From Bdellovibrio sp. SKB1291214 (GTDB lineage: Bacteria; Bdellovibrionota; Bdellovibrionia; Bdellovibrionales; Bdellovibrionaceae): a stretch of DNA of 64,000 bases. The stretch is taken from contig NZ_CP106855.1 of NCBI RefSeq assembly GCF_002209355.2, positions 682,001 through 746,000 on the forward strand. Reading direction: 5' to 3'. The translations under genes and the position numbers were made by a program. This document shows positions 1-64,000 of the stretch, in pieces (the first letter of the stretch is position 1; each line of letters opens with the position of its first letter). Below the pieces are notes generated by a model. The model was not told the DNA's origin. It searched no databases and saw only the letters and a program-made list of their open reading frames with translations.

Positions 1-4
1 AAAT

Positions 5-1903
5 TCACTGCACTGTCCTCGCATACTTGAAATACACACCCGAAAGCGGCGGCAATGTCAGCATCAGGCTGTGCTGCCTTCCATGTGCAGGTTGAGGATT
101 TGATGTAACTTCTCCGAAATTTCCGTGACCGCTGCCACCAAAGATTTCCGCGTCTGAATTTAAAATTTCTTTCCAAATTCCGGGTTGATCAACCCCCACT
201 TCATAATTGTAGCGCGGGATAGGTGTCAGATTGAAAATACAAAGGACCGTGTTTTTATCGCCATCGCGGCGGAAAAAACTAAAAACACTGTTGTTGGCAT
301 CACTCGCATCTAACCATTCAAAACCTGCTGCTGAAAAATCCAGTTCGTGCAGCGCAGATTCTTGGCGATAAACATGGTTCAAATCCTTAATTAAGGATTG
401 GATTTGAGCATGGGGCTTTTCTTGAGTCAGATGCCAATCCAAACTGCCATCGTGATTCCATTCAGTTTTTTGCGCAAATTCACAGCCCATAAAAAGAAGT
501 TTTTTACCTGGCATTGCATACATATAAGAATAAAGAGCCCGCAGATTTGCGAACTTTTGCCATTCATCCCCACTCATCTTTTCATAGACAGAGCCTTTAC
601 CGTAAACGACCTCATCGTGAGAGATGGAAAGAATAAAGTTTTCATTAAAAGCGTACATCATTCTAAAAGTCAGTTGATTCTGATGATGACGACGATGGAT
701 TGAATTTTTACGGAAGTATTCAAAGGTGTCATGCATCCACCCCATATCCCATTTCATTCCAAACCCTAACCCCCCTGCATATGTTGGCGCAGAAACTTTG
801 GGCCATGCTGTAGATTCTTCAGCGATTGTGTGCACATCTGGAAACTGTGAATAGACGGCTTCATTAAGGTCTTTTAAAAATTCGATGGCTTCAATGTTTT
901 CTCTTCCACCGAATCGGTTGGGGATCCATTCTCCTGTTTTTCGAGAGTAGTCCAGATATAACATCGAAGCCACGGCATCAACCCGCAGTCCGTCTACATG
1001 ATATTTCTCCAGCCAGAAAATCGCACTGGAAATCAGAAAACTACGAACCTCATGTCGTCCATAATTGAAAATCAAACTGTTCCAATCTGGGTGAAATCCC
1101 AAGCGAGGATCTTCGTGCTCGAAAAGATGAGTGCCATTGAAACGAGACAGAGCAAAGGAGTCCTCTGGAAAATGTGACGGAACCCAATCCATTATCACGC
1201 CAATATTTTCTTGGTGAAGGCGATCAATCAGATACATCAAATCCTGAGGAGTGCCGTAACGGCACGTCGGTGCAAAGTAGCCCGTGGTTTGATATCCCCA
1301 AGATCCATAAAATGGATGCTCCATAATCGGCATAAACTCCACATGGGAAAACCCCATGTCTTTCACGTAGCGCGGTAGTTCCTCAGCCAGCTCTCGATAG
1401 GTTAAGCTGCGCCCCCCTTGCTCTGGATTTCGTCTCCACGATCCTAAATGGATTTCGTAAATAGACATGCCTTGATTCGTGTTCTGCAGATGCTTCCGAT
1501 TTTCCATCCATTCTTGATCTTGCCATTGGTAATCAAGATTCCAGATTTTGCTGGCTGTTTTTGGCGCTTCCTCACTGTAGAAAGCGTAGGGATCCGCCTT
1601 TTCAATTTTATGCCCCTGAGGAGACGTAATAATAAATTTATAATTATGCCCGTGCACAGCTTGTGGAACAAAACCACTCCACACACCCGAAGTCCCTTCG
1701 GTGCGCAATGCATACTGCTCGCGATTCCAATAATTGAAATCGCCCGTGACATGAACTTCTTTTGCTCCAGGAGCCCAAACCGAGAACCACGTCCCTTCGG
1801 CTCCGTCTTTAACGTCTAAATGTGCACCCATACGTAAATAAGACCTATAGTTTGTTCCTTCATTGAACAGATAAATGTCGTCTGAGGTCAGAAGCGTGTC
1901 CAT
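5..1903 (-). CDS. glgB: 1,4-alpha-glucan branching enzyme GlgB
   Basis: Cytoplasmic GH13 enzyme that cuts alpha-1,4-glucan chains and rejoins them as alpha-1,6 branches. An N-terminal CBM48-type domain (WAPGAKEVHVTGDFN, about residues 42-57) is followed by the (beta/alpha)8 barrel. Barrel motifs are GLRVDAVASMLY (nucleophile Asp), TIAEESTAWP (acid/base Glu) and SISHDEVVYGKGS (transition-state Asp); a C-terminal beta domain ends the protein. At 632 residues it lacks the extra N1 domain of the longer E. coli enzyme. It is the last gene of the minus-strand glgE-treS-malQ-glgB run, and its start lies 44 bases inside malQ, so translation is probably coupled. Its likely substrate is the linear glucan made by GlgE. 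Confidence 0.95.
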   Translation of the reverse strand: MDTLLTSDDIYLFNEGTNYRSYLRMGAHLDVKDGAEGTWFSVWAPGAKEVHVTGDFNYWNREQYALRTEGTSGVWSGFVPQAVHGHNYKFIITSPQGHKIEKADPYAFYSEEAPKTASKIWNLDYQWQDQEWMENRKHLQNTNQGMSIYEIHLGSWRRNPEQGGRSLTYRELAEELPRYVKDMGFSHVEFMPIMEHPFYGSWGYQTTGYFAPTCRYGTPQDLMYLIDRLHQENIGVIMDWVPSHFPEDSFALSRFNGTHLFEHEDPRLGFHPDWNSLIFNYGRHEVRSFLISSAIFWLEKYHVDGLRVDAVASMLYLDYSRKTGEWIPNRFGGRENIEAIEFLKDLNEAVYSQFPDVHTIAEESTAWPKVSAPTYAGGLGFGMKWDMGWMHDTFEYFRKNSIHRRHHQNQLTFRMMYAFNENFILSISHDEVVYGKGSVYEKMSGDEWQKFANLRALYSYMYAMPGKKLLFMGCEFAQKTEWNHDGSLDWHLTQEKPHAQIQSLIKDLNHVYRQESALHELDFSAAGFEWLDASDANNSVFSFFRRDGDKNTVLCIFNLTPIPRYNYEVGVDQPGIWKEILNSDAEIFGGSGHGNFGEVTSNPQPAHGRQHSLMLTLPPLSGVYFKYARTVQ

Positions 1904-3914
1904 GCTCTTTCCATTTCTTGCGCATATGCGCGAGTCGATTAATAAAATTATTCACTTCAGAACTTTGGCTCCACTCTTCGACGGAGAATTTAAGTTTCCG
2001 AGTCCAGTTTGGAAACTCATGCCAGGTTCCGGGAATATTCTGTGGTTTGGTTTCTCCCCACAGATCTTCTAAATTAATTAAAAATAAATCGGCGGGACCC
2101 GATGCCATCAGTTCACACACCTTCATAAATAAATATTCTGAATCTTCTACGTCCAAATCTTGAGACCACTTTTTAATGACCTCTTCTCGGGAATGAACTT
2201 CTTTGCGGGATTTTTTCGGCGTGTAAATTCCCAACTCTTTGAATTTATGAATATCAAACGATTCCAAGTATCCTTGGAACGGGACAAGATCATGCGTATT
2301 TAAGCAGGCAAGATTTGCTGGTGGCATCCGTTCGACTGCCGCAGTCGGAGATTCGCCCGCTTCAAACAGGAACACCCACATTCCGCGAAACCCATTGTCT
2401 TTCAAAGAACGCTGAATGGATTCCGGAACTGTGCCCAGATTTTCTCCGATAATGTCAACTCCGTGTCTTTGCGCTTCGATAGCGAGGACCGCAAACATTT
2501 CATCCGGATTATAGCGAAGATAGACCCCTTCACGGGCATTGCTGTCGTTGGGAATTACGTACAACCGCTTAAAAGCCATCACATGATCAAGTCGAATGAT
2601 ATTACCTAAAAGCATGTGAGAGCGAAGTGACTCAATTAAATACTGATATCCACTTTCCCGCATTTTAAGGGGATGAATTGGAGAAATACCCCAGTTCTGT
2701 CCTTTGCGAAATAAAACGTCAGGTGGGGCGCCCACACTTAAAACGTTTATAAACTCTTGGCTAAAATAGATATTGTCAAAACCATCTTTAGAAGTCCCCA
2801 CGGGATAGTCCAAATAAATTTCGGCGCCTTTTTTTCCTGCCAGGGATTTCAAATCTTTGAGTTGACGCTCCATTTGATACTGAGCGAATAGATGATATCC
2901 CTGTTTTTCAGGATCGCCGTGACTACGGAATTGGCAATACTCTGACAGAAGGTACTTTTGCTTTTTAAAGCGTTGAAAGCCTTTATCCTTTTCAGCATAT
3001 TCAGCTAAAAATACCTTCGACATTTCTAGCGTTAACTTCTGCTTTAAAGGAATGACCTGAGCATAAAGGACATCTTCATTTTTTTGCAACTCCTCAACAA
3101 GATTCAGATCGCGATGTGAATAAACCTTTTGAAGCAGAGGATACTGTTTTACAACTTCTTGTAAGTCTAAATAAGCCTCGTTCCAAAACAGTTTGGAGGA
3201 GGCAGAATAAGGACTTATAGAATCAAATTTGGGCCCGAAATCCTGGGCTAACAACGGCAACGTGCCCACAAAATCACAGCCTAATTTATGCAGGTGCGTT
3301 TGCAGATTTCTGAGATCTCCCAAATCTCCAATTCCCAGATTTCGTTGGCTACGAACAGCGTACAAGGGAGTAAAAATTCCTAATTTCTTTTTTTGATGAT
3401 CCGTCCGCTTTTCCGGAGGGCAAATAAGAAGAGTTTTTGCCAGAACTTGACCATTCGAAACCAATGATAGGTGGTGGTAGCCTTCAGCGGGACTTTTTGA
3501 TGACCTAAAAACATATCTTCGATAGTACTGATTTTCGAGGTGATAGATTCGACTGGAAACACTGCTTTCAAAAAAACAGCGCTCACTCTTGCCGCCTTCC
3601 TGCTCCAAAAGAAAATGCAAGTTATCAACAGCAATATCATGGGGTAAAAACGCCACCACGCGCATTCCTTGAGAGGCTTTCTGCACATGAACAGGTTCCA
3701 TGACGCTGGTGATTTTCTGAGAATATCTTTGATAAATTACTTGTTGCAGTGAAGTCACATCATGTACGTCCCTGCCTGACAAGACTGACAGAACTTTTTT
3801 AATGGATTGCGAAGAGCTGCCCGTAGGCTCCCCATTTGCATTGAGGTAGTCGGGTTGGATTCCCCAGTAACGGGCTGCTTTTCGTAAAAGGCGTTTTTCT
3901 ATAACGTTTGCCAT
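1860..3914 (-). CDS. malQ: 4-alpha-glucanotransferase (amylomaltase) MalQ
   Basis: GH77 disproportionating enzyme that moves alpha-1,4-glucan segments between maltodextrins, releasing glucose. Family motifs are present in order: NLGIGDLGDL, IRLDHVMAFKR (nucleophile Asp), IIGENLGTVP (acid/base Glu) and LNTHDLVPF. About 150 N-terminal residues precede the barrel, as in the E. coli-type long MalQ, and the length (684) fits that group. It overlaps the upstream treS-mak gene by 16 bases and glgB by 44 bases. In this setting it probably trims or recycles short maltodextrins released by GlgX. Confidence 0.94.
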   Translation of the reverse strand: MANVIEKRLLRKAARYWGIQPDYLNANGEPTGSSSQSIKKVLSVLSGRDVHDVTSLQQVIYQRYSQKITSVMEPVHVQKASQGMRVVAFLPHDIAVDNLHFLLEQEGGKSERCFFESSVSSRIYHLENQYYRRYVFRSSKSPAEGYHHLSLVSNGQVLAKTLLICPPEKRTDHQKKKLGIFTPLYAVRSQRNLGIGDLGDLRNLQTHLHKLGCDFVGTLPLLAQDFGPKFDSISPYSASSKLFWNEAYLDLQEVVKQYPLLQKVYSHRDLNLVEELQKNEDVLYAQVIPLKQKLTLEMSKVFLAEYAEKDKGFQRFKKQKYLLSEYCQFRSHGDPEKQGYHLFAQYQMERQLKDLKSLAGKKGAEIYLDYPVGTSKDGFDNIYFSQEFINVLSVGAPPDVLFRKGQNWGISPIHPLKMRESGYQYLIESLRSHMLLGNIIRLDHVMAFKRLYVIPNDSNAREGVYLRYNPDEMFAVLAIEAQRHGVDIIGENLGTVPESIQRSLKDNGFRGMWVFLFEAGESPTAAVERMPPANLACLNTHDLVPFQGYLESFDIHKFKELGIYTPKKSRKEVHSREEVIKKWSQDLDVEDSEYLFMKVCELMASGPADLFLINLEDLWGETKPQNIPGTWHEFPNWTRKLKFSVEEWSQSSEVNNFINRLAHMRKKWKEHGHASDLRRHLSVQ

Positions 3915-6900
3915 GGTTCCTGACTTCTTTTAGGTAGATCTTTAGGAGTGGCTACTTGACCGATTTCTAAAATGTTCAGTAAACCCCGCATCGGAATATC
4001 CACCCAATCTGGGCGATTGCGAGCTTCATATCCGATTTCGTAAAGCGCCTTTTCCAAAAGGAACATTTTAAGAACTGCAAAGGTTTGACGAATATCCTTT
4101 GGTACAATCGCATTGTCTCCCACCGTCTCAAGATAACCTTTTAAAAATTCAATGCTCGCCCATCGCGACCAAACTTGCAGATGGCTAGACATGCGCAAAC
4201 GATCTTGCTCTTTCAGATTCTGCTTTTTCATATAAAATTCAGGCACGTATTCGAACGAGCGGATCATTCCCGCAACATCTTTTAAAGGCGTGCGTTTTAA
4301 CTTTCTTTCTCCAAATCCACGGGCAGGTTCGCCTTCAAAATCGATGATTTTGAAATCCTGACCTGTGAAGAGAACTTGCCCCAGATGATAATCCCCATGG
4401 ATGCGCGAACGTAACGAGAGGATCGGAACATTTTTCATGTAAGAGAAGCAGTTATAGATCTTATCGCTGGAGGATAGAATTTTTTCTGCTAGCTCCTGAT
4501 CCGCAGGATTAAGGTGAGCAAGATTCGCTCGTAAAATCTCTGACGTTTTTTCTGCCATGTTCCTGAAGCTTTGGAACATAGAACGCTGATAGAAGGGAGT
4601 GTACGGTTCCGGAATAAACGCAGGATCGCGCTCTTCACTGCCCATAACCAAATGCATTTGTGCTGTTTTAACTCCCAGTTGCTTTGCATACATCAAAGTA
4701 TAACCGGTCAAATCCTGGAAATCGGCGGTCGGTTCGAAATGCAAAACGTCTTCGTTTAATGGTGGAATCAAAGCCGGCCCATTTAACACGCCTTCCGTGT
4801 TCATTCTTTCTGCAATCTGCGAAATTTTATCGGTCATCAAGGACCAGCCATCAATTTCGTGAGTCAGAACATTTTCCAAGATAGCCAATGAAGAGACGGT
4901 GTTCCCGTGATAATAAGACAAAGCCCCTAAGAATGCCGAGGTGTCGGCAAACTTCTTTTCGCCCAAGAATCGACCTAACTCGACTTCAGGATTTTCTCCC
5001 TCTTCGATGCGACGATAGAATTTTAGATAATACTTATCCCCAAACACCAAAGATGAATTGCTTTGTTCAACGCTTTTAAAAACAGGATCTGGCAATGTCT
5101 CCTGGGAAGGTTCCTTAGACTCCCCGACAATTTTTCCCAGGGCACTTTTCAATACTTTTTTATTAACGATAATGTCCAGGACGGCCTTACAGAAATCGGC
5201 CTGCTGCAAACAATCGAAAACGACGCCAGTATTCGCAGGGCTATGGGTTTCGGCAACGATCATCGAGGGACGCTCATCGGCAAGCTTTTTAGCCTTGTCC
5301 CCTTCAACATGTCCTAACCCCATCATATAAACTTCTGGCAATCCTTCAGCATAAAAGACCTTCATCATTGCCAAATAGCTAGGATTCGAATCATCACCAG
5401 GCATCGGCACAGTTAAGTAATCCAAAAGCTCAATGTAATTGATACGGCGACCCTTGCCGCTGAACCAACGAGATCTTTGCAAATACCCTTTGATAGCTTT
5501 TGAAAGTGGCAACCACATTTTGCGACCGCGCAAGTTCATGAGAGGATTTTCATCCACCGGCAATGCTAAAGGTTTACCCCAGCCTAACTGTTCCACGGCT
5601 TGTTTTTCAGAAATTTGCAGCCAGTAAAAAGAGTAAGGTGTTAAGGTCACAACATAAGGCGGCTCAGAAATTTTAGGGAACTCGGATTGTCCGAACAGCT
5701 CCATTGGAACGGCACCTTTAAATCTTGAAAGATCTAATTCAACAAACTGAGAGTTCCTGGACAGATTTACGATACAGAGGATCACTTCACCATCCAGCTC
5801 ACGAGTGTACGTCAAAACCTTGGGATTTGAATTGTTTACGATTTCAAATTTTCCACGGCTTAAGATGGAATTTCCGGCGCGAAGTGAAATCAGCTTACCC
5901 ATCCACCACAGTAACGATGTCGGATTTGCACGAAGTGCCTCCACGTTGACAGATTCAGAGTGATATTCTGGTGTGGAGACCACAGGAAGATAGAGTTTTT
6001 GAGGATTGGTTTTCGAAAATCCGGCATTTCTATCCAGGTTCCACTGAAATGGAGTTCGCACACCATCCCGGTCGCCCAGGTAAATGTTGTCGCCCATACC
6101 AATCTCATCACCGTAGTAAATGATGGGCGAGCCTGGCAGAGAAAATAGCAGCGCATTTAACAGTTGAATTTGTCGGCGATCATTTCCTGCCAGCGGAGCC
6201 AGCCTGCGACGAAGTCCTAGGTTGATTCGCGCGCGTGGGTCATTGGCATAGACCTTATACATATAATCACGCTCTTCGTCGGTAACCATCTCTAATGTCA
6301 GCTCATCATGGTTTCGCAGAAACGTCGCCCATTGGCAATTTTCCGGAATAGCTGGAGTCTGTTGTAAAATATCGACAATGGAATAACGATCTTCCATCTT
6401 AAGCGCCATAAATAATCGTGGCATTAACGGGAAATGAAAATTCATGTGGCATTCATCACCGTCACCAAAATAATTAACGGCATCTTCAGGCCATTGATTG
6501 GCCTCAGCTAAAAGCATGGAGCCCGGATATTTTTTATCCATATAGGCTCTGAGCGTTTTTAAATAGGCATGAGTCTCAGGCAGGTTTTCGCAGCTTGTAC
6601 CTTCTCTTTCGAATAGATAAGGAACCGCATCCAAGCGCATGCCGTCGACGCCCATATCCATCCAAAAATCAAGAGCCCTGAAAACGGCTTCTTGAACTTC
6701 TGGATTATCAAAATTTAAATCGGGCTGATGGGAATAGAATCGATGCCAGTAATACTTTTTAGCAATCGGATCCCACGCCCAATTTGAAGTTTCAAAATCT
6801 TTAAAGATGATACGCGTCCCTTTATATTTCGTGGGGTCATCACTCCAGACGTAAAAATTGTGCCAGTAGGTCCCAGGTTCCGCGCGGCGGGACTTTTGAA

Positions 6901-7255
6901 ACCACTCATGCTGATCCGAAGTATGGTTGATCACGAGCTCCGTGATGACGCGAATATCGCGGCGATGAGCTTCGTTTAAAAACTCTTTAAAATCATCCAG
7001 TGTTCCATACGCAGGATTGATATTTGTGTAATCTGCAATATCATACCCATCGTCTTTTAATGGTGAAGGATAAAACGGCAAAAGCCAAATCGCCGTGATT
7101 CCCAAGGATTGAAGATAATCCAGTTTTTGGATCAACCCTTGAAAATCTCCGATCCCATCGTCATTGGAATCATAAAAGGCTCTGACGTGCAGTTGATAAA
7201 TAATTGCATCCTTGTACCATAGCGGATTTTCCTGATTCGCGAATCTGGTAATCAT
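3899..7255 (-). CDS. treS: Trehalose synthase fused to maltokinase (TreS-Mak)
   Basis: Bifunctional protein. The N-terminal GH13 domain (about 1-555) interconverts trehalose and maltose: nucleophile Asp209 in GMRLDAVPYL, acid/base Glu251 in LLAEANQWP, and Asp317 in FLRNHDELTLEM. The C-terminal half (about 570-1110) is a maltokinase (Pep2 type) that phosphorylates maltose to maltose-1-phosphate, with HGDYHLGQ at 953-960 and the metal-binding DFEGEP at 972-977. At 1118 residues it matches natural TreS-Mak fusions. Its start overlaps the glgE stop by 4 bases (ATGA), typical of translational coupling, and the product of the kinase half is the donor substrate of GlgE. Confidence 0.95.
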   Translation of the reverse strand: MITRFANQENPLWYKDAIIYQLHVRAFYDSNDDGIGDFQGLIQKLDYLQSLGITAIWLLPFYPSPLKDDGYDIADYTNINPAYGTLDDFKEFLNEAHRRDIRVITELVINHTSDQHEWFQKSRRAEPGTYWHNFYVWSDDPTKYKGTRIIFKDFETSNWAWDPIAKKYYWHRFYSHQPDLNFDNPEVQEAVFRALDFWMDMGVDGMRLDAVPYLFEREGTSCENLPETHAYLKTLRAYMDKKYPGSMLLAEANQWPEDAVNYFGDGDECHMNFHFPLMPRLFMALKMEDRYSIVDILQQTPAIPENCQWATFLRNHDELTLEMVTDEERDYMYKVYANDPRARINLGLRRRLAPLAGNDRRQIQLLNALLFSLPGSPIIYYGDEIGMGDNIYLGDRDGVRTPFQWNLDRNAGFSKTNPQKLYLPVVSTPEYHSESVNVEALRANPTSLLWWMGKLISLRAGNSILSRGKFEIVNNSNPKVLTYTRELDGEVILCIVNLSRNSQFVELDLSRFKGAVPMELFGQSEFPKISEPPYVVTLTPYSFYWLQISEKQAVEQLGWGKPLALPVDENPLMNLRGRKMWLPLSKAIKGYLQRSRWFSGKGRRINYIELLDYLTVPMPGDDSNPSYLAMMKVFYAEGLPEVYMMGLGHVEGDKAKKLADERPSMIVAETHSPANTGVVFDCLQQADFCKAVLDIIVNKKVLKSALGKIVGESKEPSQETLPDPVFKSVEQSNSSLVFGDKYYLKFYRRIEEGENPEVELGRFLGEKKFADTSAFLGALSYYHGNTVSSLAILENVLTHEIDGWSLMTDKISQIAERMNTEGVLNGPALIPPLNEDVLHFEPTADFQDLTGYTLMYAKQLGVKTAQMHLVMGSEERDPAFIPEPYTPFYQRSMFQSFRNMAEKTSEILRANLAHLNPADQELAEKILSSSDKIYNCFSYMKNVPILSLRSRIHGDYHLGQVLFTGQDFKIIDFEGEPARGFGERKLKRTPLKDVAGMIRSFEYVPEFYMKKQNLKEQDRLRMSSHLQVWSRWASIEFLKGYLETVGDNAIVPKDIRQTFAVLKMFLLEKALYEIGYEARNRPDWVDIPMRGLLNILEIGQVATPKDLPKRSQEPWQTL

Positions 7256-9276
7256 GCCTTTGTTCCTTGCGGGTATTTCGATTTAAGATTTAATTTAAAA
7301 ATGTGTGCCGGCTGATCGGGACGAAGTTCAACGTAGTTTCGCCACCCATTCCAGGTATAAGTCACACCCGTCAAAAGATCTTCCATGTCGAAATTTTGGT
7401 TCTCGCCGATATTCCAATCAATTAACGGAAGTTCTAACATCCCTGATTGGGACCCTTTTGAATCCAAATTTACAACGGTGATAATGCGCTCTTCTCCGAA
7501 TGACTTCGAATAGGCAATCAGTGAATCGTTATTTACTGGGTGAAATCGAAACGTGCGATTTTGTTGTAATGCCTTATGGCTATTGCGTATCTTATTAACC
7601 TGAACGATATAGGGAGCCAGCGACTGGGAATCGTTTAGATTCCACGTTCGCAGCTGGTATTTTTCAGAATCTAGATATTCTTCCTTGCCCGGGGCACTGG
7701 GTTTATAATCCATCAGCTCAAAGGCAGGTCCATAAATTCCATAATTGCTCATCAGGGTCGCTGCTAAAACCAAGCGCGCTTTGTACTGAGCGGGATTTGG
7801 AGATTGAAGACTGTCATGCAAGATATCAGGAGTGTTCGGCCAGAAATTCGCACCGAAATAGTCTTTCATTTCTGACTGAGTAAGTTCATTCATGTACTCA
7901 GTTAATTCCCACTTAGCATTTCTCCAGGTGAAATACGTGTAGGATTGATTGAATCCAGACTTTGCCAAGTACTGCATGATCTTAGGCCGAGTGAATGCTT
8001 CTGACAGAAAAATAACATCGGGATGCTCTTGACGAACGTTGGCGATCAACCACTCCCAAAAATGAAATGGTTTTGTATGGGGATTATCCACGCGGAAAAC
8101 ACGTACGCCCGCATTTATCCAATACTGGAAAACAGACAAGAGCTCCTGCCAAAGCTCTTTCCAAGCCGGGGTTTCAAAATCAAACGGATAGATATCCTGA
8201 TACTTTTTAGGAGGGTTTTCCGCATACTGTATAGTGCCGTCAGGTCTTTTCTTAAACCATTCTGGATGGGCCTTTACGTACGGATGATCCGGAGAACACT
8301 GAAATGCAATATCCATCGCAATTTCTAAGTTCATTGAACGGGCTTTAGTGATGAGATTTTTAAAATCTTGAAGGGTGCCCAACTCAGACAGAATGGCTTT
8401 GTGTCCACCCTCTTCCGCTCCTATCGCCCAAGGACTTCCGACGTCTCCGGGTTCCGCAGTGACAGAATTATTTTTCCCTTTGCGATAACTTTTTCCAATG
8501 GGGTGAATGGGTGGGAAATAAACGACGTTAAACCCCAGGTCCTTAACGTAAGAAAGTCGCGCTTCTGCATCTTTGAAGGTCCCGTGTCGAGGTTTTCCGG
8601 AAACTACAGAACGCGGAAAGAATTCATACCAAGAGCTAAATCTAGCCAAGGTGGGTTCAATATTAAACACCACTTCACGGTCGTACTTGACCAAACTATC
8701 GTCATTAAAGTTTTGTTGTAACGCCATTACCAAAGCGGGATCGCTAAGAAGTGCCTGCAATGTTGCAACATCAGGATCTCTTTTCGATTGAATCCACTTT
8801 TCAATTTCTTCGACACGACTTTTGATCAATTTTTTTTCTGATGAATCTTGAATGCCTTGTAAAGACTGACGCAGAATTTCGACGCCAATCTGCAGATCGA
8901 CCGTGATGTTCTGTCCGGCATTTCTTTTCTTCTGCACATCATTCTTCCAAGTACCAAAGCGATCCAGGGAAGCTTCAACCCGGCAAATATACTGGCCAAG
9001 CTTTTTCGGTTTGAAAGAAGCGCTCCACTCATCATTGAATTCAGCAACCAGTTGATAGGCCGTTTCTTCCATTTCTGATTGATGTCGTACGTGGATTCTT
9101 CCTTTGGGAAGATCATGCCCATGGACTAATAAATGTGCCGTCACCTTAACATCCTCGTCCAGATAGCGTTTCACGGCAAAACGTCCACCATCAATCATCG
9201 GCACTACGCGATCAATCACAACACTGGATGGAGATACTTGGGAATTGGAATAATAAGACAACTGACTCTGCTGCAT
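7252..9276 (-). CDS. glgE: Alpha-1,4-glucan:maltose-1-phosphate maltosyltransferase GlgE
   Basis: GH13_3 enzyme that adds maltosyl units from maltose-1-phosphate to the non-reducing end of alpha-glucan. The diagnostic motifs are RVDNPHTKP (nucleophile Asp397) and LSEAFTRP (acid/base Glu426). Their spacing matches Streptomyces GlgE (Asp394/Glu423). The N-terminal all-beta domain (about 20-110) and helical insert (about 130-195) are as in the family, as is the length of 674. It is the first gene of the minus-strand operon. The 166-base gap to the divergent DUF2934 gene must hold both promoters. With TreS-Mak and GlgB it completes the GlgE route to branched glucan. Confidence 0.96.
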   Translation of the reverse strand: MQQSQLSYYSNSQVSPSSVVIDRVVPMIDGGRFAVKRYLDEDVKVTAHLLVHGHDLPKGRIHVRHQSEMEETAYQLVAEFNDEWSASFKPKKLGQYICRVEASLDRFGTWKNDVQKKRNAGQNITVDLQIGVEILRQSLQGIQDSSEKKLIKSRVEEIEKWIQSKRDPDVATLQALLSDPALVMALQQNFNDDSLVKYDREVVFNIEPTLARFSSWYEFFPRSVVSGKPRHGTFKDAEARLSYVKDLGFNVVYFPPIHPIGKSYRKGKNNSVTAEPGDVGSPWAIGAEEGGHKAILSELGTLQDFKNLITKARSMNLEIAMDIAFQCSPDHPYVKAHPEWFKKRPDGTIQYAENPPKKYQDIYPFDFETPAWKELWQELLSVFQYWINAGVRVFRVDNPHTKPFHFWEWLIANVRQEHPDVIFLSEAFTRPKIMQYLAKSGFNQSYTYFTWRNAKWELTEYMNELTQSEMKDYFGANFWPNTPDILHDSLQSPNPAQYKARLVLAATLMSNYGIYGPAFELMDYKPSAPGKEEYLDSEKYQLRTWNLNDSQSLAPYIVQVNKIRNSHKALQQNRTFRFHPVNNDSLIAYSKSFGEERIITVVNLDSKGSQSGMLELPLIDWNIGENQNFDMEDLLTGVTYTWNGWRNYVELRPDQPAHIFKLNLKSKYPQGTKA

Positions 9277-9442
9277 GACTTACCTACATTCTGAGCGAAC
9301 TTGCGGCCTGGTGGTAAATCTAGATCAAGCGAAGGAAAGTTTAAAAAACTTCTCGATAAGTTTGTCAAAGCTCAAATACAAAAGAGTTTTCTTTCTCTAA
9401 ACAACAAGACACGATACTTAAATTGTTCTTCAGGAGGATGAA

Positions 9443-9697
9443 ATGCCGAGACTAAGTAGTTCAGAAAAATTAAACAAAAATAATAAATCACAACCAAATC
9501 CAGAATCATTCAATTCAGACTCCGAATCAAAATCTGCTCCCACGAACACACAAACGGGAAAAGTGAGTGCGGAGGAACGGGAGCGCATGATTCGCGAAAC
9601 TGCGTTTTACCTAGCAGAACGCGAAGGATTTTCCTCTGATAACAATATCTATTGGCTGCGCGCCGAAGAACAAATCGACAAAATGTTGAATGGTTAA
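9443..9697 (+). CDS. DUF2934 domain protein
   Basis: Small 84-residue protein. The first 45 residues are polar and disordered (Asn/Ser/Lys-rich). The C-terminal half carries the DUF2934 pattern: an ERERMIRETAFYLAEREG helix followed by NNIYWLRAEEQID, as in the usual W-x-x-A-E-x-x-I signature. A strong AGGAGG lies 5 bases before the ATG. It sits 3 bases before glgX and is presumably co-transcribed. DUF2934 proteins often lie near glycogen or trehalose genes, but no function is established. Confidence 0.8.
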   Translation: MPRLSSSEKLNKNNKSQPNPESFNSDSESKSAPTNTQTGKVSAEERERMIRETAFYLAEREGFSSDNNIYWLRAEEQIDKMLNG

Positions 9698-9700
9698 ATC

Positions 9701-11830
9701 ATGATTCAAAAAATTGAATGCTGGAGAGGATCTCCGACTCCATTAGGCGCCACATTGACATCTGATGGCGTGAATTTCGCGCTGTATTCTGAAAATGCCG
9801 AAAAAGTAATTCTCTGTTTGTTCGACGAAAAGGGCGAGGAATTCGCCCAAGTCGATTTGATCGAGCAGACTTATAAAGTGTGGCATGGCTTCATCCCGGG
9901 CTTGAAAGCCGGCCAGCATTATGGATACCGCGTGCATGGTCGTTACGAACCAGAAAATGGTCTGCTCTTTAATCCAAATAAATTGGTGCTCGATCCCTAC
10001 ACCAAAGCCACTTCGGGCGGGATTAAGTGGGATCCCTCCCTCTTTTCCTATGACATCGAACACGTGGATGAGCACTTATCCTTTGATTCTCGTGATAGTG
10101 CCCCTTTTATGCCGAAATCCATTGTCATCGACACCCGTTTTGATTGGGGTGATGATCGCGCCCCTAAAACTCCTCTGAATAAATCGATCATTTACGAGAT
10201 GCACGTCAAAGGATTCACTAAACTTCATCCCGAGATTCCAGAAAATATTCGCGGCACTTATTCTGGCTTGGCCCATCCAAAAGCCATCGAGTATTTGAAA
10301 AATCTTGGCATCACTGCAGTGGAACTGCTTCCGGTTCATCAATTTGTCGAAGAAGATTCCATTCAGAAAAAAGGCCTGCACAACTACTGGGGTTATAATA
10401 CGATCGGATACTTTGCGCCAGACTGGCGGTACTCGTCTCGAGGCAGCAATGGTGCCCAAGTGCACGAATTCAAGGAGATGGTTAAGGCCCTTCATAAAGC
10501 GGGCTTAGAAGTTATTTTGGACGTTGTTTATAATCACACTGCAGAAGGCAACCAAATGGGCCCTTGTGTGAGTTTTAAGGGGATCGATAATTCCTCTTAT
10601 TATAGACTTGTACCCGACTCACCTGGATTGTACATGGACTACACGGGCTGCGGAAATTCCCTCAACGTCGTCAATCCCCATGTGCTCCGCCTTATCACTG
10701 ACAGTTTAAGATATTGGGTGACAGAGATGCATGTGGATGGCTTCCGTTTTGACTTAGCCTCCACACTGGCTCGGGAATTTCATGAGGTGAATCAGCTTCA
10801 CTCTTTCTTTAGTATCCTTCAGCAAGATCCCATTTTATCAGAAGTAAAACTTATCGCCGAACCTTGGGACTTAGGCGAAGGTGGCTACCAGGTGGGCAAC
10901 TTTCCAGACCAATGGTCGGAATGGAATGATAAATTCCGAGACACAGTAAGAGCATTCTGGAAAGGTGAAGAAGGACGCATCGCAGACCTTGGATACCGCT
11001 TGATGGGCTCCAGTGATCTTTATGGTCCGTCGGGACGTGGTCCTACAGCAAGTATCAACTTTATCACGGCCCACGATGGCTTTACTCTTAATGATCTTGT
11101 TTCTTATGATCAAAAACACAATGAAGCAAATCTGGAAGATAATCGGGACGGAAATGATAATAATCACAGTCGTAACTGGGGCGCTGAAGGCCCGACTGAC
11201 AATCCTGAAATAAATAAAATCCGTACGATGATGAAAAAAAACTTTTTGACGACTTTATTATTGTCACAAGGCGTACCCATGTTAGTTGCCGGCGATGAGA
11301 TGGGTCGAACACAGCGCGGCAATAACAACGCCTATTGCCAAGACAACGAGATCAGCTGGGTTGACTGGAAATCCATTGATCAGAATCTTATGAATTTTAC
11401 CAAATCCGTCATCGAAATACGGAAAAAGCATCCTGTGTTCCATCGCAGAAATTATTTCGAGGGTGAAGGACTTCGTCCTGGCGGTCGAAAAGATGTTCTT
11501 TGGTTTACACCTACGGGCGAAGAAATGAGTGATGAGGAGTGGAATCAATCCTTTGCAAAATGCATAGCTCTCGAGTTTAACGGTTCTGCCATTCGTGAAT
11601 GGGATGAGAAATTAAAACTTCTGAGCGACGACAACTTCATCTGGATGATGAATGCCAGCGATGATGCAATACAATTCAAGTTCCCGCAGCATTTTCAAAA
11701 ATGCAGTTGGCATCTGATCGTGGATACATCGGTGGAGCCATCGTTCAAAGATGTGCCCGTGAGGATTGACCAACACTTCACAATTCAGCCCCATACAACG
11801 CTGCTGCTAACGCAATTGAAAGATTCATAA
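9701..11830 (+). CDS. glgX: Glycogen debranching enzyme GlgX
   Basis: GH13_11 isoamylase-type enzyme hydrolysing alpha-1,6 branches, usually of phosphorylase-limited chains. An N-terminal CBM48 domain (about 1-140) precedes the barrel. Visible motifs are DVVYNHTAEG, DGFRFDLAS (nucleophile Asp), LIAEPWDLG (acid/base Glu) and ITAHDGFTLNDL. The family-typical RDGNDNNHSRNWG segment is also present. Length 709 fits GlgX/TreX. The ATG follows the DUF2934 stop by 3 bases with no strong ribosome site of its own, so coupling is likely. It is divergent from the GlgE operon, giving degradation and synthesis opposite promoters. Confidence 0.95.
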   Translation: MIQKIECWRGSPTPLGATLTSDGVNFALYSENAEKVILCLFDEKGEEFAQVDLIEQTYKVWHGFIPGLKAGQHYGYRVHGRYEPENGLLFNPNKLVLDPYTKATSGGIKWDPSLFSYDIEHVDEHLSFDSRDSAPFMPKSIVIDTRFDWGDDRAPKTPLNKSIIYEMHVKGFTKLHPEIPENIRGTYSGLAHPKAIEYLKNLGITAVELLPVHQFVEEDSIQKKGLHNYWGYNTIGYFAPDWRYSSRGSNGAQVHEFKEMVKALHKAGLEVILDVVYNHTAEGNQMGPCVSFKGIDNSSYYRLVPDSPGLYMDYTGCGNSLNVVNPHVLRLITDSLRYWVTEMHVDGFRFDLASTLAREFHEVNQLHSFFSILQQDPILSEVKLIAEPWDLGEGGYQVGNFPDQWSEWNDKFRDTVRAFWKGEEGRIADLGYRLMGSSDLYGPSGRGPTASINFITAHDGFTLNDLVSYDQKHNEANLEDNRDGNDNNHSRNWGAEGPTDNPEINKIRTMMKKNFLTTLLLSQGVPMLVAGDEMGRTQRGNNNAYCQDNEISWVDWKSIDQNLMNFTKSVIEIRKKHPVFHRRNYFEGEGLRPGGRKDVLWFTPTGEEMSDEEWNQSFAKCIALEFNGSAIREWDEKLKLLSDDNFIWMMNASDDAIQFKFPQHFQKCSWHLIVDTSVEPSFKDVPVRIDQHFTIQPHTTLLLTQLKDS

Positions 11831-11866
11831 AGAATTTTGGGATTTCTTCAAATGAATCTTTCAATT
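11814..11866. repeat. Perfect 15-bp inverted repeat spanning the glgX stop
   Basis: AATTGAAAGATTCAT at 11814-11828 is exactly complementary to 11852-11866, with a 23-base loop. The left arm encodes the last glgX codons and the stop. No strong T-run follows, so it may act as a weak terminator, an mRNA 3'-end stabiliser or an attenuator before otsAB. Confidence 0.55.
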
Positions 11867-11952
11867 CCAAAATGAATAATGCGTAAGTTGCAGAAATTAA
11901 ATATATACATAATCGTGTGAAATGTTTCTTTTGCATTTTCTAGGAGTGATTT

Positions 11953-14178
11953 GTGCTGGGACATTCAAGACGAATATTTGTAAGTAACCGCCTCCCTTTC
12001 AACGTGAATCCAAAAACTGAAAAATTAACTCGAGGAAGTGGAGGTTTAGTTTCCGCTCTTTTAGGCGTTAGTTTAAAAGAACCCTTCTATTGGTTCGGCT
12101 TTGAAACAGACAAAAAAAATGGACAGATTCTAAAAGAGCGTTCCGGTGAAATTAAGGACAACCTTCGCTGCCATCCCGTCATGTTGTCTAAAGAAATTTA
12201 CGACACTTATTATGACGGAGTCGCAAACGATTTGATCTGGCCGTTATTCCACTATGAAACTCAACTAGCAAATTTTAACCGAGAAAATTGGGACGTTTAT
12301 CGTCAAGCCAATCAAACCATGGCCGACGAGATTCTTGCCATCGCCAATGACAATGACACAATTTGGATTCACGATTTCCATTTTTTGCTGTTACCGAAAA
12401 TGATTAAAGAAAAGAATCCGAAACTCAAAGTCGGTTTCTTTTTGCACATTCCATTTCCAAGCAATGAAATCTTTCGCCAGCTGCCCGTTCGCGAAGAGAT
12501 TTTACAGGCGTTGATCGCTTGCGACCTTTTGGGTTTCCATGAACATTCCTATCTTCGTCATTTCAATGTGACTTTAAAGGCCTTTTTGGGAATTGATTCG
12601 ACAATGTTCAAAGCAGAAATTGGCGATCATGTCCTAAATCTTGGCGTTTATCCGATCAGTATTGACACGGAAGAGTATCAGCAAAAAGCTGCTTCGCCTG
12701 AGGTTGAAAAGCAGTGTGCGGTCTATCGTCAACGTAGCTTTGATCGTTTTCAACTGTTAGGAATAGACCGACTTGATTACACCAAAGGACTTGAGTTGAA
12801 ACTTTTAGGTTTTCAAAGGGCCTTAAAAAAATATCCGGAGATGGTTGGTAAAGTGACCCTTTTGCAAGTCGCGGTTCCCACTCGTCAAAAAGTTCCCTTG
12901 TACGCGAAAATCAAAAGGGATTTGGATAGAATCGTTGGAGCCATCAATGGGGAATTCGCAACCCCCGATTATGTGCCGGTTCAATATATTTACAATTCGA
13001 TCGACGAAACCACTTTGCTAGCATTGTATCGCAGATCTGACGCAGCTCTGGTTACCAGCAAACGCGATGGCATGAATCTGGTTGCGATGGAATACGTGAT
13101 GGCTCAAGACATTAATAATCCGGGAGTCCTTGTTTTAAGTGAATTCGCCGGAGCCGCCTCGTTATTGCCAGACGCTTTAATTATCAATCCATGGGATCAG
13201 GATGCTTTGGCGGATTCTATTTATCGCTCTTTCCGAATGTCACCGGTTGAAAAAGAGCATCGCCTGCGATTCTTGCAAGAAACTTTACTGAAATATTCAG
13301 CGACCAAATGGGCCGAAAGCTTCCTAGGGGATCTAGAAAATACCAAAGAAGATAAAACTCATTGTGCCCTTTTGCCTCACAATCCAAAAGCATGGCCCAA
13401 AGCCATGCTTGAGAGTCTTCAACAAAAAAGAATTCGTTTGATTTTGGACTATGATGGAACCTTGGTGCCCCTGACAAAACGTCCCGAGGATGCTGTTTTA
13501 AGTTCAGAGATGAGAAACTTGATTGCGCGCCTTAACGAAGAGGTGGAAGTCATCATCATCAGCGGTCGCCCACGGGTGTTTTTGGATGAGCAATTTGCTG
13601 ACATTCCTATCACATTAGTGGCAGAGCACGGTGCCTTTTATCGCCTTGCTGGCCAAAAATGGCAAAGCCGTCTTTCATTGGATGTCGATGCATGGTACGG
13701 CGAAGCAGAACAAATGATGAACGCTTATTGTGATCGTGTTCCTTTTTCTTGGATTGAAAAGAAAGAAGCTTGTCTGGTATGGCACTATCGCCAGTCTCCG
13801 GCAAGCTTTGCAGAGTATCAGGCCAAAAAATTGGATGAGGAGCTTCAGGTGGGTCTGGGCAATGAACCGGTGTCGGTCATGATGGGCTCTAAGATCGTCG
13901 AAGCAAAAGCGGTCGAATGCAACAAGGGAAGTTTTCTGCGTTGGCTGATGCAGTCGTCATATCAAGACAATTCATATTACATATGCCTTGGCGACGATCG
14001 TACCGACGAAGACATGTTCCGCGTGGTTGACGGAAAAGGAACAAATATTAAAATTGGAACAGCAATGACGGTAGCTCCTCTTAGATTGGACACCCAGGAG
14101 CAAGTTCCAGAATTTTTGAGCGAAGTCAGTCGACTGCTCAGTGAACCGAATGAATACGCAAGGAGTGCAAATGCTTAG
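11953..14178 (+). CDS. Fused trehalose-6-phosphate synthase / trehalose-6-phosphate phosphatase
   Basis: OtsA-OtsB fusion making trehalose from UDP-glucose and glucose-6-phosphate. Residues 1-470 are a GT20 synthase: RGSGGLVSAL donor loop, WIHDFHFLLLP, GFFLHIPFPSNEIF, GIDRLDYTKGL and KRDGMNLVAMEY. Residues 490-735 are a HAD phosphatase: DYDGT with catalytic Asp499/Asp501, IISGRPR, and GDDRTDED from 680. The start is GTG with AGGAG 6 bases upstream. The next gene starts inside its last codons (8-base overlap). It feeds trehalose to TreS in the adjacent divergent operon and also serves as an osmoprotectant source, consistent with the coupled channel gene. Confidence 0.95.
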   Translation: MLGHSRRIFVSNRLPFNVNPKTEKLTRGSGGLVSALLGVSLKEPFYWFGFETDKKNGQILKERSGEIKDNLRCHPVMLSKEIYDTYYDGVANDLIWPLFHYETQLANFNRENWDVYRQANQTMADEILAIANDNDTIWIHDFHFLLLPKMIKEKNPKLKVGFFLHIPFPSNEIFRQLPVREEILQALIACDLLGFHEHSYLRHFNVTLKAFLGIDSTMFKAEIGDHVLNLGVYPISIDTEEYQQKAASPEVEKQCAVYRQRSFDRFQLLGIDRLDYTKGLELKLLGFQRALKKYPEMVGKVTLLQVAVPTRQKVPLYAKIKRDLDRIVGAINGEFATPDYVPVQYIYNSIDETTLLALYRRSDAALVTSKRDGMNLVAMEYVMAQDINNPGVLVLSEFAGAASLLPDALIINPWDQDALADSIYRSFRMSPVEKEHRLRFLQETLLKYSATKWAESFLGDLENTKEDKTHCALLPHNPKAWPKAMLESLQQKRIRLILDYDGTLVPLTKRPEDAVLSSEMRNLIARLNEEVEVIIISGRPRVFLDEQFADIPITLVAEHGAFYRLAGQKWQSRLSLDVDAWYGEAEQMMNAYCDRVPFSWIEKKEACLVWHYRQSPASFAEYQAKKLDEELQVGLGNEPVSVMMGSKIVEAKAVECNKGSFLRWLMQSSYQDNSYYICLGDDRTDEDMFRVVDGKGTNIKIGTAMTVAPLRLDTQEQVPEFLSEVSRLLSEPNEYARSANA

Positions 14179-15331
14179 TATGATCGAATTTTCTCTGTTT
14201 AATGAAATGAATCGCGGCACAGGCCTTGGTTGGTTAATGATGTTAGGCATTGCATTTTGCGGTGCTGTGTTTATCAAAACCATTTTAACGTTTGCCCAAT
14301 CAAGGCTGAGTCGAGTCTTGAAAGGGTTTAAAGGCATCTGGGACGATGTTCTCTTGCAATGTCTTGCTGCGACTAAAACGTGGGTGCTTTTCTTTTGGAT
14401 CCTTCATCCGATCGTTCAAAGCACTGCAGTAACTACTGGCAAAAAAGCCGTCTTATTGCTTTTCGTGTTTGCCTCTGCAGTTCAGATCGCGTTGTGGGGA
14501 CTTAAGTGTATCCGCATGTGGCGTGATGATGTGGTCCAACGAAAAATTTCAACGGATGGAGAATCAGCCTCTGCTATTCGCCTTATTGCGACCGGTATCC
14601 AAGGACTATTCCTTATTGCCTTGGTCCTTGTCGGTCTTAGCAATCTGGGTGTGGATATCGCAGCCCTCATTGCCGGCCTAGGTGTGGGTGGTATTGCGGT
14701 GGCCCTTGCTGCACAAAACATCCTGGGTGATCTTTTCGGCTCCCTGTCCATTCTTCTAGATAAACCTTTTATTGTCGGAGACTTTATCGTTGCAGGAAAC
14801 GATATGGGAACCGTTGAAAACATCGGAATCAAAACCACTCGCTTGCGCAGCTTATCCGGAGAGGAGCTGATCTTTTCAAACAAAGATTTGCTAGAAAGCC
14901 GCATTAAGAACTTCAAACGCATGTGGGAACGCCGTGCAGCGATGAATTTCAATATTAACTACATGACAGAGACATCAAAACTGGAAGCGATTCCCGGATG
15001 GGTTAAGCAGTTTATCGAAGAAGATCCATTGCTGCGCTTTGAACGCTGTCACCTTATGAATTTCGATGAGGCATCATTGAAGTACGAAATTGTATTTTGG
15101 GTTAAAGACCCAGATTTTAATAAATACTTCGATTCACAGCAGGTATTGATGCTAAAAATGATTCGTAAGTTTGATGAAGAAAATGTGTCCTTTTCAATGG
15201 GCGCCAGACCCTTTTACATGCAAGGCCCCGAAGCTGAGGAAGGTGTTGAAGCTTTTGCTAACAATGGTGGAGGAAATCAACCCCAGGCCCAACAGCAGCA
15301 ACAGCAACGGCCCTCCTCACTAAATAGTTAA
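14171..15331 (+). CDS. MscS-family mechanosensitive channel
   Basis: Inner-membrane small-conductance mechanosensitive channel. Four hydrophobic segments lie at about 15-40, 65-82, 90-112 and 130-160. The pore helix and beta domain follow: GLGVGGIAVALAAQNILGDL, then SLSILLDKPFIVGDFIV, then a beta-rich cytoplasmic part. The C-terminus is an unusual Gln-rich tail (QAQQQQQQRPSS). I chose the ATG at 14171, which has AGGAG 5 bases upstream, over an in-frame ATG 30 bases earlier. It overlaps otsAB by 8 bases, so trehalose synthesis and pressure release are probably expressed together during osmotic shifts. Confidence 0.9.
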   Translation: MLSMIEFSLFNEMNRGTGLGWLMMLGIAFCGAVFIKTILTFAQSRLSRVLKGFKGIWDDVLLQCLAATKTWVLFFWILHPIVQSTAVTTGKKAVLLLFVFASAVQIALWGLKCIRMWRDDVVQRKISTDGESASAIRLIATGIQGLFLIALVLVGLSNLGVDIAALIAGLGVGGIAVALAAQNILGDLFGSLSILLDKPFIVGDFIVAGNDMGTVENIGIKTTRLRSLSGEELIFSNKDLLESRIKNFKRMWERRAAMNFNINYMTETSKLEAIPGWVKQFIEEDPLLRFERCHLMNFDEASLKYEIVFWVKDPDFNKYFDSQQVLMLKMIRKFDEENVSFSMGARPFYMQGPEAEEGVEAFANNGGGNQPQAQQQQQQRPSSLNS

Positions 15332-15340
15332 GAAATAAAA

Positions 15341-15366
15341 AAGGGACCGACGAGGTCCCTTTTTTT
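15341..15366. terminator. Rho-independent terminator, bidirectional
   Basis: GGGACC-GACGA-GGTCCC stem flanked by an A-run on the left and a T-run on the right. It lies between the convergent channel and lipoprotein genes and can serve both strands. Confidence 0.85.
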
Positions 15367-15805
15367 ATGGATAGAAGTTGTATTTAATGTGGATACGTCT
15401 GTCATCTTGAAGACCCATCTTCGAGCCACTCAAAAACGCCGGAACCTTGCGCTTGATGCGCTTGCGATCTTTAGGAAAACGCTTGTCATCGATAAAACAA
15501 TCGAAACGCTCATCCTTGCAAAGATTTGTAAACTCCTCGGGCTCGTTTGAAAACACATAGGAATCCATCGCTCGGGCCATCTTATCGCCCAACTCCAAAT
15601 CAGCTTGTTGAACGACGATACCGCCACCCGTTTTCACCTGGGGTTTCGCGGGTGTTGGCTGACCAGGCACTTTTTTAATAATCACCCGCGGCTTACATTC
15701 TGGCGGTAAATCCAATTCAGGTTCGCAATCGCAAAATGTTTTTTTCAAAGTCGCACAGGAACTCAATGTCAGCATCAGCAGACATAGACCTAAAACTCTT
15801 TTCAT
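15365..15805 (-). CDS. Small lipoprotein of unknown function
   Basis: 146-residue protein with a type II signal peptide: MKRVLGLCLLMLTLSSC, lipobox LSSC with the acylated Cys at about 17. The mature part starts with several Cys residues (CDCEPELDLPPEC), then a Pro/Lys linker. It ends with a charged domain containing CKDERFDCFIDDKRF and a basic KRIKRK stretch, suggesting disulfides in the periplasm. Its ATG shares one base with the stop of the upstream phosphatase (TAATG), so the two are translationally coupled and may work together. I do not recognise a family. Confidence 0.8.
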   Translation of the reverse strand: MKRVLGLCLLMLTLSSCATLKKTFCDCEPELDLPPECKPRVIIKKVPGQPTPAKPQVKTGGGIVVQQADLELGDKMARAMDSYVFSNEPEEFTNLCKDERFDCFIDDKRFPKDRKRIKRKVPAFLSGSKMGLQDDRRIHIKYNFYP

Positions 15806-16716
15806 TATTTCTTACCCCAATTTGACCAAAACTGCCCTTCCCCTTTGGGATTCGCCTTCGCGTAATTATAAAACTCCTGAATGAAAGCTGCGCGCTCTTT
15901 TTGATACAGATATTTCCAATCCGTTTCTGCAGGAATAGTCATCACATCATAGTCTTCGCTTAGTTTTGTATTGCGCTCGATAATCGCATCGAATGAGTCA
16001 GTTTTGGCGTTATGAAGCATGTCGTACATGACCATAAATGTCGTCGTGCGACCTTTACCTGCTCGACAGTGGAAATGGACCCAGTTATTTTCCGGAAGAT
16101 CACGAACCGCCTCGATAAAACGGTCCACTTCTGCATCTGTGGGACGAACATGGTCAGTCACCGTCAAACGCACGTAATGATGACCCGAACTGCGTACCAG
16201 GCTTTCCTCTGTTTCAATACTTTTGATTTCTGTACCTGCGATTTTTTCGCCGACCTTTAAATCACCCAACAAGCGACGTTCACGCTGGATCACGTCTTCG
16301 TGACCCAAGTCAGCATTGGCCCAATCGCGATCTGCCTGCCAAGTCACCGGTTTATCATTGATCAAACCGTGAGATTCCTGGCGCAGGTCAAAGATATAGA
16401 GCTGGGCCTTTTTCTTTTTCGCAGGCTTTGCGATGTCTTTTAAAGCCGCTGGCGAGAAACTGGCACTGCCCGACATTTTTAGGGAATCATTTTTACGATA
16501 GTTCACTGGTTTACGAACATCGTACTTAGAATCAAATACCATCTCGACCGGTTCTGTGCGAGTGGGTTTCGTCATAAAGAATGGAAGTTTATTTTTTACT
16601 TCGGCTGAAGCCGGTTGATTTTCAGCCGCCACGACGGCCTTGGGTTGATCGGAAACCACGCTTTTTTCAGCACAAGCAGCAAGAACGAAAGGCAAAAGAA
16701 ATATCCATTTTCTCAT
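15805..16716 (-). CDS. PTP-like phytase / dual-specificity phosphatase lipoprotein
   Basis: Exported cysteine phosphatase. It has a lipoprotein signal (MRKWIFLLPFVLAAC) and the P-loop HFHCRAGKGRT with nucleophile Cys217. The general-acid loop is TVTDHVRPTD (Asp188), and the C-terminus ends in a WSNWGKK-type motif. The order and wording of these motifs match PTP-like myo-inositol hexakisphosphate phosphatases such as Selenomonas PhyA. A homologue in B. bacteriovorus (Bd1204) has been characterised as a member of this class. The start at 16716 has GGAGAG upstream and gives an intact signal peptide, unlike the 21-codon longer reading. Probable substrates are inositol phosphates or phosphoproteins in the periplasm or prey. 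Confidence 0.88.
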   Translation of the reverse strand: MRKWIFLLPFVLAACAEKSVVSDQPKAVVAAENQPASAEVKNKLPFFMTKPTRTEPVEMVFDSKYDVRKPVNYRKNDSLKMSGSASFSPAALKDIAKPAKKKKAQLYIFDLRQESHGLINDKPVTWQADRDWANADLGHEDVIQRERRLLGDLKVGEKIAGTEIKSIETEESLVRSSGHHYVRLTVTDHVRPTDAEVDRFIEAVRDLPENNWVHFHCRAGKGRTTTFMVMYDMLHNAKTDSFDAIIERNTKLSEDYDVMTIPAETDWKYLYQKERAAFIQEFYNYAKANPKGEGQFWSNWGKK

Positions 16717-16735
16717 ATGTCTCTCCATATAAGAA

Positions 16736-16827
16736 CAGTGTCGGGCAAGTTTTATCCAGGCGCAAGGAGGAAGCTGCACATCCTACAGCGACGACGCAGT
16801 AACGCCGAGCGAGCTCGGCCGACTCTG
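16736..16827. repeat. Hairpin element A (dispersed family)
   Basis: Flanks CAGTGTCGG (16736-16744) and CCGACTCTG (16819-16827) pair with one mismatch. Inside lie a GGCG...CGCC pair, an AAGCTG-loop-CAGC hairpin and a GCCGAGC-GA-GCTCGGC hairpin (16804-16819). The core GGCGCAAGGAGGAAG with a following GACGACGCAGTAACG resembles elements near 59.4 and 63.1 kb. It fills the gap between trmH and the phosphatase gene and could act as terminator, processing site or spacer. Confidence 0.55.
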
Positions 16828-16840
16828 TCTAAAGAAAATG

Positions 16841-17557
16841 CTAAGCCTTTATCTGACCTCTTGCAAAAAGTTCTTCCAGATATTGGAAGCCCGATTCTTG
16901 AGTGCGCAGATAGTAATAGGCACGCAAAATATCCTGCTCTTGCTGAGTTAAAGAAGCATTAGATCCTGAACGCTTCAAACGATCTTGAGAGATATGGTAA
17001 AGGCTCAATGCCCCTGCTACGGAAATATTAAAGCTTTGAACGAAGCCGGTCATTGGAATGATGATGCATTCGTCAGCGGCTGCAACCATTTCGGGACTCA
17101 CGCCATTTTTTTCGTTTCCCAACACCAAAGCAGTTTTACCAGAGAAATCAACTTCGTGAAGCGGTTTCGAACGGGCATCCAAGTGCGTGACATAGATCTT
17201 ATAGCCCTGGCTTTTCAGACTCTTTACGCAGTCTGTGGTGTTGCTCCACTTTTTAACTTCGACCCATTTGTCGGCACCTTGAGTGACTCGCGCAGATTCT
17301 TTGAATTTTTCTTGAGTTTCGATCACATGGAAATTGCCAAAGCCTAAACCCTCAGCGGATCTCATCACCGCAGAAATATTCCCACGGTCATAGATGCTTT
17401 CCAAAACCACGGCCGTATCGAAATTTCTTTGGGAAACCACGCGGTCAATTTTTTGACGACGGTCCTCTGTCAAAAGCGGTCCTAGTTTTTCTAGAACCAC
17501 ATCATAACTCATTTTCAAATTTGCATTGATCTCGATATCAGAACCGTAGGGAAACAT
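16841..17557 (-). CDS. TrmH-family tRNA/rRNA 2'-O-methyltransferase
   Basis: SPOUT-class methyltransferase, 238 residues. The family motifs are SIYDRGNISAVMRSAEGLGF (motif 1, RNA/SAM site Arg), GNEKNGVSPEMV (motif 2) and IPMTGFVQSFNISVAGAL (motif 3, knot). The N-terminal LTEDRRQKIDRVVSQR and the overall layout resemble TrmH, which methylates G18 of tRNA, but rRNA targets cannot be excluded. An alternative ATG 45 bases downstream (17512) is possible; neither start has a clear ribosome site. It lies 11 bases after the acyl-CoA dehydrogenase stop, so the pair is likely one transcript. Confidence 0.9.
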   Translation of the reverse strand: MFPYGSDIEINANLKMSYDVVLEKLGPLLTEDRRQKIDRVVSQRNFDTAVVLESIYDRGNISAVMRSAEGLGFGNFHVIETQEKFKESARVTQGADKWVEVKKWSNTTDCVKSLKSQGYKIYVTHLDARSKPLHEVDFSGKTALVLGNEKNGVSPEMVAAADECIIIPMTGFVQSFNISVAGALSLYHISQDRLKRSGSNASLTQQEQDILRAYYYLRTQESGFQYLEELFARGQIKA

Positions 17558-17568
17558 GGACGACCGAT

Positions 17569-18777
17569 CTACTTGTATAAGGATTCAGGATTTCTCGCCA
17601 AATCACGAGTGATATTTTTTTGGTGAGCTTCCAGAGTGCCGCCCCCGATTTCAAGCAGCTTTGCGTCTCTCCAAAGTCTTTCAACAACGTACTCGCCGAC
17701 GTAACCGTAACCACCCAAAACTTGGATCGCACGGTCCGCAACGTTTTTCGCCATTGTTGTCGCCACTAGTTTAACACCGTCTGAATCCAGACGATTTCCT
17801 TCTTTGTTCAAATCCATGCGACGAGCTGTTTCGTAAACATAGGCGCGAGCTGACTTATATTCCGCATAGCTGTCAGCGATATAGCGCTGCATTTGACCGA
17901 AGTGATTCAAAGATTTACCGAATGCTTCACGCTCTGTTGCATAGCGGTTCATGATTTCTACCGAACGACGGGCGATGCCCAAAGACATCGCCGCCAATGT
18001 CAGGCGTTCGATTTCAAGGTTGCGCATCATGTGTAACATCGAATCACCTTCGTGACCGATCAAAGCTGAAGCCGGTATTTCGCAGTCCTGGAATACAAGC
18101 TCTGCTGTGTTCGAACCACGCATACCCAATTTGTCTTTGATTTTTTGGCCCACTTGGAAGCCCTTATGATCTTTTTCAACCAGGAATGTAGAGACAAGCG
18201 CACGGCCGTTTTTCTCGCCTGTTATCGCATACACCAAAGTCAAATCACAAGGAGTATTGTTTTCGTCGATCGTGCCGTTGGTGATCCACATTTTGCGGCC
18301 GTTTAAAATCCAGCCGTCACCTTTTTTCTCGGCGCGGGTCTGCATCCCCATCACATCGGTACCGACTGCCGGCTCAGACATGGACATAGAGCCCACCCAC
18401 TCGCCCGAGCATAGTTTTGGAAGAACACGCATACGCTGTTCATCATTGCCATTCACCGCGATGTTATTCACACAAAGCATCGAGTGCGCAAGGTAGGCCA
18501 AAGCAAAACCTGGATCAGAGGCGGAAAGTTCCTCATGCACGATGGCCGCTGCGGTTGCGTCCATACCTGCTCCGCCAAATTGTTCAGGAACTGTGATCCC
18601 CAAAAGACCCAGTTCGCCGACTTTTTTGAACAAGCCAAGATTGAATTTTTCGGAACGATCGTACTCGTGAGCTTGAGGTTCGACTTCAGCTTTGGTGAAA
18701 GCGTTGACAGTTTCACGCAACATGCTGTGCTCAGGGGTTGGATTGTAAAGATCAAATTCTTTCCAGTTAAAGGACAT
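17569..18777 (-). CDS. Acyl-CoA dehydrogenase, isovaleryl/long-chain catalytic type
   Basis: FAD-dependent acyl-CoA dehydrogenase of 402 residues with the standard N-terminal helical, middle beta (MSEPAVGTDV, WITNGTI) and C-terminal helical (GGYGYVGEYVVERLWRDAK) domains. The usual catalytic Glu of the C-terminal YEGT site is replaced: here it reads LEIGGGT. Glu257 in NLEIERLTLA sits where isovaleryl-CoA dehydrogenase has its base. That points to a branched-chain or long-chain substrate (inference). A role in leucine or fatty-acid catabolism fits a predator using prey nutrients. Confidence 0.92.
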   Translation of the reverse strand: MSFNWKEFDLYNPTPEHSMLRETVNAFTKAEVEPQAHEYDRSEKFNLGLFKKVGELGLLGITVPEQFGGAGMDATAAAIVHEELSASDPGFALAYLAHSMLCVNNIAVNGNDEQRMRVLPKLCSGEWVGSMSMSEPAVGTDVMGMQTRAEKKGDGWILNGRKMWITNGTIDENNTPCDLTLVYAITGEKNGRALVSTFLVEKDHKGFQVGQKIKDKLGMRGSNTAELVFQDCEIPASALIGHEGDSMLHMMRNLEIERLTLAAMSLGIARRSVEIMNRYATEREAFGKSLNHFGQMQRYIADSYAEYKSARAYVYETARRMDLNKEGNRLDSDGVKLVATTMAKNVADRAIQVLGGYGYVGEYVVERLWRDAKLLEIGGGTLEAHQKNITRDLARNPESLYK

Positions 18778-18947
18778 GGTAGCTCCTACATATATAGAGT
18801 AGCGAATCTAGAAAACCCCTAGGGATTCCGCAAGGCTTAGCGCCCCTAACGCCATGCAGTAATGGCAAATTTCACGCCCTCCAAGGAAGAATCTGGACGC
18901 TTCCTCATCATAGGCCTAACCTAGGGGCAGTATTGACGGAGATTTCT

Positions 18948-20045
18948 ATGATCGCTTCAGTTTTGGGCATTGGAACAGAATTGGTCGACGGCCAAATAGT
19001 AAATAAAAACGGAGCCTGGATTTCAGAGAAACTGAAAAATCTGGGACTCACTACCAAGCTCCACCTGGTCATTCCTGACGACCGAAAACTCATTTTGGAA
19101 TCCCTCGATTATTGCGGGCAGTATTCTGACTTGATGTTCGTGACCGGTGGTTTGGGCCCCACGTCCGATGACTTCACTCGTGAGATGATCGCGGAGTGGG
19201 CGGGCCTGAAACTAAAATGGGACGAGGAATCATGGCAGCACATCAAGGACCGTTTGGAGCCGCGTGGTTACGTGGTTAAAGATATCCAAAGGCAGCAATG
19301 TTATTTCCCAGAAGGTTCGCGCATTATCAAAAACAACGAAGGCACGGCCAACGCTTTTTTCGTTGAAGCCAAAGGTAAAAAGATTTTTGTTCTGCCGGGC
19401 CCCCCTCGCGAGATTGAATCCGTGTGGAATGCTGAAATCTATCAATGGCTGAATAAAAATATCGAAGGCATGGATCCCTTCATCACCCGTCACTGGGACA
19501 CAATCGGCATGGGTGAATCGGATGTCGCGACACTGGTTGAGCAAGCTCTGGCTAATGTGAATGTTGAAAAAGGATATCGTGTTCATCTTCCTTACGTAGA
19601 AGTAAAAATGTCCTTTTACAAATCACAAGAAGAAAAAATGCGTACCCATGTTGAGCGCGTGACCGAGGCTTTAAGGGCGATCACCGTCACTCGCGATCAA
19701 CAAGACGTGCCGTTGATGTTATCGCTAGCTTTGAAAAATCATCAATCCGTCAGCGTTCTAGATTCCTGCACTGGGCAATTTCTATTGAATCGCCTGATGC
19801 CAGTGATGCGTGAATTCATGACCGGGAAAACTTGGACCTATTCAAGTCATGCGATTGATGACCAAGCACAAATAAAACTAAGCATCACGCCCAAGGATGA
19901 ACATTCGGCACTTGTCAGCGTCGAGCGCAGAAACAAAAGATTTTCAGACATCATCGTGGCACCTTATAAAGCCATGCCGATGAAAGAGCGTCGCGCCCAA
20001 TACTTTGCTGAAATGGCGATGATCTTTTGGCTTCGACATCTTTAA
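18948..20045 (+). CDS. CinA-family (molybdopterin-binding-fold) protein
   Basis: N-terminal COG1058 domain: ASVLGIGTELVDGQIVNKNG, FVTGGLGPTSDDFTRE and FVLPGPPREIESVW are the hallmark motifs of CinA/NMN-deamidase-associated proteins. The C-terminal third (about 240-366) corresponds in place to the NMN amidohydrolase domain but is poorly conserved, with DSCTGQFLLNRLMP the most CinA-like stretch. The start is ATG 18948 with GGAG 6 bases upstream, not the in-frame TTG 15 bases earlier. Related proteins act in pyridine-nucleotide salvage; whether this one keeps deamidase activity is unclear. It is divergent from the acyl-CoA dehydrogenase gene. Confidence 0.85.
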   Translation: MIASVLGIGTELVDGQIVNKNGAWISEKLKNLGLTTKLHLVIPDDRKLILESLDYCGQYSDLMFVTGGLGPTSDDFTREMIAEWAGLKLKWDEESWQHIKDRLEPRGYVVKDIQRQQCYFPEGSRIIKNNEGTANAFFVEAKGKKIFVLPGPPREIESVWNAEIYQWLNKNIEGMDPFITRHWDTIGMGESDVATLVEQALANVNVEKGYRVHLPYVEVKMSFYKSQEEKMRTHVERVTEALRAITVTRDQQDVPLMLSLALKNHQSVSVLDSCTGQFLLNRLMPVMREFMTGKTWTYSSHAIDDQAQIKLSITPKDEHSALVSVERRNKRFSDIIVAPYKAMPMKERRAQYFAEMAMIFWLRHL

Positions 20046-20194
20046 AGGTGCGAAACACCAATAAGGCCCTATTACGCTAGGATGGTTTTCAGAAAATCTT
20101 TAAACCAGTTTTGGCGCGCAAGCTCTTTGCGATAATAGATGTAAAATTCGACCGGCTGTTTCTTACACCAATGCGAATAGGCCTGGGTTTCATC

Positions 20195-20252
20195 AAAAAG
20201 GTGCCAGGTCCTGTTTCCGGAAACAGTGCTTCCAGAAACAGGACCTGGCACC
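20195..20252 (-). terminator. Long-stem terminator made from a GGTGCCAGG repeat
   Basis: Arms 20200-20220 and 20232-20252 pair over 21 bases with one mismatch around an 11-base loop. On the minus strand a run of five T follows (20199-20195). It lies downstream of the DUF2239 gene. The arm begins GGTGCCAGGTCCTG, a motif partly shared with the palindrome at 33189-33201. Confidence 0.75.
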
Positions 20253-20289
20253 ATTCACAATCTGCGAGCGTGCCGTTCACTTTCTAACA

Positions 20290-20871
20290 CTACTTAATGT
20301 TTGCGAGCGCTTGTTGACCGACCTTTAGAGCGTGCTCCTGAATATCCTTAGGCCAGTCCGCAATCATTTTTTTAAATTTTTTAGCGTCATTCGCATACAT
20401 CGCTCGAAGTGCCTCTTCGTAATTAGGAAGATCCCCGGCCATGGCATGCATAAACTTATAAACAGCTTCTTGCGCTTGCCGAATTTGGTCTTTGGCGAAA
20501 TTTTTCTTTTTCGCTTCTTCGATGAGTTTTCGTAAAGTCACTGAAGCACCACCAGGTTGCAAAGACAGCCATTCCCAATGTTGAGGTAACAACGTCACTT
20601 CTTTAGAAACTACTCCCAGTTTGGGACGGCCTGGTCCCGATTTTTTTTCTTCTGGTTCGACCATCGCCTCAAGTCGTTTTGTAACGGCTTCCACAGTGCC
20701 TCGGAGATCTAGCTCCACCTGTGCGCTGGTGACGTCATCAAAGATCAATACATTTTCTTTGCCATCTTTTAGATATTTTTTAACTTTCAATGCAACTGCC
20801 AGCACGTCACCTGATGCAATTATTTTCGTTCCCGCAAATGCCGTGCAAGTCCGATCCATTCTAGGTCCCAT
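20290..20871 (-). CDS. DUF2239 family protein
   Basis: 193-residue cytoplasmic protein matching DUF2239: TCTAFAGTKIIASGDVLAVAL at the N-terminus, VLIFDDVTSAQVELDLRG, the signature GRPKLGVVSKEVTLLP, and HWEWLSLQPGGASVTLRKL. The C-terminal part is helical and Lys-rich (about 120-193). GRPKLGV followed by RKLIEEA resembles ribbon-helix-helix-like regulator segments, but the function of the family is not known. The gene starts 8 bases after the MFS transporter stop, so it is probably co-transcribed with it from the operator-bearing promoter. Confidence 0.85.
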   Translation of the reverse strand: MGPRMDRTCTAFAGTKIIASGDVLAVALKVKKYLKDGKENVLIFDDVTSAQVELDLRGTVEAVTKRLEAMVEPEEKKSGPGRPKLGVVSKEVTLLPQHWEWLSLQPGGASVTLRKLIEEAKKKNFAKDQIRQAQEAVYKFMHAMAGDLPNYEEALRAMYANDAKKFKKMIADWPKDIQEHALKVGQQALANIK

Positions 20872-20879
20872 ATAAACTC

Positions 20880-22172
20880 CTAGTGCCCTGCTGGCGCTTC
20901 GGCAGGATCCAATTTCATCGCGCCTTTGTTTTTTCCCATCACGTCTTTATTGATGAAATACATCATCACCAGAGCCAACAGCGACAATGCCGTCATCACA
21001 TAACCAATAACATCATAGTGAAGCATAGCACCTGACGAATCTTGAGCCACGATGGCGCCTGCTAAGATAGCTCCTAGCCCACCCGCCATTTGCTGCAAAG
21101 AAGCACCAATAGACATAAAAGACCCACGGCTATCCGCAGAGGGAATCGCAGACATCAAAGTTTGCGATGGAATCATCCGCGAGAAAATCCCCACGAACAT
21201 GATCGAGTTGATCAACATCACCATCGGCATCGCAGTCACTCCCAAATGTGTGTAAATCAGAACTGTCACAATGCTGATAATACTTCCAAAAATGAACGTA
21301 TTGAAGTTTCCAACCGTATCGCTGATCTTACCCACCAGAGGTCCAATCAAAATAGAAGCGAACCCCGTCACCAAATAAATCATTGGAAGATGCTCTAAAG
21401 AAATTCCTAAATTATGAACAGTGAAGGCACTAGAAAAAGGCATCAACATAAAACCACCAATGGATAAAATGGCCGTCGTTACAAAGGCCAATAAATATCT
21501 TGGATTAGTAATAGTATGTGCCAGGTGAACAAAGGCCTTTTTATCTGTTTGCAGAGCCAAATGGCCCGTCACCGGTTCCATATGAATCCAGAGGAAAATT
21601 CCAGCAATGGCGCTGGCTATGACGATCATAATAAAGGGCGCATGCCATCCTAGGTGGTTGGAAAGATACAATCCCGCTGGCAGACCCAAAATCTGACTGG
21701 CAGCAAATGCCGTTTGTAAATAACCCATGACACGACCACGTTGCTGTAAGGGGAAGACATCCGTTGTGATTGCCATCACAATAGAGCCAATCACTCCCCC
21801 AAAAAGTCCCGTCACAATACGGGCAGCTAATAAGAAATGATAATTCGGAGCTAAACCACAGAATAAAGTTCCCAAGATAAAGCCGACGTAAAAAAACATC
21901 AGAAGTTTTTTACGATCAAACTTATCCGCAAACCCCGCTGTCAGCATTCCGGAAACAGCGGCACTGATTGCATAGGCAGAAACCACAGTTCCAAACTGAC
22001 CCGCCGTGATGTTCAGTCCCGGCATCAGAATCGCCCCGAGCGGAGCTAATATCATAAAATCGAGAATGATCGTAAATTGCAGAAAGGCCAAAAGACCCAC
22101 CAAGATTTTTTGCTTTTTAGTAAAGACCAATGCTGATCCGGAGGGAATTTTTTGAGTTTCACTTGTCGCCAT
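20880..22172 (-). CDS. MFS transporter (DHA1-like efflux)
   Basis: 430-residue major facilitator with about 12 hydrophobic segments. The motif-A-type loop FADKFDRKKLLMF lies between TM2 and TM3, and GKISDTVGNFN sits at the equivalent place in the second half. The family resembles DHA1 drug or sugar exporters (AraJ/Bcr-like). Substrate cannot be read from sequence. The promoter carries three ACCCGGGT palindromes, so a repressor probably keeps it off until a ligand appears. No regulator gene is adjacent. DUF2239 follows on the same strand. Confidence 0.9.
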   Translation of the reverse strand: MATSETQKIPSGSALVFTKKQKILVGLLAFLQFTIILDFMILAPLGAILMPGLNITAGQFGTVVSAYAISAAVSGMLTAGFADKFDRKKLLMFFYVGFILGTLFCGLAPNYHFLLAARIVTGLFGGVIGSIVMAITTDVFPLQQRGRVMGYLQTAFAASQILGLPAGLYLSNHLGWHAPFIMIVIASAIAGIFLWIHMEPVTGHLALQTDKKAFVHLAHTITNPRYLLAFVTTAILSIGGFMLMPFSSAFTVHNLGISLEHLPMIYLVTGFASILIGPLVGKISDTVGNFNTFIFGSIISIVTVLIYTHLGVTAMPMVMLINSIMFVGIFSRMIPSQTLMSAIPSADSRGSFMSIGASLQQMAGGLGAILAGAIVAQDSSGAMLHYDVIGYVMTALSLLALVMMYFINKDVMGKNKGAMKLDPAEAPAGH

Positions 22173-22204
22173 CTAAAATGCCTTTGAAAAGGTTGATGGA
22201 AACA

Positions 22205-22265
22205 ATATTACCCGGGTTTTATTAAAAATGCAATATCACCCGGGTAATAATAATTGAACCCGGGT
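22205..22265 (-). promoter_or_regulatory. MFS promoter with three ACCCGGGT operators
   Basis: On the minus strand, -35 TTGCAT (22233-22228), a 17-base spacer and -10 TAATAT (22210-22205). Copies of the palindrome ACCCGGGT lie at 22210-22217, 22238-22245 and 22258-22265, with a TTACCCGGGTAA-like extended consensus. The first overlaps the -10 and the second abuts the -35, the layout of a repressor site. Confidence 0.7.
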
Positions 22266-22307
22266 AAATCACTGAATCCGCTAGGGAATAACTTAAACGC
22301 AAAATAA

Positions 22308-22336
22308 AAAAGCCCCCGTCTTTCAACAGAGGCTTT
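22308..22336 (-). terminator. Rho-independent terminator after the S1 gene
   Basis: On the minus strand AAAGCCTCTG-loop-CGGGGGCTTTTTT forms a stem with G-U pairs and a T-run. It lies about 30 bases past the S1-domain gene stop. Confidence 0.65.
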
Positions 22337-22368
22337 CTTAAAACATTCAAAATTTAAAAAGGTACCGC

Positions 22369-23568
22369 TTACTTTTTGGGTTTGATTTGCAAACCTTTAA
22401 GAGCGTCCCCTAGGGAGCCGAAACCGGAACCGGATGCCGGTTGGTGAGCTCTCCATGTGTGGTCTTCGCCTGCACCTGGAACACCCAATGAAATTTTCTT
22501 GTCTTCGAATTTGATTTCGTCGATTTGCACGGCGATATCATCACCGCGTTTTTTATTTTCGAATTGAGCACCATCAACATGATCGCGCCATTTTGCCTTT
22601 GGCAAAAGGCCCGTAATGCCTGGAGCGATGTTTACAAACAGTCCGTAAACTTCTTTCTTTTCAACTTTTCCGTTAACCACAGTTCCCACTGGGAATTTTG
22701 CCGGAACGGAATTCCAAGGATTGCCGTCACCGTCGGCCTGCTTCATTGACAATGAAAGCTTCAACTTGCCATCGATCTCTTCCATTTTCAAAAGCTTCAC
22801 AGTCACAGTTTGCCCTGGAGAGACAACTTCTTGAGGGCTGTGCACGCGCGACCACGTCAGCTCTGACAAGTGGATCAGGCCTTCGACACCTGATTCAAGC
22901 TCAACAAATGCGCCGAACTTCTCCAAACGAGTGATACGACCCTCGAGAATCGCGCCTACTTGCACTTTCTGCATAAAGGCACCTTCGTTTTCAACTTTTT
23001 GCATTTCCAAAAGTTTACGACGAGAAACCACGATGTTGCGTTTATCAAATTGCGTGATCAAGAAATCAAATTTCTTACCCACGTATTCAGATGCATCCGT
23101 CACGAAGCGAGAATCAATTTGGGAAATGGGGCAGAACGCTGTTTTGCCTTGAACGTTAACGCGCAAACCGCCGTTAACAACTTCAGTCACAGTACCAGAT
23201 ACCGGAAGCTCCATATCGTAAGCGTCTTCCAAAGAATCAGCTTCCGCAGATTTTGAACCTTTCATCGTCAAACGGATCTCGCCACCTTTTGTGGAAAGAA
23301 CAACAACGTCGATCATATCGCCTACGTGATATTTTACTTCTTTGTTTTCATCCAAAAGGTCTCTGGTGAAGATCATACCATCCGTGGGAGTACCAGTAGA
23401 AACAAAAGACTCTTCCTTACCGATAGACAGAATTTCGCCACGAATTTTATCGCCCACAGAAACGCGGGTTTTCAACCCACCCGCTTCAGATTGTGCAAAC
23501 ATCGCCTCGAAGTCTTCGAAGGATTTACCAGAATCAATATCATCACCAAAAATATCTTTTTTACTCAT
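22369..23568 (-). CDS. S1 RNA-binding protein with four S1 domains (ribosomal S1-like)
   Basis: 399 residues with four tandem S1 OB-folds at about 38-103, 121-190, 205-275 and 290-362. The third is canonical (GRITRLEKFGAFVELESGVEGLIHLSEL). The N-terminal acidic region and Gly/Ser-rich C-terminal tail are non-S1. It is shorter than the six-domain proteobacterial S1, so it may be a paralogue used in RNA binding or translation rather than the main RpsA. The second domain keeps NVQGKTAFCPISQID, close to ribosomal S1. It has its own terminator. Confidence 0.8.
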   Translation of the reverse strand: MSKKDIFGDDIDSGKSFEDFEAMFAQSEAGGLKTRVSVGDKIRGEILSIGKEESFVSTGTPTDGMIFTRDLLDENKEVKYHVGDMIDVVVLSTKGGEIRLTMKGSKSAEADSLEDAYDMELPVSGTVTEVVNGGLRVNVQGKTAFCPISQIDSRFVTDASEYVGKKFDFLITQFDKRNIVVSRRKLLEMQKVENEGAFMQKVQVGAILEGRITRLEKFGAFVELESGVEGLIHLSELTWSRVHSPQEVVSPGQTVTVKLLKMEEIDGKLKLSLSMKQADGDGNPWNSVPAKFPVGTVVNGKVEKKEVYGLFVNIAPGITGLLPKAKWRDHVDGAQFENKKRGDDIAVQIDEIKFEDKKISLGVPGAGEDHTWRAHQPASGSGFGSLGDALKGLQIKPKK

Positions 23569-23661
23569 ACTTTCTCCGCAAAAAGGAATCTCTAAGGTGT
23601 ACTCAATCCCCCCTTGAAGGGCAAGTCAGCACCCGACCTATGCCTTGATTGCCGGAGCGAG

Positions 23662-25950
23662 TTAGGCACAACCTACAGTGGTGCCACAGTTAGGACAGCG
23701 GTAACAGCCGCTCGTAAGCACTGTGTCGCTTCCGCATTCTGGGCATTTCATCGTAAATTTTGGAACAGATTCGGCCTTGGAACTCTTTTTCTTAACGTTC
23801 AACGGCTGACTGAGTTTGCTGCCATCGCGATATACAGCCACCGCCTTGACCCCAAGCTCCCAGGCAAGGAAGTAAATGCGTCCAATGTCGTCTTCAGTTG
23901 CGGAGTGAGGCAAGTTCACTGTTTTTGAGATCGCTCCACTAATAAACGGCTGAACCGCAGCCATCATTGTTACATGGCTCTCCGGGGACAGCACGCGCCC
24001 GCCAGGTGCAGCGTTGGCGCAGTCAAAAACTGGCAAATGCTCATGCTTAAATTCAGGGCAACCAACAAGAGTGTTATGTTCCGCGATAAATGCCACAATA
24101 CTTTCAATTTGGCGCTCATCGTAGTCCAAAACTTTTAAAGCAGACTTTACGGATTGGTTGACGATCTGAATTTCCCCACCACCCACCAGTTTCTTTAATT
24201 TGATCAAAGAAAAGTCAGGTTCAATTCCCGTGGTATCACAATCCATCAACAAACCAATCGTACCGGTTGGAGCGACGACTGTCGCTTGTGCATTTCTGAA
24301 TCCGTACTTGCCACCGTTATAAACGACCGCTTTCCACAAATTACGAGCAGCTTTATCCAAACCTTCAGGCAAGTTCTTCCACGCGATTTTATTCAATGCC
24401 TTTTCGTGCATCTTCATGACATTGATCATCGGTGTGCGATTCTTTTTAAATCCCGCGAACGCGCCTTTTGCCCGAGCCATCTCGGCACTGGTTAAATAGG
24501 CAACCCCCGTCATCAGCGAAGTAATGGAACCCGCCCATGCTCGCCCCTCGTCACTGTCATAAGGAATTCCCTTACGCATCAGCAAACTGCCCAAATTAGC
24601 AAAGCCCAAACCCAAAGGGCGATAGTCATGGGAGTGTTGCGCAATCTTTTCAGTCGGATAACTTGAATAGTCGACTAAGACTTCCTGAGCGATAAATAAC
24701 GTGCGTGCGGTGTGAATAAAAGATTCAAAATCGAAGCTGCCATCGGCATTCAAAAATTTTACTAAATTGATTGAAGCCAAGTTGCACGCAGAATCATCCA
24801 GAAACATATATTCAGAGCACGGATTGCTCGAGCGAATTTCATTCGTGTTCGGGCATGTGTGCCACTTGTTGATGGTGTCGTGGAATTGAATTCCAGGGTC
24901 CGCGCACATCCAGGCGGCGTGATTGATTTTCTTCCAAACATCCGCAGAAGGGACTTCGCGCACCACCTTGCCACTGACTCTAGCAAGCAGTTTCCATGGC
25001 TTTTCATTTTGCACAGATTTCATAAATTGATCTGTCACGCGAACCGAGTTGTTTGCATTCTGGCCAGAAACCGTTTTATAAGCCTCACCCTCAAAGTCTG
25101 CGCTAAGGCCCGCTTGAATCAAAAGCTTAGCTTTTTGCTCTTCGTTCATCTTCCATTCGATGAAATCCAGAACTTCAGGATGATCAATGTCGACAACAAC
25201 CATCTTAGCTGCTCGACGAGTGGTACCTCCAGATTTGATGGCACCGGCGCCGCGATCTAATACCTCGAGGAACGAAATCAAACCCGAACTGTGCCCCCCA
25301 GAATTGAGTGGTTCGTATTTGCTACGCAAAGTGGAAAAGTTACTGCCCGTTCCTGAACCATATTTAAATAAACGCGCTTCGTTTTTGGCCAACTCAAAAA
25401 TTCCATCAATAGAATCATCCACACTTTGGATAAAGCATGCTGAACATTGGGGACGTTCATAGGCATTCTTGGTTGGCTGAATGGATTTCTTTTTTGCATC
25501 CCAAGCATAATGCTCGCTGGGTGAAACAATCTTATACGCTTCAAATAAGCCCGCGTTAAACCAGACAGGGCTATTAAACGCTGCACGTTGGGACAGAAGA
25601 ATATATTTCAATTCATTCTTGAAAATATCCGCTTCTTTTTTTGTTTTAAAGTATCCGCCCTGCTTAAGGGCACTGGCCGCGATGGCCGTCACCACGCGGT
25701 CCACGAGTTGTCGCACGGATTTTTCATGGTTTGTTTTGGGAACTCCCGACTTGCGAAAGTATTTGCTGGCAGCAATTTCTACAGCAAGTTGAGACCAGCC
25801 TTCGGGCGCCTCGACATTTTTCATGTCGAAGAAAACTTCGCCTTTGCGATTTTTTATTTCGCAATGAACCTTTTTCCACTTAAACATGCTCTCAGGATTT
25901 TTTCCTGCGGGAACAAAATAACTTGTACTGTGCAGTGTTTGATTCTTCAT
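23662..25950 (-). CDS. nrdJ: Adenosylcobalamin-dependent (class II) ribonucleotide reductase NrdJ
   Basis: Reduces ribonucleotides to deoxyribonucleotides with a cobalamin-generated radical. Visible features are the [13 protein letters not shown] substrate-loop Cys, [16 protein letters not shown], and [20 protein letters not shown] with the radical Cys and Glu. [20 protein letters not shown] and a C-terminal zinc ribbon (CPECGSD...CPNCG) follow. Length 762 fits the monomer/dimer NrdJ family. No ribosome-binding site precedes the ATG; TACAAT lies 6 bases upstream, so a leaderless message is possible. I found no cobalamin riboswitch in the upstream gap. Confidence 0.94.
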
Positions 25951-26174
25951 ACAAGTATTGTAGGAGAGTTCCCCCTGAAGAGTATCTTGATTCCTGAGAC
26001 TCTACAAACGTCTGGCTTACCGTCGCAGCGGTATCGAACAGACATACTACTCGAGCATTCATCTTGATTATCTTTTTGCAACGGAGGTACGAAATAGCAG
26101 CAATGGACTGTTTATTTCGAGTTAAGCAACCGTTAAGAAGATAACTCATAATTTTTTAACAGGACCGTTACAGC

Positions 26175-27782
26175 ATGGAACAACCGATTGAAAAGCGCAA
26201 ACTGCTGATCATCAAGTCACATCCGCAAAGTCTTGGACCTGTTGAAGGATTCCTAAAGAATCGCGATTGGGATATTAAAAGCACCCATAACTTAAAGGAA
26301 GCAATGGTCTTTCTGGTGCAAAACCAACCACAATTTGTCATGGTGAGTATCGATCATCCAAATAAAAAAGTCAGAAATCTTCCAAAAGTTCTGAGCCAAG
26401 CATTTCCAGTGTGCGTGATCGCATTTGCAGAAAATTCGACACCGACCTCTGTCAAAGTTTTGAATGACTGTAATGCGGGATATGCCATTTATCACCCGAT
26501 CACCGGGCCTGCTGTTGAACGGATGGTTAACAAATATCACAAGGATCAATCACAGACTAACAACGCCGCCGCCGCCCAAAGAACTTGGGACAATGCCGGT
26601 GGTTCAAATTCAGGTGTGATCGCCATTCGTGGGGGCGAAGCAGGTGCCGATGGCACAACGGCTTCTTCGCAAAATTTTTTAGCAAATTTAATGGGTGCTC
26701 TTGAAGGGAACTCCACAAGTGGAAGCTTTGCTGGGTTTGGACAAGGAAGTCTTAACGAAAGCAACATCGCTGTTCAACCTGGAATGGCCGGGTACATTCC
26801 TCCAACATCACCCGATTCAAACGTCAATGGTCCTTTTATGAGGGATCCTTATGCCAATCCCACTGGCATTTCTGATTTGGGTGGAGCCCGTGGTTCCCAA
26901 AGTGCATCGGATGCCCTTGATCCAAATGATCCTAACTATGACCCTTATGGTGATGGCGGTTCTTCTGCCTACTCCAGTCGTAAAAAGAACGACACCATGT
27001 GGGCTCCGGTCGAAGAAACTGCTCGCACTAAAAATTCAAAAGGCCTTAAAGAGACGGCTGATGAAGTTGCCAAGGATCCTGGTTCTCTCATTCTTAAGGG
27101 CACTCGCGAAGCGATGGATAAAGCCTGCATCATCACCGAGAAAAAACGTAAAATCGAAATTGCTACCAACGTCGCCTGCATTCTTGTCGAGTCAGGTCGT
27201 TTTTCTGGCTACCTGGTTGCGGCGATGGCTCAACATTTAACGATTGATGTTCAGTTCGTCGAAAAAATCCGCACTCGCCTGTTTAAGTTTCTTACTGAAA
27301 ACGGCGAAAACCTATCGAACAATGAGACGATGCCCATTCGAATAAAACAAGTTCCTTTCGCTGCATGGGCCGTGGAGCATGCAGAGTTTCTGCGCAAGTC
27401 TGTTCATGAAGGAAACGAAGTGGCCATGGCCTTTTTCCCGAATGCAGAATTAAAAGCTGATATTGCTCCGTCACCCGATGAAGAAATGGCAGCCGTCAAA
27501 ATAAATGACATACGCACCGATGTGCCTGTCGAATTTAATTTGTATGTCCACTTGCCGCGCAACAATCGCTATGTTTTGTATACTCCGCAAGGCGGTGTGT
27601 TTTTAGGCGAGCAAAAAAACCGATTGGTAAATCAGGGTGTCACCCAGTTGCATATTCTGCGGATGGAGCTGCAAAATCTGGATAAATACCGTGCTCAAAA
27701 CTTTTTAAACGATAAAATCGACGAGTACGAAGCTCAGCAAGAAAATGAAGCGAAGGATCGTAAGAAATCCGTGGCTTCCTAG
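26175..27782 (+). CDS. Pseudo-receiver protein with disordered linker and C-terminal domain
   Basis: 535 residues. Residues 1-125 look like a CheY fold (KLLIIKSHPQSLGPVEGFL, PQFVMVSIDHPNK), but the acidic pocket and phospho-Asp are absent. A Gly/Asn/Ser/Asp-rich linker (about 130-290) follows. The C-terminal part (about 300-520) has two recognisable blocks. One is a helical KGTREAMDKACII segment. The other, VPVEFNLYVHLPRNNRYVLYTPQGG with a nearby GVTQLHILRMEL, resembles the domain found before HD-GYP modules in other proteins (inference). No HD-GYP follows here. It may be a phosphorylation-independent signalling scaffold. It lies 44 bases upstream of the cysteine desulfurase ATG. Confidence 0.75.
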   Translation: MEQPIEKRKLLIIKSHPQSLGPVEGFLKNRDWDIKSTHNLKEAMVFLVQNQPQFVMVSIDHPNKKVRNLPKVLSQAFPVCVIAFAENSTPTSVKVLNDCNAGYAIYHPITGPAVERMVNKYHKDQSQTNNAAAAQRTWDNAGGSNSGVIAIRGGEAGADGTTASSQNFLANLMGALEGNSTSGSFAGFGQGSLNESNIAVQPGMAGYIPPTSPDSNVNGPFMRDPYANPTGISDLGGARGSQSASDALDPNDPNYDPYGDGGSSAYSSRKKNDTMWAPVEETARTKNSKGLKETADEVAKDPGSLILKGTREAMDKACIITEKKRKIEIATNVACILVESGRFSGYLVAAMAQHLTIDVQFVEKIRTRLFKFLTENGENLSNNETMPIRIKQVPFAAWAVEHAEFLRKSVHEGNEVAMAFFPNAELKADIAPSPDEEMAAVKINDIRTDVPVEFNLYVHLPRNNRYVLYTPQGGVFLGEQKNRLVNQGVTQLHILRMELQNLDKYRAQNFLNDKIDEYEAQQENEAKDRKKSVAS

Positions 27783-27826
27783 GATTCCTCTTGACCGCAT
27801 TAGGACCCCTTACTAACTTTGGGTCC

Positions 27827-29023
27827 ATGGAAATCACATCAGAGAAGCTCAGCACCGCCGCTCAAACAGCGTCCGACAAAGGACTCTATTTGGATTACAA
27901 TGCTACGACCCCTGTGGACCCGCAGGTCTTCACTGCGATGGAGCCTTACTTCAAAGAGTTTTTTGGAAACCCCGCCAGCGTAGGACACCATTGGGGCTGG
28001 GCAGCTGAAAACGGCGTTCAAAAAGCACGCATGCAAGTTGCTTCTTTTATTGGTGCTAAATCCTCTGAAATCACGTTCACATCCAGCGCGACTGAATCCA
28101 ACAATTGGGTGATCTTTGGTCTGCTCTCAAAACTTCGTGAAGAAAATCCAAATCAGCCGATTCATTTCATCACAAGCTGTGTTGAACACAGCTCCGTTAT
28201 CAAAGCGATGTTGGCGGCGGAAAAGCAAGGAGTCGAAGTTGATTTCCTTCCTGTGAATAAATACGGACAAGTCGAAATCGAAACGCTTCGTCAGGCGATC
28301 AAACCGCACACGAAATTAATCAGCTTGATCTGGGTCAATAACGAAATAGGCAGTATCAATCCAATCCTCGAGATCGCCCAGCTTGCGAAAGAAAAACAAA
28401 TATATCTTCACACTGATGCAACTCAGGCTATTGGGAAATTGAAAGTGGATGTCACAGGCATGGGAATCGACTTAATGTCTTTCTCTGCTCACAAAATGTA
28501 CGGACCGAAAGGTTCTGCTGCTCTTTACATTCGTGGTAAAGATCCTAAGGTTGTACTAAATCCATTGATCTATGGTGGTGGCCAAGAAAAGGGCCTTCGT
28601 TCTGGAACTTTAAATGTTCCTGCAATTGTCGGTCTTGGTGTCGCTTCGGAACTTTGCAAAAACGGTCTTGATTCTGAAATTGCACGCATGACTTCGCTGC
28701 GCAATCTTTTGTGGAGTAAGCTTCAAGCAGCGATTCCTGGTCTGCGCCTTAATGGCCATCCGATGGAACGCTCGCCTATCAATTTAAATATCACATTGCC
28801 TGGAATCAAAGTGGAATCTTTGACAGCGAAAATTCAAAAATTGGGAATCAGTACAGGATCTGCCTGTAGTTCCGGTTCAATGACCATCAGTCACGTCCTA
28901 AAAGGAATTGGCCTTTCCCCAGAGGAAGCTCAGTGCACCTTCCGCATTTCTTTGGGCCGCTGGACCACAGAAGAGGATATTCAGCGGGCCGTGGACATCC
29001 TTAGCGGCGCCATCCCAACTTGA
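27827..29023 (+). CDS. Cysteine desulfurase (IscS/NifS family)
   Basis: PLP enzyme that takes sulfur from cysteine for Fe-S clusters. Motifs are YLDYNATTPVDP, TSSATESNNW, CVEHSS (PLP His), LHTDATQAIGK, SFSAHKMYGPKG (PLP Lys) and STGSACSSGS (active-site Cys), ending with FRISLGRWTTEEDI. The layout is group I (IscS/NifS). An in-frame TTG at 27791 with AGGA 6 bases upstream is a rival start adding 12 residues. An IscA-type gene follows 111 bases later. No iscU was seen in the window, so the scaffold must lie elsewhere. Confidence 0.92.
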   Translation: MEITSEKLSTAAQTASDKGLYLDYNATTPVDPQVFTAMEPYFKEFFGNPASVGHHWGWAAENGVQKARMQVASFIGAKSSEITFTSSATESNNWVIFGLLSKLREENPNQPIHFITSCVEHSSVIKAMLAAEKQGVEVDFLPVNKYGQVEIETLRQAIKPHTKLISLIWVNNEIGSINPILEIAQLAKEKQIYLHTDATQAIGKLKVDVTGMGIDLMSFSAHKMYGPKGSAALYIRGKDPKVVLNPLIYGGGQEKGLRSGTLNVPAIVGLGVASELCKNGLDSEIARMTSLRNLLWSKLQAAIPGLRLNGHPMERSPINLNITLPGIKVESLTAKIQKLGISTGSACSSGSMTISHVLKGIGLSPEEAQCTFRISLGRWTTEEDIQRAVDILSGAIPT

Positions 29024-29057
29024 TTTGTATAATATTTTCAGTAATTTAGACGAACTC

Positions 29058-29092
29058 CCGAGGGGACGGAATCTGACCTCCCCTGAGCTCGG
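29058..29092. other. Hairpin between cysteine desulfurase and IscA-type gene
   Basis: CCGAGGGGA (29058-29066) pairs with TCCCC...CTCGG (29079-29092) with a short bulge, followed by CCTTT. It could attenuate read-through into the IscA-type gene or protect the upstream mRNA. Confidence 0.4.
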
Positions 29093-29134
29093 CCTTTGTG
29101 GTACACTGAGCGAGCAATTTTCAGGAGATTTTCT

Positions 29135-29461
29135 ATGATCAACATTTCCCCAGAAGCTGCTAGAAAACTAGCATCTCTTAAACAAGATGAAGGCAAAGAC
29201 GAGTCAGCTTTTCTGCGTGTGGAAGTGAAAAAAGGCGGCTGTTCAGGCCTGTCTTACAAAATGGACTTCGACACGCAAACTCGCGATGGTGATAAGTTCT
29301 TTGAGGCTAACGGGCAAAAGATCGCCGTTGATTCAAATTCCATGTTGTACATTCTTGGTATGACGTTGGAGTACTCTGGTGGTTTGAACGGCAAAGGCTT
29401 TGTCTTCAACAATCCAAACGCGACAAAACACTGCGGTTGCGGTTCCAGCTTTAACGTCTAA
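29135..29461 (+). CDS. IscA/ErpA-type iron-sulfur insertion protein
   Basis: HesB/IscA-family A-type carrier of 108 residues. The three conserved cysteines are visible in KKGGCSGLSYKM and in the C-terminal HCGCGSSF. The start is ATG 29135 with AGGAGA 6 bases upstream; the longer reading from 29096 lacks a ribosome site. It probably receives clusters assembled with sulfur from the upstream cysteine desulfurase and passes them to apoproteins. Confidence 0.92.
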   Translation: MINISPEAARKLASLKQDEGKDESAFLRVEVKKGGCSGLSYKMDFDTQTRDGDKFFEANGQKIAVDSNSMLYILGMTLEYSGGLNGKGFVFNNPNATKHCGCGSSFNV

Positions 29462-29642
29462 ATTTCTCGCAAACCATCTCAGAACATTCGTTGGAACACT
29501 GGCCTTTTCATTACGAGCGGGCCATTTTTAAGACCTACATTCGTTCTACGAAATTGGTTTACCCCACTTACTACGTCTAGAACTGCTCCATCTGACCTTT
29601 GGCAAATTAGGAAATCTTGAACACTGGACATATCATTGTCCT

Positions 29643-30023
29643 ATGGCGCGAAATTTTTTAGAAATTCACAGTCTACAAAATCTGACGACGGAATTTGAGT
29701 TGGTCAAAAATCTGAAAGCCAGACCACTAGAAATTCTTGAATACTCTGACAAATCGTTCACCTTTGAAGCGACTCCAAGAATTTGCGGTTTGGGGACAAT
29801 CATCCAACTTAAAGGCAAGTTTCACATCGCGGGAAATGAATTTGATTTTTTAGCGACTGGTAAGGTCACTCAAAGCGAATCCTTGGATTCAGGTAAATTT
29901 TCGAAATACACAGTTGAGCTTCACCGCTTTGAAAAAGGTCTTTGGGATAACTTCCTGAACGCCAATCTACAATCGCAACTGAACACCGACATGTTGTTCA
30001 GGTCCATGCGGGAGCTTGATTAA
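29643..30023 (+). CDS. Hypothetical protein, possible PilZ-like beta domain
   Basis: 126-residue soluble protein without signal peptide. The middle (about 30-100) alternates short beta strands (EILEYSDKSFTFEATP, GTIIQLKGKFHIAGNEFDFLATGKVTQ). It ends in a helical FEKGLWDNFLNANLQSQL stretch. The strand pattern is reminiscent of PilZ domains, but the RxxxR and D/NxSxxG c-di-GMP motifs are not evident, so binding is doubtful. Its stop lies 1 base before the ATG of the receiver-TPR gene, so the two are coupled and may form a signalling pair. Confidence 0.7.
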   Translation: MARNFLEIHSLQNLTTEFELVKNLKARPLEILEYSDKSFTFEATPRICGLGTIIQLKGKFHIAGNEFDFLATGKVTQSESLDSGKFSKYTVELHRFEKGLWDNFLNANLQSQLNTDMLFRSMRELD

Positions 30024-30024
30024 A

Positions 30025-31281
30025 ATGAAAAACCTGAAGGCCTTGATCGTAGACAGTTCTCCGTCGTACACAAACTTAATCTCCGCAGCGCTGTTGGAAA
30101 TCGGTTTGCGCACTGAAAACATTTTCGCCACGAAACGTTATACTAGTGCCCGTGAGCATCTGACTGACACCAAGCCTGATCTTTTGATCACAGAATTCCA
30201 AATCGATTCCAAATTCGGTTTGGAATTGGTCGCTATACATACCACAAATAATCCCAATAATATTTCCATCATCATGACCCACAACAACTCAAGCTCTTCC
30301 ATTGCCGAAGCCGCCGAAGAGTTGGTGGATGATTATATCGTAAAGCCCTTCCAAAGCGGTATGCTGGCAACTCGTCTGCGCAATTTAATTGATCGCAAAT
30401 TGAATCCTAGCGAATACATCAAGCACATTCGTGAGGGAAAACAGGCCTTGTTTGACGGTCTGCTAAAAGATGCCGAACATAAATTCTCCACAGCCCTCCA
30501 ACATCAAGAAAAACCCACACTGGCGCACTATTATTTGGGTTATACCAAATTCAAAGAGACCGAATACCAATTCGCTAACGATGAATTTATTAAAGGCCTT
30601 GAGTTGCAGCCGCTGCACTATCGTTGCTTGACAGGAAAGTTTGATACTTTCTATGAACAAAAAGATTACAACAGCGCTTACACCGTCGCGAATACGATCA
30701 TTGAAAATTATCCGATCGGTCCAAAACGTTTGGGCCAATTATTCATCTCGGCGGTGTTTGCAGGAAAATTGGACGAGGTTCCCCACTATTTTCAACTTTT
30801 CGCACAGCTGGATCATAAAACCACTGAGCTACGCCACGTTTTTTCTGCCGCTCTTTTCACAGCGGGCCGATCGAATTTGAACAACAAAGCTTTAGTGAAA
30901 GCGGTAGAATGTTTTGAATTGGGCGTCCAGGTTTTGGGAGCAGATTCTGATTATATTTCCAAAATCGTCAAAGTGTTGCTTCGTGGAGATGCCCAAGCTG
31001 TGCATCAAGCGGCTCGTTTCCTGCAACAGTTCCCAGCTAACAAGGTTGGCAGCAAAGAGTACGAAAACCTCTATTTCCTATTTAACTGTAAGACCTTGCC
31101 GTTGTCTAAAGTCATCGATCAAGGACGCAAAATGGCATCTCAAAACCGGATGGATGCCGAATCCTATGAAACATTCATTCGCTTGCTTGTAAGTGATAAT
31201 AAAACAGTTTTGGCTGAAGATATCATTGAACGCTTCCACCGAGCTTACCCAGATCGCCAACGCACTAGTGAAAAGGCCTAA
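30025..31281 (+). CDS. Response-regulator-like receiver fused to TPR repeats
   Basis: 418 residues. The N-terminal receiver domain (1-125) has IVDSSPS instead of a double acid, and Glu57 in LLITEFQI where the phospho-Asp should be; the Lys of DYIVKPF (Lys107) is kept. A Glu at this place often mimics phosphorylation, so the domain may be constitutively active. Residues 135-400 are helical TPR-like repeats (AEHKFSTALQHQEKPTLAHYYLGY and following). I start at ATG 30025 rather than the in-frame TTG 30016. It is coupled to the upstream 126-residue gene. Confidence 0.85.
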   Translation: MKNLKALIVDSSPSYTNLISAALLEIGLRTENIFATKRYTSAREHLTDTKPDLLITEFQIDSKFGLELVAIHTTNNPNNISIIMTHNNSSSSIAEAAEELVDDYIVKPFQSGMLATRLRNLIDRKLNPSEYIKHIREGKQALFDGLLKDAEHKFSTALQHQEKPTLAHYYLGYTKFKETEYQFANDEFIKGLELQPLHYRCLTGKFDTFYEQKDYNSAYTVANTIIENYPIGPKRLGQLFISAVFAGKLDEVPHYFQLFAQLDHKTTELRHVFSAALFTAGRSNLNNKALVKAVECFELGVQVLGADSDYISKIVKVLLRGDAQAVHQAARFLQQFPANKVGSKEYENLYFLFNCKTLPLSKVIDQGRKMASQNRMDAESYETFIRLLVSDNKTVLAEDIIERFHRAYPDRQRTSEKA

Positions 31282-31284
31282 AAA

Positions 31285-32109
31285 CTATTTCGCCATTTTT
31301 TCAAAGTTAGTTGCTGCATTTAAGAATTCGATCAGGTGGTGTGCCACCTGATCGGGTTGAGATTTTATCGCCAGATGACCTGCGCCTTTTAAAACAATCA
31401 GATCTTCACAACCCAGATGTTTTGCAAAACCTCGGTAGGCCTCTTGATTAAACAGCAAATCACTTTCGTCAAAAATGAGACGGCATTCCCCACGATAATT
31501 GAACAGCTTTCTGTTCCATGCCTGCCAGTCTTCAGAACGCAGAATCCAAGAAAAATGATGAATCATGTGAGCCACGAATTGCAGCTTGCGACCTTTGAGT
31601 CTCTCCACGGATACCGCACCTTCAGATCTTTCATCCCGAAAAATCTGAGCCGCCCGTTTTAGAAAGCTTGCACCCATCGGAGTCGACAACATTATATAGA
31701 TACTTTTCAGATTCAGTGGAATGGAGAAAAAGAATCTCAGTTCCTTGGGCATAAATTTCTTAACAGGATCCGTCACCATAGGGTTGATCAAAGCCATCTT
31801 ACGAACCAATTGTGGATGCATGGTCGCTAGGCCCCAGCTTAAGGCTCCCCCATAACTTAAACCCGCGACGTGCACACGCTCATCTGGAAAGTGCTCCTTG
31901 ATAAAGCGCGCCAGGACTTCGACTTGAACGGTAAAGAACAACTTATCGCTGCTCATATAGATATGGCTTAAATTAGGGATCACCACGCGGTAGTGTTGCT
32001 CTAAGTGCGCGGCTATGCCTTCCCAATGGTGAACGCTTCCGCCATAACCATGCAGAAGAAGAAGTATCGGCCCTGAGCCCCGTTCTCGGTAAGTGATCTT
32101 GTGAGACAT
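31285..32109 (-). CDS. Alpha/beta hydrolase
   Basis: 274-residue alpha/beta-hydrolase fold protein. The oxyanion region is LLLLHGYGGSVHHWEG, the nucleophile elbow GLSYGG (Ser85), and the acid is probably in LIFDESDLLFN. The catalytic His lies in GAGHLAIK. No signal peptide is present, so it is cytoplasmic. Substrate is not predictable; the cap region (about 115-195) is helical and basic. It is convergent with the receiver-TPR gene with only 3 bases between stops. Confidence 0.9.
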   Translation of the reverse strand: MSHKITYRERGSGPILLLLHGYGGSVHHWEGIAAHLEQHYRVVIPNLSHIYMSSDKLFFTVQVEVLARFIKEHFPDERVHVAGLSYGGALSWGLATMHPQLVRKMALINPMVTDPVKKFMPKELRFFFSIPLNLKSIYIMLSTPMGASFLKRAAQIFRDERSEGAVSVERLKGRKLQFVAHMIHHFSWILRSEDWQAWNRKLFNYRGECRLIFDESDLLFNQEAYRGFAKHLGCEDLIVLKGAGHLAIKSQPDQVAHHLIEFLNAATNFEKMAK

Positions 32110-32243
32110 CCTAGAAACCGTATCGGGCCTCGATCAAATGTCATGCACTGGACCTAAATCCAATTAGTTAACAAATGATTAAGAATTGGACGTGGGCGAC
32201 ACCTATGACTGCAGCGAGCAACGGGCGTAAAAAAGAACAAGCC

Positions 32244-33173
32244 CTATTGCTTGGGCTTGTTCTGGTTTTGATTTTGTTGATTTGAAGGGCGTTGGTTTTG
32301 CTGCTGACCTTGAGGATTTTGCGGCTTAGCCTGCTGCCCCTGTAGAGGATTATTTTGTCGAGCCTGCTGCTGATTTTGCTGCTTTGGCTGATTCCCCTGC
32401 TGGCGATTTTGGTTTTGGTTCTGTGGACCGCCACCTTGCTTTTGCTTCTGCTGCCCTTGTTGTTGATTCGAGTGCTGTTGCTGCTTCGCCTGTTGCTGCT
32501 TCGCCTGTTGCTGTTGCTTTTGCTGATTCTGCTGCTGCCCCCCGCCCTGTTTTTGACGGTTTTGGTTTTGCTGCTGATTTTGCTGTTTAGGCTGATGGCC
32601 CTGCTGGCGATTTGGATTTTGCCCTTGATTTTGACCGTGACCGCCACCTTGTCTTTGCTGATTCTGGTGGTGTTGCTTTTGTTGATTATGATGTTGCTGC
32701 TTAGCTTGTTGCTGAGGTTTCTCAGCACCTTCAACCTTATCGGCTGCCACATCAGCAGAAACGGATTGCACCGCCACCGACTCATCAGGTTTCGCATCCA
32801 ATAACATCGTATCGTTAACCGCTTTAGATTCCGTTTGTTTATTCGTACGGAAGCCTCTGATTTTTTTTACTTGGTTTTCTGCGCGTTCAACTTGCTCTGT
32901 CAAATCCACTGTGACGTCCCCATAACAGCGGACCTGGCAGCTGAGGCGGCGGCCATCAATAAAATAGCTTGTACCGATCAGGCTTAGCTCTGCTTTACCC
33001 GGTGGCAAAACATTGTTGTCGCCATCTTTGATGCGAACACGGCATTCCGCGCAGCTGGGAACACCTTTACAGATCGAACGGATCTCAAGTTGATTTTCCG
33101 TAGCGATCTGCAAAAGACTCTTATCAGGAGAGCCTTCAACTTCGATATTCTGCGGAAGAAATTTAATTTTCAT
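32244..33173 (-). CDS. [2Fe-2S] ferredoxin with long Gln/Asn-rich tail
   Basis: 309 residues. Residues 1-95 are a plant/adrenodoxin-type ferredoxin: SICKGVPSCAEC gives Cys35, Cys41 and Cys44 (C-x5-C-x2-C), with the fourth ligand probably Cys79 in RRLSCQV. A charged linker (about 96-155) leads into about 150 residues almost wholly Gln, Asn, Gly, Lys, His and Pro, with imperfect internal repeats around NRQQGxQPKQQNQQQ. Such tails are typical of prion-like or phase-separating sequences. ATG 33173 has GAGG upstream; the nine extra upstream codons fall on a palindromic repeat. The gene follows tyrS by 71 bases. Confidence 0.85.
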   Translation of the reverse strand: MKIKFLPQNIEVEGSPDKSLLQIATENQLEIRSICKGVPSCAECRVRIKDGDNNVLPPGKAELSLIGTSYFIDGRRLSCQVRCYGDVTVDLTEQVERAENQVKKIRGFRTNKQTESKAVNDTMLLDAKPDESVAVQSVSADVAADKVEGAEKPQQQAKQQHHNQQKQHHQNQQRQGGGHGQNQGQNPNRQQGHQPKQQNQQQNQNRQKQGGGQQQNQQKQQQQAKQQQAKQQQHSNQQQGQQKQKQGGGPQNQNQNRQQGNQPKQQNQQQARQNNPLQGQQAKPQNPQGQQQNQRPSNQQNQNQNKPKQ

Positions 33174-33188
33174 ACTCGAATCCTCAAT

Positions 33189-33235
33189 GGTGCCAGGCAC
33201 CTATTCTTCACACGCCGTACCCTCAACGGGGTACC
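33189..33235. repeat. GGTGCCAGGCACC palindrome and adjacent GTACCC hairpin
   Basis: GGTGCCAGGCACC (33189-33201) is a perfect odd palindrome. GTACCC-loop-GGGTAC (about 33218-33234) is a second hairpin. Both lie between tyrS and the ferredoxin gene. The GGTGCCAGG core recurs at 20200-20252. Confidence 0.5.
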
Positions 33236-33244
33236 GCATACGTA

Positions 33245-34480
33245 TTAGACGATTTTCACTTTCGCGAATTTTGTCTTACTGCCTTTAACGACTTTTCCAT
33301 CGATAGTTGCAACAGCCAACTTAGCCTTCGCGTCTGTGATTTTTTGGCCGTCGATTTGCACGGCACCACCTTGAACCATACGACTTCCTTCACTGTTGGA
33401 AGTCGCAAAGCCAAGCTTCACTAACAGCTGAGCAACACCAAGGCCCTCAGCAGGGATATCATTTTTAGAAATTTCCACCGTCGCGATCTCGTCAGGCAAA
33501 CCTTTGTCGACAAAGATACGGTTAAACTCATCTTCGGCAGCTTGTGCCGCCTCTGCCGAGTGGAAACGTTTGATGATGAATTTTGCCAATTCAACTTTCA
33601 CTGTGCGGGGATGTTTTTTCTTATCCGCCACATCTTGTTTCAATTGGGCAAGTTCAGATGCTGTGATGTCAGTCAGTAGTTCATACCAACGATACATCAA
33701 ATCATCAGAAATTCTCATCGTCTTACCGAACATATCTTTTGGAGTATCCACGACCGAAATATAATTATCCAAAGACTTGGACATCTTATTAACGCCATCG
33801 ATACCTTCCAGGATCGGCATCGTCAAAATACACTGGGGCTCTTGACCGTAAGCGGACTGCATGGAACGACCGACCAAAAGATTAAACTTCTGATCTGTAC
33901 CACCCAGCTCCACATCTGCTTTCAACGCCACAGAGTCATAACCCTGAGTCAACGGATATAAGAATTCATGAATCGCGATCGGAGTTCCTGCGCGGTAACG
34001 CTTAGTAAAGTCATCACGCTCAAGCATCTGCGCCACCGTATATTGTGCCGCCATCTTGATGAACTCACCCGGAGTCATTTTGCCAATCCAAGACGAGTTG
34101 TAAACGATTTCAGTCTTATTTGGATCAAGGATTTTAAAAATCTGTTTTGCGTAAGTTCGACCGTTTTCTTCGATCTCTTCACGAGAAAGAACTGGACGAG
34201 TCGTACTCTTGCCCGTGGGATCACCAATCGTCGCCGTAAAGTCACCAATCAAAAAGATGATATGATGACCCAGGTCTTGGAAGGTTTTTAATTTATTGAT
34301 CACAACCGTGTGACCGATGTGAATGTCTGGACGAGTCGGATCAGCACCCAATTTAATACGAAGCGGAGTGTTCGTTTCTTTGGAACGCTTTAACTTTTTT
34401 AGCATCTCTTCATCATTGATGAATTCGGCGACGCCAAATTTGATTCTCTCTAATTGCTCTTTCGGATCTAAGAAACTCAT
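33245..34480 (-). CDS. tyrS: Tyrosyl-tRNA synthetase
   Basis: Class I synthetase charging tRNA-Tyr. It has the HIGH motif as HIGHTVV in [12 protein letters not shown], the KMSKS loop in [11 protein letters not shown], and a C-terminal S4 RNA-binding domain (about 345-411, [20 protein letters not shown]). Length 411 fits the bacterial TyrZ/TyrS range. Its ATG shares one base with the rny stop (TAATG), making it the fourth member of the zapA / cyclo-ligase / rny / tyrS run. Confidence 0.96.
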
Positions 34481-36045
34481 TAGCGTGCGTGCTCCACAGA
34501 TCTTGTTTCACGAACCACAGTGACTTTGATCTGACCCGCTTGTGGAACTTCGCGTTCGATCTTACGAGCGATATCACGGGACAACATCACTGCTTGGTCG
34601 TCTGTTACTTTGGCAGACTCAACTAAGACTCGAACGTCTTTACCCGCTTGAAGGGCCAATGTTTTCAATACGCCATCGAAACTGTTCCCGATAGATTCAA
34701 GATCTTCCAAACGGTGGATGAAGGAATCCATTTGCGGACGACGTGCCCCTGGGCGCGCGCTCGACAAGATGTAAGCCGCATGCACAATCCAAGCTAGGAT
34801 CGAATGAGGTTTTTCTTCCTCATCGTGAGCACGGATCGCGTGGCACACGTCTTCAGATTCGTTGTATTTCTTAGCGGCTTCTGCGCCTACCAAAGCATAA
34901 CTGCCTTCAGCTGTGTGATCGATCGCTTTACCGATATTATGAAGAAGACCCGCACGGCGAGCAAGCTTCACACTCACACCCAACTCACCCGCAAGAAGAC
35001 CGGCGATGTTTGCCACTTCCAGAGATTGGTTCAAAGCGTTTTGACCTTGATAGTTACGGTATTTCAAACCACCGATAATTTTGATCAATTCTGGGTGCAT
35101 GTTAGCGATACCCAGTTCCATGACGTGGCGTTCGCCTTCTTCTTTGATGGACTTCATTAATTCGTTACGTTGTTTCTCTACAACTTCTTCGATACGTGCT
35201 GGATGCACGCGACCATCTTCCATCAACTTCTCGATCGTTCTACGCGCAAGCTCACGGCGTACTGGATCGAAACCAGAAATAACCACTGCTTCTGGAGTAT
35301 CGTCGACGATCAAATCAACGCCACAGTGGGCTTCCAAAGTACGGATATTACGACCCTCACGACCGATGATTTTACCTTTCATCTCGTCGTTTGGAAGCGC
35401 CAATACGCTGACAGTTCTTTCCGACGTGAACTCAGACGCAAAACGTGACAACGCTGTTGCCAAGATACGCTTCGCTTTTACTTCAGATTCTTTCTGTGCT
35501 TGCTCTTCGATTTGCGTGATTTTTTTAGATGCTTCGATTTTAGCTTCTTCTTCAATCGCTGTTAGCAATTGACGTTTAGCTTCGTCCTGGGACATTCCTG
35601 CCACAGATTCCAATTTCGTCTTCAGCTCCCCGATATGAGCTTCGCCTTTTTTCTCAAGCTCTTTCACTCGGTTTTCAGAGATGGCGATTTTTTCCTCGCG
35701 GTCTTTAAGCGTGTTCAAGTAACGCTCGTTCTCTTCCATCTTTTGTTTGAACTGTTGGTCGATCTCTTTCAGACGACGATCCAATTGAGACTCTTTGTTT
35801 TTCAACGTGGAGTTTTGCTTATGAATGTCGGCCTCAACATTTTTGCGGGCACGAGCTTCGAAGTCTTTCGAACGCGTTTCAGAATCTTTTTTGATTTTTG
35901 CCGCTTCAGACTTTGCTTTGTTAACGATACGCTCTGCTTCAACGCGTGCAGATTTTTTGCTGTTGTTATCTTGGATTCTTTTCACCACGAAAACAGCGAC
36001 ACCGCCCAAAATTAAACAGATAATGGCTGTGATTAAAATTTCCAT
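34480..36045 (-). CDS. rny: RNase Y homologue with degenerate HD active site
   Basis: 521 residues with full RNase Y architecture: N-terminal membrane anchor (1-22), coiled coil (about 30-195), KH domain ([15 protein letters not shown], 224-238) and HD domain (about 335-430). The HD metal ligands are not intact. The usual His before S-x-E is Gln340, the HD pair reads LLHNIGK (His369, Asn370), the second His of the HH pair is Asp408, and the late Asp is Tyr425. In B. subtilis the HD residues are needed for endonuclease activity, so this copy may be inactive or use another site. It is encoded between the cyclo-ligase and tyrS. Confidence 0.92.
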
Positions 36046-36069
36046 CTCTTCCTTTTCTCCTAAAAGTTC

Positions 36070-36639
36070 CTAATGAACTTCGTACTGCTGACAAACCTTT
36101 AGACCCGACTCTGTGATAATGTAATCCATCTTCACATCATGGGCGTCCATCGGTAACGTCTGTTCTGAAACTTGAAAATCAAAACAGATACCCACCTTGA
36201 TTCCTTTAAAGTGCGCCAGGGTTTTGTCATAAAACCCCTTACCCTTACCAAGGCGGTTGCCATTCTTATTAAAAACTAATCCGGGAATCAGCAGGCCGTG
36301 AATGCCTTTAAGATCAATGATAGCGGAGTTGGGATCAGGCTCCAAAACGCCGAACGCGCCCTGGCTAAAACCTGATGCAAAACAAAACTCAAGCTCACTC
36401 CCCTTTACTCGGGGGAAGACCCAGTCTATGTGGTCGATTTTAAAAATCTCGTCCACACTGGTTTCTTGAGCGAGAGCGCGATAAGCACCCCAACATCCGT
36501 CCTGCTTGGACATAAAGTCCTGCAGAAATACATTCAACTGCTGCTGGTTTTGAACAAGACCTTGCGCAAACTCTTGGGCGCAAAGAGATTTATAAAAGGA
36601 ACGACATTCCGTTTTAGAGCTCCAAGAGGACATGGACAC
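36070..36639 (-). CDS. 5-formyltetrahydrofolate cyclo-ligase
   Basis: Converts 5-formyl-THF to 5,10-methenyl-THF with ATP. The family motifs are GNRLGKGKGFYDK (ATP/phosphate loop) and LPMDAHDVKMDYIITE near the C-terminus. Length 189 is typical. It sits directly behind zapA, the gene order common in bacteria, but without room for a 6S RNA in the 22-base gap. It is co-directional with rny and tyrS. Confidence 0.92.
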   Translation of the reverse strand: MSMSSWSSKTECRSFYKSLCAQEFAQGLVQNQQQLNVFLQDFMSKQDGCWGAYRALAQETSVDEIFKIDHIDWVFPRVKGSELEFCFASGFSQGAFGVLEPDPNSAIIDLKGIHGLLIPGLVFNKNGNRLGKGKGFYDKTLAHFKGIKVGICFDFQVSEQTLPMDAHDVKMDYIITESGLKVCQQYEVH

Positions 36640-36661
36640 TCCAAGAGAGTTACAATCAAAG

Positions 36662-36970
36662 TTAGTTGTTCAATACCTTGTTGTTCTTGGAATTCTCGAG
36701 TTCCAAAGAAAGTTGCAACGTTTTTTCCTCGAGCTTATCGAGTTCACGTTGAGCTTTTCTTTTCAAAAGGATGAGTTCTTCCGCAAGATTCATCGCTGTC
36801 AACACAGCGGCATTCTGGAAGGAACCGTTTTTAGTAACGGCCATAGCTTGAGTCATTTTGTTATTAACAAAGTCGACGAGTTCTTGAACCGTAGAATCGT
36901 CGTGAGAGGATCTAAGTTTGTACGGGACTCCTGCAATGAGGAAATTAAAGTTCTTTTTCTCAGCAGTCAC
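36662..36970 (-). CDS. zapA: Cell division protein ZapA
   Basis: 102-residue FtsZ-ring-associated protein. The N-terminal FNFLIAGVPYKLRS strand pair is followed by VDFVNNKMTQAM and a long C-terminal coiled coil (about 55-98), as in ZapA. The start is GTG with GAGGAG 5 bases upstream. First gene of the zapA / cyclo-ligase / rny / tyrS operon, with a good promoter 75-105 bases upstream. Confidence 0.88.
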   Translation of the reverse strand: MTAEKKNFNFLIAGVPYKLRSSHDDSTVQELVDFVNNKMTQAMAVTKNGSFQNAAVLTAMNLAEELILLKRKAQRELDKLEEKTLQLSLELENSKNNKVLNN

Positions 36971-37046
36971 CGTGTCTCCTCTTTCAATCGCTAATGGGCT
37001 AAACCTTTTAAAACTCTAGAAAAAATCCTAGAACAACACTACAAAA

Positions 37047-37076
37047 AGTATAGCTATAACGAAGAGCGGTATTCAA
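37047..37076 (-). promoter_or_regulatory. Probable sigma-70-type promoter of the zapA operon
   Basis: On the minus strand, -35 TTGAAT (37076-37071), an 18-base spacer and -10 TATACT (37052-37047). Transcription would start about 70 bases before the zapA GTG. Confidence 0.6.
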
Positions 37077-37101
37077 CAGTTTATTTCATAGTGCACCCGC
37101 A

Positions 37102-37719
37102 CTACGGCTTCTTAGAGCAGGTGCATATAATGCCCAACTGTGGCTCGTTTGAGCACGATAGACTGCGCTTGTGAGTTGATCCCTCAAGATTGTACTCGAT
37201 CACCTCTCGGAAGTTTCTCTTATACGACGCACTCATTCCATTCGGCTTTGTGTCAAGATAGGAGTAGACATCGCTTTTGATGGTCCCATTCAAAAGGAAG
37301 TTGTTGATGATCTCTTGCTTGGGATTCGTGCGTTGATTCTTTGTAAGTGCTAATTCCGTAAGCACTCCATCATGGGCGATCGTTTGAACCGATAATTCAA
37401 CTTTCTGCTTTTTCAAGGAAACCTGTTGATATTTTAAGATCAGGTTCATCTCCTCTTTGTCCGCATTAAGGTAGTTCACCTTTCTTTGACGCAGCTGCGA
37501 GCGGATTGTCACAAACTTGTCGTCAGCGATTTCTTTGAGCTTGGTCAAATTCACTTTGAAGGCTAAGGCATCATCTTTGAGCTCCGGGAAACATTTCAGC
37601 ACATTTTCATAGGAAACTGAAACCGGAGTCGTCGACGCGATGGGCGCCGCCCCCGGCGAAGTCGACTGCGCTAAAACCGCAAGTGGCCACAAAAAAAGAA
37701 AAGGGACGATTCTTATCAT
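37102..37719 (-). CDS. Exported hypothetical protein
   Basis: 205 residues with a Sec signal peptide (MIRIVPFLFLWPLAVLAQS, cleavage near residue 18). A Pro/Ala/Thr linker leads into a helical domain (KVNLTKLKEIADDKFVTIRSQLRQRK). A beta-rich stretch follows. The protein ends with a Cys cluster (CSNEPQLGIICTC), which suggests disulfides in the periplasm. I do not recognise a family. It lies 56 bases after an L,D-transpeptidase on the same strand and may share its transcript. Confidence 0.75.
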   Translation of the reverse strand: MIRIVPFLFLWPLAVLAQSTSPGAAPIASTTPVSVSYENVLKCFPELKDDALAFKVNLTKLKEIADDKFVTIRSQLRQRKVNYLNADKEEMNLILKYQQVSLKKQKVELSVQTIAHDGVLTELALTKNQRTNPKQEIINNFLLNGTIKSDVYSYLDTKPNGMSASYKRNFREVIEYNLEGSTHKRSLSCSNEPQLGIICTCSKKP

Positions 37720-37775
37720 CCCTTTATCGAAACATAGATTTTGTTAACAGCCAAATTTATTTCTAAACGGCGAGG

Positions 37776-39527
37776 TCAGAATTCGGAGTTGTTTGTTGGA
37801 TTGTACAAAGCTTCAAGAAGCTTTGGATCTTGTTCATAGTCATCATCAGAGAAACCCAGCTCACCATTGCTTTTCGCTTCCACTGTTAAGTAATGCAAAA
37901 ACACCGTGATTGGCTTCTTCAAAGATACCCGCTTTGTTTCGCGAGAGGTCGCTTCTGTTGCCGATGGAACAATTGTTTTAATAGTATCCATCGTGTAGTT
38001 CTGATCTTTCAAAAGATACAAAGCTAAATCCAAAGGACGCTGCAATCGCACACACCCCGAGCTTCCGTGACGATTTTCTTCCTCAAACAAATTTCTTTCG
38101 TTCGTGTCGTGAAGGTAAATATTGAAGCTGTTGCCATCCAGAGGGAATTTTACCACCCCTAAAGCATTATCATATCCTGGCTTTTGTACGATTACATAAC
38201 GTTGATTTGCAAAATCATCTTCGGTCACCGTAGCCCAATTAACACTTGCCGATGGTGTTACTTTACCGCCCACCATCAAGTACATATTGTGTTTATCGAT
38301 ATAAGTGGGGTCTTGTCTTAAGATTGGGAGCTTATCTTTTATCGCGATTGACGCCGGAACAGTCCATGTTGGATTAAATTCCACTCGAGAAATCTTTCTG
38401 ATCATCAAAGGAGTTTTTCTAACATCACGTCCATTAATAGTTCTGAACTGCAGACGCGAGATCTCAGGACTCCAAGTGCCTCTGGAAGAATCGTGGGGAT
38501 CACGGATGAAAAGATCATCATCTCGCAAAGTGAATTTCGTCATCGCTACATTCACTAAGATATAGCGAGTGTCTAGCTTACGCGGCAGCCAGCGGTACCT
38601 TTCCATATTAAGTTCGATTTCCTTAATACGTTGTTCATAAGGTACATTTAAATACTTCAATACTTTTGAAAACTTTCCACCGATACGACCATCGATTTTT
38701 AAAGAGCTGTTTCTTTGAAAATCTTTAAGAGATTTATCAACATCAGCATCGAATTGATCACTGCCATTGACCGGGACGTTATATCCCAGCTGCGCCAGCC
38801 TTTTTCTGATTGCAGGAACCTGTGGATGACGAACGCCAAGGTACAAATCTGTTCCTGGCGCTGGAATCACGGGCCATGTTTTATCTGGTATAGAGCGGAG
38901 TTTAGCCAAAGCATTTTTCAAATTTCCGTATGCGGGTATTTTTGGAAGTAACTCGTTGGTTTTTTCGATAAGGTCGTACTGATTATTTCTTGCAACCATC
39001 TTTAAGCGCAACATCAAAGCCGGCATCTGCCTTGGCTCCATTTCGATATTGTCGTCAAATTTGCGAGGATCAAAACGTCCAACATACACGTGATGGGCGT
39101 ATCTCAGGTAGGCTTCAGAAAGCTTCACTTCCAATTCAGCTATGTCTGCCACTGCCAGATTTTGTGAATTGAACAAAGATTCAAGATTGCTATTCCAATA
39201 CACATCCCAAAGACCTTGGTCAGGTGCCGCTTTCAAGATTTTTCTTAAAGCTTGAGCTTTGAAATTCGGGCGCATGGAAGAAGCGTCGATCCAATACGGT
39301 TGATAGCTTAATTTATCGTCGGAATAAAAACTGTTGAGCTTTTTCGTATTTAATAAAACTTGGTAGTTCGCAGAAGAAGGGTTGTTAACTTGGTCTTGAA
39401 TCAAGCGTGACAACTGAGTGGCTTGGGGATCAGCAACCTGTGCACTGGAAAATAACGGAAACAGGATGATGATACCGATAGCTATCAATAGAATTTCGTT
39501 ACTGCTGATGAAATCTTTGATTTTCAT
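37776..39527 (-). CDS. Murein L,D-transpeptidase, YcbB/LdtD-like
   Basis: 583-residue envelope enzyme. It has an N-terminal signal/anchor (LLIAIGIIILFPLFSSAQ) and a helical scaffold (about 60-220). A peptidoglycan-binding domain follows (RKRLAQLGYNVPVNG...FQRNSSLKIDG). The YkuD catalytic domain ends with IYLHDT and RHGSSGCVRLQRP, with Cys nucleophile and His. This is the YcbB arrangement, which makes 3-3 cross-links or attaches proteins to murein. ATG 39527 has GAGG upstream; the in-frame GTG 12 bases earlier is less likely. Bdellovibrio uses such enzymes on prey or own wall; which applies here is unknown. Confidence 0.92.
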   Translation of the reverse strand: MKIKDFISSNEILLIAIGIIILFPLFSSAQVADPQATQLSRLIQDQVNNPSSANYQVLLNTKKLNSFYSDDKLSYQPYWIDASSMRPNFKAQALRKILKAAPDQGLWDVYWNSNLESLFNSQNLAVADIAELEVKLSEAYLRYAHHVYVGRFDPRKFDDNIEMEPRQMPALMLRLKMVARNNQYDLIEKTNELLPKIPAYGNLKNALAKLRSIPDKTWPVIPAPGTDLYLGVRHPQVPAIRKRLAQLGYNVPVNGSDQFDADVDKSLKDFQRNSSLKIDGRIGGKFSKVLKYLNVPYEQRIKEIELNMERYRWLPRKLDTRYILVNVAMTKFTLRDDDLFIRDPHDSSRGTWSPEISRLQFRTINGRDVRKTPLMIRKISRVEFNPTWTVPASIAIKDKLPILRQDPTYIDKHNMYLMVGGKVTPSASVNWATVTEDDFANQRYVIVQKPGYDNALGVVKFPLDGNSFNIYLHDTNERNLFEEENRHGSSGCVRLQRPLDLALYLLKDQNYTMDTIKTIVPSATEATSRETKRVSLKKPITVFLHYLTVEAKSNGELGFSDDDYEQDPKLLEALYNPTNNSEF

Positions 39528-39708
39528 TGAAAACCTCACTCATACCAATAACTTCCAACTTCCGTGCCATTCCAGAAGGAATCTATTGCTTATGAGGTCT
39601 CCCGGGCCGAGAGGTAACAAATACCGTCAGTCAGTGTTTGGAAAATTCACCGTCTAAAAATGAGACAGTGATTTTTCACGAGGCAGGGAACCAATACCCG
39701 CAGTTGGC

Positions 39709-39740
39709 AAAAAAGCCGACCCTTAGCGAGATCGGCTTTC
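39709..39740 (-). terminator. Rho-independent terminator after the amidase-like gene
   Basis: AAAGCCGA (39712-39719) pairs with TCGGCTTT (39732-39739). On the minus strand the stem is followed by six T. It lies 36 bases past the stop at 39777. Confidence 0.8.
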
Positions 39741-39776
39741 GGTTTTGATTTCAATTGAAGTTTTGCTGTTGAATTA

Positions 39777-40910
39777 TCAGCGACGGGTCCCGGTTTGTAG
39801 GAATCGAACGACATCCACGTCAGGCGGATTGGCGATGCCCACTCCTGGTTTTGGTCCGTTCAGCTCCCCCAATGAGTAATCCATGCGAGCATCGTAGGTA
39901 CGCTCCCATTGATAACGGAGCCAGCGTTCAGCGTTGTACCAAGCGCGCTTGTTTTGATTATCAGGACAAGATGCTAGTTCTTGAGGAGATTTAGCTCCCC
40001 AGCGAAGCTCGGCACAGTGATACGGATCGAAACTCATGTCGAAAACTCTTTGGCGAGCTTGTTCCAAATTCATTGTGACTGCTTGGCCGCGACTGTTGGT
40101 GTAAGAAAACTGACAAGCCCTTGCATCGCGATTGTAAATCGCTAACAAATCACCACGCAGGTTATTTCCACGATACACAATCGTGGGATCACCGACTTGG
40201 TGTCGTTGCACCATACTGCGAGTTTGCGTCAGCAAGTTCATAAAGGAAACCTTCAAACGAGCGTCACGGGATGGGGATGCAAATTGCTCCCACTCACCAG
40301 TTGTGCCATAGATATTTTGCGGCAGACGATCTGGATGAGGTTTATTTTGAACGCCAGAGCGAAGCGCCATATCCACTGCAACCACACGGTCTTTCATATT
40401 CACACAAAGATCAGCCACCATGCTTTGCATGTCAGCGATTGGATCAATACGAAGTTCGCCGTTTGCGAGCATGATACGAAGATATTCATAATAGTCGACG
40501 GCGCGGCCATTATAAACGAATTGCCCTTTGGACCATTGGCCGTCGGGATCTGGCTTTGTCCCATAGTACTGTTCAAGACTGTAGTAAGGAAGACTGTTGT
40601 TCTTAGCTCCCTCGACTCGCCCACCAATATAAGCCCCGCTGGAATCACGTTTTGCTCCCGTCAAAGTCAGCGGGCGGAAGTTTTTAAATCCCGCGCCTTG
40701 ATAAGGGTTGCTGCGCTCGAATTTGGGATTGTACATTCCTGACGTCAACGTATTGTCGGGATGTGAATCGATATAATAAATCTGACCATCTTGTGTCACT
40801 TTGTAAACGATAGCCACGTGGCCATTCGGATCATAGATCACAGTTCCCGGTCGAATACTGAAACGAGTCAGCCAGCTTAACAGGATAAAAATCCGCATAC
40901 ATTTTACCAT
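39777..40910 (-). pseudogene. C-terminal part of a frameshifted secreted amidase-like gene
   Basis: About 360 residues in the -1 frame relative to the upstream half. They start in effect with SWLTRFSIRPGTVIYDPNGHVAIVYKVTQ, in which GHVAIV and YYIDSHPDN look like the His and following acid of a papain/NlpC-type amidase. The rest (about 60-375) is rich in Tyr, Asn and Arg and resembles no family I know. No ribosome site or plausible start precedes it. Both halves make one continuous protein if one base is added in the A5 run at 40887-40891. Downstream is a terminator. Confidence 0.7.
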
Positions 40911-41499
40911 CTTCGACTCCCATCATGCGGAATGTTGCCGACAACGTAGTGTTGGTGATTGTTCCATTCAAAAGTGAAACGGCATTGGGATAGCGTGACG
41001 CCAGAATTCCAAAACCATAATCGAAGTCTTCAATATTATAAATGAATGCCGAACGGTTTCTGCCGTTACCGGCTATCACATCGAATCTGCCGGTCACGTA
41101 ATTCCCATAAGGTGTATACCTAATGTCACCAGTATTTCCAGGGACTGGGCGAGCACTCACTCGGCTTGCAACCGACATCGGCAGTCCATTTTTCCAAGCA
41201 AAATACGAGCGCAAATAATAAGGAAGATCCGCACAGTCAGCATAATATGCGAGCCCTGAGGGGTCCGAAGAGTAATACGGGTTGGCATTGCTCGTAAGAC
41301 AGCCCTTCACGGTATCGCACTGTCTATTTTCGACGGCTGCACCAATACGCGCGATGAAAGCTCCATATCCATCTTCGTCTTGTTGCGACCATTGCGTTTT
41401 TGTCACGCGCCAGTCTCTGCTCCCCGCATAGGGGCTGAACTGCGCCTGACTCAGCGCAGGCAAAACAATAAGTAAACTAAGGCTCAAAATCCATTTCAT
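40831..41499 (-). pseudogene. N-terminal part of the same frameshifted secreted amidase-like gene
   Basis: Signal peptide MKWILSLSLLIVLPALSQAQ starting at ATG 41499, then a mature domain with YYADCADLPYYLRSYFAW, which looks like the catalytic-Cys helix of an NlpC/P60 or CHAP-like hydrolase. The frame ends soon after KMYADFYPV in non-homologous residues and a stop at 40831, before the catalytic His carried by the other half. Divergent from an L,D-transpeptidase gene with a 127-base shared upstream region. It could be a true pseudogene, a sequencing error in a homopolymer, or recoding. Confidence 0.7.
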
Positions 41500-41626
41500 G
41501 AAACCTCCAGCAGTGCCGCGGGGCACTTTTACAATTCCCAACTTTTTGGGATGCCAATATCCACTTTCTGATATACGAACACTCCAATTTGTAATTTATG
41601 CAATTGATCTCTGGGGAGGACAATCC

Positions 41627-43114
41627 ATGATGAGCATTCTTGGTAAAAGTCGCATCAGCACAGCATTCTGCATGCTAGTTGCCACTTTGACACTTAACGC
41701 ATTTGCAGCTTCTCAATCTTTCGCTCAAGTGCAAATCACTGCTGTCGCGAAAAACCAACTTATCGTTGGCAAAACTTATTACATCGCTGCAGATAATTTG
41801 AACCTGCGTAGTTCAAATTCTACAACTTCCTCTGACAACATCGTAGGTCAGCTTTCCATGAATGATGAAGTTGTTTTGGTGAACGCGTTGAGTGCAGACA
41901 CTCCTCTGGTTCAAATCAGATTGATCAAATCTAAATCAGTACCGAACAACGTTGCTGCACAATTGTTCGTTTCAAAAGACTACCTGTCGGATAAAGTCTA
42001 CCAGGCACCTGTTGCTAAGTATTTCGTTATCCAAAACGTAGCGACTGAAAAAACTCGTGTTTACGAGCGTTGCACAGTAACACCAGGTTGCCCTCACAAA
42101 CTAGTGATGGAAACAGATATGGTTGTGGGTCGTAACGAAGAAGGTACGAAAACAGATCGTTATGCTTACATGACGTGGCTGGGACACTCACGTATTGCTT
42201 CATGGGTTAAATTCTATTCTGACGGTATGCAAACTTACCCAAGCTGGTACACTGCGGGCCAGGATTTGAAATCGATCCCCTCTCCGATTTCTAAAAACTC
42301 TTCTCGCGTGATTGGTTCTCGTAAGTGGTTGACGAAAAAAAATGGCAAAGACACTGTTTATGGTGCTTTTGGTTGGTACGCGGCTAAGCTTTCACCGTCT
42401 GATGATGTAAATGGCGTCAACAGTCAATGGATGCACGGAACGATCGGTTGGGGTGTTGATGGTTCTGATGCTATCGACATCACTCGTGGCTTCTTTATGA
42501 ACATGTTCTCAAACCCGGGCTCTCATGGTTGCACTCGCTTGGAAAATCGCGCGATCGCTTACCTTCGTGAGATCTTGCCAACAGGAACGGACATCTACCG
42601 CGTTTATGCTCGTGAATCGACTCGCGAACGCCAAGCAGTTCTTTCTGACGGCAGTGTGATCCCGTTGACTCGTTATAAAAACGCTTACAACAACCCGGCT
42701 CGTTGGGATTACATCTTACTAACTGACGGTGCACAAAAAGCCGGCGGCTTAAGTGCTGATGCGACAAACATCATCACGAAAAACATCCCTGTGATTCAAG
42801 GTAACAACTTCCTTGAACAAGGCAGCTACATGGTTGACCAATACCCTACAGCCACTCCGCTGAACTACAAAAACTCAGCAAGCTCTGGTAAATCGGGTGA
42901 TCGTTACCGCATCGATGCTGGCAAAGAAAAAGCGCCTACTAACTTCCGTGGTTACTTCTTGGTGGATGAAGGTCGCTTCATTGACTATCAACATCCAGAT
43001 GCACGCGCCGTTAAAGGCAAAGTGAAAGTCAGCGGTCTTCTTGATTTCAGAACAACTGTCCCTGAACAATTGAAAGCTACTGGCTATCACTTCCCTCCTG
43101 CTGTAATCTACTAG
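41627..43114 (+). CDS. L,D-transpeptidase with SH3b domain
   Basis: 495 residues starting at the ATG with GGGAGG 8 bases upstream; the 43 extra codons of the open frame overlap the divergent gene's signal peptide and are unlikely. The signal peptide (about 1-33) ends in SFAQ. An SH3b-like domain follows (AADNLNLRSSNSTTSSDNIVG). The YkuD domain contains GAFGWYAAKLS, HGTIGWG and SNPGSHGCTRLENRA, giving Cys nucleophile and His. A C-terminal segment of about 130 residues is unassigned. With the transpeptidase at 37.8 kb and the adjacent amidase-like gene it forms a wall-modifying neighbourhood. Confidence 0.9.
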   Translation: MMSILGKSRISTAFCMLVATLTLNAFAASQSFAQVQITAVAKNQLIVGKTYYIAADNLNLRSSNSTTSSDNIVGQLSMNDEVVLVNALSADTPLVQIRLIKSKSVPNNVAAQLFVSKDYLSDKVYQAPVAKYFVIQNVATEKTRVYERCTVTPGCPHKLVMETDMVVGRNEEGTKTDRYAYMTWLGHSRIASWVKFYSDGMQTYPSWYTAGQDLKSIPSPISKNSSRVIGSRKWLTKKNGKDTVYGAFGWYAAKLSPSDDVNGVNSQWMHGTIGWGVDGSDAIDITRGFFMNMFSNPGSHGCTRLENRAIAYLREILPTGTDIYRVYARESTRERQAVLSDGSVIPLTRYKNAYNNPARWDYILLTDGAQKAGGLSADATNIITKNIPVIQGNNFLEQGSYMVDQYPTATPLNYKNSASSGKSGDRYRIDAGKEKAPTNFRGYFLVDEGRFIDYQHPDARAVKGKVKVSGLLDFRTTVPEQLKATGYHFPPAVIY

Positions 43115-43116
43115 GG

Positions 43117-43800
43117 ATGAATTTCCCAACTGACATCTGCATGACAGGCGCAACGGGGCTCGTGGGGAACGAGCTCCTTTTGCTTTTGTCGGCCCTTGAA
43201 CACGTCGGCCACGTGACGGTATTAAGCCGTAAACCTCTGGGACGCTTCCCAGCTAAAATCGAAAACATCCTTTTAGACTTTGATAAGCTACAACACTATG
43301 GCAGCTCGCTGAAGGCCCACACTTTCGTTTGCTGCCTAGGTACGACCATCAAGGTGGCCGGCTCTCAGGAAGCCTTTCGTAAGGTCGATTACGACTATGT
43401 GATTGAATTCGCCAAGGTCGCCGAAAAAGTGGGCGCCCAAAAATTCATGGTGATTTCAGCAATGGGTGCTAATCCCGAATCATCTGTTTTCTATAATCGG
43501 GTTAAAGGCGAAATGGAAAGGGATCTGCGTAAGCTTGCTATCCCCCAAATTGAAATCTTCCGCCCTTCTTTACTGACGGGAAATCGCAAAGAGCACCGCA
43601 CCGGTGAAGTGATCGCGCAAAAGCTAAGTCCAATCATTAATACTTTTATGGTGGGACCTCTTAAAAAGTACAAAGCCATTGCTGCAAAAGATGTTGCTAA
43701 GGCAATGGCTCTGGCGATCATGAATTTTAATGAAGGACAGTTTATTTACGAGTCTGACGAAATTCAGAGAATGTCAGACTCGATCAAATCAGACGTGTGA
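43117..43800 (+). CDS. NAD(P)-binding oxidoreductase, nucleoside-sugar-epimerase-like
   Basis: 227-residue atypical SDR with a Rossmann motif TGATGLVGNEL, KVDYDYVIEFAKVAEKVGAQKFMVISAMGA, and YNRVKGEMERDL in the YxxxK position. The later IPQIEIFRPSLLTGNR segment resembles HTATIP2/TMX2-type oxidoreductases. Substrate unknown. Its ATG follows the transpeptidase stop by 2 bases, so coupling is likely. The 3' end overlaps the ftsY 3' end by 12 bases on the other strand. Confidence 0.85.
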   Translation: MNFPTDICMTGATGLVGNELLLLLSALEHVGHVTVLSRKPLGRFPAKIENILLDFDKLQHYGSSLKAHTFVCCLGTTIKVAGSQEAFRKVDYDYVIEFAKVAEKVGAQKFMVISAMGANPESSVFYNRVKGEMERDLRKLAIPQIEIFRPSLLTGNRKEHRTGEVIAQKLSPIINTFMVGPLKKYKAIAAKDVAKAMALAIMNFNEGQFIYESDEIQRMSDSIKSDV

Positions 43801-44958
43801 TTGGAATAAAGAATCAACAAACTCTTGCGCCGAGAACGTGCGCAAGTCTTGGATACGCTCACCCACACCAATCAATTTAATTGGAATTTGCAGTTCTTGA
43901 GCAAGTCCTACGGCAACGCCGCCTTTGGCTGTGCCGTCCATTTTAGTCAGGACTGCGCCCGTAAGTTCTAAAGCATTATGGAATTCCTTAGCTTGCATCA
44001 ACGCATTTTGACCCGAGTTCGCATCCAGAACGATCAATGTTTCGTGTGGAGCCTCAGGGATCACCTTGGTCATCACACGTTTCATTTTTTTGATCTCTTC
44101 CATAAGGTTTGCCTGAGTGTGCAAACGACCTGCAGTATCAACAATTACGATGTCATAGTTTTGCGCTTTACCTTTAGCCACAGCATCAAATGCTACGGCA
44201 CTTGGATCTGTCACTCCTTCTGGAGAGAAGATCTCAACCTGAGCGCGATCCGTCCAAACTTTCAACTGACCACCGGCTGCCGCGCGGAATGTATCTCCTG
44301 CCGCCACCAAAACCTTTTTACCTTCAGCTGCAAGTTGAGCCGAGATTTTACCGATCGAAGTTGTTTTGCCGGCGCCATTCACTCCGACGATCATCAAAAC
44401 CGTAGGTCCTGTCGTCGCGAAGTTAATTTTAGACAAGATCCCAGAAGTGGGAGCTGACGAATGAGAACCCGCAAAGATGTTTTTGATTTCTTCTTTCAAA
44501 GCGTCGCGAACAGTGTCGTAGTCAGCTCGCTCTTTACGAGACAATTTATCCTGTAAAGCAGCCATTAACCGTTGAACGGTGATAGGGCCTAGATCGCTTG
44601 TGTAGAGAATTTCTTCGATATCATCCAAGTGTTGGTTGCTGTCGCCAGATTTAAACAGACTGCGAATTCGGCCGAACAGATTTTCCTCTGTTTTTCGAAG
44701 AGCATCCGCCAAGTCCACTGATGGCAAATCAGAAACAACGTGTCCTGAAGAATCGATATGCGCGATCACGGGCTCTTCGACCGCCATCGTTGGCATTTCA
44801 CGTTTTACTTCATGAGTAAGTTCTTTGTTTGTTTGCGCTTTTTGTTCAGAACGAATGCGCTTCCAAAAGCTAAAAAAGATCGCGCCAAAGATAACCGTTA
44901 AAAGAAGGGCCGCGAGCCCGAAAAGAAGTTCGATTTGTTGCTCATGTCCTGGTGACAT
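43789..44958 (-). CDS. ftsY: Signal recognition particle receptor FtsY
   Basis: 389 residues. An N-terminal hydrophobic segment (about 10-33) anchors it, followed by a charged linker. The NG GTPase domain (about 90-389) carries GVNGAGKTT (192-200), DTFRAAAGGQL, DTAGRLHTQANL and LTKMDGTAKGG, matching FtsY rather than Ffh. It docks SRP-ribosome complexes at the inner membrane. The transmembrane anchor replaces the long acidic A domain of E. coli. Convergent with the oxidoreductase gene. Confidence 0.94.
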   Translation of the reverse strand: MSPGHEQQIELLFGLAALLLTVIFGAIFFSFWKRIRSEQKAQTNKELTHEVKREMPTMAVEEPVIAHIDSSGHVVSDLPSVDLADALRKTEENLFGRIRSLFKSGDSNQHLDDIEEILYTSDLGPITVQRLMAALQDKLSRKERADYDTVRDALKEEIKNIFAGSHSSAPTSGILSKINFATTGPTVLMIVGVNGAGKTTSIGKISAQLAAEGKKVLVAAGDTFRAAAGGQLKVWTDRAQVEIFSPEGVTDPSAVAFDAVAKGKAQNYDIVIVDTAGRLHTQANLMEEIKKMKRVMTKVIPEAPHETLIVLDANSGQNALMQAKEFHNALELTGAVLTKMDGTAKGGVAVGLAQELQIPIKLIGVGERIQDLRTFSAQEFVDSLFQSHV

Positions 44959-45051
44959 AGTTGCTCCTCTGTCTGATCCCGCACTTCTAACTTATTATTG
45001 CACCAGAGTGAACACCCGAGGAGTTGGCCCCGAGCGTCACTTCATAACGCA

Positions 45052-46032
45052 CTACCCTACCGGGCGGCCTTGGGCACTACGTTCCGCCGGCAAACATCCC
45101 AGTCCCACCAGAGTATCGTGGACGGCTTCAACTAAAGGAGTTTTAGGCTCATGCCCCAAAAAGCCAATCAGCTTGGAGTTATCCAACTTATAGGGCTTGG
45201 TCCAAAGGTATTTCATCTCCAGCAGCTCGCGAAACACAACCACAAAGGGCGACAACAGTTTAAATAGGAACCATGGGGCTGGTTTTATAACTGCGGGTTT
45301 TTGCAGATTCTGATTAATGGCCAGCGCCATCTGCATTCCATCATGATCCCAAGTACCACCAAAGTTGAAAACTTCAAACGCCTGCAATCGACTGCCTTGA
45401 TTTAAAAGTTCAACCACAGTATTCGCCGCATCCGGGAGGTAAGCCCATGAATGTCCCACCCCGCTTTTCGACGGATTGGCTATCTTTGTGACAGGTTGGT
45501 TTGGTGTAATCATCCCTTGTGAAAACCAGTTGTTTCCAGGTTTCGGTCCAAAGAAATCACCACATCTGACAATCAAAACCCTGACTCCGTGTCTGGAGGC
45601 TTCAAAAAGTCGATTTTCTAGCTCTTTGCGGATTTGCCCCTTTCTAGTCGTAGGTTCTTGAGGAGTTGTTTCTGTAATATTTGAAGGGGCCTTATGGCCA
45701 AAATTATAAATGGTCCCTGGCAACACTATCCTTGCACCCGTGGCTTTGGCGGCTGCGATCGTATTATCAATCATCGGCAAAACCAGTTGGCTCCAGTTTT
45801 TGTAACCTGGAGGATTTACAGCGTGAATAATAGCGTCCACTCCCTTTGCCGCATTCAGCACGTCGGCGGCATTTAATGCATCTCCTATGATAAACTCGAC
45901 TCTTTCAGCAAGTTTTTCGTTTTCTTTCCTTACAAGACCTTTTACCACCCAACCATCGGCGATAAGCGCCTTTGCAATCTCTCCACCGATACCTCCCGAT
46001 ACACCTAACACTAAAGCCGTTTTTTTTTTCAT
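45052..46032 (-). CDS. NAD-dependent epimerase/dehydratase family protein
   Basis: 326-residue extended SDR with glycine motif VLGVSGGIGGEIAKAL, AIIHAVNPPGYKNW, and a GTIYNFGHKAP segment carrying the active-site Tyr region. The C-terminal substrate lid is helical. The start ATG 46032 has GGAGG 6 bases upstream; the longer frame is not needed. It is divergent from a LysR gene whose probable operator covers its -35 region, so it is a likely target of that regulator. Confidence 0.85.
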   Translation of the reverse strand: MKKKTALVLGVSGGIGGEIAKALIADGWVVKGLVRKENEKLAERVEFIIGDALNAADVLNAAKGVDAIIHAVNPPGYKNWSQLVLPMIDNTIAAAKATGARIVLPGTIYNFGHKAPSNITETTPQEPTTRKGQIRKELENRLFEASRHGVRVLIVRCGDFFGPKPGNNWFSQGMITPNQPVTKIANPSKSGVGHSWAYLPDAANTVVELLNQGSRLQAFEVFNFGGTWDHDGMQMALAINQNLQKPAVIKPAPWFLFKLLSPFVVVFRELLEMKYLWTKPYKLDNSKLIGFLGHEPKTPLVEAVHDTLVGLGCLPAERSAQGRPVG

Positions 46033-46068
46033 ATGTGCCTCCATAAGATCAGTATCGTCCAAATCCGC

Positions 46069-46106
46069 ATTATAGAAAATTGCATATCTTCGTATATCTG
46101 ATATAC
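46069..46106. promoter_or_regulatory. LysR operator and divergent promoter
   Basis: GTATATCTGATATAC (46092-46106) is a perfect 15-base palindrome containing a T-N11-A LysR box. On the minus strand TATAAT (46074-46069) is a consensus -10 for the epimerase gene, and the palindrome falls exactly on its -35 position, which has no good -35 hexamer of its own. This is the layout of an activator-dependent promoter. Confidence 0.6.
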
Positions 46107-46110
46107 AATA

Positions 46111-47010
46111 ATGAATATGAACAATATCAGCTGGGATCTATTTAAATCATTTTTGGCAGTCGCCCGCGAAAAATCCCTCTCTGGAGCAGCTAGGTCCTTA
46201 GGAATTGCGCAACCTACAGTAGGTCGACACATGGATTTACTGGAACAGGGCTTGGGCACGTCCTTATTCACACGCTCCCCGAGCGGTTTCATGCTAACGG
46301 ATGCTGGAAAAAGGCTAATACCTTATGCTGAATCCATAGCGTCGAATGCTGTGGCAATGGCCCGAGAAATTGCAGAGTATAGTGACTCAATAAAAGGCAC
46401 GGTAAGAATCACCGCCAGCGACGTCCTTAGCGTTGAGGTATTACCAAAAATTCTTGCAAACCTGAGATCCGAACACGCGGGATTAAACATCGAGCTTGTG
46501 GCTTCAAACACGGCTAAAAACCTGTTGGACCGAGAAGCCGACATAGCTATCAGAATGTTTAAACCCACCCAACAAGCCCTGATTGTCAGAAAATTAGGAG
46601 AGACCGAATTAGGATGGTTTGCTCATAAATCTTATCTTAAAAAATTTGGAACGCCTCTTAACCAGGCCGATCTTAAGAAGCATGCTCTTATCGGATTCGA
46701 TGTCGAGACAGATTTCATTCGCAGCTTCAAATCCAAAATAGGTAATATCGAAAGAGATGATTTTGCTTTAAGAACGGACAATGATTTAGTTCAGTTGTCA
46801 GCAATAAGAAGCGGTTTTGGAATAGGCATGTGCCAAACAAAAATAGCAGCCAAAGATTCAAACCTGGTCCGCATTCTACAAAAAGAAATCGGCCCCAAGC
46901 TAGGTTTATGGATGGCCATGCACGAAAACCTAAAAAGCTCCGCCAAATATAAAACCGTCTTCAACACCTTAAGCACAGGCATCATAAACTACTTAAACGA
47001 AAACCAATAA
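46111..47010 (+). CDS. LysR-family transcriptional regulator
   Basis: 299 residues with N-terminal winged helix-turn-helix (LFKSFLAVAREKSLSGAARSLGIAQPTVGRHM) and a LysR substrate-binding domain (about 90-290). The ATG has no Shine-Dalgarno and sits 4 bases after the 15-base palindrome, so the message may have almost no leader. It probably represses itself and controls the divergent epimerase gene. Confidence 0.92.
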   Translation: MNMNNISWDLFKSFLAVAREKSLSGAARSLGIAQPTVGRHMDLLEQGLGTSLFTRSPSGFMLTDAGKRLIPYAESIASNAVAMAREIAEYSDSIKGTVRITASDVLSVEVLPKILANLRSEHAGLNIELVASNTAKNLLDREADIAIRMFKPTQQALIVRKLGETELGWFAHKSYLKKFGTPLNQADLKKHALIGFDVETDFIRSFKSKIGNIERDDFALRTDNDLVQLSAIRSGFGIGMCQTKIAAKDSNLVRILQKEIGPKLGLWMAMHENLKSSAKYKTVFNTLSTGIINYLNENQ

Positions 47011-47089
47011 CCTAAAGCTACGATCTCCCCCCCCCATCTCAATTCGCCCAACAACGATTCAAGGTTAACAAACCGAATCCCTCGTCAGG

Positions 47090-47233
47090 CTATCCCGAGA
47101 CAGCTGACCAGGTACCTGCAAGCAGCGACCTCCGTGGGCGCCACGATGGCGCGCACTCGCCGCAGGCGAGCCACGGCTGAGCCCGGATGGCGTGTCGCGA
47201 AGTGCTGGTACCTGGGCAGCTGCCTCGGGATAG
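47090..47233. repeat. Nested inverted-repeat element, GC-rich
   Basis: Outer arms of 31 bases (47090-47120 and 47203-47233) pair with about four mismatches. Within lie GCGAC/GTCGC (47125-47129, 47194-47198) and CCGTGG/CCACGG (47132-47137, 47171-47176). These enclose two hairpins, GCGCCA-CGA-TGGCGC (47138-47152) and CTCGCC-GCA-GGCGAG (47156-47170). The GC content is far above its surroundings. It lies between the convergent LysR and FHA genes. Confidence 0.65.
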
Positions 47234-47253
47234 ACTGTCACGCAGGGTAAGGT

Positions 47254-49614
47254 TTATTGTTGTTGAGCCATGCCGCGAAGGTCGGCTTGTTCTTTGTAGA
47301 AGGTCTTTTCAAAACGACGGAACGATTCCAAACGCACTTCAGAGCCCAACATGTCTTTCATGCGAGTCGTGTTTTCTTTCTCAAAGGCGCGCATTTTATC
47401 GATACCGTCCTTGATGAAATCTGGATGGATCTTATTTCTGCGCTCTTGAAGTTCTTTAACCAATGCGTTCGCCGCGGCAAGAACCTGCAACGATTTGTCT
47501 TCGTCAATACGCCATGTTTTTAGCAAGTACTGAGAAGCTGCTTTATAAAATTTTTGTTGGAATTCGTTGTCTGTATACAACGCCGTGAAACCACGGGTGT
47601 AAATAACCGCATCGGTATACGTGTCTTTCATATCTTCCGTTTGCGGAGGATTGAATTTACGACGTTCCAGATCAGCTGCTCTAGCTTGAGCTTCCTGTTG
47701 CGCACGAGTGCCTAATGGATTCGAGTCTTGGCGCACGCGATCCCATATGATCTCGCCTGCTACCATACTAAAGATACCGATGGCCACGCCTGAAGAAATC
47801 CATTTAACTTTGTCGTTTTTACGTTTCTTAACCAGGTCAGCGGGTTTGGCCTGAGTCGCCGCACTTTGTGAGATCGAAGACACTCGGCCCTCCACCACCT
47901 CAGTGATTTGCTCTTGGACTTTCTGCTTAACTTTATTCCACTCGCCCACTTCAAGAACTTGCACGACTTCTTTTTCGACAGCGACGTGGATATCGCGAAT
48001 CATGCCGGCTTTTTTATTCATGATGTCTTCGACCAAGTCCTGTTCCATTTTGGCAAGGCGTTTAGACATATCAAGGCGCATCTCTTCCAAACGCTCTTCT
48101 TCACTGCGAGCCATCTGGGATTTTTCTTTTTCCAATTTCTCGTTAAGGAAAATCTTTTGCGCATCAAATTCCTTGAAGAGATGATTTTTCTTGTTCTCTA
48201 CATCGGAGACTTCGATTTGCATCGCCGCTTGACGCTGTTGAAGCTTTTTAAGGGCTTCTTCGGTCGCGAAACTGCGCTTCGTATGTTCGTCAATGGCCGC
48301 TTTCAAAGAAGCCAATGAACGTTTATCAACGTCGATGTTTTCTTCAAGCTCCCGCAATTCTTTTTCTGCCTTTTCACGCATTTCTTTATACTGGCGTTCA
48401 GCAGTTTCTTTGCGTTCTTGATATTCGTTTTCAGCCGCTTCTTTGCGCTCTCTGAGTTCTCTTTCGGAATACTCTTTCAACTGGCGATATTCGCTCTCGG
48501 CCGCTTCTTTACGTTTAGCGTATTCGGCTTCGGACGTTTCTCTAAGCTCTGAAGTATCAGCCAAAGTTTTGGCCAAGGCCGCACGAGCAGTCTCTAGATC
48601 TTCTTTGATGACAGCAAGTGCACTTGAGTTCTTAAGAAGTTCGTCCTTCGTGGTCACCAACTGCTCATGAGTCTGCTGAGCTTGCATGCGCGAAAATTCT
48701 ATAATGCGAACCGCTTCGTCTTTGGCGTCTCTAATTGTCGCCGCATTTTCGTTTTGAGCGGTTAGACGAGCTTGCTCTAAAGCTTCAGTCTTCATTTTTT
48801 CCGCCTGCAGGGTCGCCTCGGAAATAATGTCTTCCGCATCCCTTTTAGCTTTTTGGCGCAGAGATTGAACATAGACGTCAACCTCTTCACGAAGCTCTTG
48901 AGCCATGTTACGGGCATCATGCAAAAGCTGATGACCTTGGCGCTGGTAATCGGCAAGGATCGCATCCGCCTCTTTGTGGGCTTCTGCAATTCGTGTTTGA
49001 TGGAAGATCTCGGCCTGAGCTTGGGCATCCCGAGCTTTTTGATAGATAGCTTGCGTGCGCTTCTCGGCCTGTTTTTCGCCTTCGAGGACGATTTGAGCCG
49101 CGGCACGTTTCGCATCATGCAGGATTTTTTCGGCTTGGAAAGGAGCCATGCTCGGGGCAGGCATCGCAATCGTGTCTTCATGACCTGTTTTTTCAAGGTC
49201 AATCACGTCCCCCTTAGGGGATTTCATAACGGACTTAGCTTGCGGCACAACCGGCACTATAGGTTCCGGTTCTGGCTCAAGCTCAGGCATTGGAGGTTGG
49301 ACTTCGTCAGTTTCAAGATCAAAGACTAAGATAAATTCAGAACGACCCAGCTGGATTTTATCGTTGCTGGTCACGTTGACCGGAGTGCCTTGCACCATTT
49401 TATTGGAATTGAGGAAAGTGCCGTTGGAGGAGTTTTTATCTTCGATAAAGATTTGATTCCAACGGCGACTGACTACTAGATGGACACGGCTGACATGCGT
49501 GTCATTCAGAGAGAGATCACAATCAAGGGACCGACCAATCGTAAAAGAATCCTTCATCACCTCTTTGGTGATTGCTTGATCTTTTCGGTGGATGGTTACT
49601 GTAAACTTCGTCAA
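47254..49614 (-). CDS. FHA-domain coiled-coil membrane protein
   Basis: 786 residues. The N-terminal FHA domain (about 1-105) keeps phosphothreonine-binding residues in TIGRSLDCD, HVSRVH and NSSNGTFLN. A Pro/Glu linker (about 108-150) precedes a very long Glu/Lys/Ala coiled coil (about 170-595). One transmembrane helix (WISSGVAIGIFSMVAGEII, about 604-622) follows. A 162-residue C-terminal helical domain ends the protein. The start is TTG; the next Met lies inside the FHA fold. It follows the MotA/TolQ-like gene by 41 bases and should sense a phosphothreonine partner while linking cytoplasm to the motor in the inner membrane (inference). Confidence 0.88.
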   Translation of the reverse strand: MTKFTVTIHRKDQAITKEVMKDSFTIGRSLDCDLSLNDTHVSRVHLVVSRRWNQIFIEDKNSSNGTFLNSNKMVQGTPVNVTSNDKIQLGRSEFILVFDLETDEVQPPMPELEPEPEPIVPVVPQAKSVMKSPKGDVIDLEKTGHEDTIAMPAPSMAPFQAEKILHDAKRAAAQIVLEGEKQAEKRTQAIYQKARDAQAQAEIFHQTRIAEAHKEADAILADYQRQGHQLLHDARNMAQELREEVDVYVQSLRQKAKRDAEDIISEATLQAEKMKTEALEQARLTAQNENAATIRDAKDEAVRIIEFSRMQAQQTHEQLVTTKDELLKNSSALAVIKEDLETARAALAKTLADTSELRETSEAEYAKRKEAAESEYRQLKEYSERELRERKEAAENEYQERKETAERQYKEMREKAEKELRELEENIDVDKRSLASLKAAIDEHTKRSFATEEALKKLQQRQAAMQIEVSDVENKKNHLFKEFDAQKIFLNEKLEKEKSQMARSEEERLEEMRLDMSKRLAKMEQDLVEDIMNKKAGMIRDIHVAVEKEVVQVLEVGEWNKVKQKVQEQITEVVEGRVSSISQSAATQAKPADLVKKRKNDKVKWISSGVAIGIFSMVAGEIIWDRVRQDSNPLGTRAQQEAQARAADLERRKFNPPQTEDMKDTYTDAVIYTRGFTALYTDNEFQQKFYKAASQYLLKTWRIDEDKSLQVLAAANALVKELQERRNKIHPDFIKDGIDKMRAFEKENTTRMKDMLGSEVRLESFRRFEKTFYKEQADLRGMAQQQ

Positions 49615-49655
49615 CTTAACCTGGCTCCCTGGCTAAGTCCCTTCATTCTTAGAGA

Positions 49656-50561
49656 CTAAGCACCCCGCGCTACTGCTGGAGCCTTGGCGATTTCTTTATT
49701 CAAAGCATCTTCTGCCAAAGCTTCCACTGCATCACGGTGTTCATCAAATGGTTTATCGTGATCCGGATAATTGTTGTTATCGGCACGGTACCACAATTGA
49801 TCAAGGGCACTTTCGAAACGATCTACCATCGCGACGTAAGACCGGTCTGGGCTGAACATCGTATTTGTAATATGTGAAAGCAATGAAAACACGATACCTG
49901 CGATAGAAGTTCCCATCGCAAAGGAAATCTCGTGAAGGAAGCGATCCATAATGTTCTTAGTTCCCTCAAGGTCCTGCATATTCATCGTACCAAGCTCTTG
50001 AAGACCGCCCGCGATACCGATGAAAGTCCCGAGGATACCACCGATGACGAATAACCCAGGCAAAAGGCTAATTAAATCATTCACTCCCGCCATCGGCAAA
50101 ATACCGAATACACGGTTGAAGCATGGATTATGGGCGAAAGTCGCTTTAGTGATATTAATAAGCTTTGGATTTTCTTCCGTCCATTTCAAGAACTTCAACT
50201 GCTTCAAGATATCTTTAACCAACCAAGCACAACCCTGGCGGATTAAGAAAATACGATCGCTCAAAGACATCACAGAGTCTGGCTTACGACGCTTCATACG
50301 ATCGCGAACTTCGAAAGTTTCGTAATAAGTTCTTTCAAGCATACGTTTCGCAAGCACATAGAAAGAAACGTCTTTCACTTTGCCTGGAACTTCTGCATGC
50401 ATATAACGATTCACGCGTTTTTCAAATTCAACCGCGAACCATTCATGACGACGAACTGTAAAGTAGATCACGCCGCGCAGGAACATTCCTACCACAAACA
50501 CCGCTGCCATCGCATATGGCAAACCAATGATAAAATATTGAGCTATTGCAGCCTTATTCAC
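49656..50561 (-). CDS. MotA/TolQ/ExbB-type proton-channel protein
   Basis: 301 residues. Hydrophobic segments lie at about 8-35, 158-185 and 208-232. The loop between the first two is cytoplasmic and basic. The signature GLFVIGGILGTFIGIAGGLQELG followed by FAMGTSIAGIVFSLLSH matches the MotA/TolQ/ExbB family, and the GILGTFIGI wording is closest to ZorA-like members. The start is GTG after GGGGTGGG. The gene begins 12 bases after the MotB/OmpA-like gene and precedes the FHA gene, so it should form the stator ring of the complex. It lacks the long cytoplasmic tail of ZorA. Confidence 0.9.
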   Translation of the reverse strand: MNKAAIAQYFIIGLPYAMAAVFVVGMFLRGVIYFTVRRHEWFAVEFEKRVNRYMHAEVPGKVKDVSFYVLAKRMLERTYYETFEVRDRMKRRKPDSVMSLSDRIFLIRQGCAWLVKDILKQLKFLKWTEENPKLINITKATFAHNPCFNRVFGILPMAGVNDLISLLPGLFVIGGILGTFIGIAGGLQELGTMNMQDLEGTKNIMDRFLHEISFAMGTSIAGIVFSLLSHITNTMFSPDRSYVAMVDRFESALDQLWYRADNNNYPDHDKPFDEHRDAVEALAEDALNKEIAKAPAVARGA

Positions 50562-50573
50562 GTCCCACCCCTT

Positions 50574-52217
50574 TTATTTCTTTTGATCCATAGAGAAACG
50601 GATAATAACCCGCTGAGCTTTTTTACAGTCATTTTGCTTACAGAATTCAGCCGCCGTAGCAACGCCACGGTTCTGAACCTTCATGACTTCCAGGAAGCTT
50701 CGTCCTGAGACCTTCATTAAACCCATCAACTGTTTTTGATGTTCGAACCGCACATTGTCTTCATCCAACATATAGTTGAAGATCGACTTTGCACGACGGT
50801 ATGAAAGGTCCATGTTATACTTCAATGCTTCTTTATCCCCTGGCTTATTACTCTTAGGATCGATGAAACGACCTTGGTAAGTCGGAGACGCGAAACCCAC
50901 GATCTCAACCGCAGAAACTTTGTCTGAGATTTTAGGATTTCCGAACAATGAACGAGAATAGATTGGCATCGCTTTTTCAATGACACCCTTCATTTCACGT
51001 TTCAATTTATCTGAGTCATTATCGAAGTACTGTTGACCGAAATCCAAGACCACATCACCCGTCTGGCCATCGATCTCAGCTTTGATACCTGCTTTCGCAA
51101 AACCTTTACTGATCTCATTGGCAACCGATTTACGAGCTTCGATCTCGGCACGAGCCGCCGCCAATTGACCTTCGGTTTCGCCCAGCTTCCCTTTCAAGTT
51201 ACCGAGTTCACCTTTAAGGTTACCCACTTGCCCTTGAAGCTGACCCAATTGACCTTTTGTCTGACCGAGTTCGCCTTTTGTTGCTTCAAGTTGTCCACTT
51301 GTTGCAGCCAAGGCTCCTTTAGTATTCATCAATTCACTGTTAACAGCACCAAGTTGGCCTTTAACTTCGCCGAGCTGTCCTTGAAGACCGCGGGCTTCGC
51401 CTTCTTTCTGAGCTAGCAAACCTTTAGTTTTATTAAGATCGCTTTGAGTTTGACCCAATTGCGCATTTGCCTGTTGCAACTGCGCTGTGTACTGAGCATT
51501 TACATTGCTTAAATGCGAAATTTTACTATTGGCTTCAGCTTGTGCCGCTGCCATTTGCTTTTCGTACTTAGCTTTGTTCATTTTGTTGGCTTTATAAGCC
51601 CACTTCAACTCCGCTTGACGCTTTTGCAGTTTATCTTCAGCTGCAGCGATCTGCTGCTCCCCCTGAGCAATCAACTGTTTCTTTTGCGCGATGTCTTTGT
51701 TCAAATCCGTGATTTGATTTTCTTGATCATCGATCGTCACGTCTTGATCTTTGATCAAGTCATCACGATTGATGATTTTTGCTTTAGCCATTTTATTGGC
51801 ATTCATCACGTTACGAACCATCTGTTGATACTTATTAAGTGCTTTGGCTTTTTTGTCGTTCTCCAAAGCTTGCTGAACGAGTTTATCTTTCTCGCTCTTA
51901 GCATCTTCCTGAAGAAGCGTCAGCTTATCCATAAGCTCTTGATATTCTTGCGCCTCATCTTTAGGCGCTTGATTAGCTATATAGTCATTCTTCACCGACT
52001 CATACATATTGAGTTGATGTTGAAGTTCTTCGACTTGCATCGATAGCTTTTGATTTTCGATCTGCCCTCTCAGAGCATCAGTTCCAGTTCGTAAACTTGC
52101 TACAACATATAGAAGTAGAAAGATCGTACTTAATCCTAAGAATAAGTCTGAATATGATGTCCAGAAGCTGTCACCACCACCGTCGTGACCTTTGTGTTTT
52201 TCATAATTGAACGACAT
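50574..52217 (-). CDS. MotB/OmpA-like stator protein with long coiled coil
   Basis: 547 residues. A single TM helix (about 22-43) is preceded by SYSDLFLGL, where Asp24 occupies the place of the proton-carrying Asp of MotB. A long coiled coil follows (about 45-360), including a repeat section (about 247-357) with heptads such as GQLGQTKGQLGQL. The C-terminal OmpA-type peptidoglycan-binding domain (about 375-545) keeps FDNDSDKL, VEIVGFAS and NMDLSYRRAKSI. The first of three co-directional genes; its ATG 52217 has GGGGTG upstream. This is far longer than ordinary MotB, giving a reach of tens of nanometres. Confidence 0.88.
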   Translation of the reverse strand: MSFNYEKHKGHDGGGDSFWTSYSDLFLGLSTIFLLLYVVASLRTGTDALRGQIENQKLSMQVEELQHQLNMYESVKNDYIANQAPKDEAQEYQELMDKLTLLQEDAKSEKDKLVQQALENDKKAKALNKYQQMVRNVMNANKMAKAKIINRDDLIKDQDVTIDDQENQITDLNKDIAQKKQLIAQGEQQIAAAEDKLQKRQAELKWAYKANKMNKAKYEKQMAAAQAEANSKISHLSNVNAQYTAQLQQANAQLGQTQSDLNKTKGLLAQKEGEARGLQGQLGEVKGQLGAVNSELMNTKGALAATSGQLEATKGELGQTKGQLGQLQGQVGNLKGELGNLKGKLGETEGQLAAARAEIEARKSVANEISKGFAKAGIKAEIDGQTGDVVLDFGQQYFDNDSDKLKREMKGVIEKAMPIYSRSLFGNPKISDKVSAVEIVGFASPTYQGRFIDPKSNKPGDKEALKYNMDLSYRRAKSIFNYMLDEDNVRFEHQKQLMGLMKVSGRSFLEVMKVQNRGVATAAEFCKQNDCKKAQRVIIRFSMDQKK

Positions 52218-52522
52218 AACAAACACACCCCACTGCAGCTAAAAGCTTAGCAGGGACTAAATCTGAGTGGGTGTATCATTTGTAGAAATCCCGACCTTTA
52301 TTGAGGTAAAAACGTCAAATTGTATTCCACCAGATGTGGTCCAGGGTACTATTGTTCGGGTTTTCGTTTAATATTTGTTCACGTTCGTCCAGGTACGTGA
52401 GACTCCCAACAGTTCATTCGTTTCAAATATTTATGAACGTTTTCTGAGATATGTGTTTCACGTCTGAATATTTCTGGAGCGTTTTTGTGTTCTGAGGGGC
52501 TCGTGTTAGTGAGCAGAACATA
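52218..52522. other. Upstream region of the stator operon, no gene
   Basis: 305 bases, AT-rich. It holds an IR GTTCAT (52412-52417) / ATGAAC (52433-52438) and a hairpin TGTTCTG...GAGCAGAACA (52488-52520) just past the DUF5522 stop, without a T-run. A -35-like TTGACG lies nearer the operon but without a clear -10. No open frame with a ribosome site was seen. Confidence 0.5.
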
Positions 52523-52720
52523 TTACTTATTATGTGTCTTTTGTTCTTTGTAAGGGCAGTGACGACAGCCCGAATTGCAGCAGCGTCCTCTTTTAAGATG
52601 ATTCAATTCAGTGAACACTTGATAGCCAGTTTTTGGATCAATGTAAAATAATTCCCCTCGAGCACAGGCCTCTTTGTGAAGTCTTTCGATTTCATTTTTC
52701 TCAGGAGATTCGTTACTCAC
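52523..52720 (-). CDS. DUF5522 small protein with Cys-rich motif
   Basis: 65 residues. FYIDPKTGYQVFTELNHLKRGRCCNSGCRHCPY is the DUF5522 signature, with four Cys and a His suggesting metal or Fe-S binding. Function unknown. It follows the Rrf2 gene by 6 bases, so it is probably expressed with it, which would suit a redox or metal-linked role. Confidence 0.85.
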   Translation of the reverse strand: MSNESPEKNEIERLHKEACARGELFYIDPKTGYQVFTELNHLKRGRCCNSGCRHCPYKEQKTHNK

Positions 52721-52726
52721 GAAGGG

Positions 52727-53134
52727 TTAAACTTTTTCCGTAAGATCTGCGAGTTTGATTTTCGCAAGATAAGACATCGAGTGATTCTCAAGCCCTGACG
52801 TCACATCGCACATGATTTTTTTCATCGCGCATGAAACTGCACACTGCTTAAGTGGCTCTTTATCTGGATTATTCAACAACGGTTTTCCTGAAACCGCCAT
52901 ATAGATGTCTTTCAAGGTGATGTCTTTGCGCTGACAATTCAAACGCACTCCACCCGTCTTACCTTTAAAGCTTTCCACTAAACCTGCTTCAACTAGTTTC
53001 GCAAGCAAGCGGCGAATGACGGTGGGATTGGTACGAATACTTGATGCTAATACATCCGACGTCATCAGCTCTCCGTGGTGGTAGCTAAGGACGGTCATAA
53101 TATGTACTGATACTGAAAATCTTTGATCAAGCAT
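52727..53134 (-). CDS. Rrf2-family transcriptional regulator
   Basis: 135 residues from ATG 53134. Winged helix: MLDQRFSVSVHIMTVLSYH, LASSIRTNPTVIRRLLAKLVEAGLVES, then GGVRL and an Rrf2 dimer helix. Three Cys in QCAVSCAMKKIMC (C-x3-C-x6-C) lie where NsrR/IscR bind a cluster, but spacing differs, so cluster binding is uncertain. The open frame extends 40 codons upstream. However, a -35/-10 pair (TTGTTT, 17, TATAAT) falls inside that extension and ends 6 bases before this ATG, so the short form is much more likely, as a leaderless message. Confidence 0.85.
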   Translation of the reverse strand: MLDQRFSVSVHIMTVLSYHHGELMTSDVLASSIRTNPTVIRRLLAKLVEAGLVESFKGKTGGVRLNCQRKDITLKDIYMAVSGKPLLNNPDKEPLKQCAVSCAMKKIMCDVTSGLENHSMSYLAKIKLADLTEKV

Positions 53135-53140
53135 GAGATC

Positions 53141-53169
53141 ATTATATCGTATGACGCAAAAAGAAACAA
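53141..53169 (-). promoter_or_regulatory. Leaderless promoter of the Rrf2 gene
   Basis: On the minus strand, -35 TTGTTT (53169-53164), 17-base spacer, -10 TATAAT (53146-53141), then 6 bases to the ATG. Transcription should start at or next to the start codon. Confidence 0.65.
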
Positions 53170-53228
53170 CGGGAAGCACTTCAGACCCCCGAAACATGCG
53201 TATTTTCATACATTTGAGGGCCATTCGC

Positions 53229-53277
53229 TTTAAATGTGCGTTTATCTGTTGCATTTAAAATCGAACAGGTTCATATT
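53229..53277 (+). promoter_or_regulatory. Nitroreductase promoter with inverted repeat
   Basis: TTTAAATG (53229-53236) and CATTTAAA (53252-53259) form a perfect 8-base inverted repeat. A candidate promoter is TTGCAT (53249-53254), 17-base spacer, CATATT (53272-53277), so the right arm overlaps the -35. Candidate operator of the divergent Rrf2 protein. Confidence 0.4.
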
Positions 53278-53315
53278 GTGCTTGTATTGGTCACAATTAA
53301 GAAGGAGTCCGAGAA

Positions 53316-53957
53316 ATGGCAAATAAACAGATCCAAGAAGCATTAGAGTGGCGTTATGCGGTTAAGAAATTTGACCCTACTAAAAAGATTTCTGAACAAG
53401 ACATGAAAACCTTGTTGGAGTCCTTGAAACTCGCACCTTCTTCTTATGGTGTGCAGCCTTGGAAATTCCTAGTGATCGAAAACCCAAAGGTTCGTGAGGA
53501 GCTTAAACCTGTTTCATGGAACCAAACGCAAATCACAGATGCCAGCCATCAGATCGTATTTCTTTATAAAGACACGATGGATGAAGCTTTTGTGCAAAAG
53601 TACATCGACCGTATCGTCGAAGTACGCGGTATTCCTGCAGAGGCTCTGCAAGGATATAAAGATATGATGATTACAAACCTAGTGAAGGCCCCGGAGGAAA
53701 AAATCAGAGTTTGGTCTCAACGCCAAGCTTATATCGCCATGGGCTTCCTACTAGAAACTGCAGCCCTTCTCAAAATTGATGCAACTCCTATGGAAGGCTT
53801 CAGTGCTTCAGACTATGACCGTATCTTAAAGCTGGAAGGCACCCGATGGAAATCTGTCGCCACTGTGACTTTGGGATATCGTCACGCTGAAGATTCGTTT
53901 CAAAACCTTAAAAAGGTCCGCTTCGCTGACGATGCACTGATTGAATACGTGAAGTAG
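53316..53957 (+). CDS. NAD(P)H-dependent nitroreductase, NfsB-like
   Basis: 213-residue FMN oxidoreductase. The N-terminal EWRYAVKKFDPTKKI is the FMN-binding RxSxRxF-type start, SSYGVQPWKFLVI contacts FMN, and GFLLETAALLKIDATPMEGF is the family middle motif. It reduces nitro compounds or quinones. AAGGAG lies 9 bases before the ATG. Divergent from an Rrf2 regulator, which may control it. A strong terminator follows. Confidence 0.92.
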   Translation: MANKQIQEALEWRYAVKKFDPTKKISEQDMKTLLESLKLAPSSYGVQPWKFLVIENPKVREELKPVSWNQTQITDASHQIVFLYKDTMDEAFVQKYIDRIVEVRGIPAEALQGYKDMMITNLVKAPEEKIRVWSQRQAYIAMGFLLETAALLKIDATPMEGFSASDYDRILKLEGTRWKSVATVTLGYRHAEDSFQNLKKVRFADDALIEYVK

Positions 53958-53969
53958 ACCCCTCCCAAT

Positions 53970-54006
53970 AAAGCTTCGCTCCATTCCTCCGGAGCGAAGC
54001 TTTTTC
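53970..54006 (+). terminator. Rho-independent terminator of the nitroreductase gene
   Basis: AAAGCTTCGCTCC pairs with GGAGCGAAGCTTT over 13 bases around a short loop, followed by T4-C-T3. Confidence 0.9.
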
Positions 54007-54132
54007 TTTATCTTAAAATTTGGGCTCGAAACTCCAATACCGTGGTGCCAGAGTCCATAAGACATGCAAAGCCTCACACGGCATCGGACACTTTGTGGGG
54101 CTTTGCTTGTTTTAGAATTTTCCGGGAATCAT

Positions 54133-55056
54133 TTAGAAATAATAAACGTCGAAAGGAACTTTGCCTTTTTGATGATCTTTCTCGGAGCTGCTGCCATAGA
54201 CTCGCACTTCGATGATCTTCTCTTTCACGGTAATAACTACCGGATTTAAATATCCCAAGCCCAAAGCGTCTTTAGGTTTAATCACATGCGCCTGCGCATC
54301 AGAGAACTGAAATTCTTCTAACATTTTTTGAGTGTCAAATTCACGAATGGCCGTTTCTAATTTTGCATCCATCACCGCGAAATCTAAATCACTGGTTTTT
54401 TCGTAAGCTTTGCCGTTAGCAAAGCTTCCGTACAAAACGATGGGACCTTGCAGTTTATCTTGAACCAGGAACTTTTCCTGCAAGCGCATTCCTGTTAACA
54501 ACACATCTGCGCCTTCCAAGGCGATCGGTGAATTGGTTAATTCAGAAATGTGTTTGAAATACATGTCGAGGGTCTTTTCCAAAGAAGCCTGACGATCAAT
54601 CATCATGTATTTAAACCAGCTGCGCACATTGGAATATTCAGAAACCATCACATCCAAATGGCGTTTAAAGAATTTTACAGGTCCTTCTTTAGAGTACTTC
54701 AAAAGCTTTACGTCATTATAAATATCATGGACAAGGTTCATCATTTCCCGCTTTTGCTCTGGAGAAAGCTTCGCAAATTTCACCTTTACAAGATCCAGGG
54801 ACTGACCTTTTTGATCGATCGTTTCAAAGCCCATCAGCTTTTGATAGCGAGCCATCGCTTCCAAAACGCTTTTGGAATTCACATGTTGGCTGATAAATTT
54901 AGCATAAGCCTCAGACTGCGGAGCCAGATTCGCATCGCTATCGTATTTAGTCTCAAAAACATGGCTACAAACATACTTATAGGCATGGGCCTGACTGACC
55001 GCCAGGCATAGCAAAGAGCCCAAAATAAATCTGGATAAAATCACAGAACTTTTCAT
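54133..55056 (-). CDS. Exported nucleotidyltransferase-fold protein
   Basis: 307 residues. A Sec signal peptide (ILGSLLCLAVSQAHA, cleavage after residue 25) is followed by a helical region (about 40-180). A nucleotidyltransferase motif follows: VLYGSFANGKAYEKTSDLDF with Gly210-Ser211 and Asp223/Asp225. The motif is that of MNT/Pol-beta-type enzymes, which use NTP in the cytoplasm, so its pairing with export is unusual. It could act in the prey cell or on an exported substrate (inference). No antitoxin gene is adjacent. It is preceded on the same strand by a LysR gene. Confidence 0.8.
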   Translation of the reverse strand: MKSSVILSRFILGSLLCLAVSQAHAYKYVCSHVFETKYDSDANLAPQSEAYAKFISQHVNSKSVLEAMARYQKLMGFETIDQKGQSLDLVKVKFAKLSPEQKREMMNLVHDIYNDVKLLKYSKEGPVKFFKRHLDVMVSEYSNVRSWFKYMMIDRQASLEKTLDMYFKHISELTNSPIALEGADVLLTGMRLQEKFLVQDKLQGPIVLYGSFANGKAYEKTSDLDFAVMDAKLETAIREFDTQKMLEEFQFSDAQAHVIKPKDALGLGYLNPVVITVKEKIIEVRVYGSSSEKDHQKGKVPFDVYYF

Positions 55057-55142
55057 ATCGGGAGTGTGAGGAGCAAGAAGCCCACCACCCTCATAACAAC
55101 TAAGGACACTTTAAGGACACTTAGGGTGTAAAGGAGATTTAC

Positions 55143-55173
55143 AGGTGACACTTACGGACAGGTCACCTTTTTT
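55143..55173 (+). terminator. Hairpin with T-run on the plus strand
   Basis: AGGTGAC (55143-55149) pairs with GTCACCT (55162-55168), and six T follow at 55168-55173. Both flanking genes are on the minus strand, so this terminator would stop plus-strand transcripts, or serve the LysR gene without a T-tail. Two AAGGACACTT direct repeats lie just before it. Confidence 0.5.
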
Positions 55174-56071
55174 ACTGCTTGCTGATCTCCGCTGTTAAGT
55201 GCTCGATGAAAGTGCGAGCTGCCAAAGATAATTGGCGACCTTTTTTCTGTGCAAACCAAAGCTTGAATTCATGCGGGAACTCGACTGGGACTTCGAACAA
55301 TTCTCCGCTTTCAATTTCGTCTTTCACCATAAAGCGAGTTAGGTAAGCAAGCCCCTCCCCCGCAAGACAGAAACGTTTTTGCGCTTCTTGACTGTTTGTC
55401 TCAAGACCAATCTGTGGTGTTTCACCGAACAACTCTTGAATCACTCGCTTCGGGCGAGATTCCAACAATGCGCCGATGGAACAGAGGTAACCGTATTTTT
55501 CCAACACTTTCTTAAGAGTCTTATCGTTGCTGGATGATTTACACTCTTTCCAAATATCAGGCTTACATACCAGCGCCATCCTCTCGGCACGCAGGGGACG
55601 GTACTCGATATTGGGAATCGCCACTTTCGCAAAGCACAGCGCAAATTCATTTTCTGAACTATTTAAACCGTTAATGATCTCGTCCGGAGAACCCGAAGTG
55701 ATACTTGGGACCACCTTAGGAAATTTTCTGCGAAAGCTGTGCACGGGATGAACTAGGAAATCGTTAATAACATTATCTGTGGCTGCAAAACGCAGAGGGC
55801 CTTCGCACTTTTCCTGAACCTCACGACATAGGTTCTCGATGGCTTTTTCAGTTCGGAACAGATCTTCACACAAATGAAAGACTTGCTGTCCTTTTGCCGT
55901 CAGCACTACGCCGCTTTTAGAACGGTCGAACAGAACGACTCCCTCGGATTCCTCCAGTAAAGAAACCGAACGACTTAAAGCACTTTGGCTGATATTCATT
56001 CGAAAAGCTGCTTCTGAAAACTTACCAACCTTAGCCACTTCGTAAAAAGCACGCAGATAATTCAACTCCAC
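55172..56071 (-). CDS. LysR-family transcriptional regulator
   Basis: About 300 residues from GTG 56071, which has AGGA 8 bases upstream; a longer frame from 56119 adds an atypical 16-residue leader. Helix-turn-helix: FYEVAKVGKFSEAAFRMNISQSALSRSV, then the LysR effector domain. Upstream are AT palindromes TTTAAATATTTAAA (56082-56095) and a second ATATTTAAAT, possible self-operators. Likely target: the neighbouring transport or nucleotidyltransferase genes, not certain. Confidence 0.9.
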   Translation of the reverse strand: MELNYLRAFYEVAKVGKFSEAAFRMNISQSALSRSVSLLEESEGVVLFDRSKSGVVLTAKGQQVFHLCEDLFRTEKAIENLCREVQEKCEGPLRFAATDNVINDFLVHPVHSFRRKFPKVVPSITSGSPDEIINGLNSSENEFALCFAKVAIPNIEYRPLRAERMALVCKPDIWKECKSSSNDKTLKKVLEKYGYLCSIGALLESRPKRVIQELFGETPQIGLETNSQEAQKRFCLAGEGLAYLTRFMVKDEIESGELFEVPVEFPHEFKLWFAQKKGRQLSLAARTFIEHLTAEISKQ

Positions 56072-56168
56072 AACGCCGTCCTTTAAATATTTAAAAGGGA
56101 GATATTTAAATGCTATCATTCGAATTTATGGAAACCAAAGACGATTTTGAAAGTCGATGGTGTTTATT

Positions 56169-56930
56169 TTAAGGCAACAAAGCCTTGTGCTTTTTTAGAT
56201 AGGACTCCACACTCGCCAAAAACTCAGACTCAGAAAACGAAGCATTGAAAGAGCGCAGAACTTCTTTCCCTTCAGGATTGTTTCTAAATGCGATCGCATA
56301 TTGATAGACCTGCAAAGGCCTGGGGTTCAATTGTAGTTTGTCTTTGTACGGCTCTAGCTTATCACTGGTTTGCATAAGCTTACGAAATACCGTGGTATCA
56401 ATGAAGGCTAAATCAATTCGATTTTTTGCCACCTTCATCAAGTTTTGCTCATCGCTATTGGTCTCTTCGATATTCAGAAGCTTTTTTTCCTGAAGAGGTT
56501 TCAAAACACCGGCAAGCTCATAGCCCACCACATTGCCGATTTTGTATTTCGTTAAGTCCGAATAGTTTTTCCACGAAACGGGATGTTCTTTACTTTCTGC
56601 CATGACCCAAGGGCTCTTATGAAGCGTGCGGGACAGAATAAAATCCTTCGGAACGTTTTCAGATTCTGACGGAAAGAACGCAACCACTTCAGGTCTTTCC
56701 ACCGCCTGTTTTTTCGCTCGGACTACCGGCGCAAAACTGACCTTCAGTTCGTATCCTTGCTTCAGGAAAAGTTTTCGGAGTGCGGAGATGGCCGGGCCAC
56801 CATCAGGAAGGTCCTCCTTGATGAAAGGAGAAAGCTCATAAGTGACAACTTGAATTTGCTTGATAGGAGCGGTCGCGGTCGCGAAGGACGGCGTAAGAAT
56901 TAAGCTAGCTACTAGATAGCGAAACAGCAT
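56169..56930 (-). CDS. Periplasmic substrate-binding protein (SBP_bac_3 type)
   Basis: 253 residues with a Sec signal (LFRYLVASLILTPSFATA). The fold is like amino-acid-binding proteins: VTYELSPFIKEDLPDGGPAISALRKLF, a linker Y-K-I-G-N-V-V-G-Y, and NRIDLAFIDTTVF. No permease or ATPase gene is adjacent, so it is an orphan receptor that may work with a distant transporter or sensor. Confidence 0.85.
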   Translation of the reverse strand: MLFRYLVASLILTPSFATATAPIKQIQVVTYELSPFIKEDLPDGGPAISALRKLFLKQGYELKVSFAPVVRAKKQAVERPEVVAFFPSESENVPKDFILSRTLHKSPWVMAESKEHPVSWKNYSDLTKYKIGNVVGYELAGVLKPLQEKKLLNIEETNSDEQNLMKVAKNRIDLAFIDTTVFRKLMQTSDKLEPYKDKLQLNPRPLQVYQYAIAFRNNPEGKEVLRSFNASFSESEFLASVESYLKKHKALLP

Positions 56931-57027
56931 CAGTCACCTTTCAAAACAATGTCACTGCTCAAGAATAGTGGTCGTGATTGATTGAACGCAAGAGATGCTG
57001 CCCTAAGGTCAAAATAGATCTGGACCT

Positions 57028-57357
57028 TTATTTCTCATTTTCTACGACGTAGCCCGGCTCGAAATAGACATTTTTATCCATCGTCACCTCGGCATATTTT
57101 TTATCATGAATTCTTGAGATCTTGGCAAAGCCTACGCGATCTTTCGTGCACACAGCAAATCTGCCACCCGCGCACTCTTTACGAAAAACAGCCAAGCGTT
57201 GTCCCATCTTCACTGCTACGGCAGACTCTTCTAAATTAACTTGTGCCGTGGAATCGTCCATTTTCATTGTGATGTCGCCGTGAACCGCTTTTTTGAAAGC
57301 ACAGAAACCAGAAACAGAAAATAACATCATCGCTACCAGCGTGAATGCTGCTACCAT
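57028..57357 (-). CDS. Small exported hypothetical protein
   Basis: 109 residues from ATG 57357, preceded by GGGGGA. Signal peptide MVAAFTLVAMMLFSVSGFCA. The mature part is beta-rich and charged: ITMKMDDSTAQVNLEESAVAVKMGQRLAVF, then ECAGGRFAVCTKDRVGFAKISRIHDKKYAEV. Two Cys may form a disulfide. The longer reading from 57429 adds an N-terminal stretch without ribosome site. It resembles a small SH3-like barrel, but I know no family. Confidence 0.7.
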   Translation of the reverse strand: MVAAFTLVAMMLFSVSGFCAFKKAVHGDITMKMDDSTAQVNLEESAVAVKMGQRLAVFRKECAGGRFAVCTKDRVGFAKISRIHDKKYAEVTMDKNVYFEPGYVVENEK

Positions 57358-57504
57358 ATTGAAAATCCCCCACAGATTTTTTATTAATAGATTTTCTTTG
57401 AAGCTACTGCATGCTGAGTTTCCGGGCAAACCTTCTGTGCACGGTTCATTCAGTTTTATGGTTAGCCCCCGAACTATGGCCCCAGAATATGCTGCGCGTT
57501 TTTC

Positions 57505-58404
57505 CTACTCTACATAGTCCTTCAGAATGCTTTCTAGCCAATCCATAAATACTTGAACGCGCTTTGCAACGTTTCGACGATGCGGATACACAATCGAAAC
57601 TGGCATCGCCTCCGCGCGAAGCTTTGGCAGAATCTCTTCCACTTTCTTTTTATGAAGAAAGTCATTTTTCCCCACAGAGGGCGCTTGAATAATTCCTAAG
57701 CCCGCTAAGCAAGCGGCGGTATATGAGTCGACATTGTTAACTGTGATTTTAGATTTCATCGCCAAGGTTCGGTACTTTTCTCCGTCAAAGTATTCAAAAC
57801 CGTCGGGTTTCCCTCCCCAACTTTGTACATAATGAACTAGATAGTGATTCTGCAAATCCTCGAGCTTTCTCGGGCGACCGTATTTTTCCAGATACTCAGT
57901 ACTTGCGTAGTTTCCGATGGCAAACTTTCCAAGGGGCCGAGCAATTAAACCTGAGTCTGCCAAATTACCGACACGAATAACACAATCGAAACCTTCGCGG
58001 ACCAAATCAACTTTGCGGTCTGAACAACTCAATTCAATTTGTACATCAGGGTACATCTTTAAAAACTGCGGCAGTTTGGGAACAACAGCATTGCGAGCCA
58101 TGGCAGCCCCCATATCAATACGGATTCTTCCATGCACTTGAGAGGCATCTTTTTTAAAAAGATTTTCCACTTCATCTACATCTGACAGCAAATCGCGGCA
58201 GCGCTCAAAAAAGGTCATTCCATCTTGAGTCAGCTGCACCTTACGGGTCGTGCGATGAAACAATCTTGTACCTAAGTTATTTTCCAACTGTTGAATCGCA
58301 TTTGAAACCGTCGCCTTAGGCAGGCTCAGGTGTTCTGACGCCCCGGTAAAACTGCCTAATTCGGCGACCTTCATAAAGATATGCATATTTTCGATACGAT
58401 CCAT
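57505..58404 (-). CDS. LysR-family transcriptional regulator
   Basis: 299 residues. Winged helix: MHIFMKVAELGSFTGASEHLSLPKATVSNAI, followed by HRTTRKVQLTQDG typical of the DsdC/AaeR-like LysR group, then an effector domain (about 90-295). Divergent from an SDR gene; the intergenic palindrome 58420-58438 suggests direct control of both. Confidence 0.94.
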   Translation of the reverse strand: MDRIENMHIFMKVAELGSFTGASEHLSLPKATVSNAIQQLENNLGTRLFHRTTRKVQLTQDGMTFFERCRDLLSDVDEVENLFKKDASQVHGRIRIDMGAAMARNAVVPKLPQFLKMYPDVQIELSCSDRKVDLVREGFDCVIRVGNLADSGLIARPLGKFAIGNYASTEYLEKYGRPRKLEDLQNHYLVHYVQSWGGKPDGFEYFDGEKYRTLAMKSKITVNNVDSYTAACLAGLGIIQAPSVGKNDFLHKKKVEEILPKLRAEAMPVSIVYPHRRNVAKRVQVFMDWLESILKDYVE

Positions 58405-58419
58405 CGTTCCCTCTGTGAT

Positions 58420-58479
58420 TGTTCAATAATCATGAACAGTGTTTTTAATTATAGCCTATTTATTCGTTTTTATGAACAG
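58420..58479. promoter_or_regulatory. LysR promoter and ATGAACAG sites
   Basis: TGTTCA (58420-58425) and TGAACA (58433-58438) form a palindrome with a T-N11-A core; a second half-site ATGAACAG lies at 58472-58479, 40 bases from the first (58432-58439). On the minus strand TTCATA (58476-58471), 17-base spacer and TATAAT (58453-58448) form the LysR promoter. Confidence 0.55.
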
Positions 58480-58511
58480 GGTAAATTAAAGACATCACAA
58501 GGAGTTTCAAA

Positions 58512-59264
58512 ATGAAAATTGCAATCATCACAGGCGGAAGCCGCGGACTTGGAAAAAGCTCAGCTCTACATATGGCAGACAAAGGTGTCGGCGTCATCTT
58601 GACCTACAACAGCCAAAAGGACGAAGCAGATAAAGTTGTTGCCGAGATCGAAAAAAAAGGTGGCAAAGCAGCGGCCATTCAGTTGGATGTATCTAATTCA
58701 AAAAACTTCGTAGCTTTTGTCAGCTCAATAAAAGATGTTTTAAAATCAAAATTCGGCAGCGACCGCTTTGACTACCTCGTCAATAATGCCGGAACTGGCG
58801 CCTATGTTCCGTTCACAGAGATGACGGAAGAAGTATTTGATTCTCTTCAAAACATTCACTTCAAAGGTCCTTACTTCCTGACCCAAAAACTTTTGCCCAT
58901 CATGAACGATGGCGGCCGTATCGTAAATGTATCCAGCGGCCTTGCTCGCTTCTCCGTTCCGGGCTCGTCTGCTTACGGCGCCCTTAAAGGTGCGGTTGAA
59001 ACATGGACTCGTTATTTAGCTAAGGAATTGGGCCCTCGCAAAATCACAGCCAACGTTGTAGCTCCCGGCCCTATCGCCACCGACTTCGGCGGAGGCCGCG
59101 TTCGCGACAACAAAGAAATGAATGCCATGCTGTCATCTCAAACAGCCTTGGGTCGCGTGGGTGAAGCGGATGACATCGGCAAACTGGTAGCCAGCTTAGT
59201 TCAAGACGACATGGGCTGGGTCAACGCCCAAAGAATCGAAGCCTCCGGCGGCATCTTTATCTAA
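58512..59264 (+). CDS. SDR-family oxidoreductase
   Basis: 250-residue classical short-chain dehydrogenase. TGGSRGLGKSSA cofactor motif with the Arg typical of NADP binding, NNAG (LVNNAGTGAY), catalytic Ser in IVNVSSGLA and YGALKGA (Tyr/Lys). The C-terminus is VNAQRIEASGGIFI. AAGGAG precedes the ATG. Substrate unknown; a likely target of the divergent LysR protein. Confidence 0.93.
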   Translation: MKIAIITGGSRGLGKSSALHMADKGVGVILTYNSQKDEADKVVAEIEKKGGKAAAIQLDVSNSKNFVAFVSSIKDVLKSKFGSDRFDYLVNNAGTGAYVPFTEMTEEVFDSLQNIHFKGPYFLTQKLLPIMNDGGRIVNVSSGLARFSVPGSSAYGALKGAVETWTRYLAKELGPRKITANVVAPGPIATDFGGGRVRDNKEMNAMLSSQTALGRVGEADDIGKLVASLVQDDMGWVNAQRIEASGGIFI

Positions 59265-59283
59265 AGATATCCCCAATAACAAA

Positions 59284-59313
59284 AAAACCCAGGTGTCATC
59301 CACCTGGGTTTTT
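59284..59313 (+). terminator. Rho-independent terminator of the SDR gene
   Basis: AACCCAGGTG pairs with CACCTGGGTT over 10 bases, with an A-run before and a T-run after; usable from both strands. Confidence 0.9.
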
Positions 59314-59335
59314 AGTTTTAAGAACCGGTACGCTA

Positions 59336-59457
59336 AAAGCGGTCAAAATGGTTCGAATACAAGGCGGAGGGTCTTCCCGCAGCGCAAGCGTACTAAATGT
59401 ACGCTGGAGCGAGGACAAGGCCCGACAACGAAGTAGTCGAGCCATTTTCACCGCTTT
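59336..59457. repeat. Hairpin element C (dispersed family)
   Basis: Arms 59336-59356 and 59437-59457 pair over 21 bases with two mismatches. The centre has a perfect AGCGTAC-TAAAT-GTACGCT hairpin (59387-59405), flanked by AAGGCGGAGG and CGACAACGAAG, as in element D. It sits between the SDR terminator and the smc stop. Confidence 0.65.
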
Positions 59458-59460
59458 GGG

Positions 59461-62400
59461 TTATTTGATATCGTTGAGGGCTACAGAAACCATCGTCGAT
59501 ACACCACGCTCTTGCATAGTTACGCCGTAAAGTTTCTTAGCAACTTCCATCGTGTGTTTGTTATGGGTAACAACGATGATTTGAGAGCGTTTTGCCATCT
59601 CGCGAACCAAGTCGTTGAAACGGAATACGTTGGCGTCATCAAGTGGCGCATCAACCTCATCCAGCAAGCAGTATGGTGATGGTTTCACCAAGAAGATCGA
59701 GAATACCAGCGCTACCGCAGTCAACGCTTTCTCCCCCCCCGACATCAAAGACACGTTTTGAGTCTTTTTGCCTGGAGGACGTGCGATGATCTCGATACCG
59801 GCTTCGTTCTTTTCAGTTTCTTCAACCATTTCCAACCACGCTTCACCACCGCCGAATAGCACTGGGAATACGCGAGTGAAACGTTCGTTAACCAAATCGA
59901 AAGTTTCCTTGAAACGTTTAGAACAGATTCTGTTGATACGATCGATAACTTTACGAAGTTGCTCTTTCGCTTCTGTCAAATCTGCGTGTTGTTTCGTCAA
60001 GAACTCATAACGTTGAGCTGTTTCTTCGTACTCTTCAATCGCTGACAAGTTCACTTCACCGATTTTCGCTAATTTTTCACGAAGATCTTTAAGTTGAGCA
60101 TCAGCTTGCAAGAAGTCGCCTTCTTTATTGATGTACTTTTCGATAACGTCCGGAAGGTTCAACATATAACGTTCGCGGATGGATTCGATCAAGTACTGCT
60201 CTTTCATCTTAGCTTGTTCAAGCTTCAATTGAGAGTCATTCATTTTGTGCTGTCTTTCGTTGCGAAGACGTTGAGAAGTACTAGCTTCCTCTTCGATCGC
60301 GCGGATGGATTCAGACATCACTTCATATTCGTCTTTGGTACGAGCTGCTTGCAATTTCAATTGCTCAACTTCATCCAAGAGACGTTCAAATTCGATTTTC
60401 TTTTCTTCCAAAGTCACTTGGCTCTCAGTCATTTGAGAGTTGTAGCCTTCAGCCTCTTCGCTCATGCGAGCCAATTGTGCTTCAAGGTCATTCAATGACT
60501 TAGTAACCATCTCAAGCTGTCTTAATACACCTTGGTATTCTTGAGTTTTAGAAGCTGATCTAACTTGAAGGTCAGTTACTTCCGCTTGAAGACCGTCAAA
60601 ACCCAAACGAACAGAGTTTAACTCAGAGTTCAAAGCCTCTACTTCGCCTTCAAGAAGAACTTTCTTCTCGCGAGCTTCAATCAAAGCCTGATTCAACTCC
60701 TCAAGTTTTTGCTCTTGAACTTCCAACTGCTCTGTCAGTTTTTTGACTTCGCGTTCTTGGCGTTCAACGGCAGCTTGTGCATTTTGCACTTCATTTTCAG
60801 CGCGTTCCAGGTCTTTTCTCAATTCCGTAACTTTGATCTCTTGATCCATTTTACGTTTTTGAGCACCTTCAAAATCGTTCACAACATTGTTTAACTGCTC
60901 TTCAACTTTTTTCAAAGCCATTTGAGCCAATTGCAATTTGCCCGCGTATTCGTCTTTTTTCTCTGACAACTCTTTGATCTCGCGGCGGCGTTTCAGCATG
61001 CCAGAATCTGCTGATTCTGAAGAACCACCTGTCAAAACACCGTCAGCAGTCAAAGTGTCACCGTCAAGAGTAACGAAGGTCCAGCCCGTGTAAGTCGCGC
61101 GAAGATTCAAAGCCGTACGGATCGAATCAACGATCGCTACACCGTCCAACATATAAGTGACAGTATTTTGGAACTTATCAGCCGCTTTCACCACGTCTTT
61201 AAGAATGGCTTGAACGCCCTCTTGACCGATCGGAGCTTCAGAACGGTTGTAAGCCAAAGTTTGATCGCCCGCAGACATGAAGCTGGAACGGCCAGATTTT
61301 TGTTCCTTCAAATGAGATACCGCATCGACTGCGATATTTGCGTCAGAAGATAAAAGCATTTGCAGGCGTGAGCCCAATGCTGCTTCCATGGCTACTTCGT
61401 ACTCAGCCGGAACTTCAACAACCTCAGATACCGGTTGGAAGTGAGTGACAACAGATCCATCCGCCATCAACTCTTGAGAACGAGTTTTTTGCCACAACAT
61501 CACTTGTTTCACACCTTCTTGGAAACCTTCGAAGTTGTTCTGCAAGTTTTCTAGCCCGTACAAGCGGGACGCTGTTTCGTTCAAAGAATCTTTGAACGAT
61601 TCAACTTCGGCCTTTTTCTCTGCCAATGAATCCGTCAGGATCTTTTTGTTGGCTTCGAAAGAATCCACGTCACTTGCCAAGTCCAATTGCATTTGACGTT
61701 CTTTATCAAGTTCGTTCGTCACTTTCTTACGGCGATTTTCGAACTCGACCTGTTTTTCGCGAAGTTCATTTAGGACTTGTTGTTCGTTGTCTTGACGGTC
61801 TGTCAAATCAGCGATTTGTGCCGACAATGAATTTACACGAGCATCCAAAGAAGATTCAGATTGGCCCACGGCGAACAGTTCGCGACGTTTAGTCGTTAGA
61901 TCCTCATCAACAGTCCCAATACGAGAGTTGAAGTTTTGGAAGATGTCATTTTTCTCTGTGAAAGTCGCTGTCAGTGTTTCAGCTTCTTCTTTCAGCTCAG
62001 TGATTTGTTCTTCCAACGTCGCTTTATCACGAGCAAGCAATTCTTGGCGCGCCTGTTGTTCTTGCAAGATCGTGCCAGTCATTTGTTCGTTACGACGAGC
62101 TTGTTCGATTTCAAAACGAAGCTCTTGGATTTCCATTTCTTTTTTCTGAACTGTGGATTGTTTGTCGAAATGAAGCGTTTGGTGCTCTTCAACCATTTTC
62201 TCTTTTTCAAGGATTTGAAGTTTCAAAACTTCCAATTGACCTTGAAGAGTCGAAAGGTTTGCATCGCCTTCGATTTCCATGCTTTGCGCTTCGTTGAAGA
62301 TCGCTTGAGCTTCTTCAGCCGCGCGAGCCAGTTCTACGTACTGAGCTGTCGAAATCCACAAATCCAAATCTTCGATTTGGTTTTTGATAGTGCGGTAACG

Positions 62401-63048
62401 TTCCGCACGTTGCGCTTGTCTTTGCAAAGAATCGATTTGGCGTTTCAACTCGCCCACAATGTCTTGCAAACGAAGCAAGTTTTGATCCGTCTGAACCAAT
62501 TTACGTTGAGACTCTTTTTTACGAGCTTTGAACTTAGTGATACCCGCAGCTTCTTCAATAAGCATGCGGCGATCTTCAGGTTTCGAAGTGATGATCTTAC
62601 CGATCATACCTTGAGCGATGATAGAGAAACCTTTAGAACCAGCACCTGTATCCATAAAGATTTCTTGCAAGTCTTTGAGACGTGCTGGTTCTTTATTGAT
62701 GAAGTACTCCCCCTCGCCATTTCTGTGCAGACGACGAGTCACCATGATTTCAGAGTGCTTGATGTATTTCGCTGGGAATGCGCCACCGTCGTTTTCAAGC
62801 GTCAACGACACTTCACACATACCTAGTGGAGCGTACCCTTCAGCACCACCAAAGATAACGTCAGTCATCTGAGATGCACGAAGGTCCTTCGCAGACTGGT
62901 CACCCATAACCCACATAAGGGCGTCTACGATGTTAGATTTACCGCAACCATTTGGTCCCACGATACCTGTAATACCGGAATCGAAATGGATCACCGTGCG
63001 ATCTTTGAACGACTTAAAACCAATGAGTTCAATCTTTTTAATTCTCAA
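59461..63048 (-). CDS. smc: Chromosome segregation ATPase SMC
   Basis: 1195 residues. N-terminal Walker A GPNGCGKS (31-38), long coiled-coil arms (about 165-500 and 680-1020) and a hinge (about 520-670; GGSSESADSG near its end). The C-terminal ABC signature LMSGGEKALTA and Walker B YCLLDEVDAPLDD complete the ATPase head. Works with ScpAB in origin segregation. The length is normal and no frame break is seen. Confidence 0.96.
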   Translation of the reverse strand: MRIKKIELIGFKSFKDRTVIHFDSGITGIVGPNGCGKSNIVDALMWVMGDQSAKDLRASQMTDVIFGGAEGYAPLGMCEVSLTLENDGGAFPAKYIKHSEIMVTRRLHRNGEGEYFINKEPARLKDLQEIFMDTGAGSKGFSIIAQGMIGKIITSKPEDRRMLIEEAAGITKFKARKKESQRKLVQTDQNLLRLQDIVGELKRQIDSLQRQAQRAERYRTIKNQIEDLDLWISTAQYVELARAAEEAQAIFNEAQSMEIEGDANLSTLQGQLEVLKLQILEKEKMVEEHQTLHFDKQSTVQKKEMEIQELRFEIEQARRNEQMTGTILQEQQARQELLARDKATLEEQITELKEEAETLTATFTEKNDIFQNFNSRIGTVDEDLTTKRRELFAVGQSESSLDARVNSLSAQIADLTDRQDNEQQVLNELREKQVEFENRRKKVTNELDKERQMQLDLASDVDSFEANKKILTDSLAEKKAEVESFKDSLNETASRLYGLENLQNNFEGFQEGVKQVMLWQKTRSQELMADGSVVTHFQPVSEVVEVPAEYEVAMEAALGSRLQMLLSSDANIAVDAVSHLKEQKSGRSSFMSAGDQTLAYNRSEAPIGQEGVQAILKDVVKAADKFQNTVTYMLDGVAIVDSIRTALNLRATYTGWTFVTLDGDTLTADGVLTGGSSESADSGMLKRRREIKELSEKKDEYAGKLQLAQMALKKVEEQLNNVVNDFEGAQKRKMDQEIKVTELRKDLERAENEVQNAQAAVERQEREVKKLTEQLEVQEQKLEELNQALIEAREKKVLLEGEVEALNSELNSVRLGFDGLQAEVTDLQVRSASKTQEYQGVLRQLEMVTKSLNDLEAQLARMSEEAEGYNSQMTESQVTLEEKKIEFERLLDEVEQLKLQAARTKDEYEVMSESIRAIEEEASTSQRLRNERQHKMNDSQLKLEQAKMKEQYLIESIRERYMLNLPDVIEKYINKEGDFLQADAQLKDLREKLAKIGEVNLSAIEEYEETAQRYEFLTKQHADLTEAKEQLRKVIDRINRICSKRFKETFDLVNERFTRVFPVLFGGGEAWLEMVEETEKNEAGIEIIARPPGKKTQNVSLMSGGEKALTAVALVFSIFLVKPSPYCLLDEVDAPLDDANVFRFNDLVREMAKRSQIIVVTHNKHTMEVAKKLYGVTMQERGVSTMVSVALNDIK

Positions 63049-63488
63049 GGTATATTCCCCTCTTGAGCTACAATGAGCCTCGGCCTTCAGACCTCAGCAT
63101 CCCCTCAAAATATACAAGCCCAAGGTCTAGCAGGTCTTTGGCAAATCAGCTTATTCGAGGCGAGAGGGAGGAAGCCGTACACACAGTACTGCAACGACCG
63201 AGCAACGAAGAAGAAGGTGATTTGCCAAAGACCTAGACCAAAGGCCATTTAACTGTCGGGTCAGAAGAGAACTATGTCAACTGTGGCATACCAAAAGAAG
63301 TCTAAACGCTGAAAAGTTAAGCAGAACTTCCCGGGTGAAATCTCAACTTGTCTATTGCGCGTTATTTGCGCCGCAGCAAGGAGATCTTTCAAACGAACCT
63401 GTCTTTACAAAGTTTTGATGTGGGAGTCGGAAAAATTAAGGCCTCCTTGATCACACCGGATCTATGATCCGCGTATCAGGAGGCATCT
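63049..63488. other. Upstream region of smc, no conventional gene
   Basis: 440 bases. It holds hairpin element D (63124-63239) and a GGATC-TAT-GATCC hairpin (63458-63470) just before the small membrane peptide. Otherwise no open frame with a ribosome site was found. Confidence 0.6.
63124..63239. repeat. Hairpin element D (dispersed family)
   Basis: GGTCTAG plus AGGTCTTTGGCAAATCA (left, 63124-63148) pairs with 63218-63239 over 22 bases with a 3-base bulge; the inner 17 bases pair perfectly. The centre has GTAC-ACACA-GTAC (63177-63189) flanked by GAGGCGAGAGGGAGGAAG and CAACGACCGAGCAACGAAG. It matches the cores of elements A and C. Confidence 0.65.
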
Positions 63489-63605
63489 ATGCAATACAAG
63501 AAATCTGAAATTTATCCGAAAGAAAGATTCTCCAAAGGGTTTGCTGTCAGAATCTTACTGAGCACGTTAACACTCACCGTTTTGGTGACGTACTTTGCGA
63601 ATTAG
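63489..63605 (+). CDS. 38-residue putative membrane peptide
   Basis: The ATG has a strong AGGAGG 5 bases upstream. A basic N-terminus (MQYKKSEIYPKERFSKG) is followed by one hydrophobic helix of about 18 residues (VRILLSTLTLTVLVTYFA) to the stop. The ribosome site is the best support; family unknown. It overlaps the 3' end of the opposite gene by 4 bases. Confidence 0.55.
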   Translation: MQYKKSEIYPKERFSKGFAVRILLSTLTLTVLVTYFAN

Positions 63606-64000
63606 TTGATTCGTAAAGTTCCGACATAGGCACCTTTATGATCAAAGATTTTAAAGGTGCTATTTTTCGCGCTAGGCAAGCTCAGCTGAATTTGCAAACC
63701 GTGATAATAATTGTACATGGCATTTTGATTTGGAAATCTAGGTCGGTTCTCGATATCGATTCGCACCATGTGGGACTCTTGAAAAAAATCACTCATGACA
63801 ATGAAAAAGAAAGACTCTGGATTTTGCGCTGATCGCAAACGCATGATATCGCGCAAATCAATAGGACTTGGAAAAGGATCCGAGCAAACCGTTATATCGG
63901 AATTCACACAAAGATTTTTCGCCATCACATCTGCCCCACCCAGAAATTGCTCTAACGGCACTCGCACAGGGCTCCAATCAGCTTGCATCAATGACGAAGG
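63602..64000 (-). CDS. Partial hypothetical protein, 5' end outside window
   Basis: The frame has no stop up to the window edge, so the protein continues beyond it. About 133 C-terminal residues are visible: GADVMAKNLCVNSDITVC, SPIDLRDIMRLRSAQNPESFFFIVMSD, and a beta-rich end (KNSTFKIFDHKGAYVGTLRIN). No recognised family. Confidence 0.6.
   Translation of the reverse strand, partial: PSSLMQADWSPVRVPLEQFLGGADVMAKNLCVNSDITVCSDPFPSPIDLRDIMRLRSAQNPESFFFIVMSDFFQESHMVRIDIENRPRFPNQNAMYNYYHGLQIQLSLPSAKNSTFKIFDHKGAYVGTLRIN

Follow-up and report, generated by a model that had tools for sequence, protein, structure and literature searches.

An exported nucleotidyltransferase-fold protein with a lone-cysteine motif, a candidate for release into the prey of Bdellovibrionota

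Nucleotidyltransferase (NTase) folds usually need cytosolic NTP. The NTase-fold effector DrrA/SidM of Legionella, which AMPylates its target, is injected by type IV delivery and carries no Sec signal. In the HepT-MntA system, the antitoxin MntA (NF047752) AMPylates its partner. How periplasm-dwelling predators disable and digest their prey from outside the prey cytoplasm is a largely open question, and the secreted predator proteins described so far are mostly hydrolases and cell-wall enzymes. Many signal-peptide proteins of Bdellovibrio bacteriovorus are released into prey (PMC11003981), and a Sec signal alone suffices to release a reporter from this predator (PMC12622784). A search of the open-licence literature found no paper on exported NTases of the kind described below or on their lone-cysteine motif.

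The window, that is, the whole 64,000-nucleotide stretch of DNA analysed, contains a gene for a protein that joins an NTase fold to an export signal (Table 1). With a probability of about 0.5, we read it as an exported NTase-fold protein whose family is so far known only from Bdellovibrionota, most likely released into prey, where it would bind nucleotide or transfer it to a prey macromolecule. After synthesis in the predator, the protein would be exported by Sec and trimmed after AHA, and then released from the predator into prey, where NTPs would be present. It would next pass into the prey cytoplasm, and there a putative catalytic activity might modify a protein or an RNA, or nucleotide might simply be bound. 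For folds that ordinarily depend on NTP or SAM, export is most sensible if it leads to a place where those cofactors exist, which for a periplasm-dwelling predator means the prey. An effector role in prey, which the first-pass annotation had called conceivable, is supported in part and is the best available reading, in which delivery and activity are what we infer.

Table 1. Coordinates of the features; plain numbers are positions in the window
Feature	Position	Strand	Basis
Exported NTase-fold protein, subfamily A	54133..55056	-	ORF from ATG, 307 aa; Pfam; homologues
Sec signal peptide, residues 1-25, predicted cleavage after A23-H-A25	54982..55056	-	sequence; no variation at A23 or A25 in 8 members; crude score 4.41
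Lone-cysteine motif C30-S-H-V-F34 (C-x-x-[VIL]-F), sole Cys of mature protein	54955..54969	-	C30 invariance; Cys count
Residues 97-200, helical N-terminal half of conserved domain (Y113, R132 and D135 invariant)	54457..54768	-	alignment; helices in low-confidence models
NTase motif, G210 to D225, GSFANGKAYEKTSDLD	54382..54429	-	Pfam PF18765/PF01909; residue invariance in subfamilies A and B
Third-acid stretch of relatives, here S-D253-A-Q-A-H257-V-I-K-P, acid absent at that place	54274..54303	-	alignment
C-terminal strand pair N271-P-V-V...I-E-V-R-V-Y287	54196..54246	-	N271, V274 and V286 invariant in subfamilies A and B
Subfamily B paralogue in the window genome	G000:C1:512959-513792		
Exported methyltransferase-like protein, signal peptide and lone-Cys CTKIF	L121:1537-2334 (G000:C1:220054-220890)	+	
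Exported protein of 461 mature residues, lone-Cys CSGIF	L156:2896-4341 (G000:C1:1048893-1050341)	-	

Within the phylum, the domain profile of the family (A6) has matches in 27 of 368 genomes, spread over 16 of 181 genera. Within the genus the family is patchy, being present in 10 of 24 genomes, and is thus not required for predation in general. The window protein belongs to subfamily A, found in eight of these 24 genomes; its eight homologues are 41–84% identical. Subfamily B occurs in four of the same 24 genomes and also in a second genus of that bacterial family, and subfamily C, from other genera, consists of proteins of ~750 aa with two tandem NTase domains. Two exported tandem double-NTase proteins were noted at L010:49-2301 (+) and L027:979-3219 (+), and the second domain of the latter is degenerate, having lost the GS and DxD residues. 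A further exported member, L077, has the degenerate motif GNFPNGRCDL with both DxD and GS gone, and is likely a pseudoenzyme. When 84,980 species genomes were scanned in two pattern-limited searches, homologues came only from Bdellovibrionota, and plasmid and viral-contig searches returned no relatives. The first-pass annotation had suggested looking for homologues restricted to predatory bacteria, and within the reach of these scans and searches the homologues indeed all came from this predator phylum. A match in Dehalococcoidia (L018) was rejected as a family member, since it covers no more than the 24 residues that surround the NTase motif.

The NTase assignment rests on matches of the window protein to PF18765 (Polbeta; 3.4e-6, 27.6 bits against a curated cut-off of 26.9) and PF01909 (NTP_transf_2; 3.5e-5, 24.5 bits against a curated cut-off of 21). 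In addition, the family profile matched the solved structure of an archaeal NTase in the PDB (1YLQ, E=0.0013). AlphaFold models were of low confidence, with a pLDDT of 49.8 for the whole protein (three sequences) and 39.7 for residues 97–307 (two sequences). The GS and DxD elements are spaced as GS-x(11)-DxD, and G210, S211, D223 and D225 do not vary across the 12 aligned members of subfamilies A and B. The third acid is another matter. Most B and C domains, together with some divergent members, have Glu there (in 'TLEMHGE' or 'TVEAM'). The B paralogue and the tandem forms retain GS...DxD plus Glu (most domains, in the case of C), and the place of the acid is taken by His in the second domain of L010 (C_L010d2) and in L076. 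In subfamily A the corresponding stretch instead reads S-[DE]-A-x-x-H-x-[IV], with D/E253 and His257 conserved, and either of these is a candidate for the third ligand. The first-pass annotation was accurate as to the positions of GSFANG (210–215) and SDLD (222–225) and as to the presence of an NTase domain, which lies above the Pfam cut-offs; its term 'active site' was too strong for subfamily A, where the third carboxylate of most relatives is missing from its expected place. It had also stated that a structure without the third acidic ligand would count against its proposal, and in the alignment subfamily A does lack an acid at the position where the family carries it.

Catalysis is consequently not assured. 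Judged from the alignment, the third carboxylate has been lost or moved in subfamily A, which may therefore be an enzyme with two acids or else a pseudoenzyme that binds nucleotide. A possible alternative to an effector that transfers nucleotide, which we advance only tentatively, is an exported pseudoenzyme, whose NTase fold would serve in the predator periplasm or outside the cell as a non-catalytic module for binding nucleotide, nucleic acid or protein. NTP is not expected in the periplasm, and, besides the missing third acid of subfamily A, the losses in L077 and in the second domain of L027 are in keeping with such a function. However, subfamilies A and B show no variation in GS or in either DxD acid, with Glu at the third place in most B and C domains, and binding alone would not obviously preserve these residues.

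The window genome contains one close copy together with the distant subfamily B paralogue. The window gene is under strong purifying selection, with dN/dS of about 0.02–0.08 by the Nei-Gojobori method. Pairwise values were dN 0.109 and dS 1.61 against L003, dN 0.010 and dS 0.413 for L003 against L004, and dN 0.015 and dS 0.704 for L007 against L008; dS values above those of these pairs are saturated. The gene stands alone, with regulators and a nitroreductase-like gene around it. Four genomes keep the nitroreductase-like and RrF2-like neighbours, and the L007–L009 branch occupies another location with another neighbourhood. No toxin-antitoxin, secretion or cognate immunity genes were recognised adjoining the window gene; an immunity gene would be unneeded if the protein were active only outside the predator. 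This setting also bears on a second, rather unlikely alternative, in which the protein remains in the prey periplasm of the bdelloplast as an enzyme acting on nucleotides or nucleic acids that leak from prey as it dies, nucleotide salvage being one example. The prey inner membrane would then not be crossed; Sec export and outer-membrane release, both known for the predator (PMC12622784), would suffice, and prey contents do become accessible during predation. Against it, salvage and nuclease genes are absent beside the window gene, the neighbours being those named above.

The conserved export signal counts in favour of the effector reading. Signal peptides were judged by a crude rule-based scan and by eye. 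That of the window protein comprises an n-region (MKSSVILSR, with K2 and R9), an h-region (FILGSLLCLAV) and a c-region (SQAHA), with cleavage predicted at SQAHA|YKYVC. Across the eight members of subfamily A, A23 and A25 (positions –3 and –1) and C30 are invariant and the letters of the h-region vary; invariant –3/–1 alanines alongside drifting hydrophobic residues are what a cleaved signal should show. A signal-peptide-like start, the feature looked for in a prey-delivered effector, was found from sequence in all 27 intact family N-termini (eight in subfamily A, five in B, two in C and 12 in divergent members), a count from which L075 (broken frame) and L076 (starting at a contig end) were left out. 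Export is therefore no annotation artefact. The pairing of a clear Sec signal peptide with an NTase fold, which the first-pass annotation had flagged as a contradiction, holds throughout the phylum, and the homologues without a signal that it named as counter-evidence were not found among the 27 intact members. It is very improbable that the protein is a cytoplasmic NTase whose start has been misread or whose signal does not function, a reading to which the usual cytosolic NTP need of such folds lends weight, and start-codon misannotation was rejected, given the signal in all 27 intact homologues, the invariance of A23, A25 and C30, and the conserved residues between signal and domain.

Shortly after the signal peptide, the family carries the motif C-x-x-[VIL]-[F/L/Y], whose cysteine is usually the sole one of the mature protein. 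Each of the 12 aligned members of subfamilies A and B has C30, followed by xx[VIL][FL]; none of the 12 has a second mature cysteine, nor do the tandem forms of 751 and 747 aa. The residues before C30 are Y-K-Y-V here and, for example, T, Q, R or L in relatives. A lipoprotein cysteine was considered and rejected, as the lipobox [LVI][ASTVI][GAS]C is absent at the cleavage site.

We looked for C..[VIL]F within the first 17 mature residues of signal-peptide-like soluble proteins encoded in 2.06 Mb (56%) of the genome. This strict survey yielded four proteins: both NTases, a methyltransferase-like protein and a protein of 461 mature residues. Column shuffles gave 0.34 expected against the four observed, a number reached in 2 of 2000 shuffles; the test is partly circular because the motif was chosen from the NTases, and without these two proteins two strict matches remain against about 0.34 expected. 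A broader motif, C..[LIVMF][FLYW], showed no enrichment in a crude signal-peptide set from 23% of the genome (3 against 1.96 expected). Since the motif was picked after seeing the NTases, the weight of evidence lies on its conservation in the methyltransferase-like family and not on the count. This family is unrelated to the NTases and has relatives in 25 of 99 genomes. In its alignment (A7), C-x-x-[VIL]-F directly follows the signal in 12 of 15 members and C-x-x-H-F in one, and 14 of the 15 have no further cysteine. Members matched Pfam Methyltransf_31 at up to 9.3e-5; for the window genome's own protein, Pfam gave no methyltransferase match. The protein with CSGIF has one other carrier among 59 genomes.

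Some neighbours of methyltransferase-like genes were also recorded. In another genus, such a gene adjoins one for an exported CSMLF protein (L145:2-619, -), which by eye alone resembles a GHKL ATPase (IQNTYQHG, GNGLG) and had no match in Pfam or PDB searches. In genome G042, the genes at L140:287-859 (-) and L140:2944-3399 (+) flank the methyltransferase-like gene, and each of their products combines a signal peptide with C..[VI]F (CIEIF and CTNVF).

A second exported family with a fold that uses a cytosolic cofactor (SAM) and the same lone-cysteine motif strengthens the effector reading of the window protein. More speculatively, the window protein could belong to a Bdellovibrionota class of exported cytosolic-type folds (NTases, methyltransferase-like proteins and perhaps GHKL-like ATPases), marked, once the signal is cleaved, by the lone cysteine of C-x-x-[VIL]-F, which would serve delivery into prey as an address, an anchor or a site of modification. 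An exported family that spans the phylum and has an NTP-using fold supplies concrete candidates, open to test, for proteins acting on prey from inside, and the motif common to a second exported family offers a signature for finding more of them.

Among described proteins, the window protein resembles NTases of the Pol-beta superfamily (PF01909/PF18765) in GS-x(11)-DxD and in scoring above the Pfam cut-off, but differs in its signal peptide, its lone-cysteine motif, its own helical N-terminal half and the third acid off its usual place. MntA is the best NCBIfam resemblance of nine of 12 members; however, the score of 24.2 bits falls below the equivalog cut-off of 60, the window protein is exported, and no HepT-like partner gene was recognised nearby. 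The role proposed here would make the protein analogous to DrrA/SidM, an NTase fold that is brought into a foreign cell and nucleotidylates a target there, whereas the manner of delivery differs and the two share no demonstrated sequence relation. A further comparison is with the secreted predatory proteins that B. bacteriovorus HD100 has in empty bdelloplasts, which likewise bear signal peptides and are released into prey; the cited text names proteases, other hydrolases, nucleases, phospholipases and enzymes of the cell wall as their classes, and NTases are not among them (PMC11003981).
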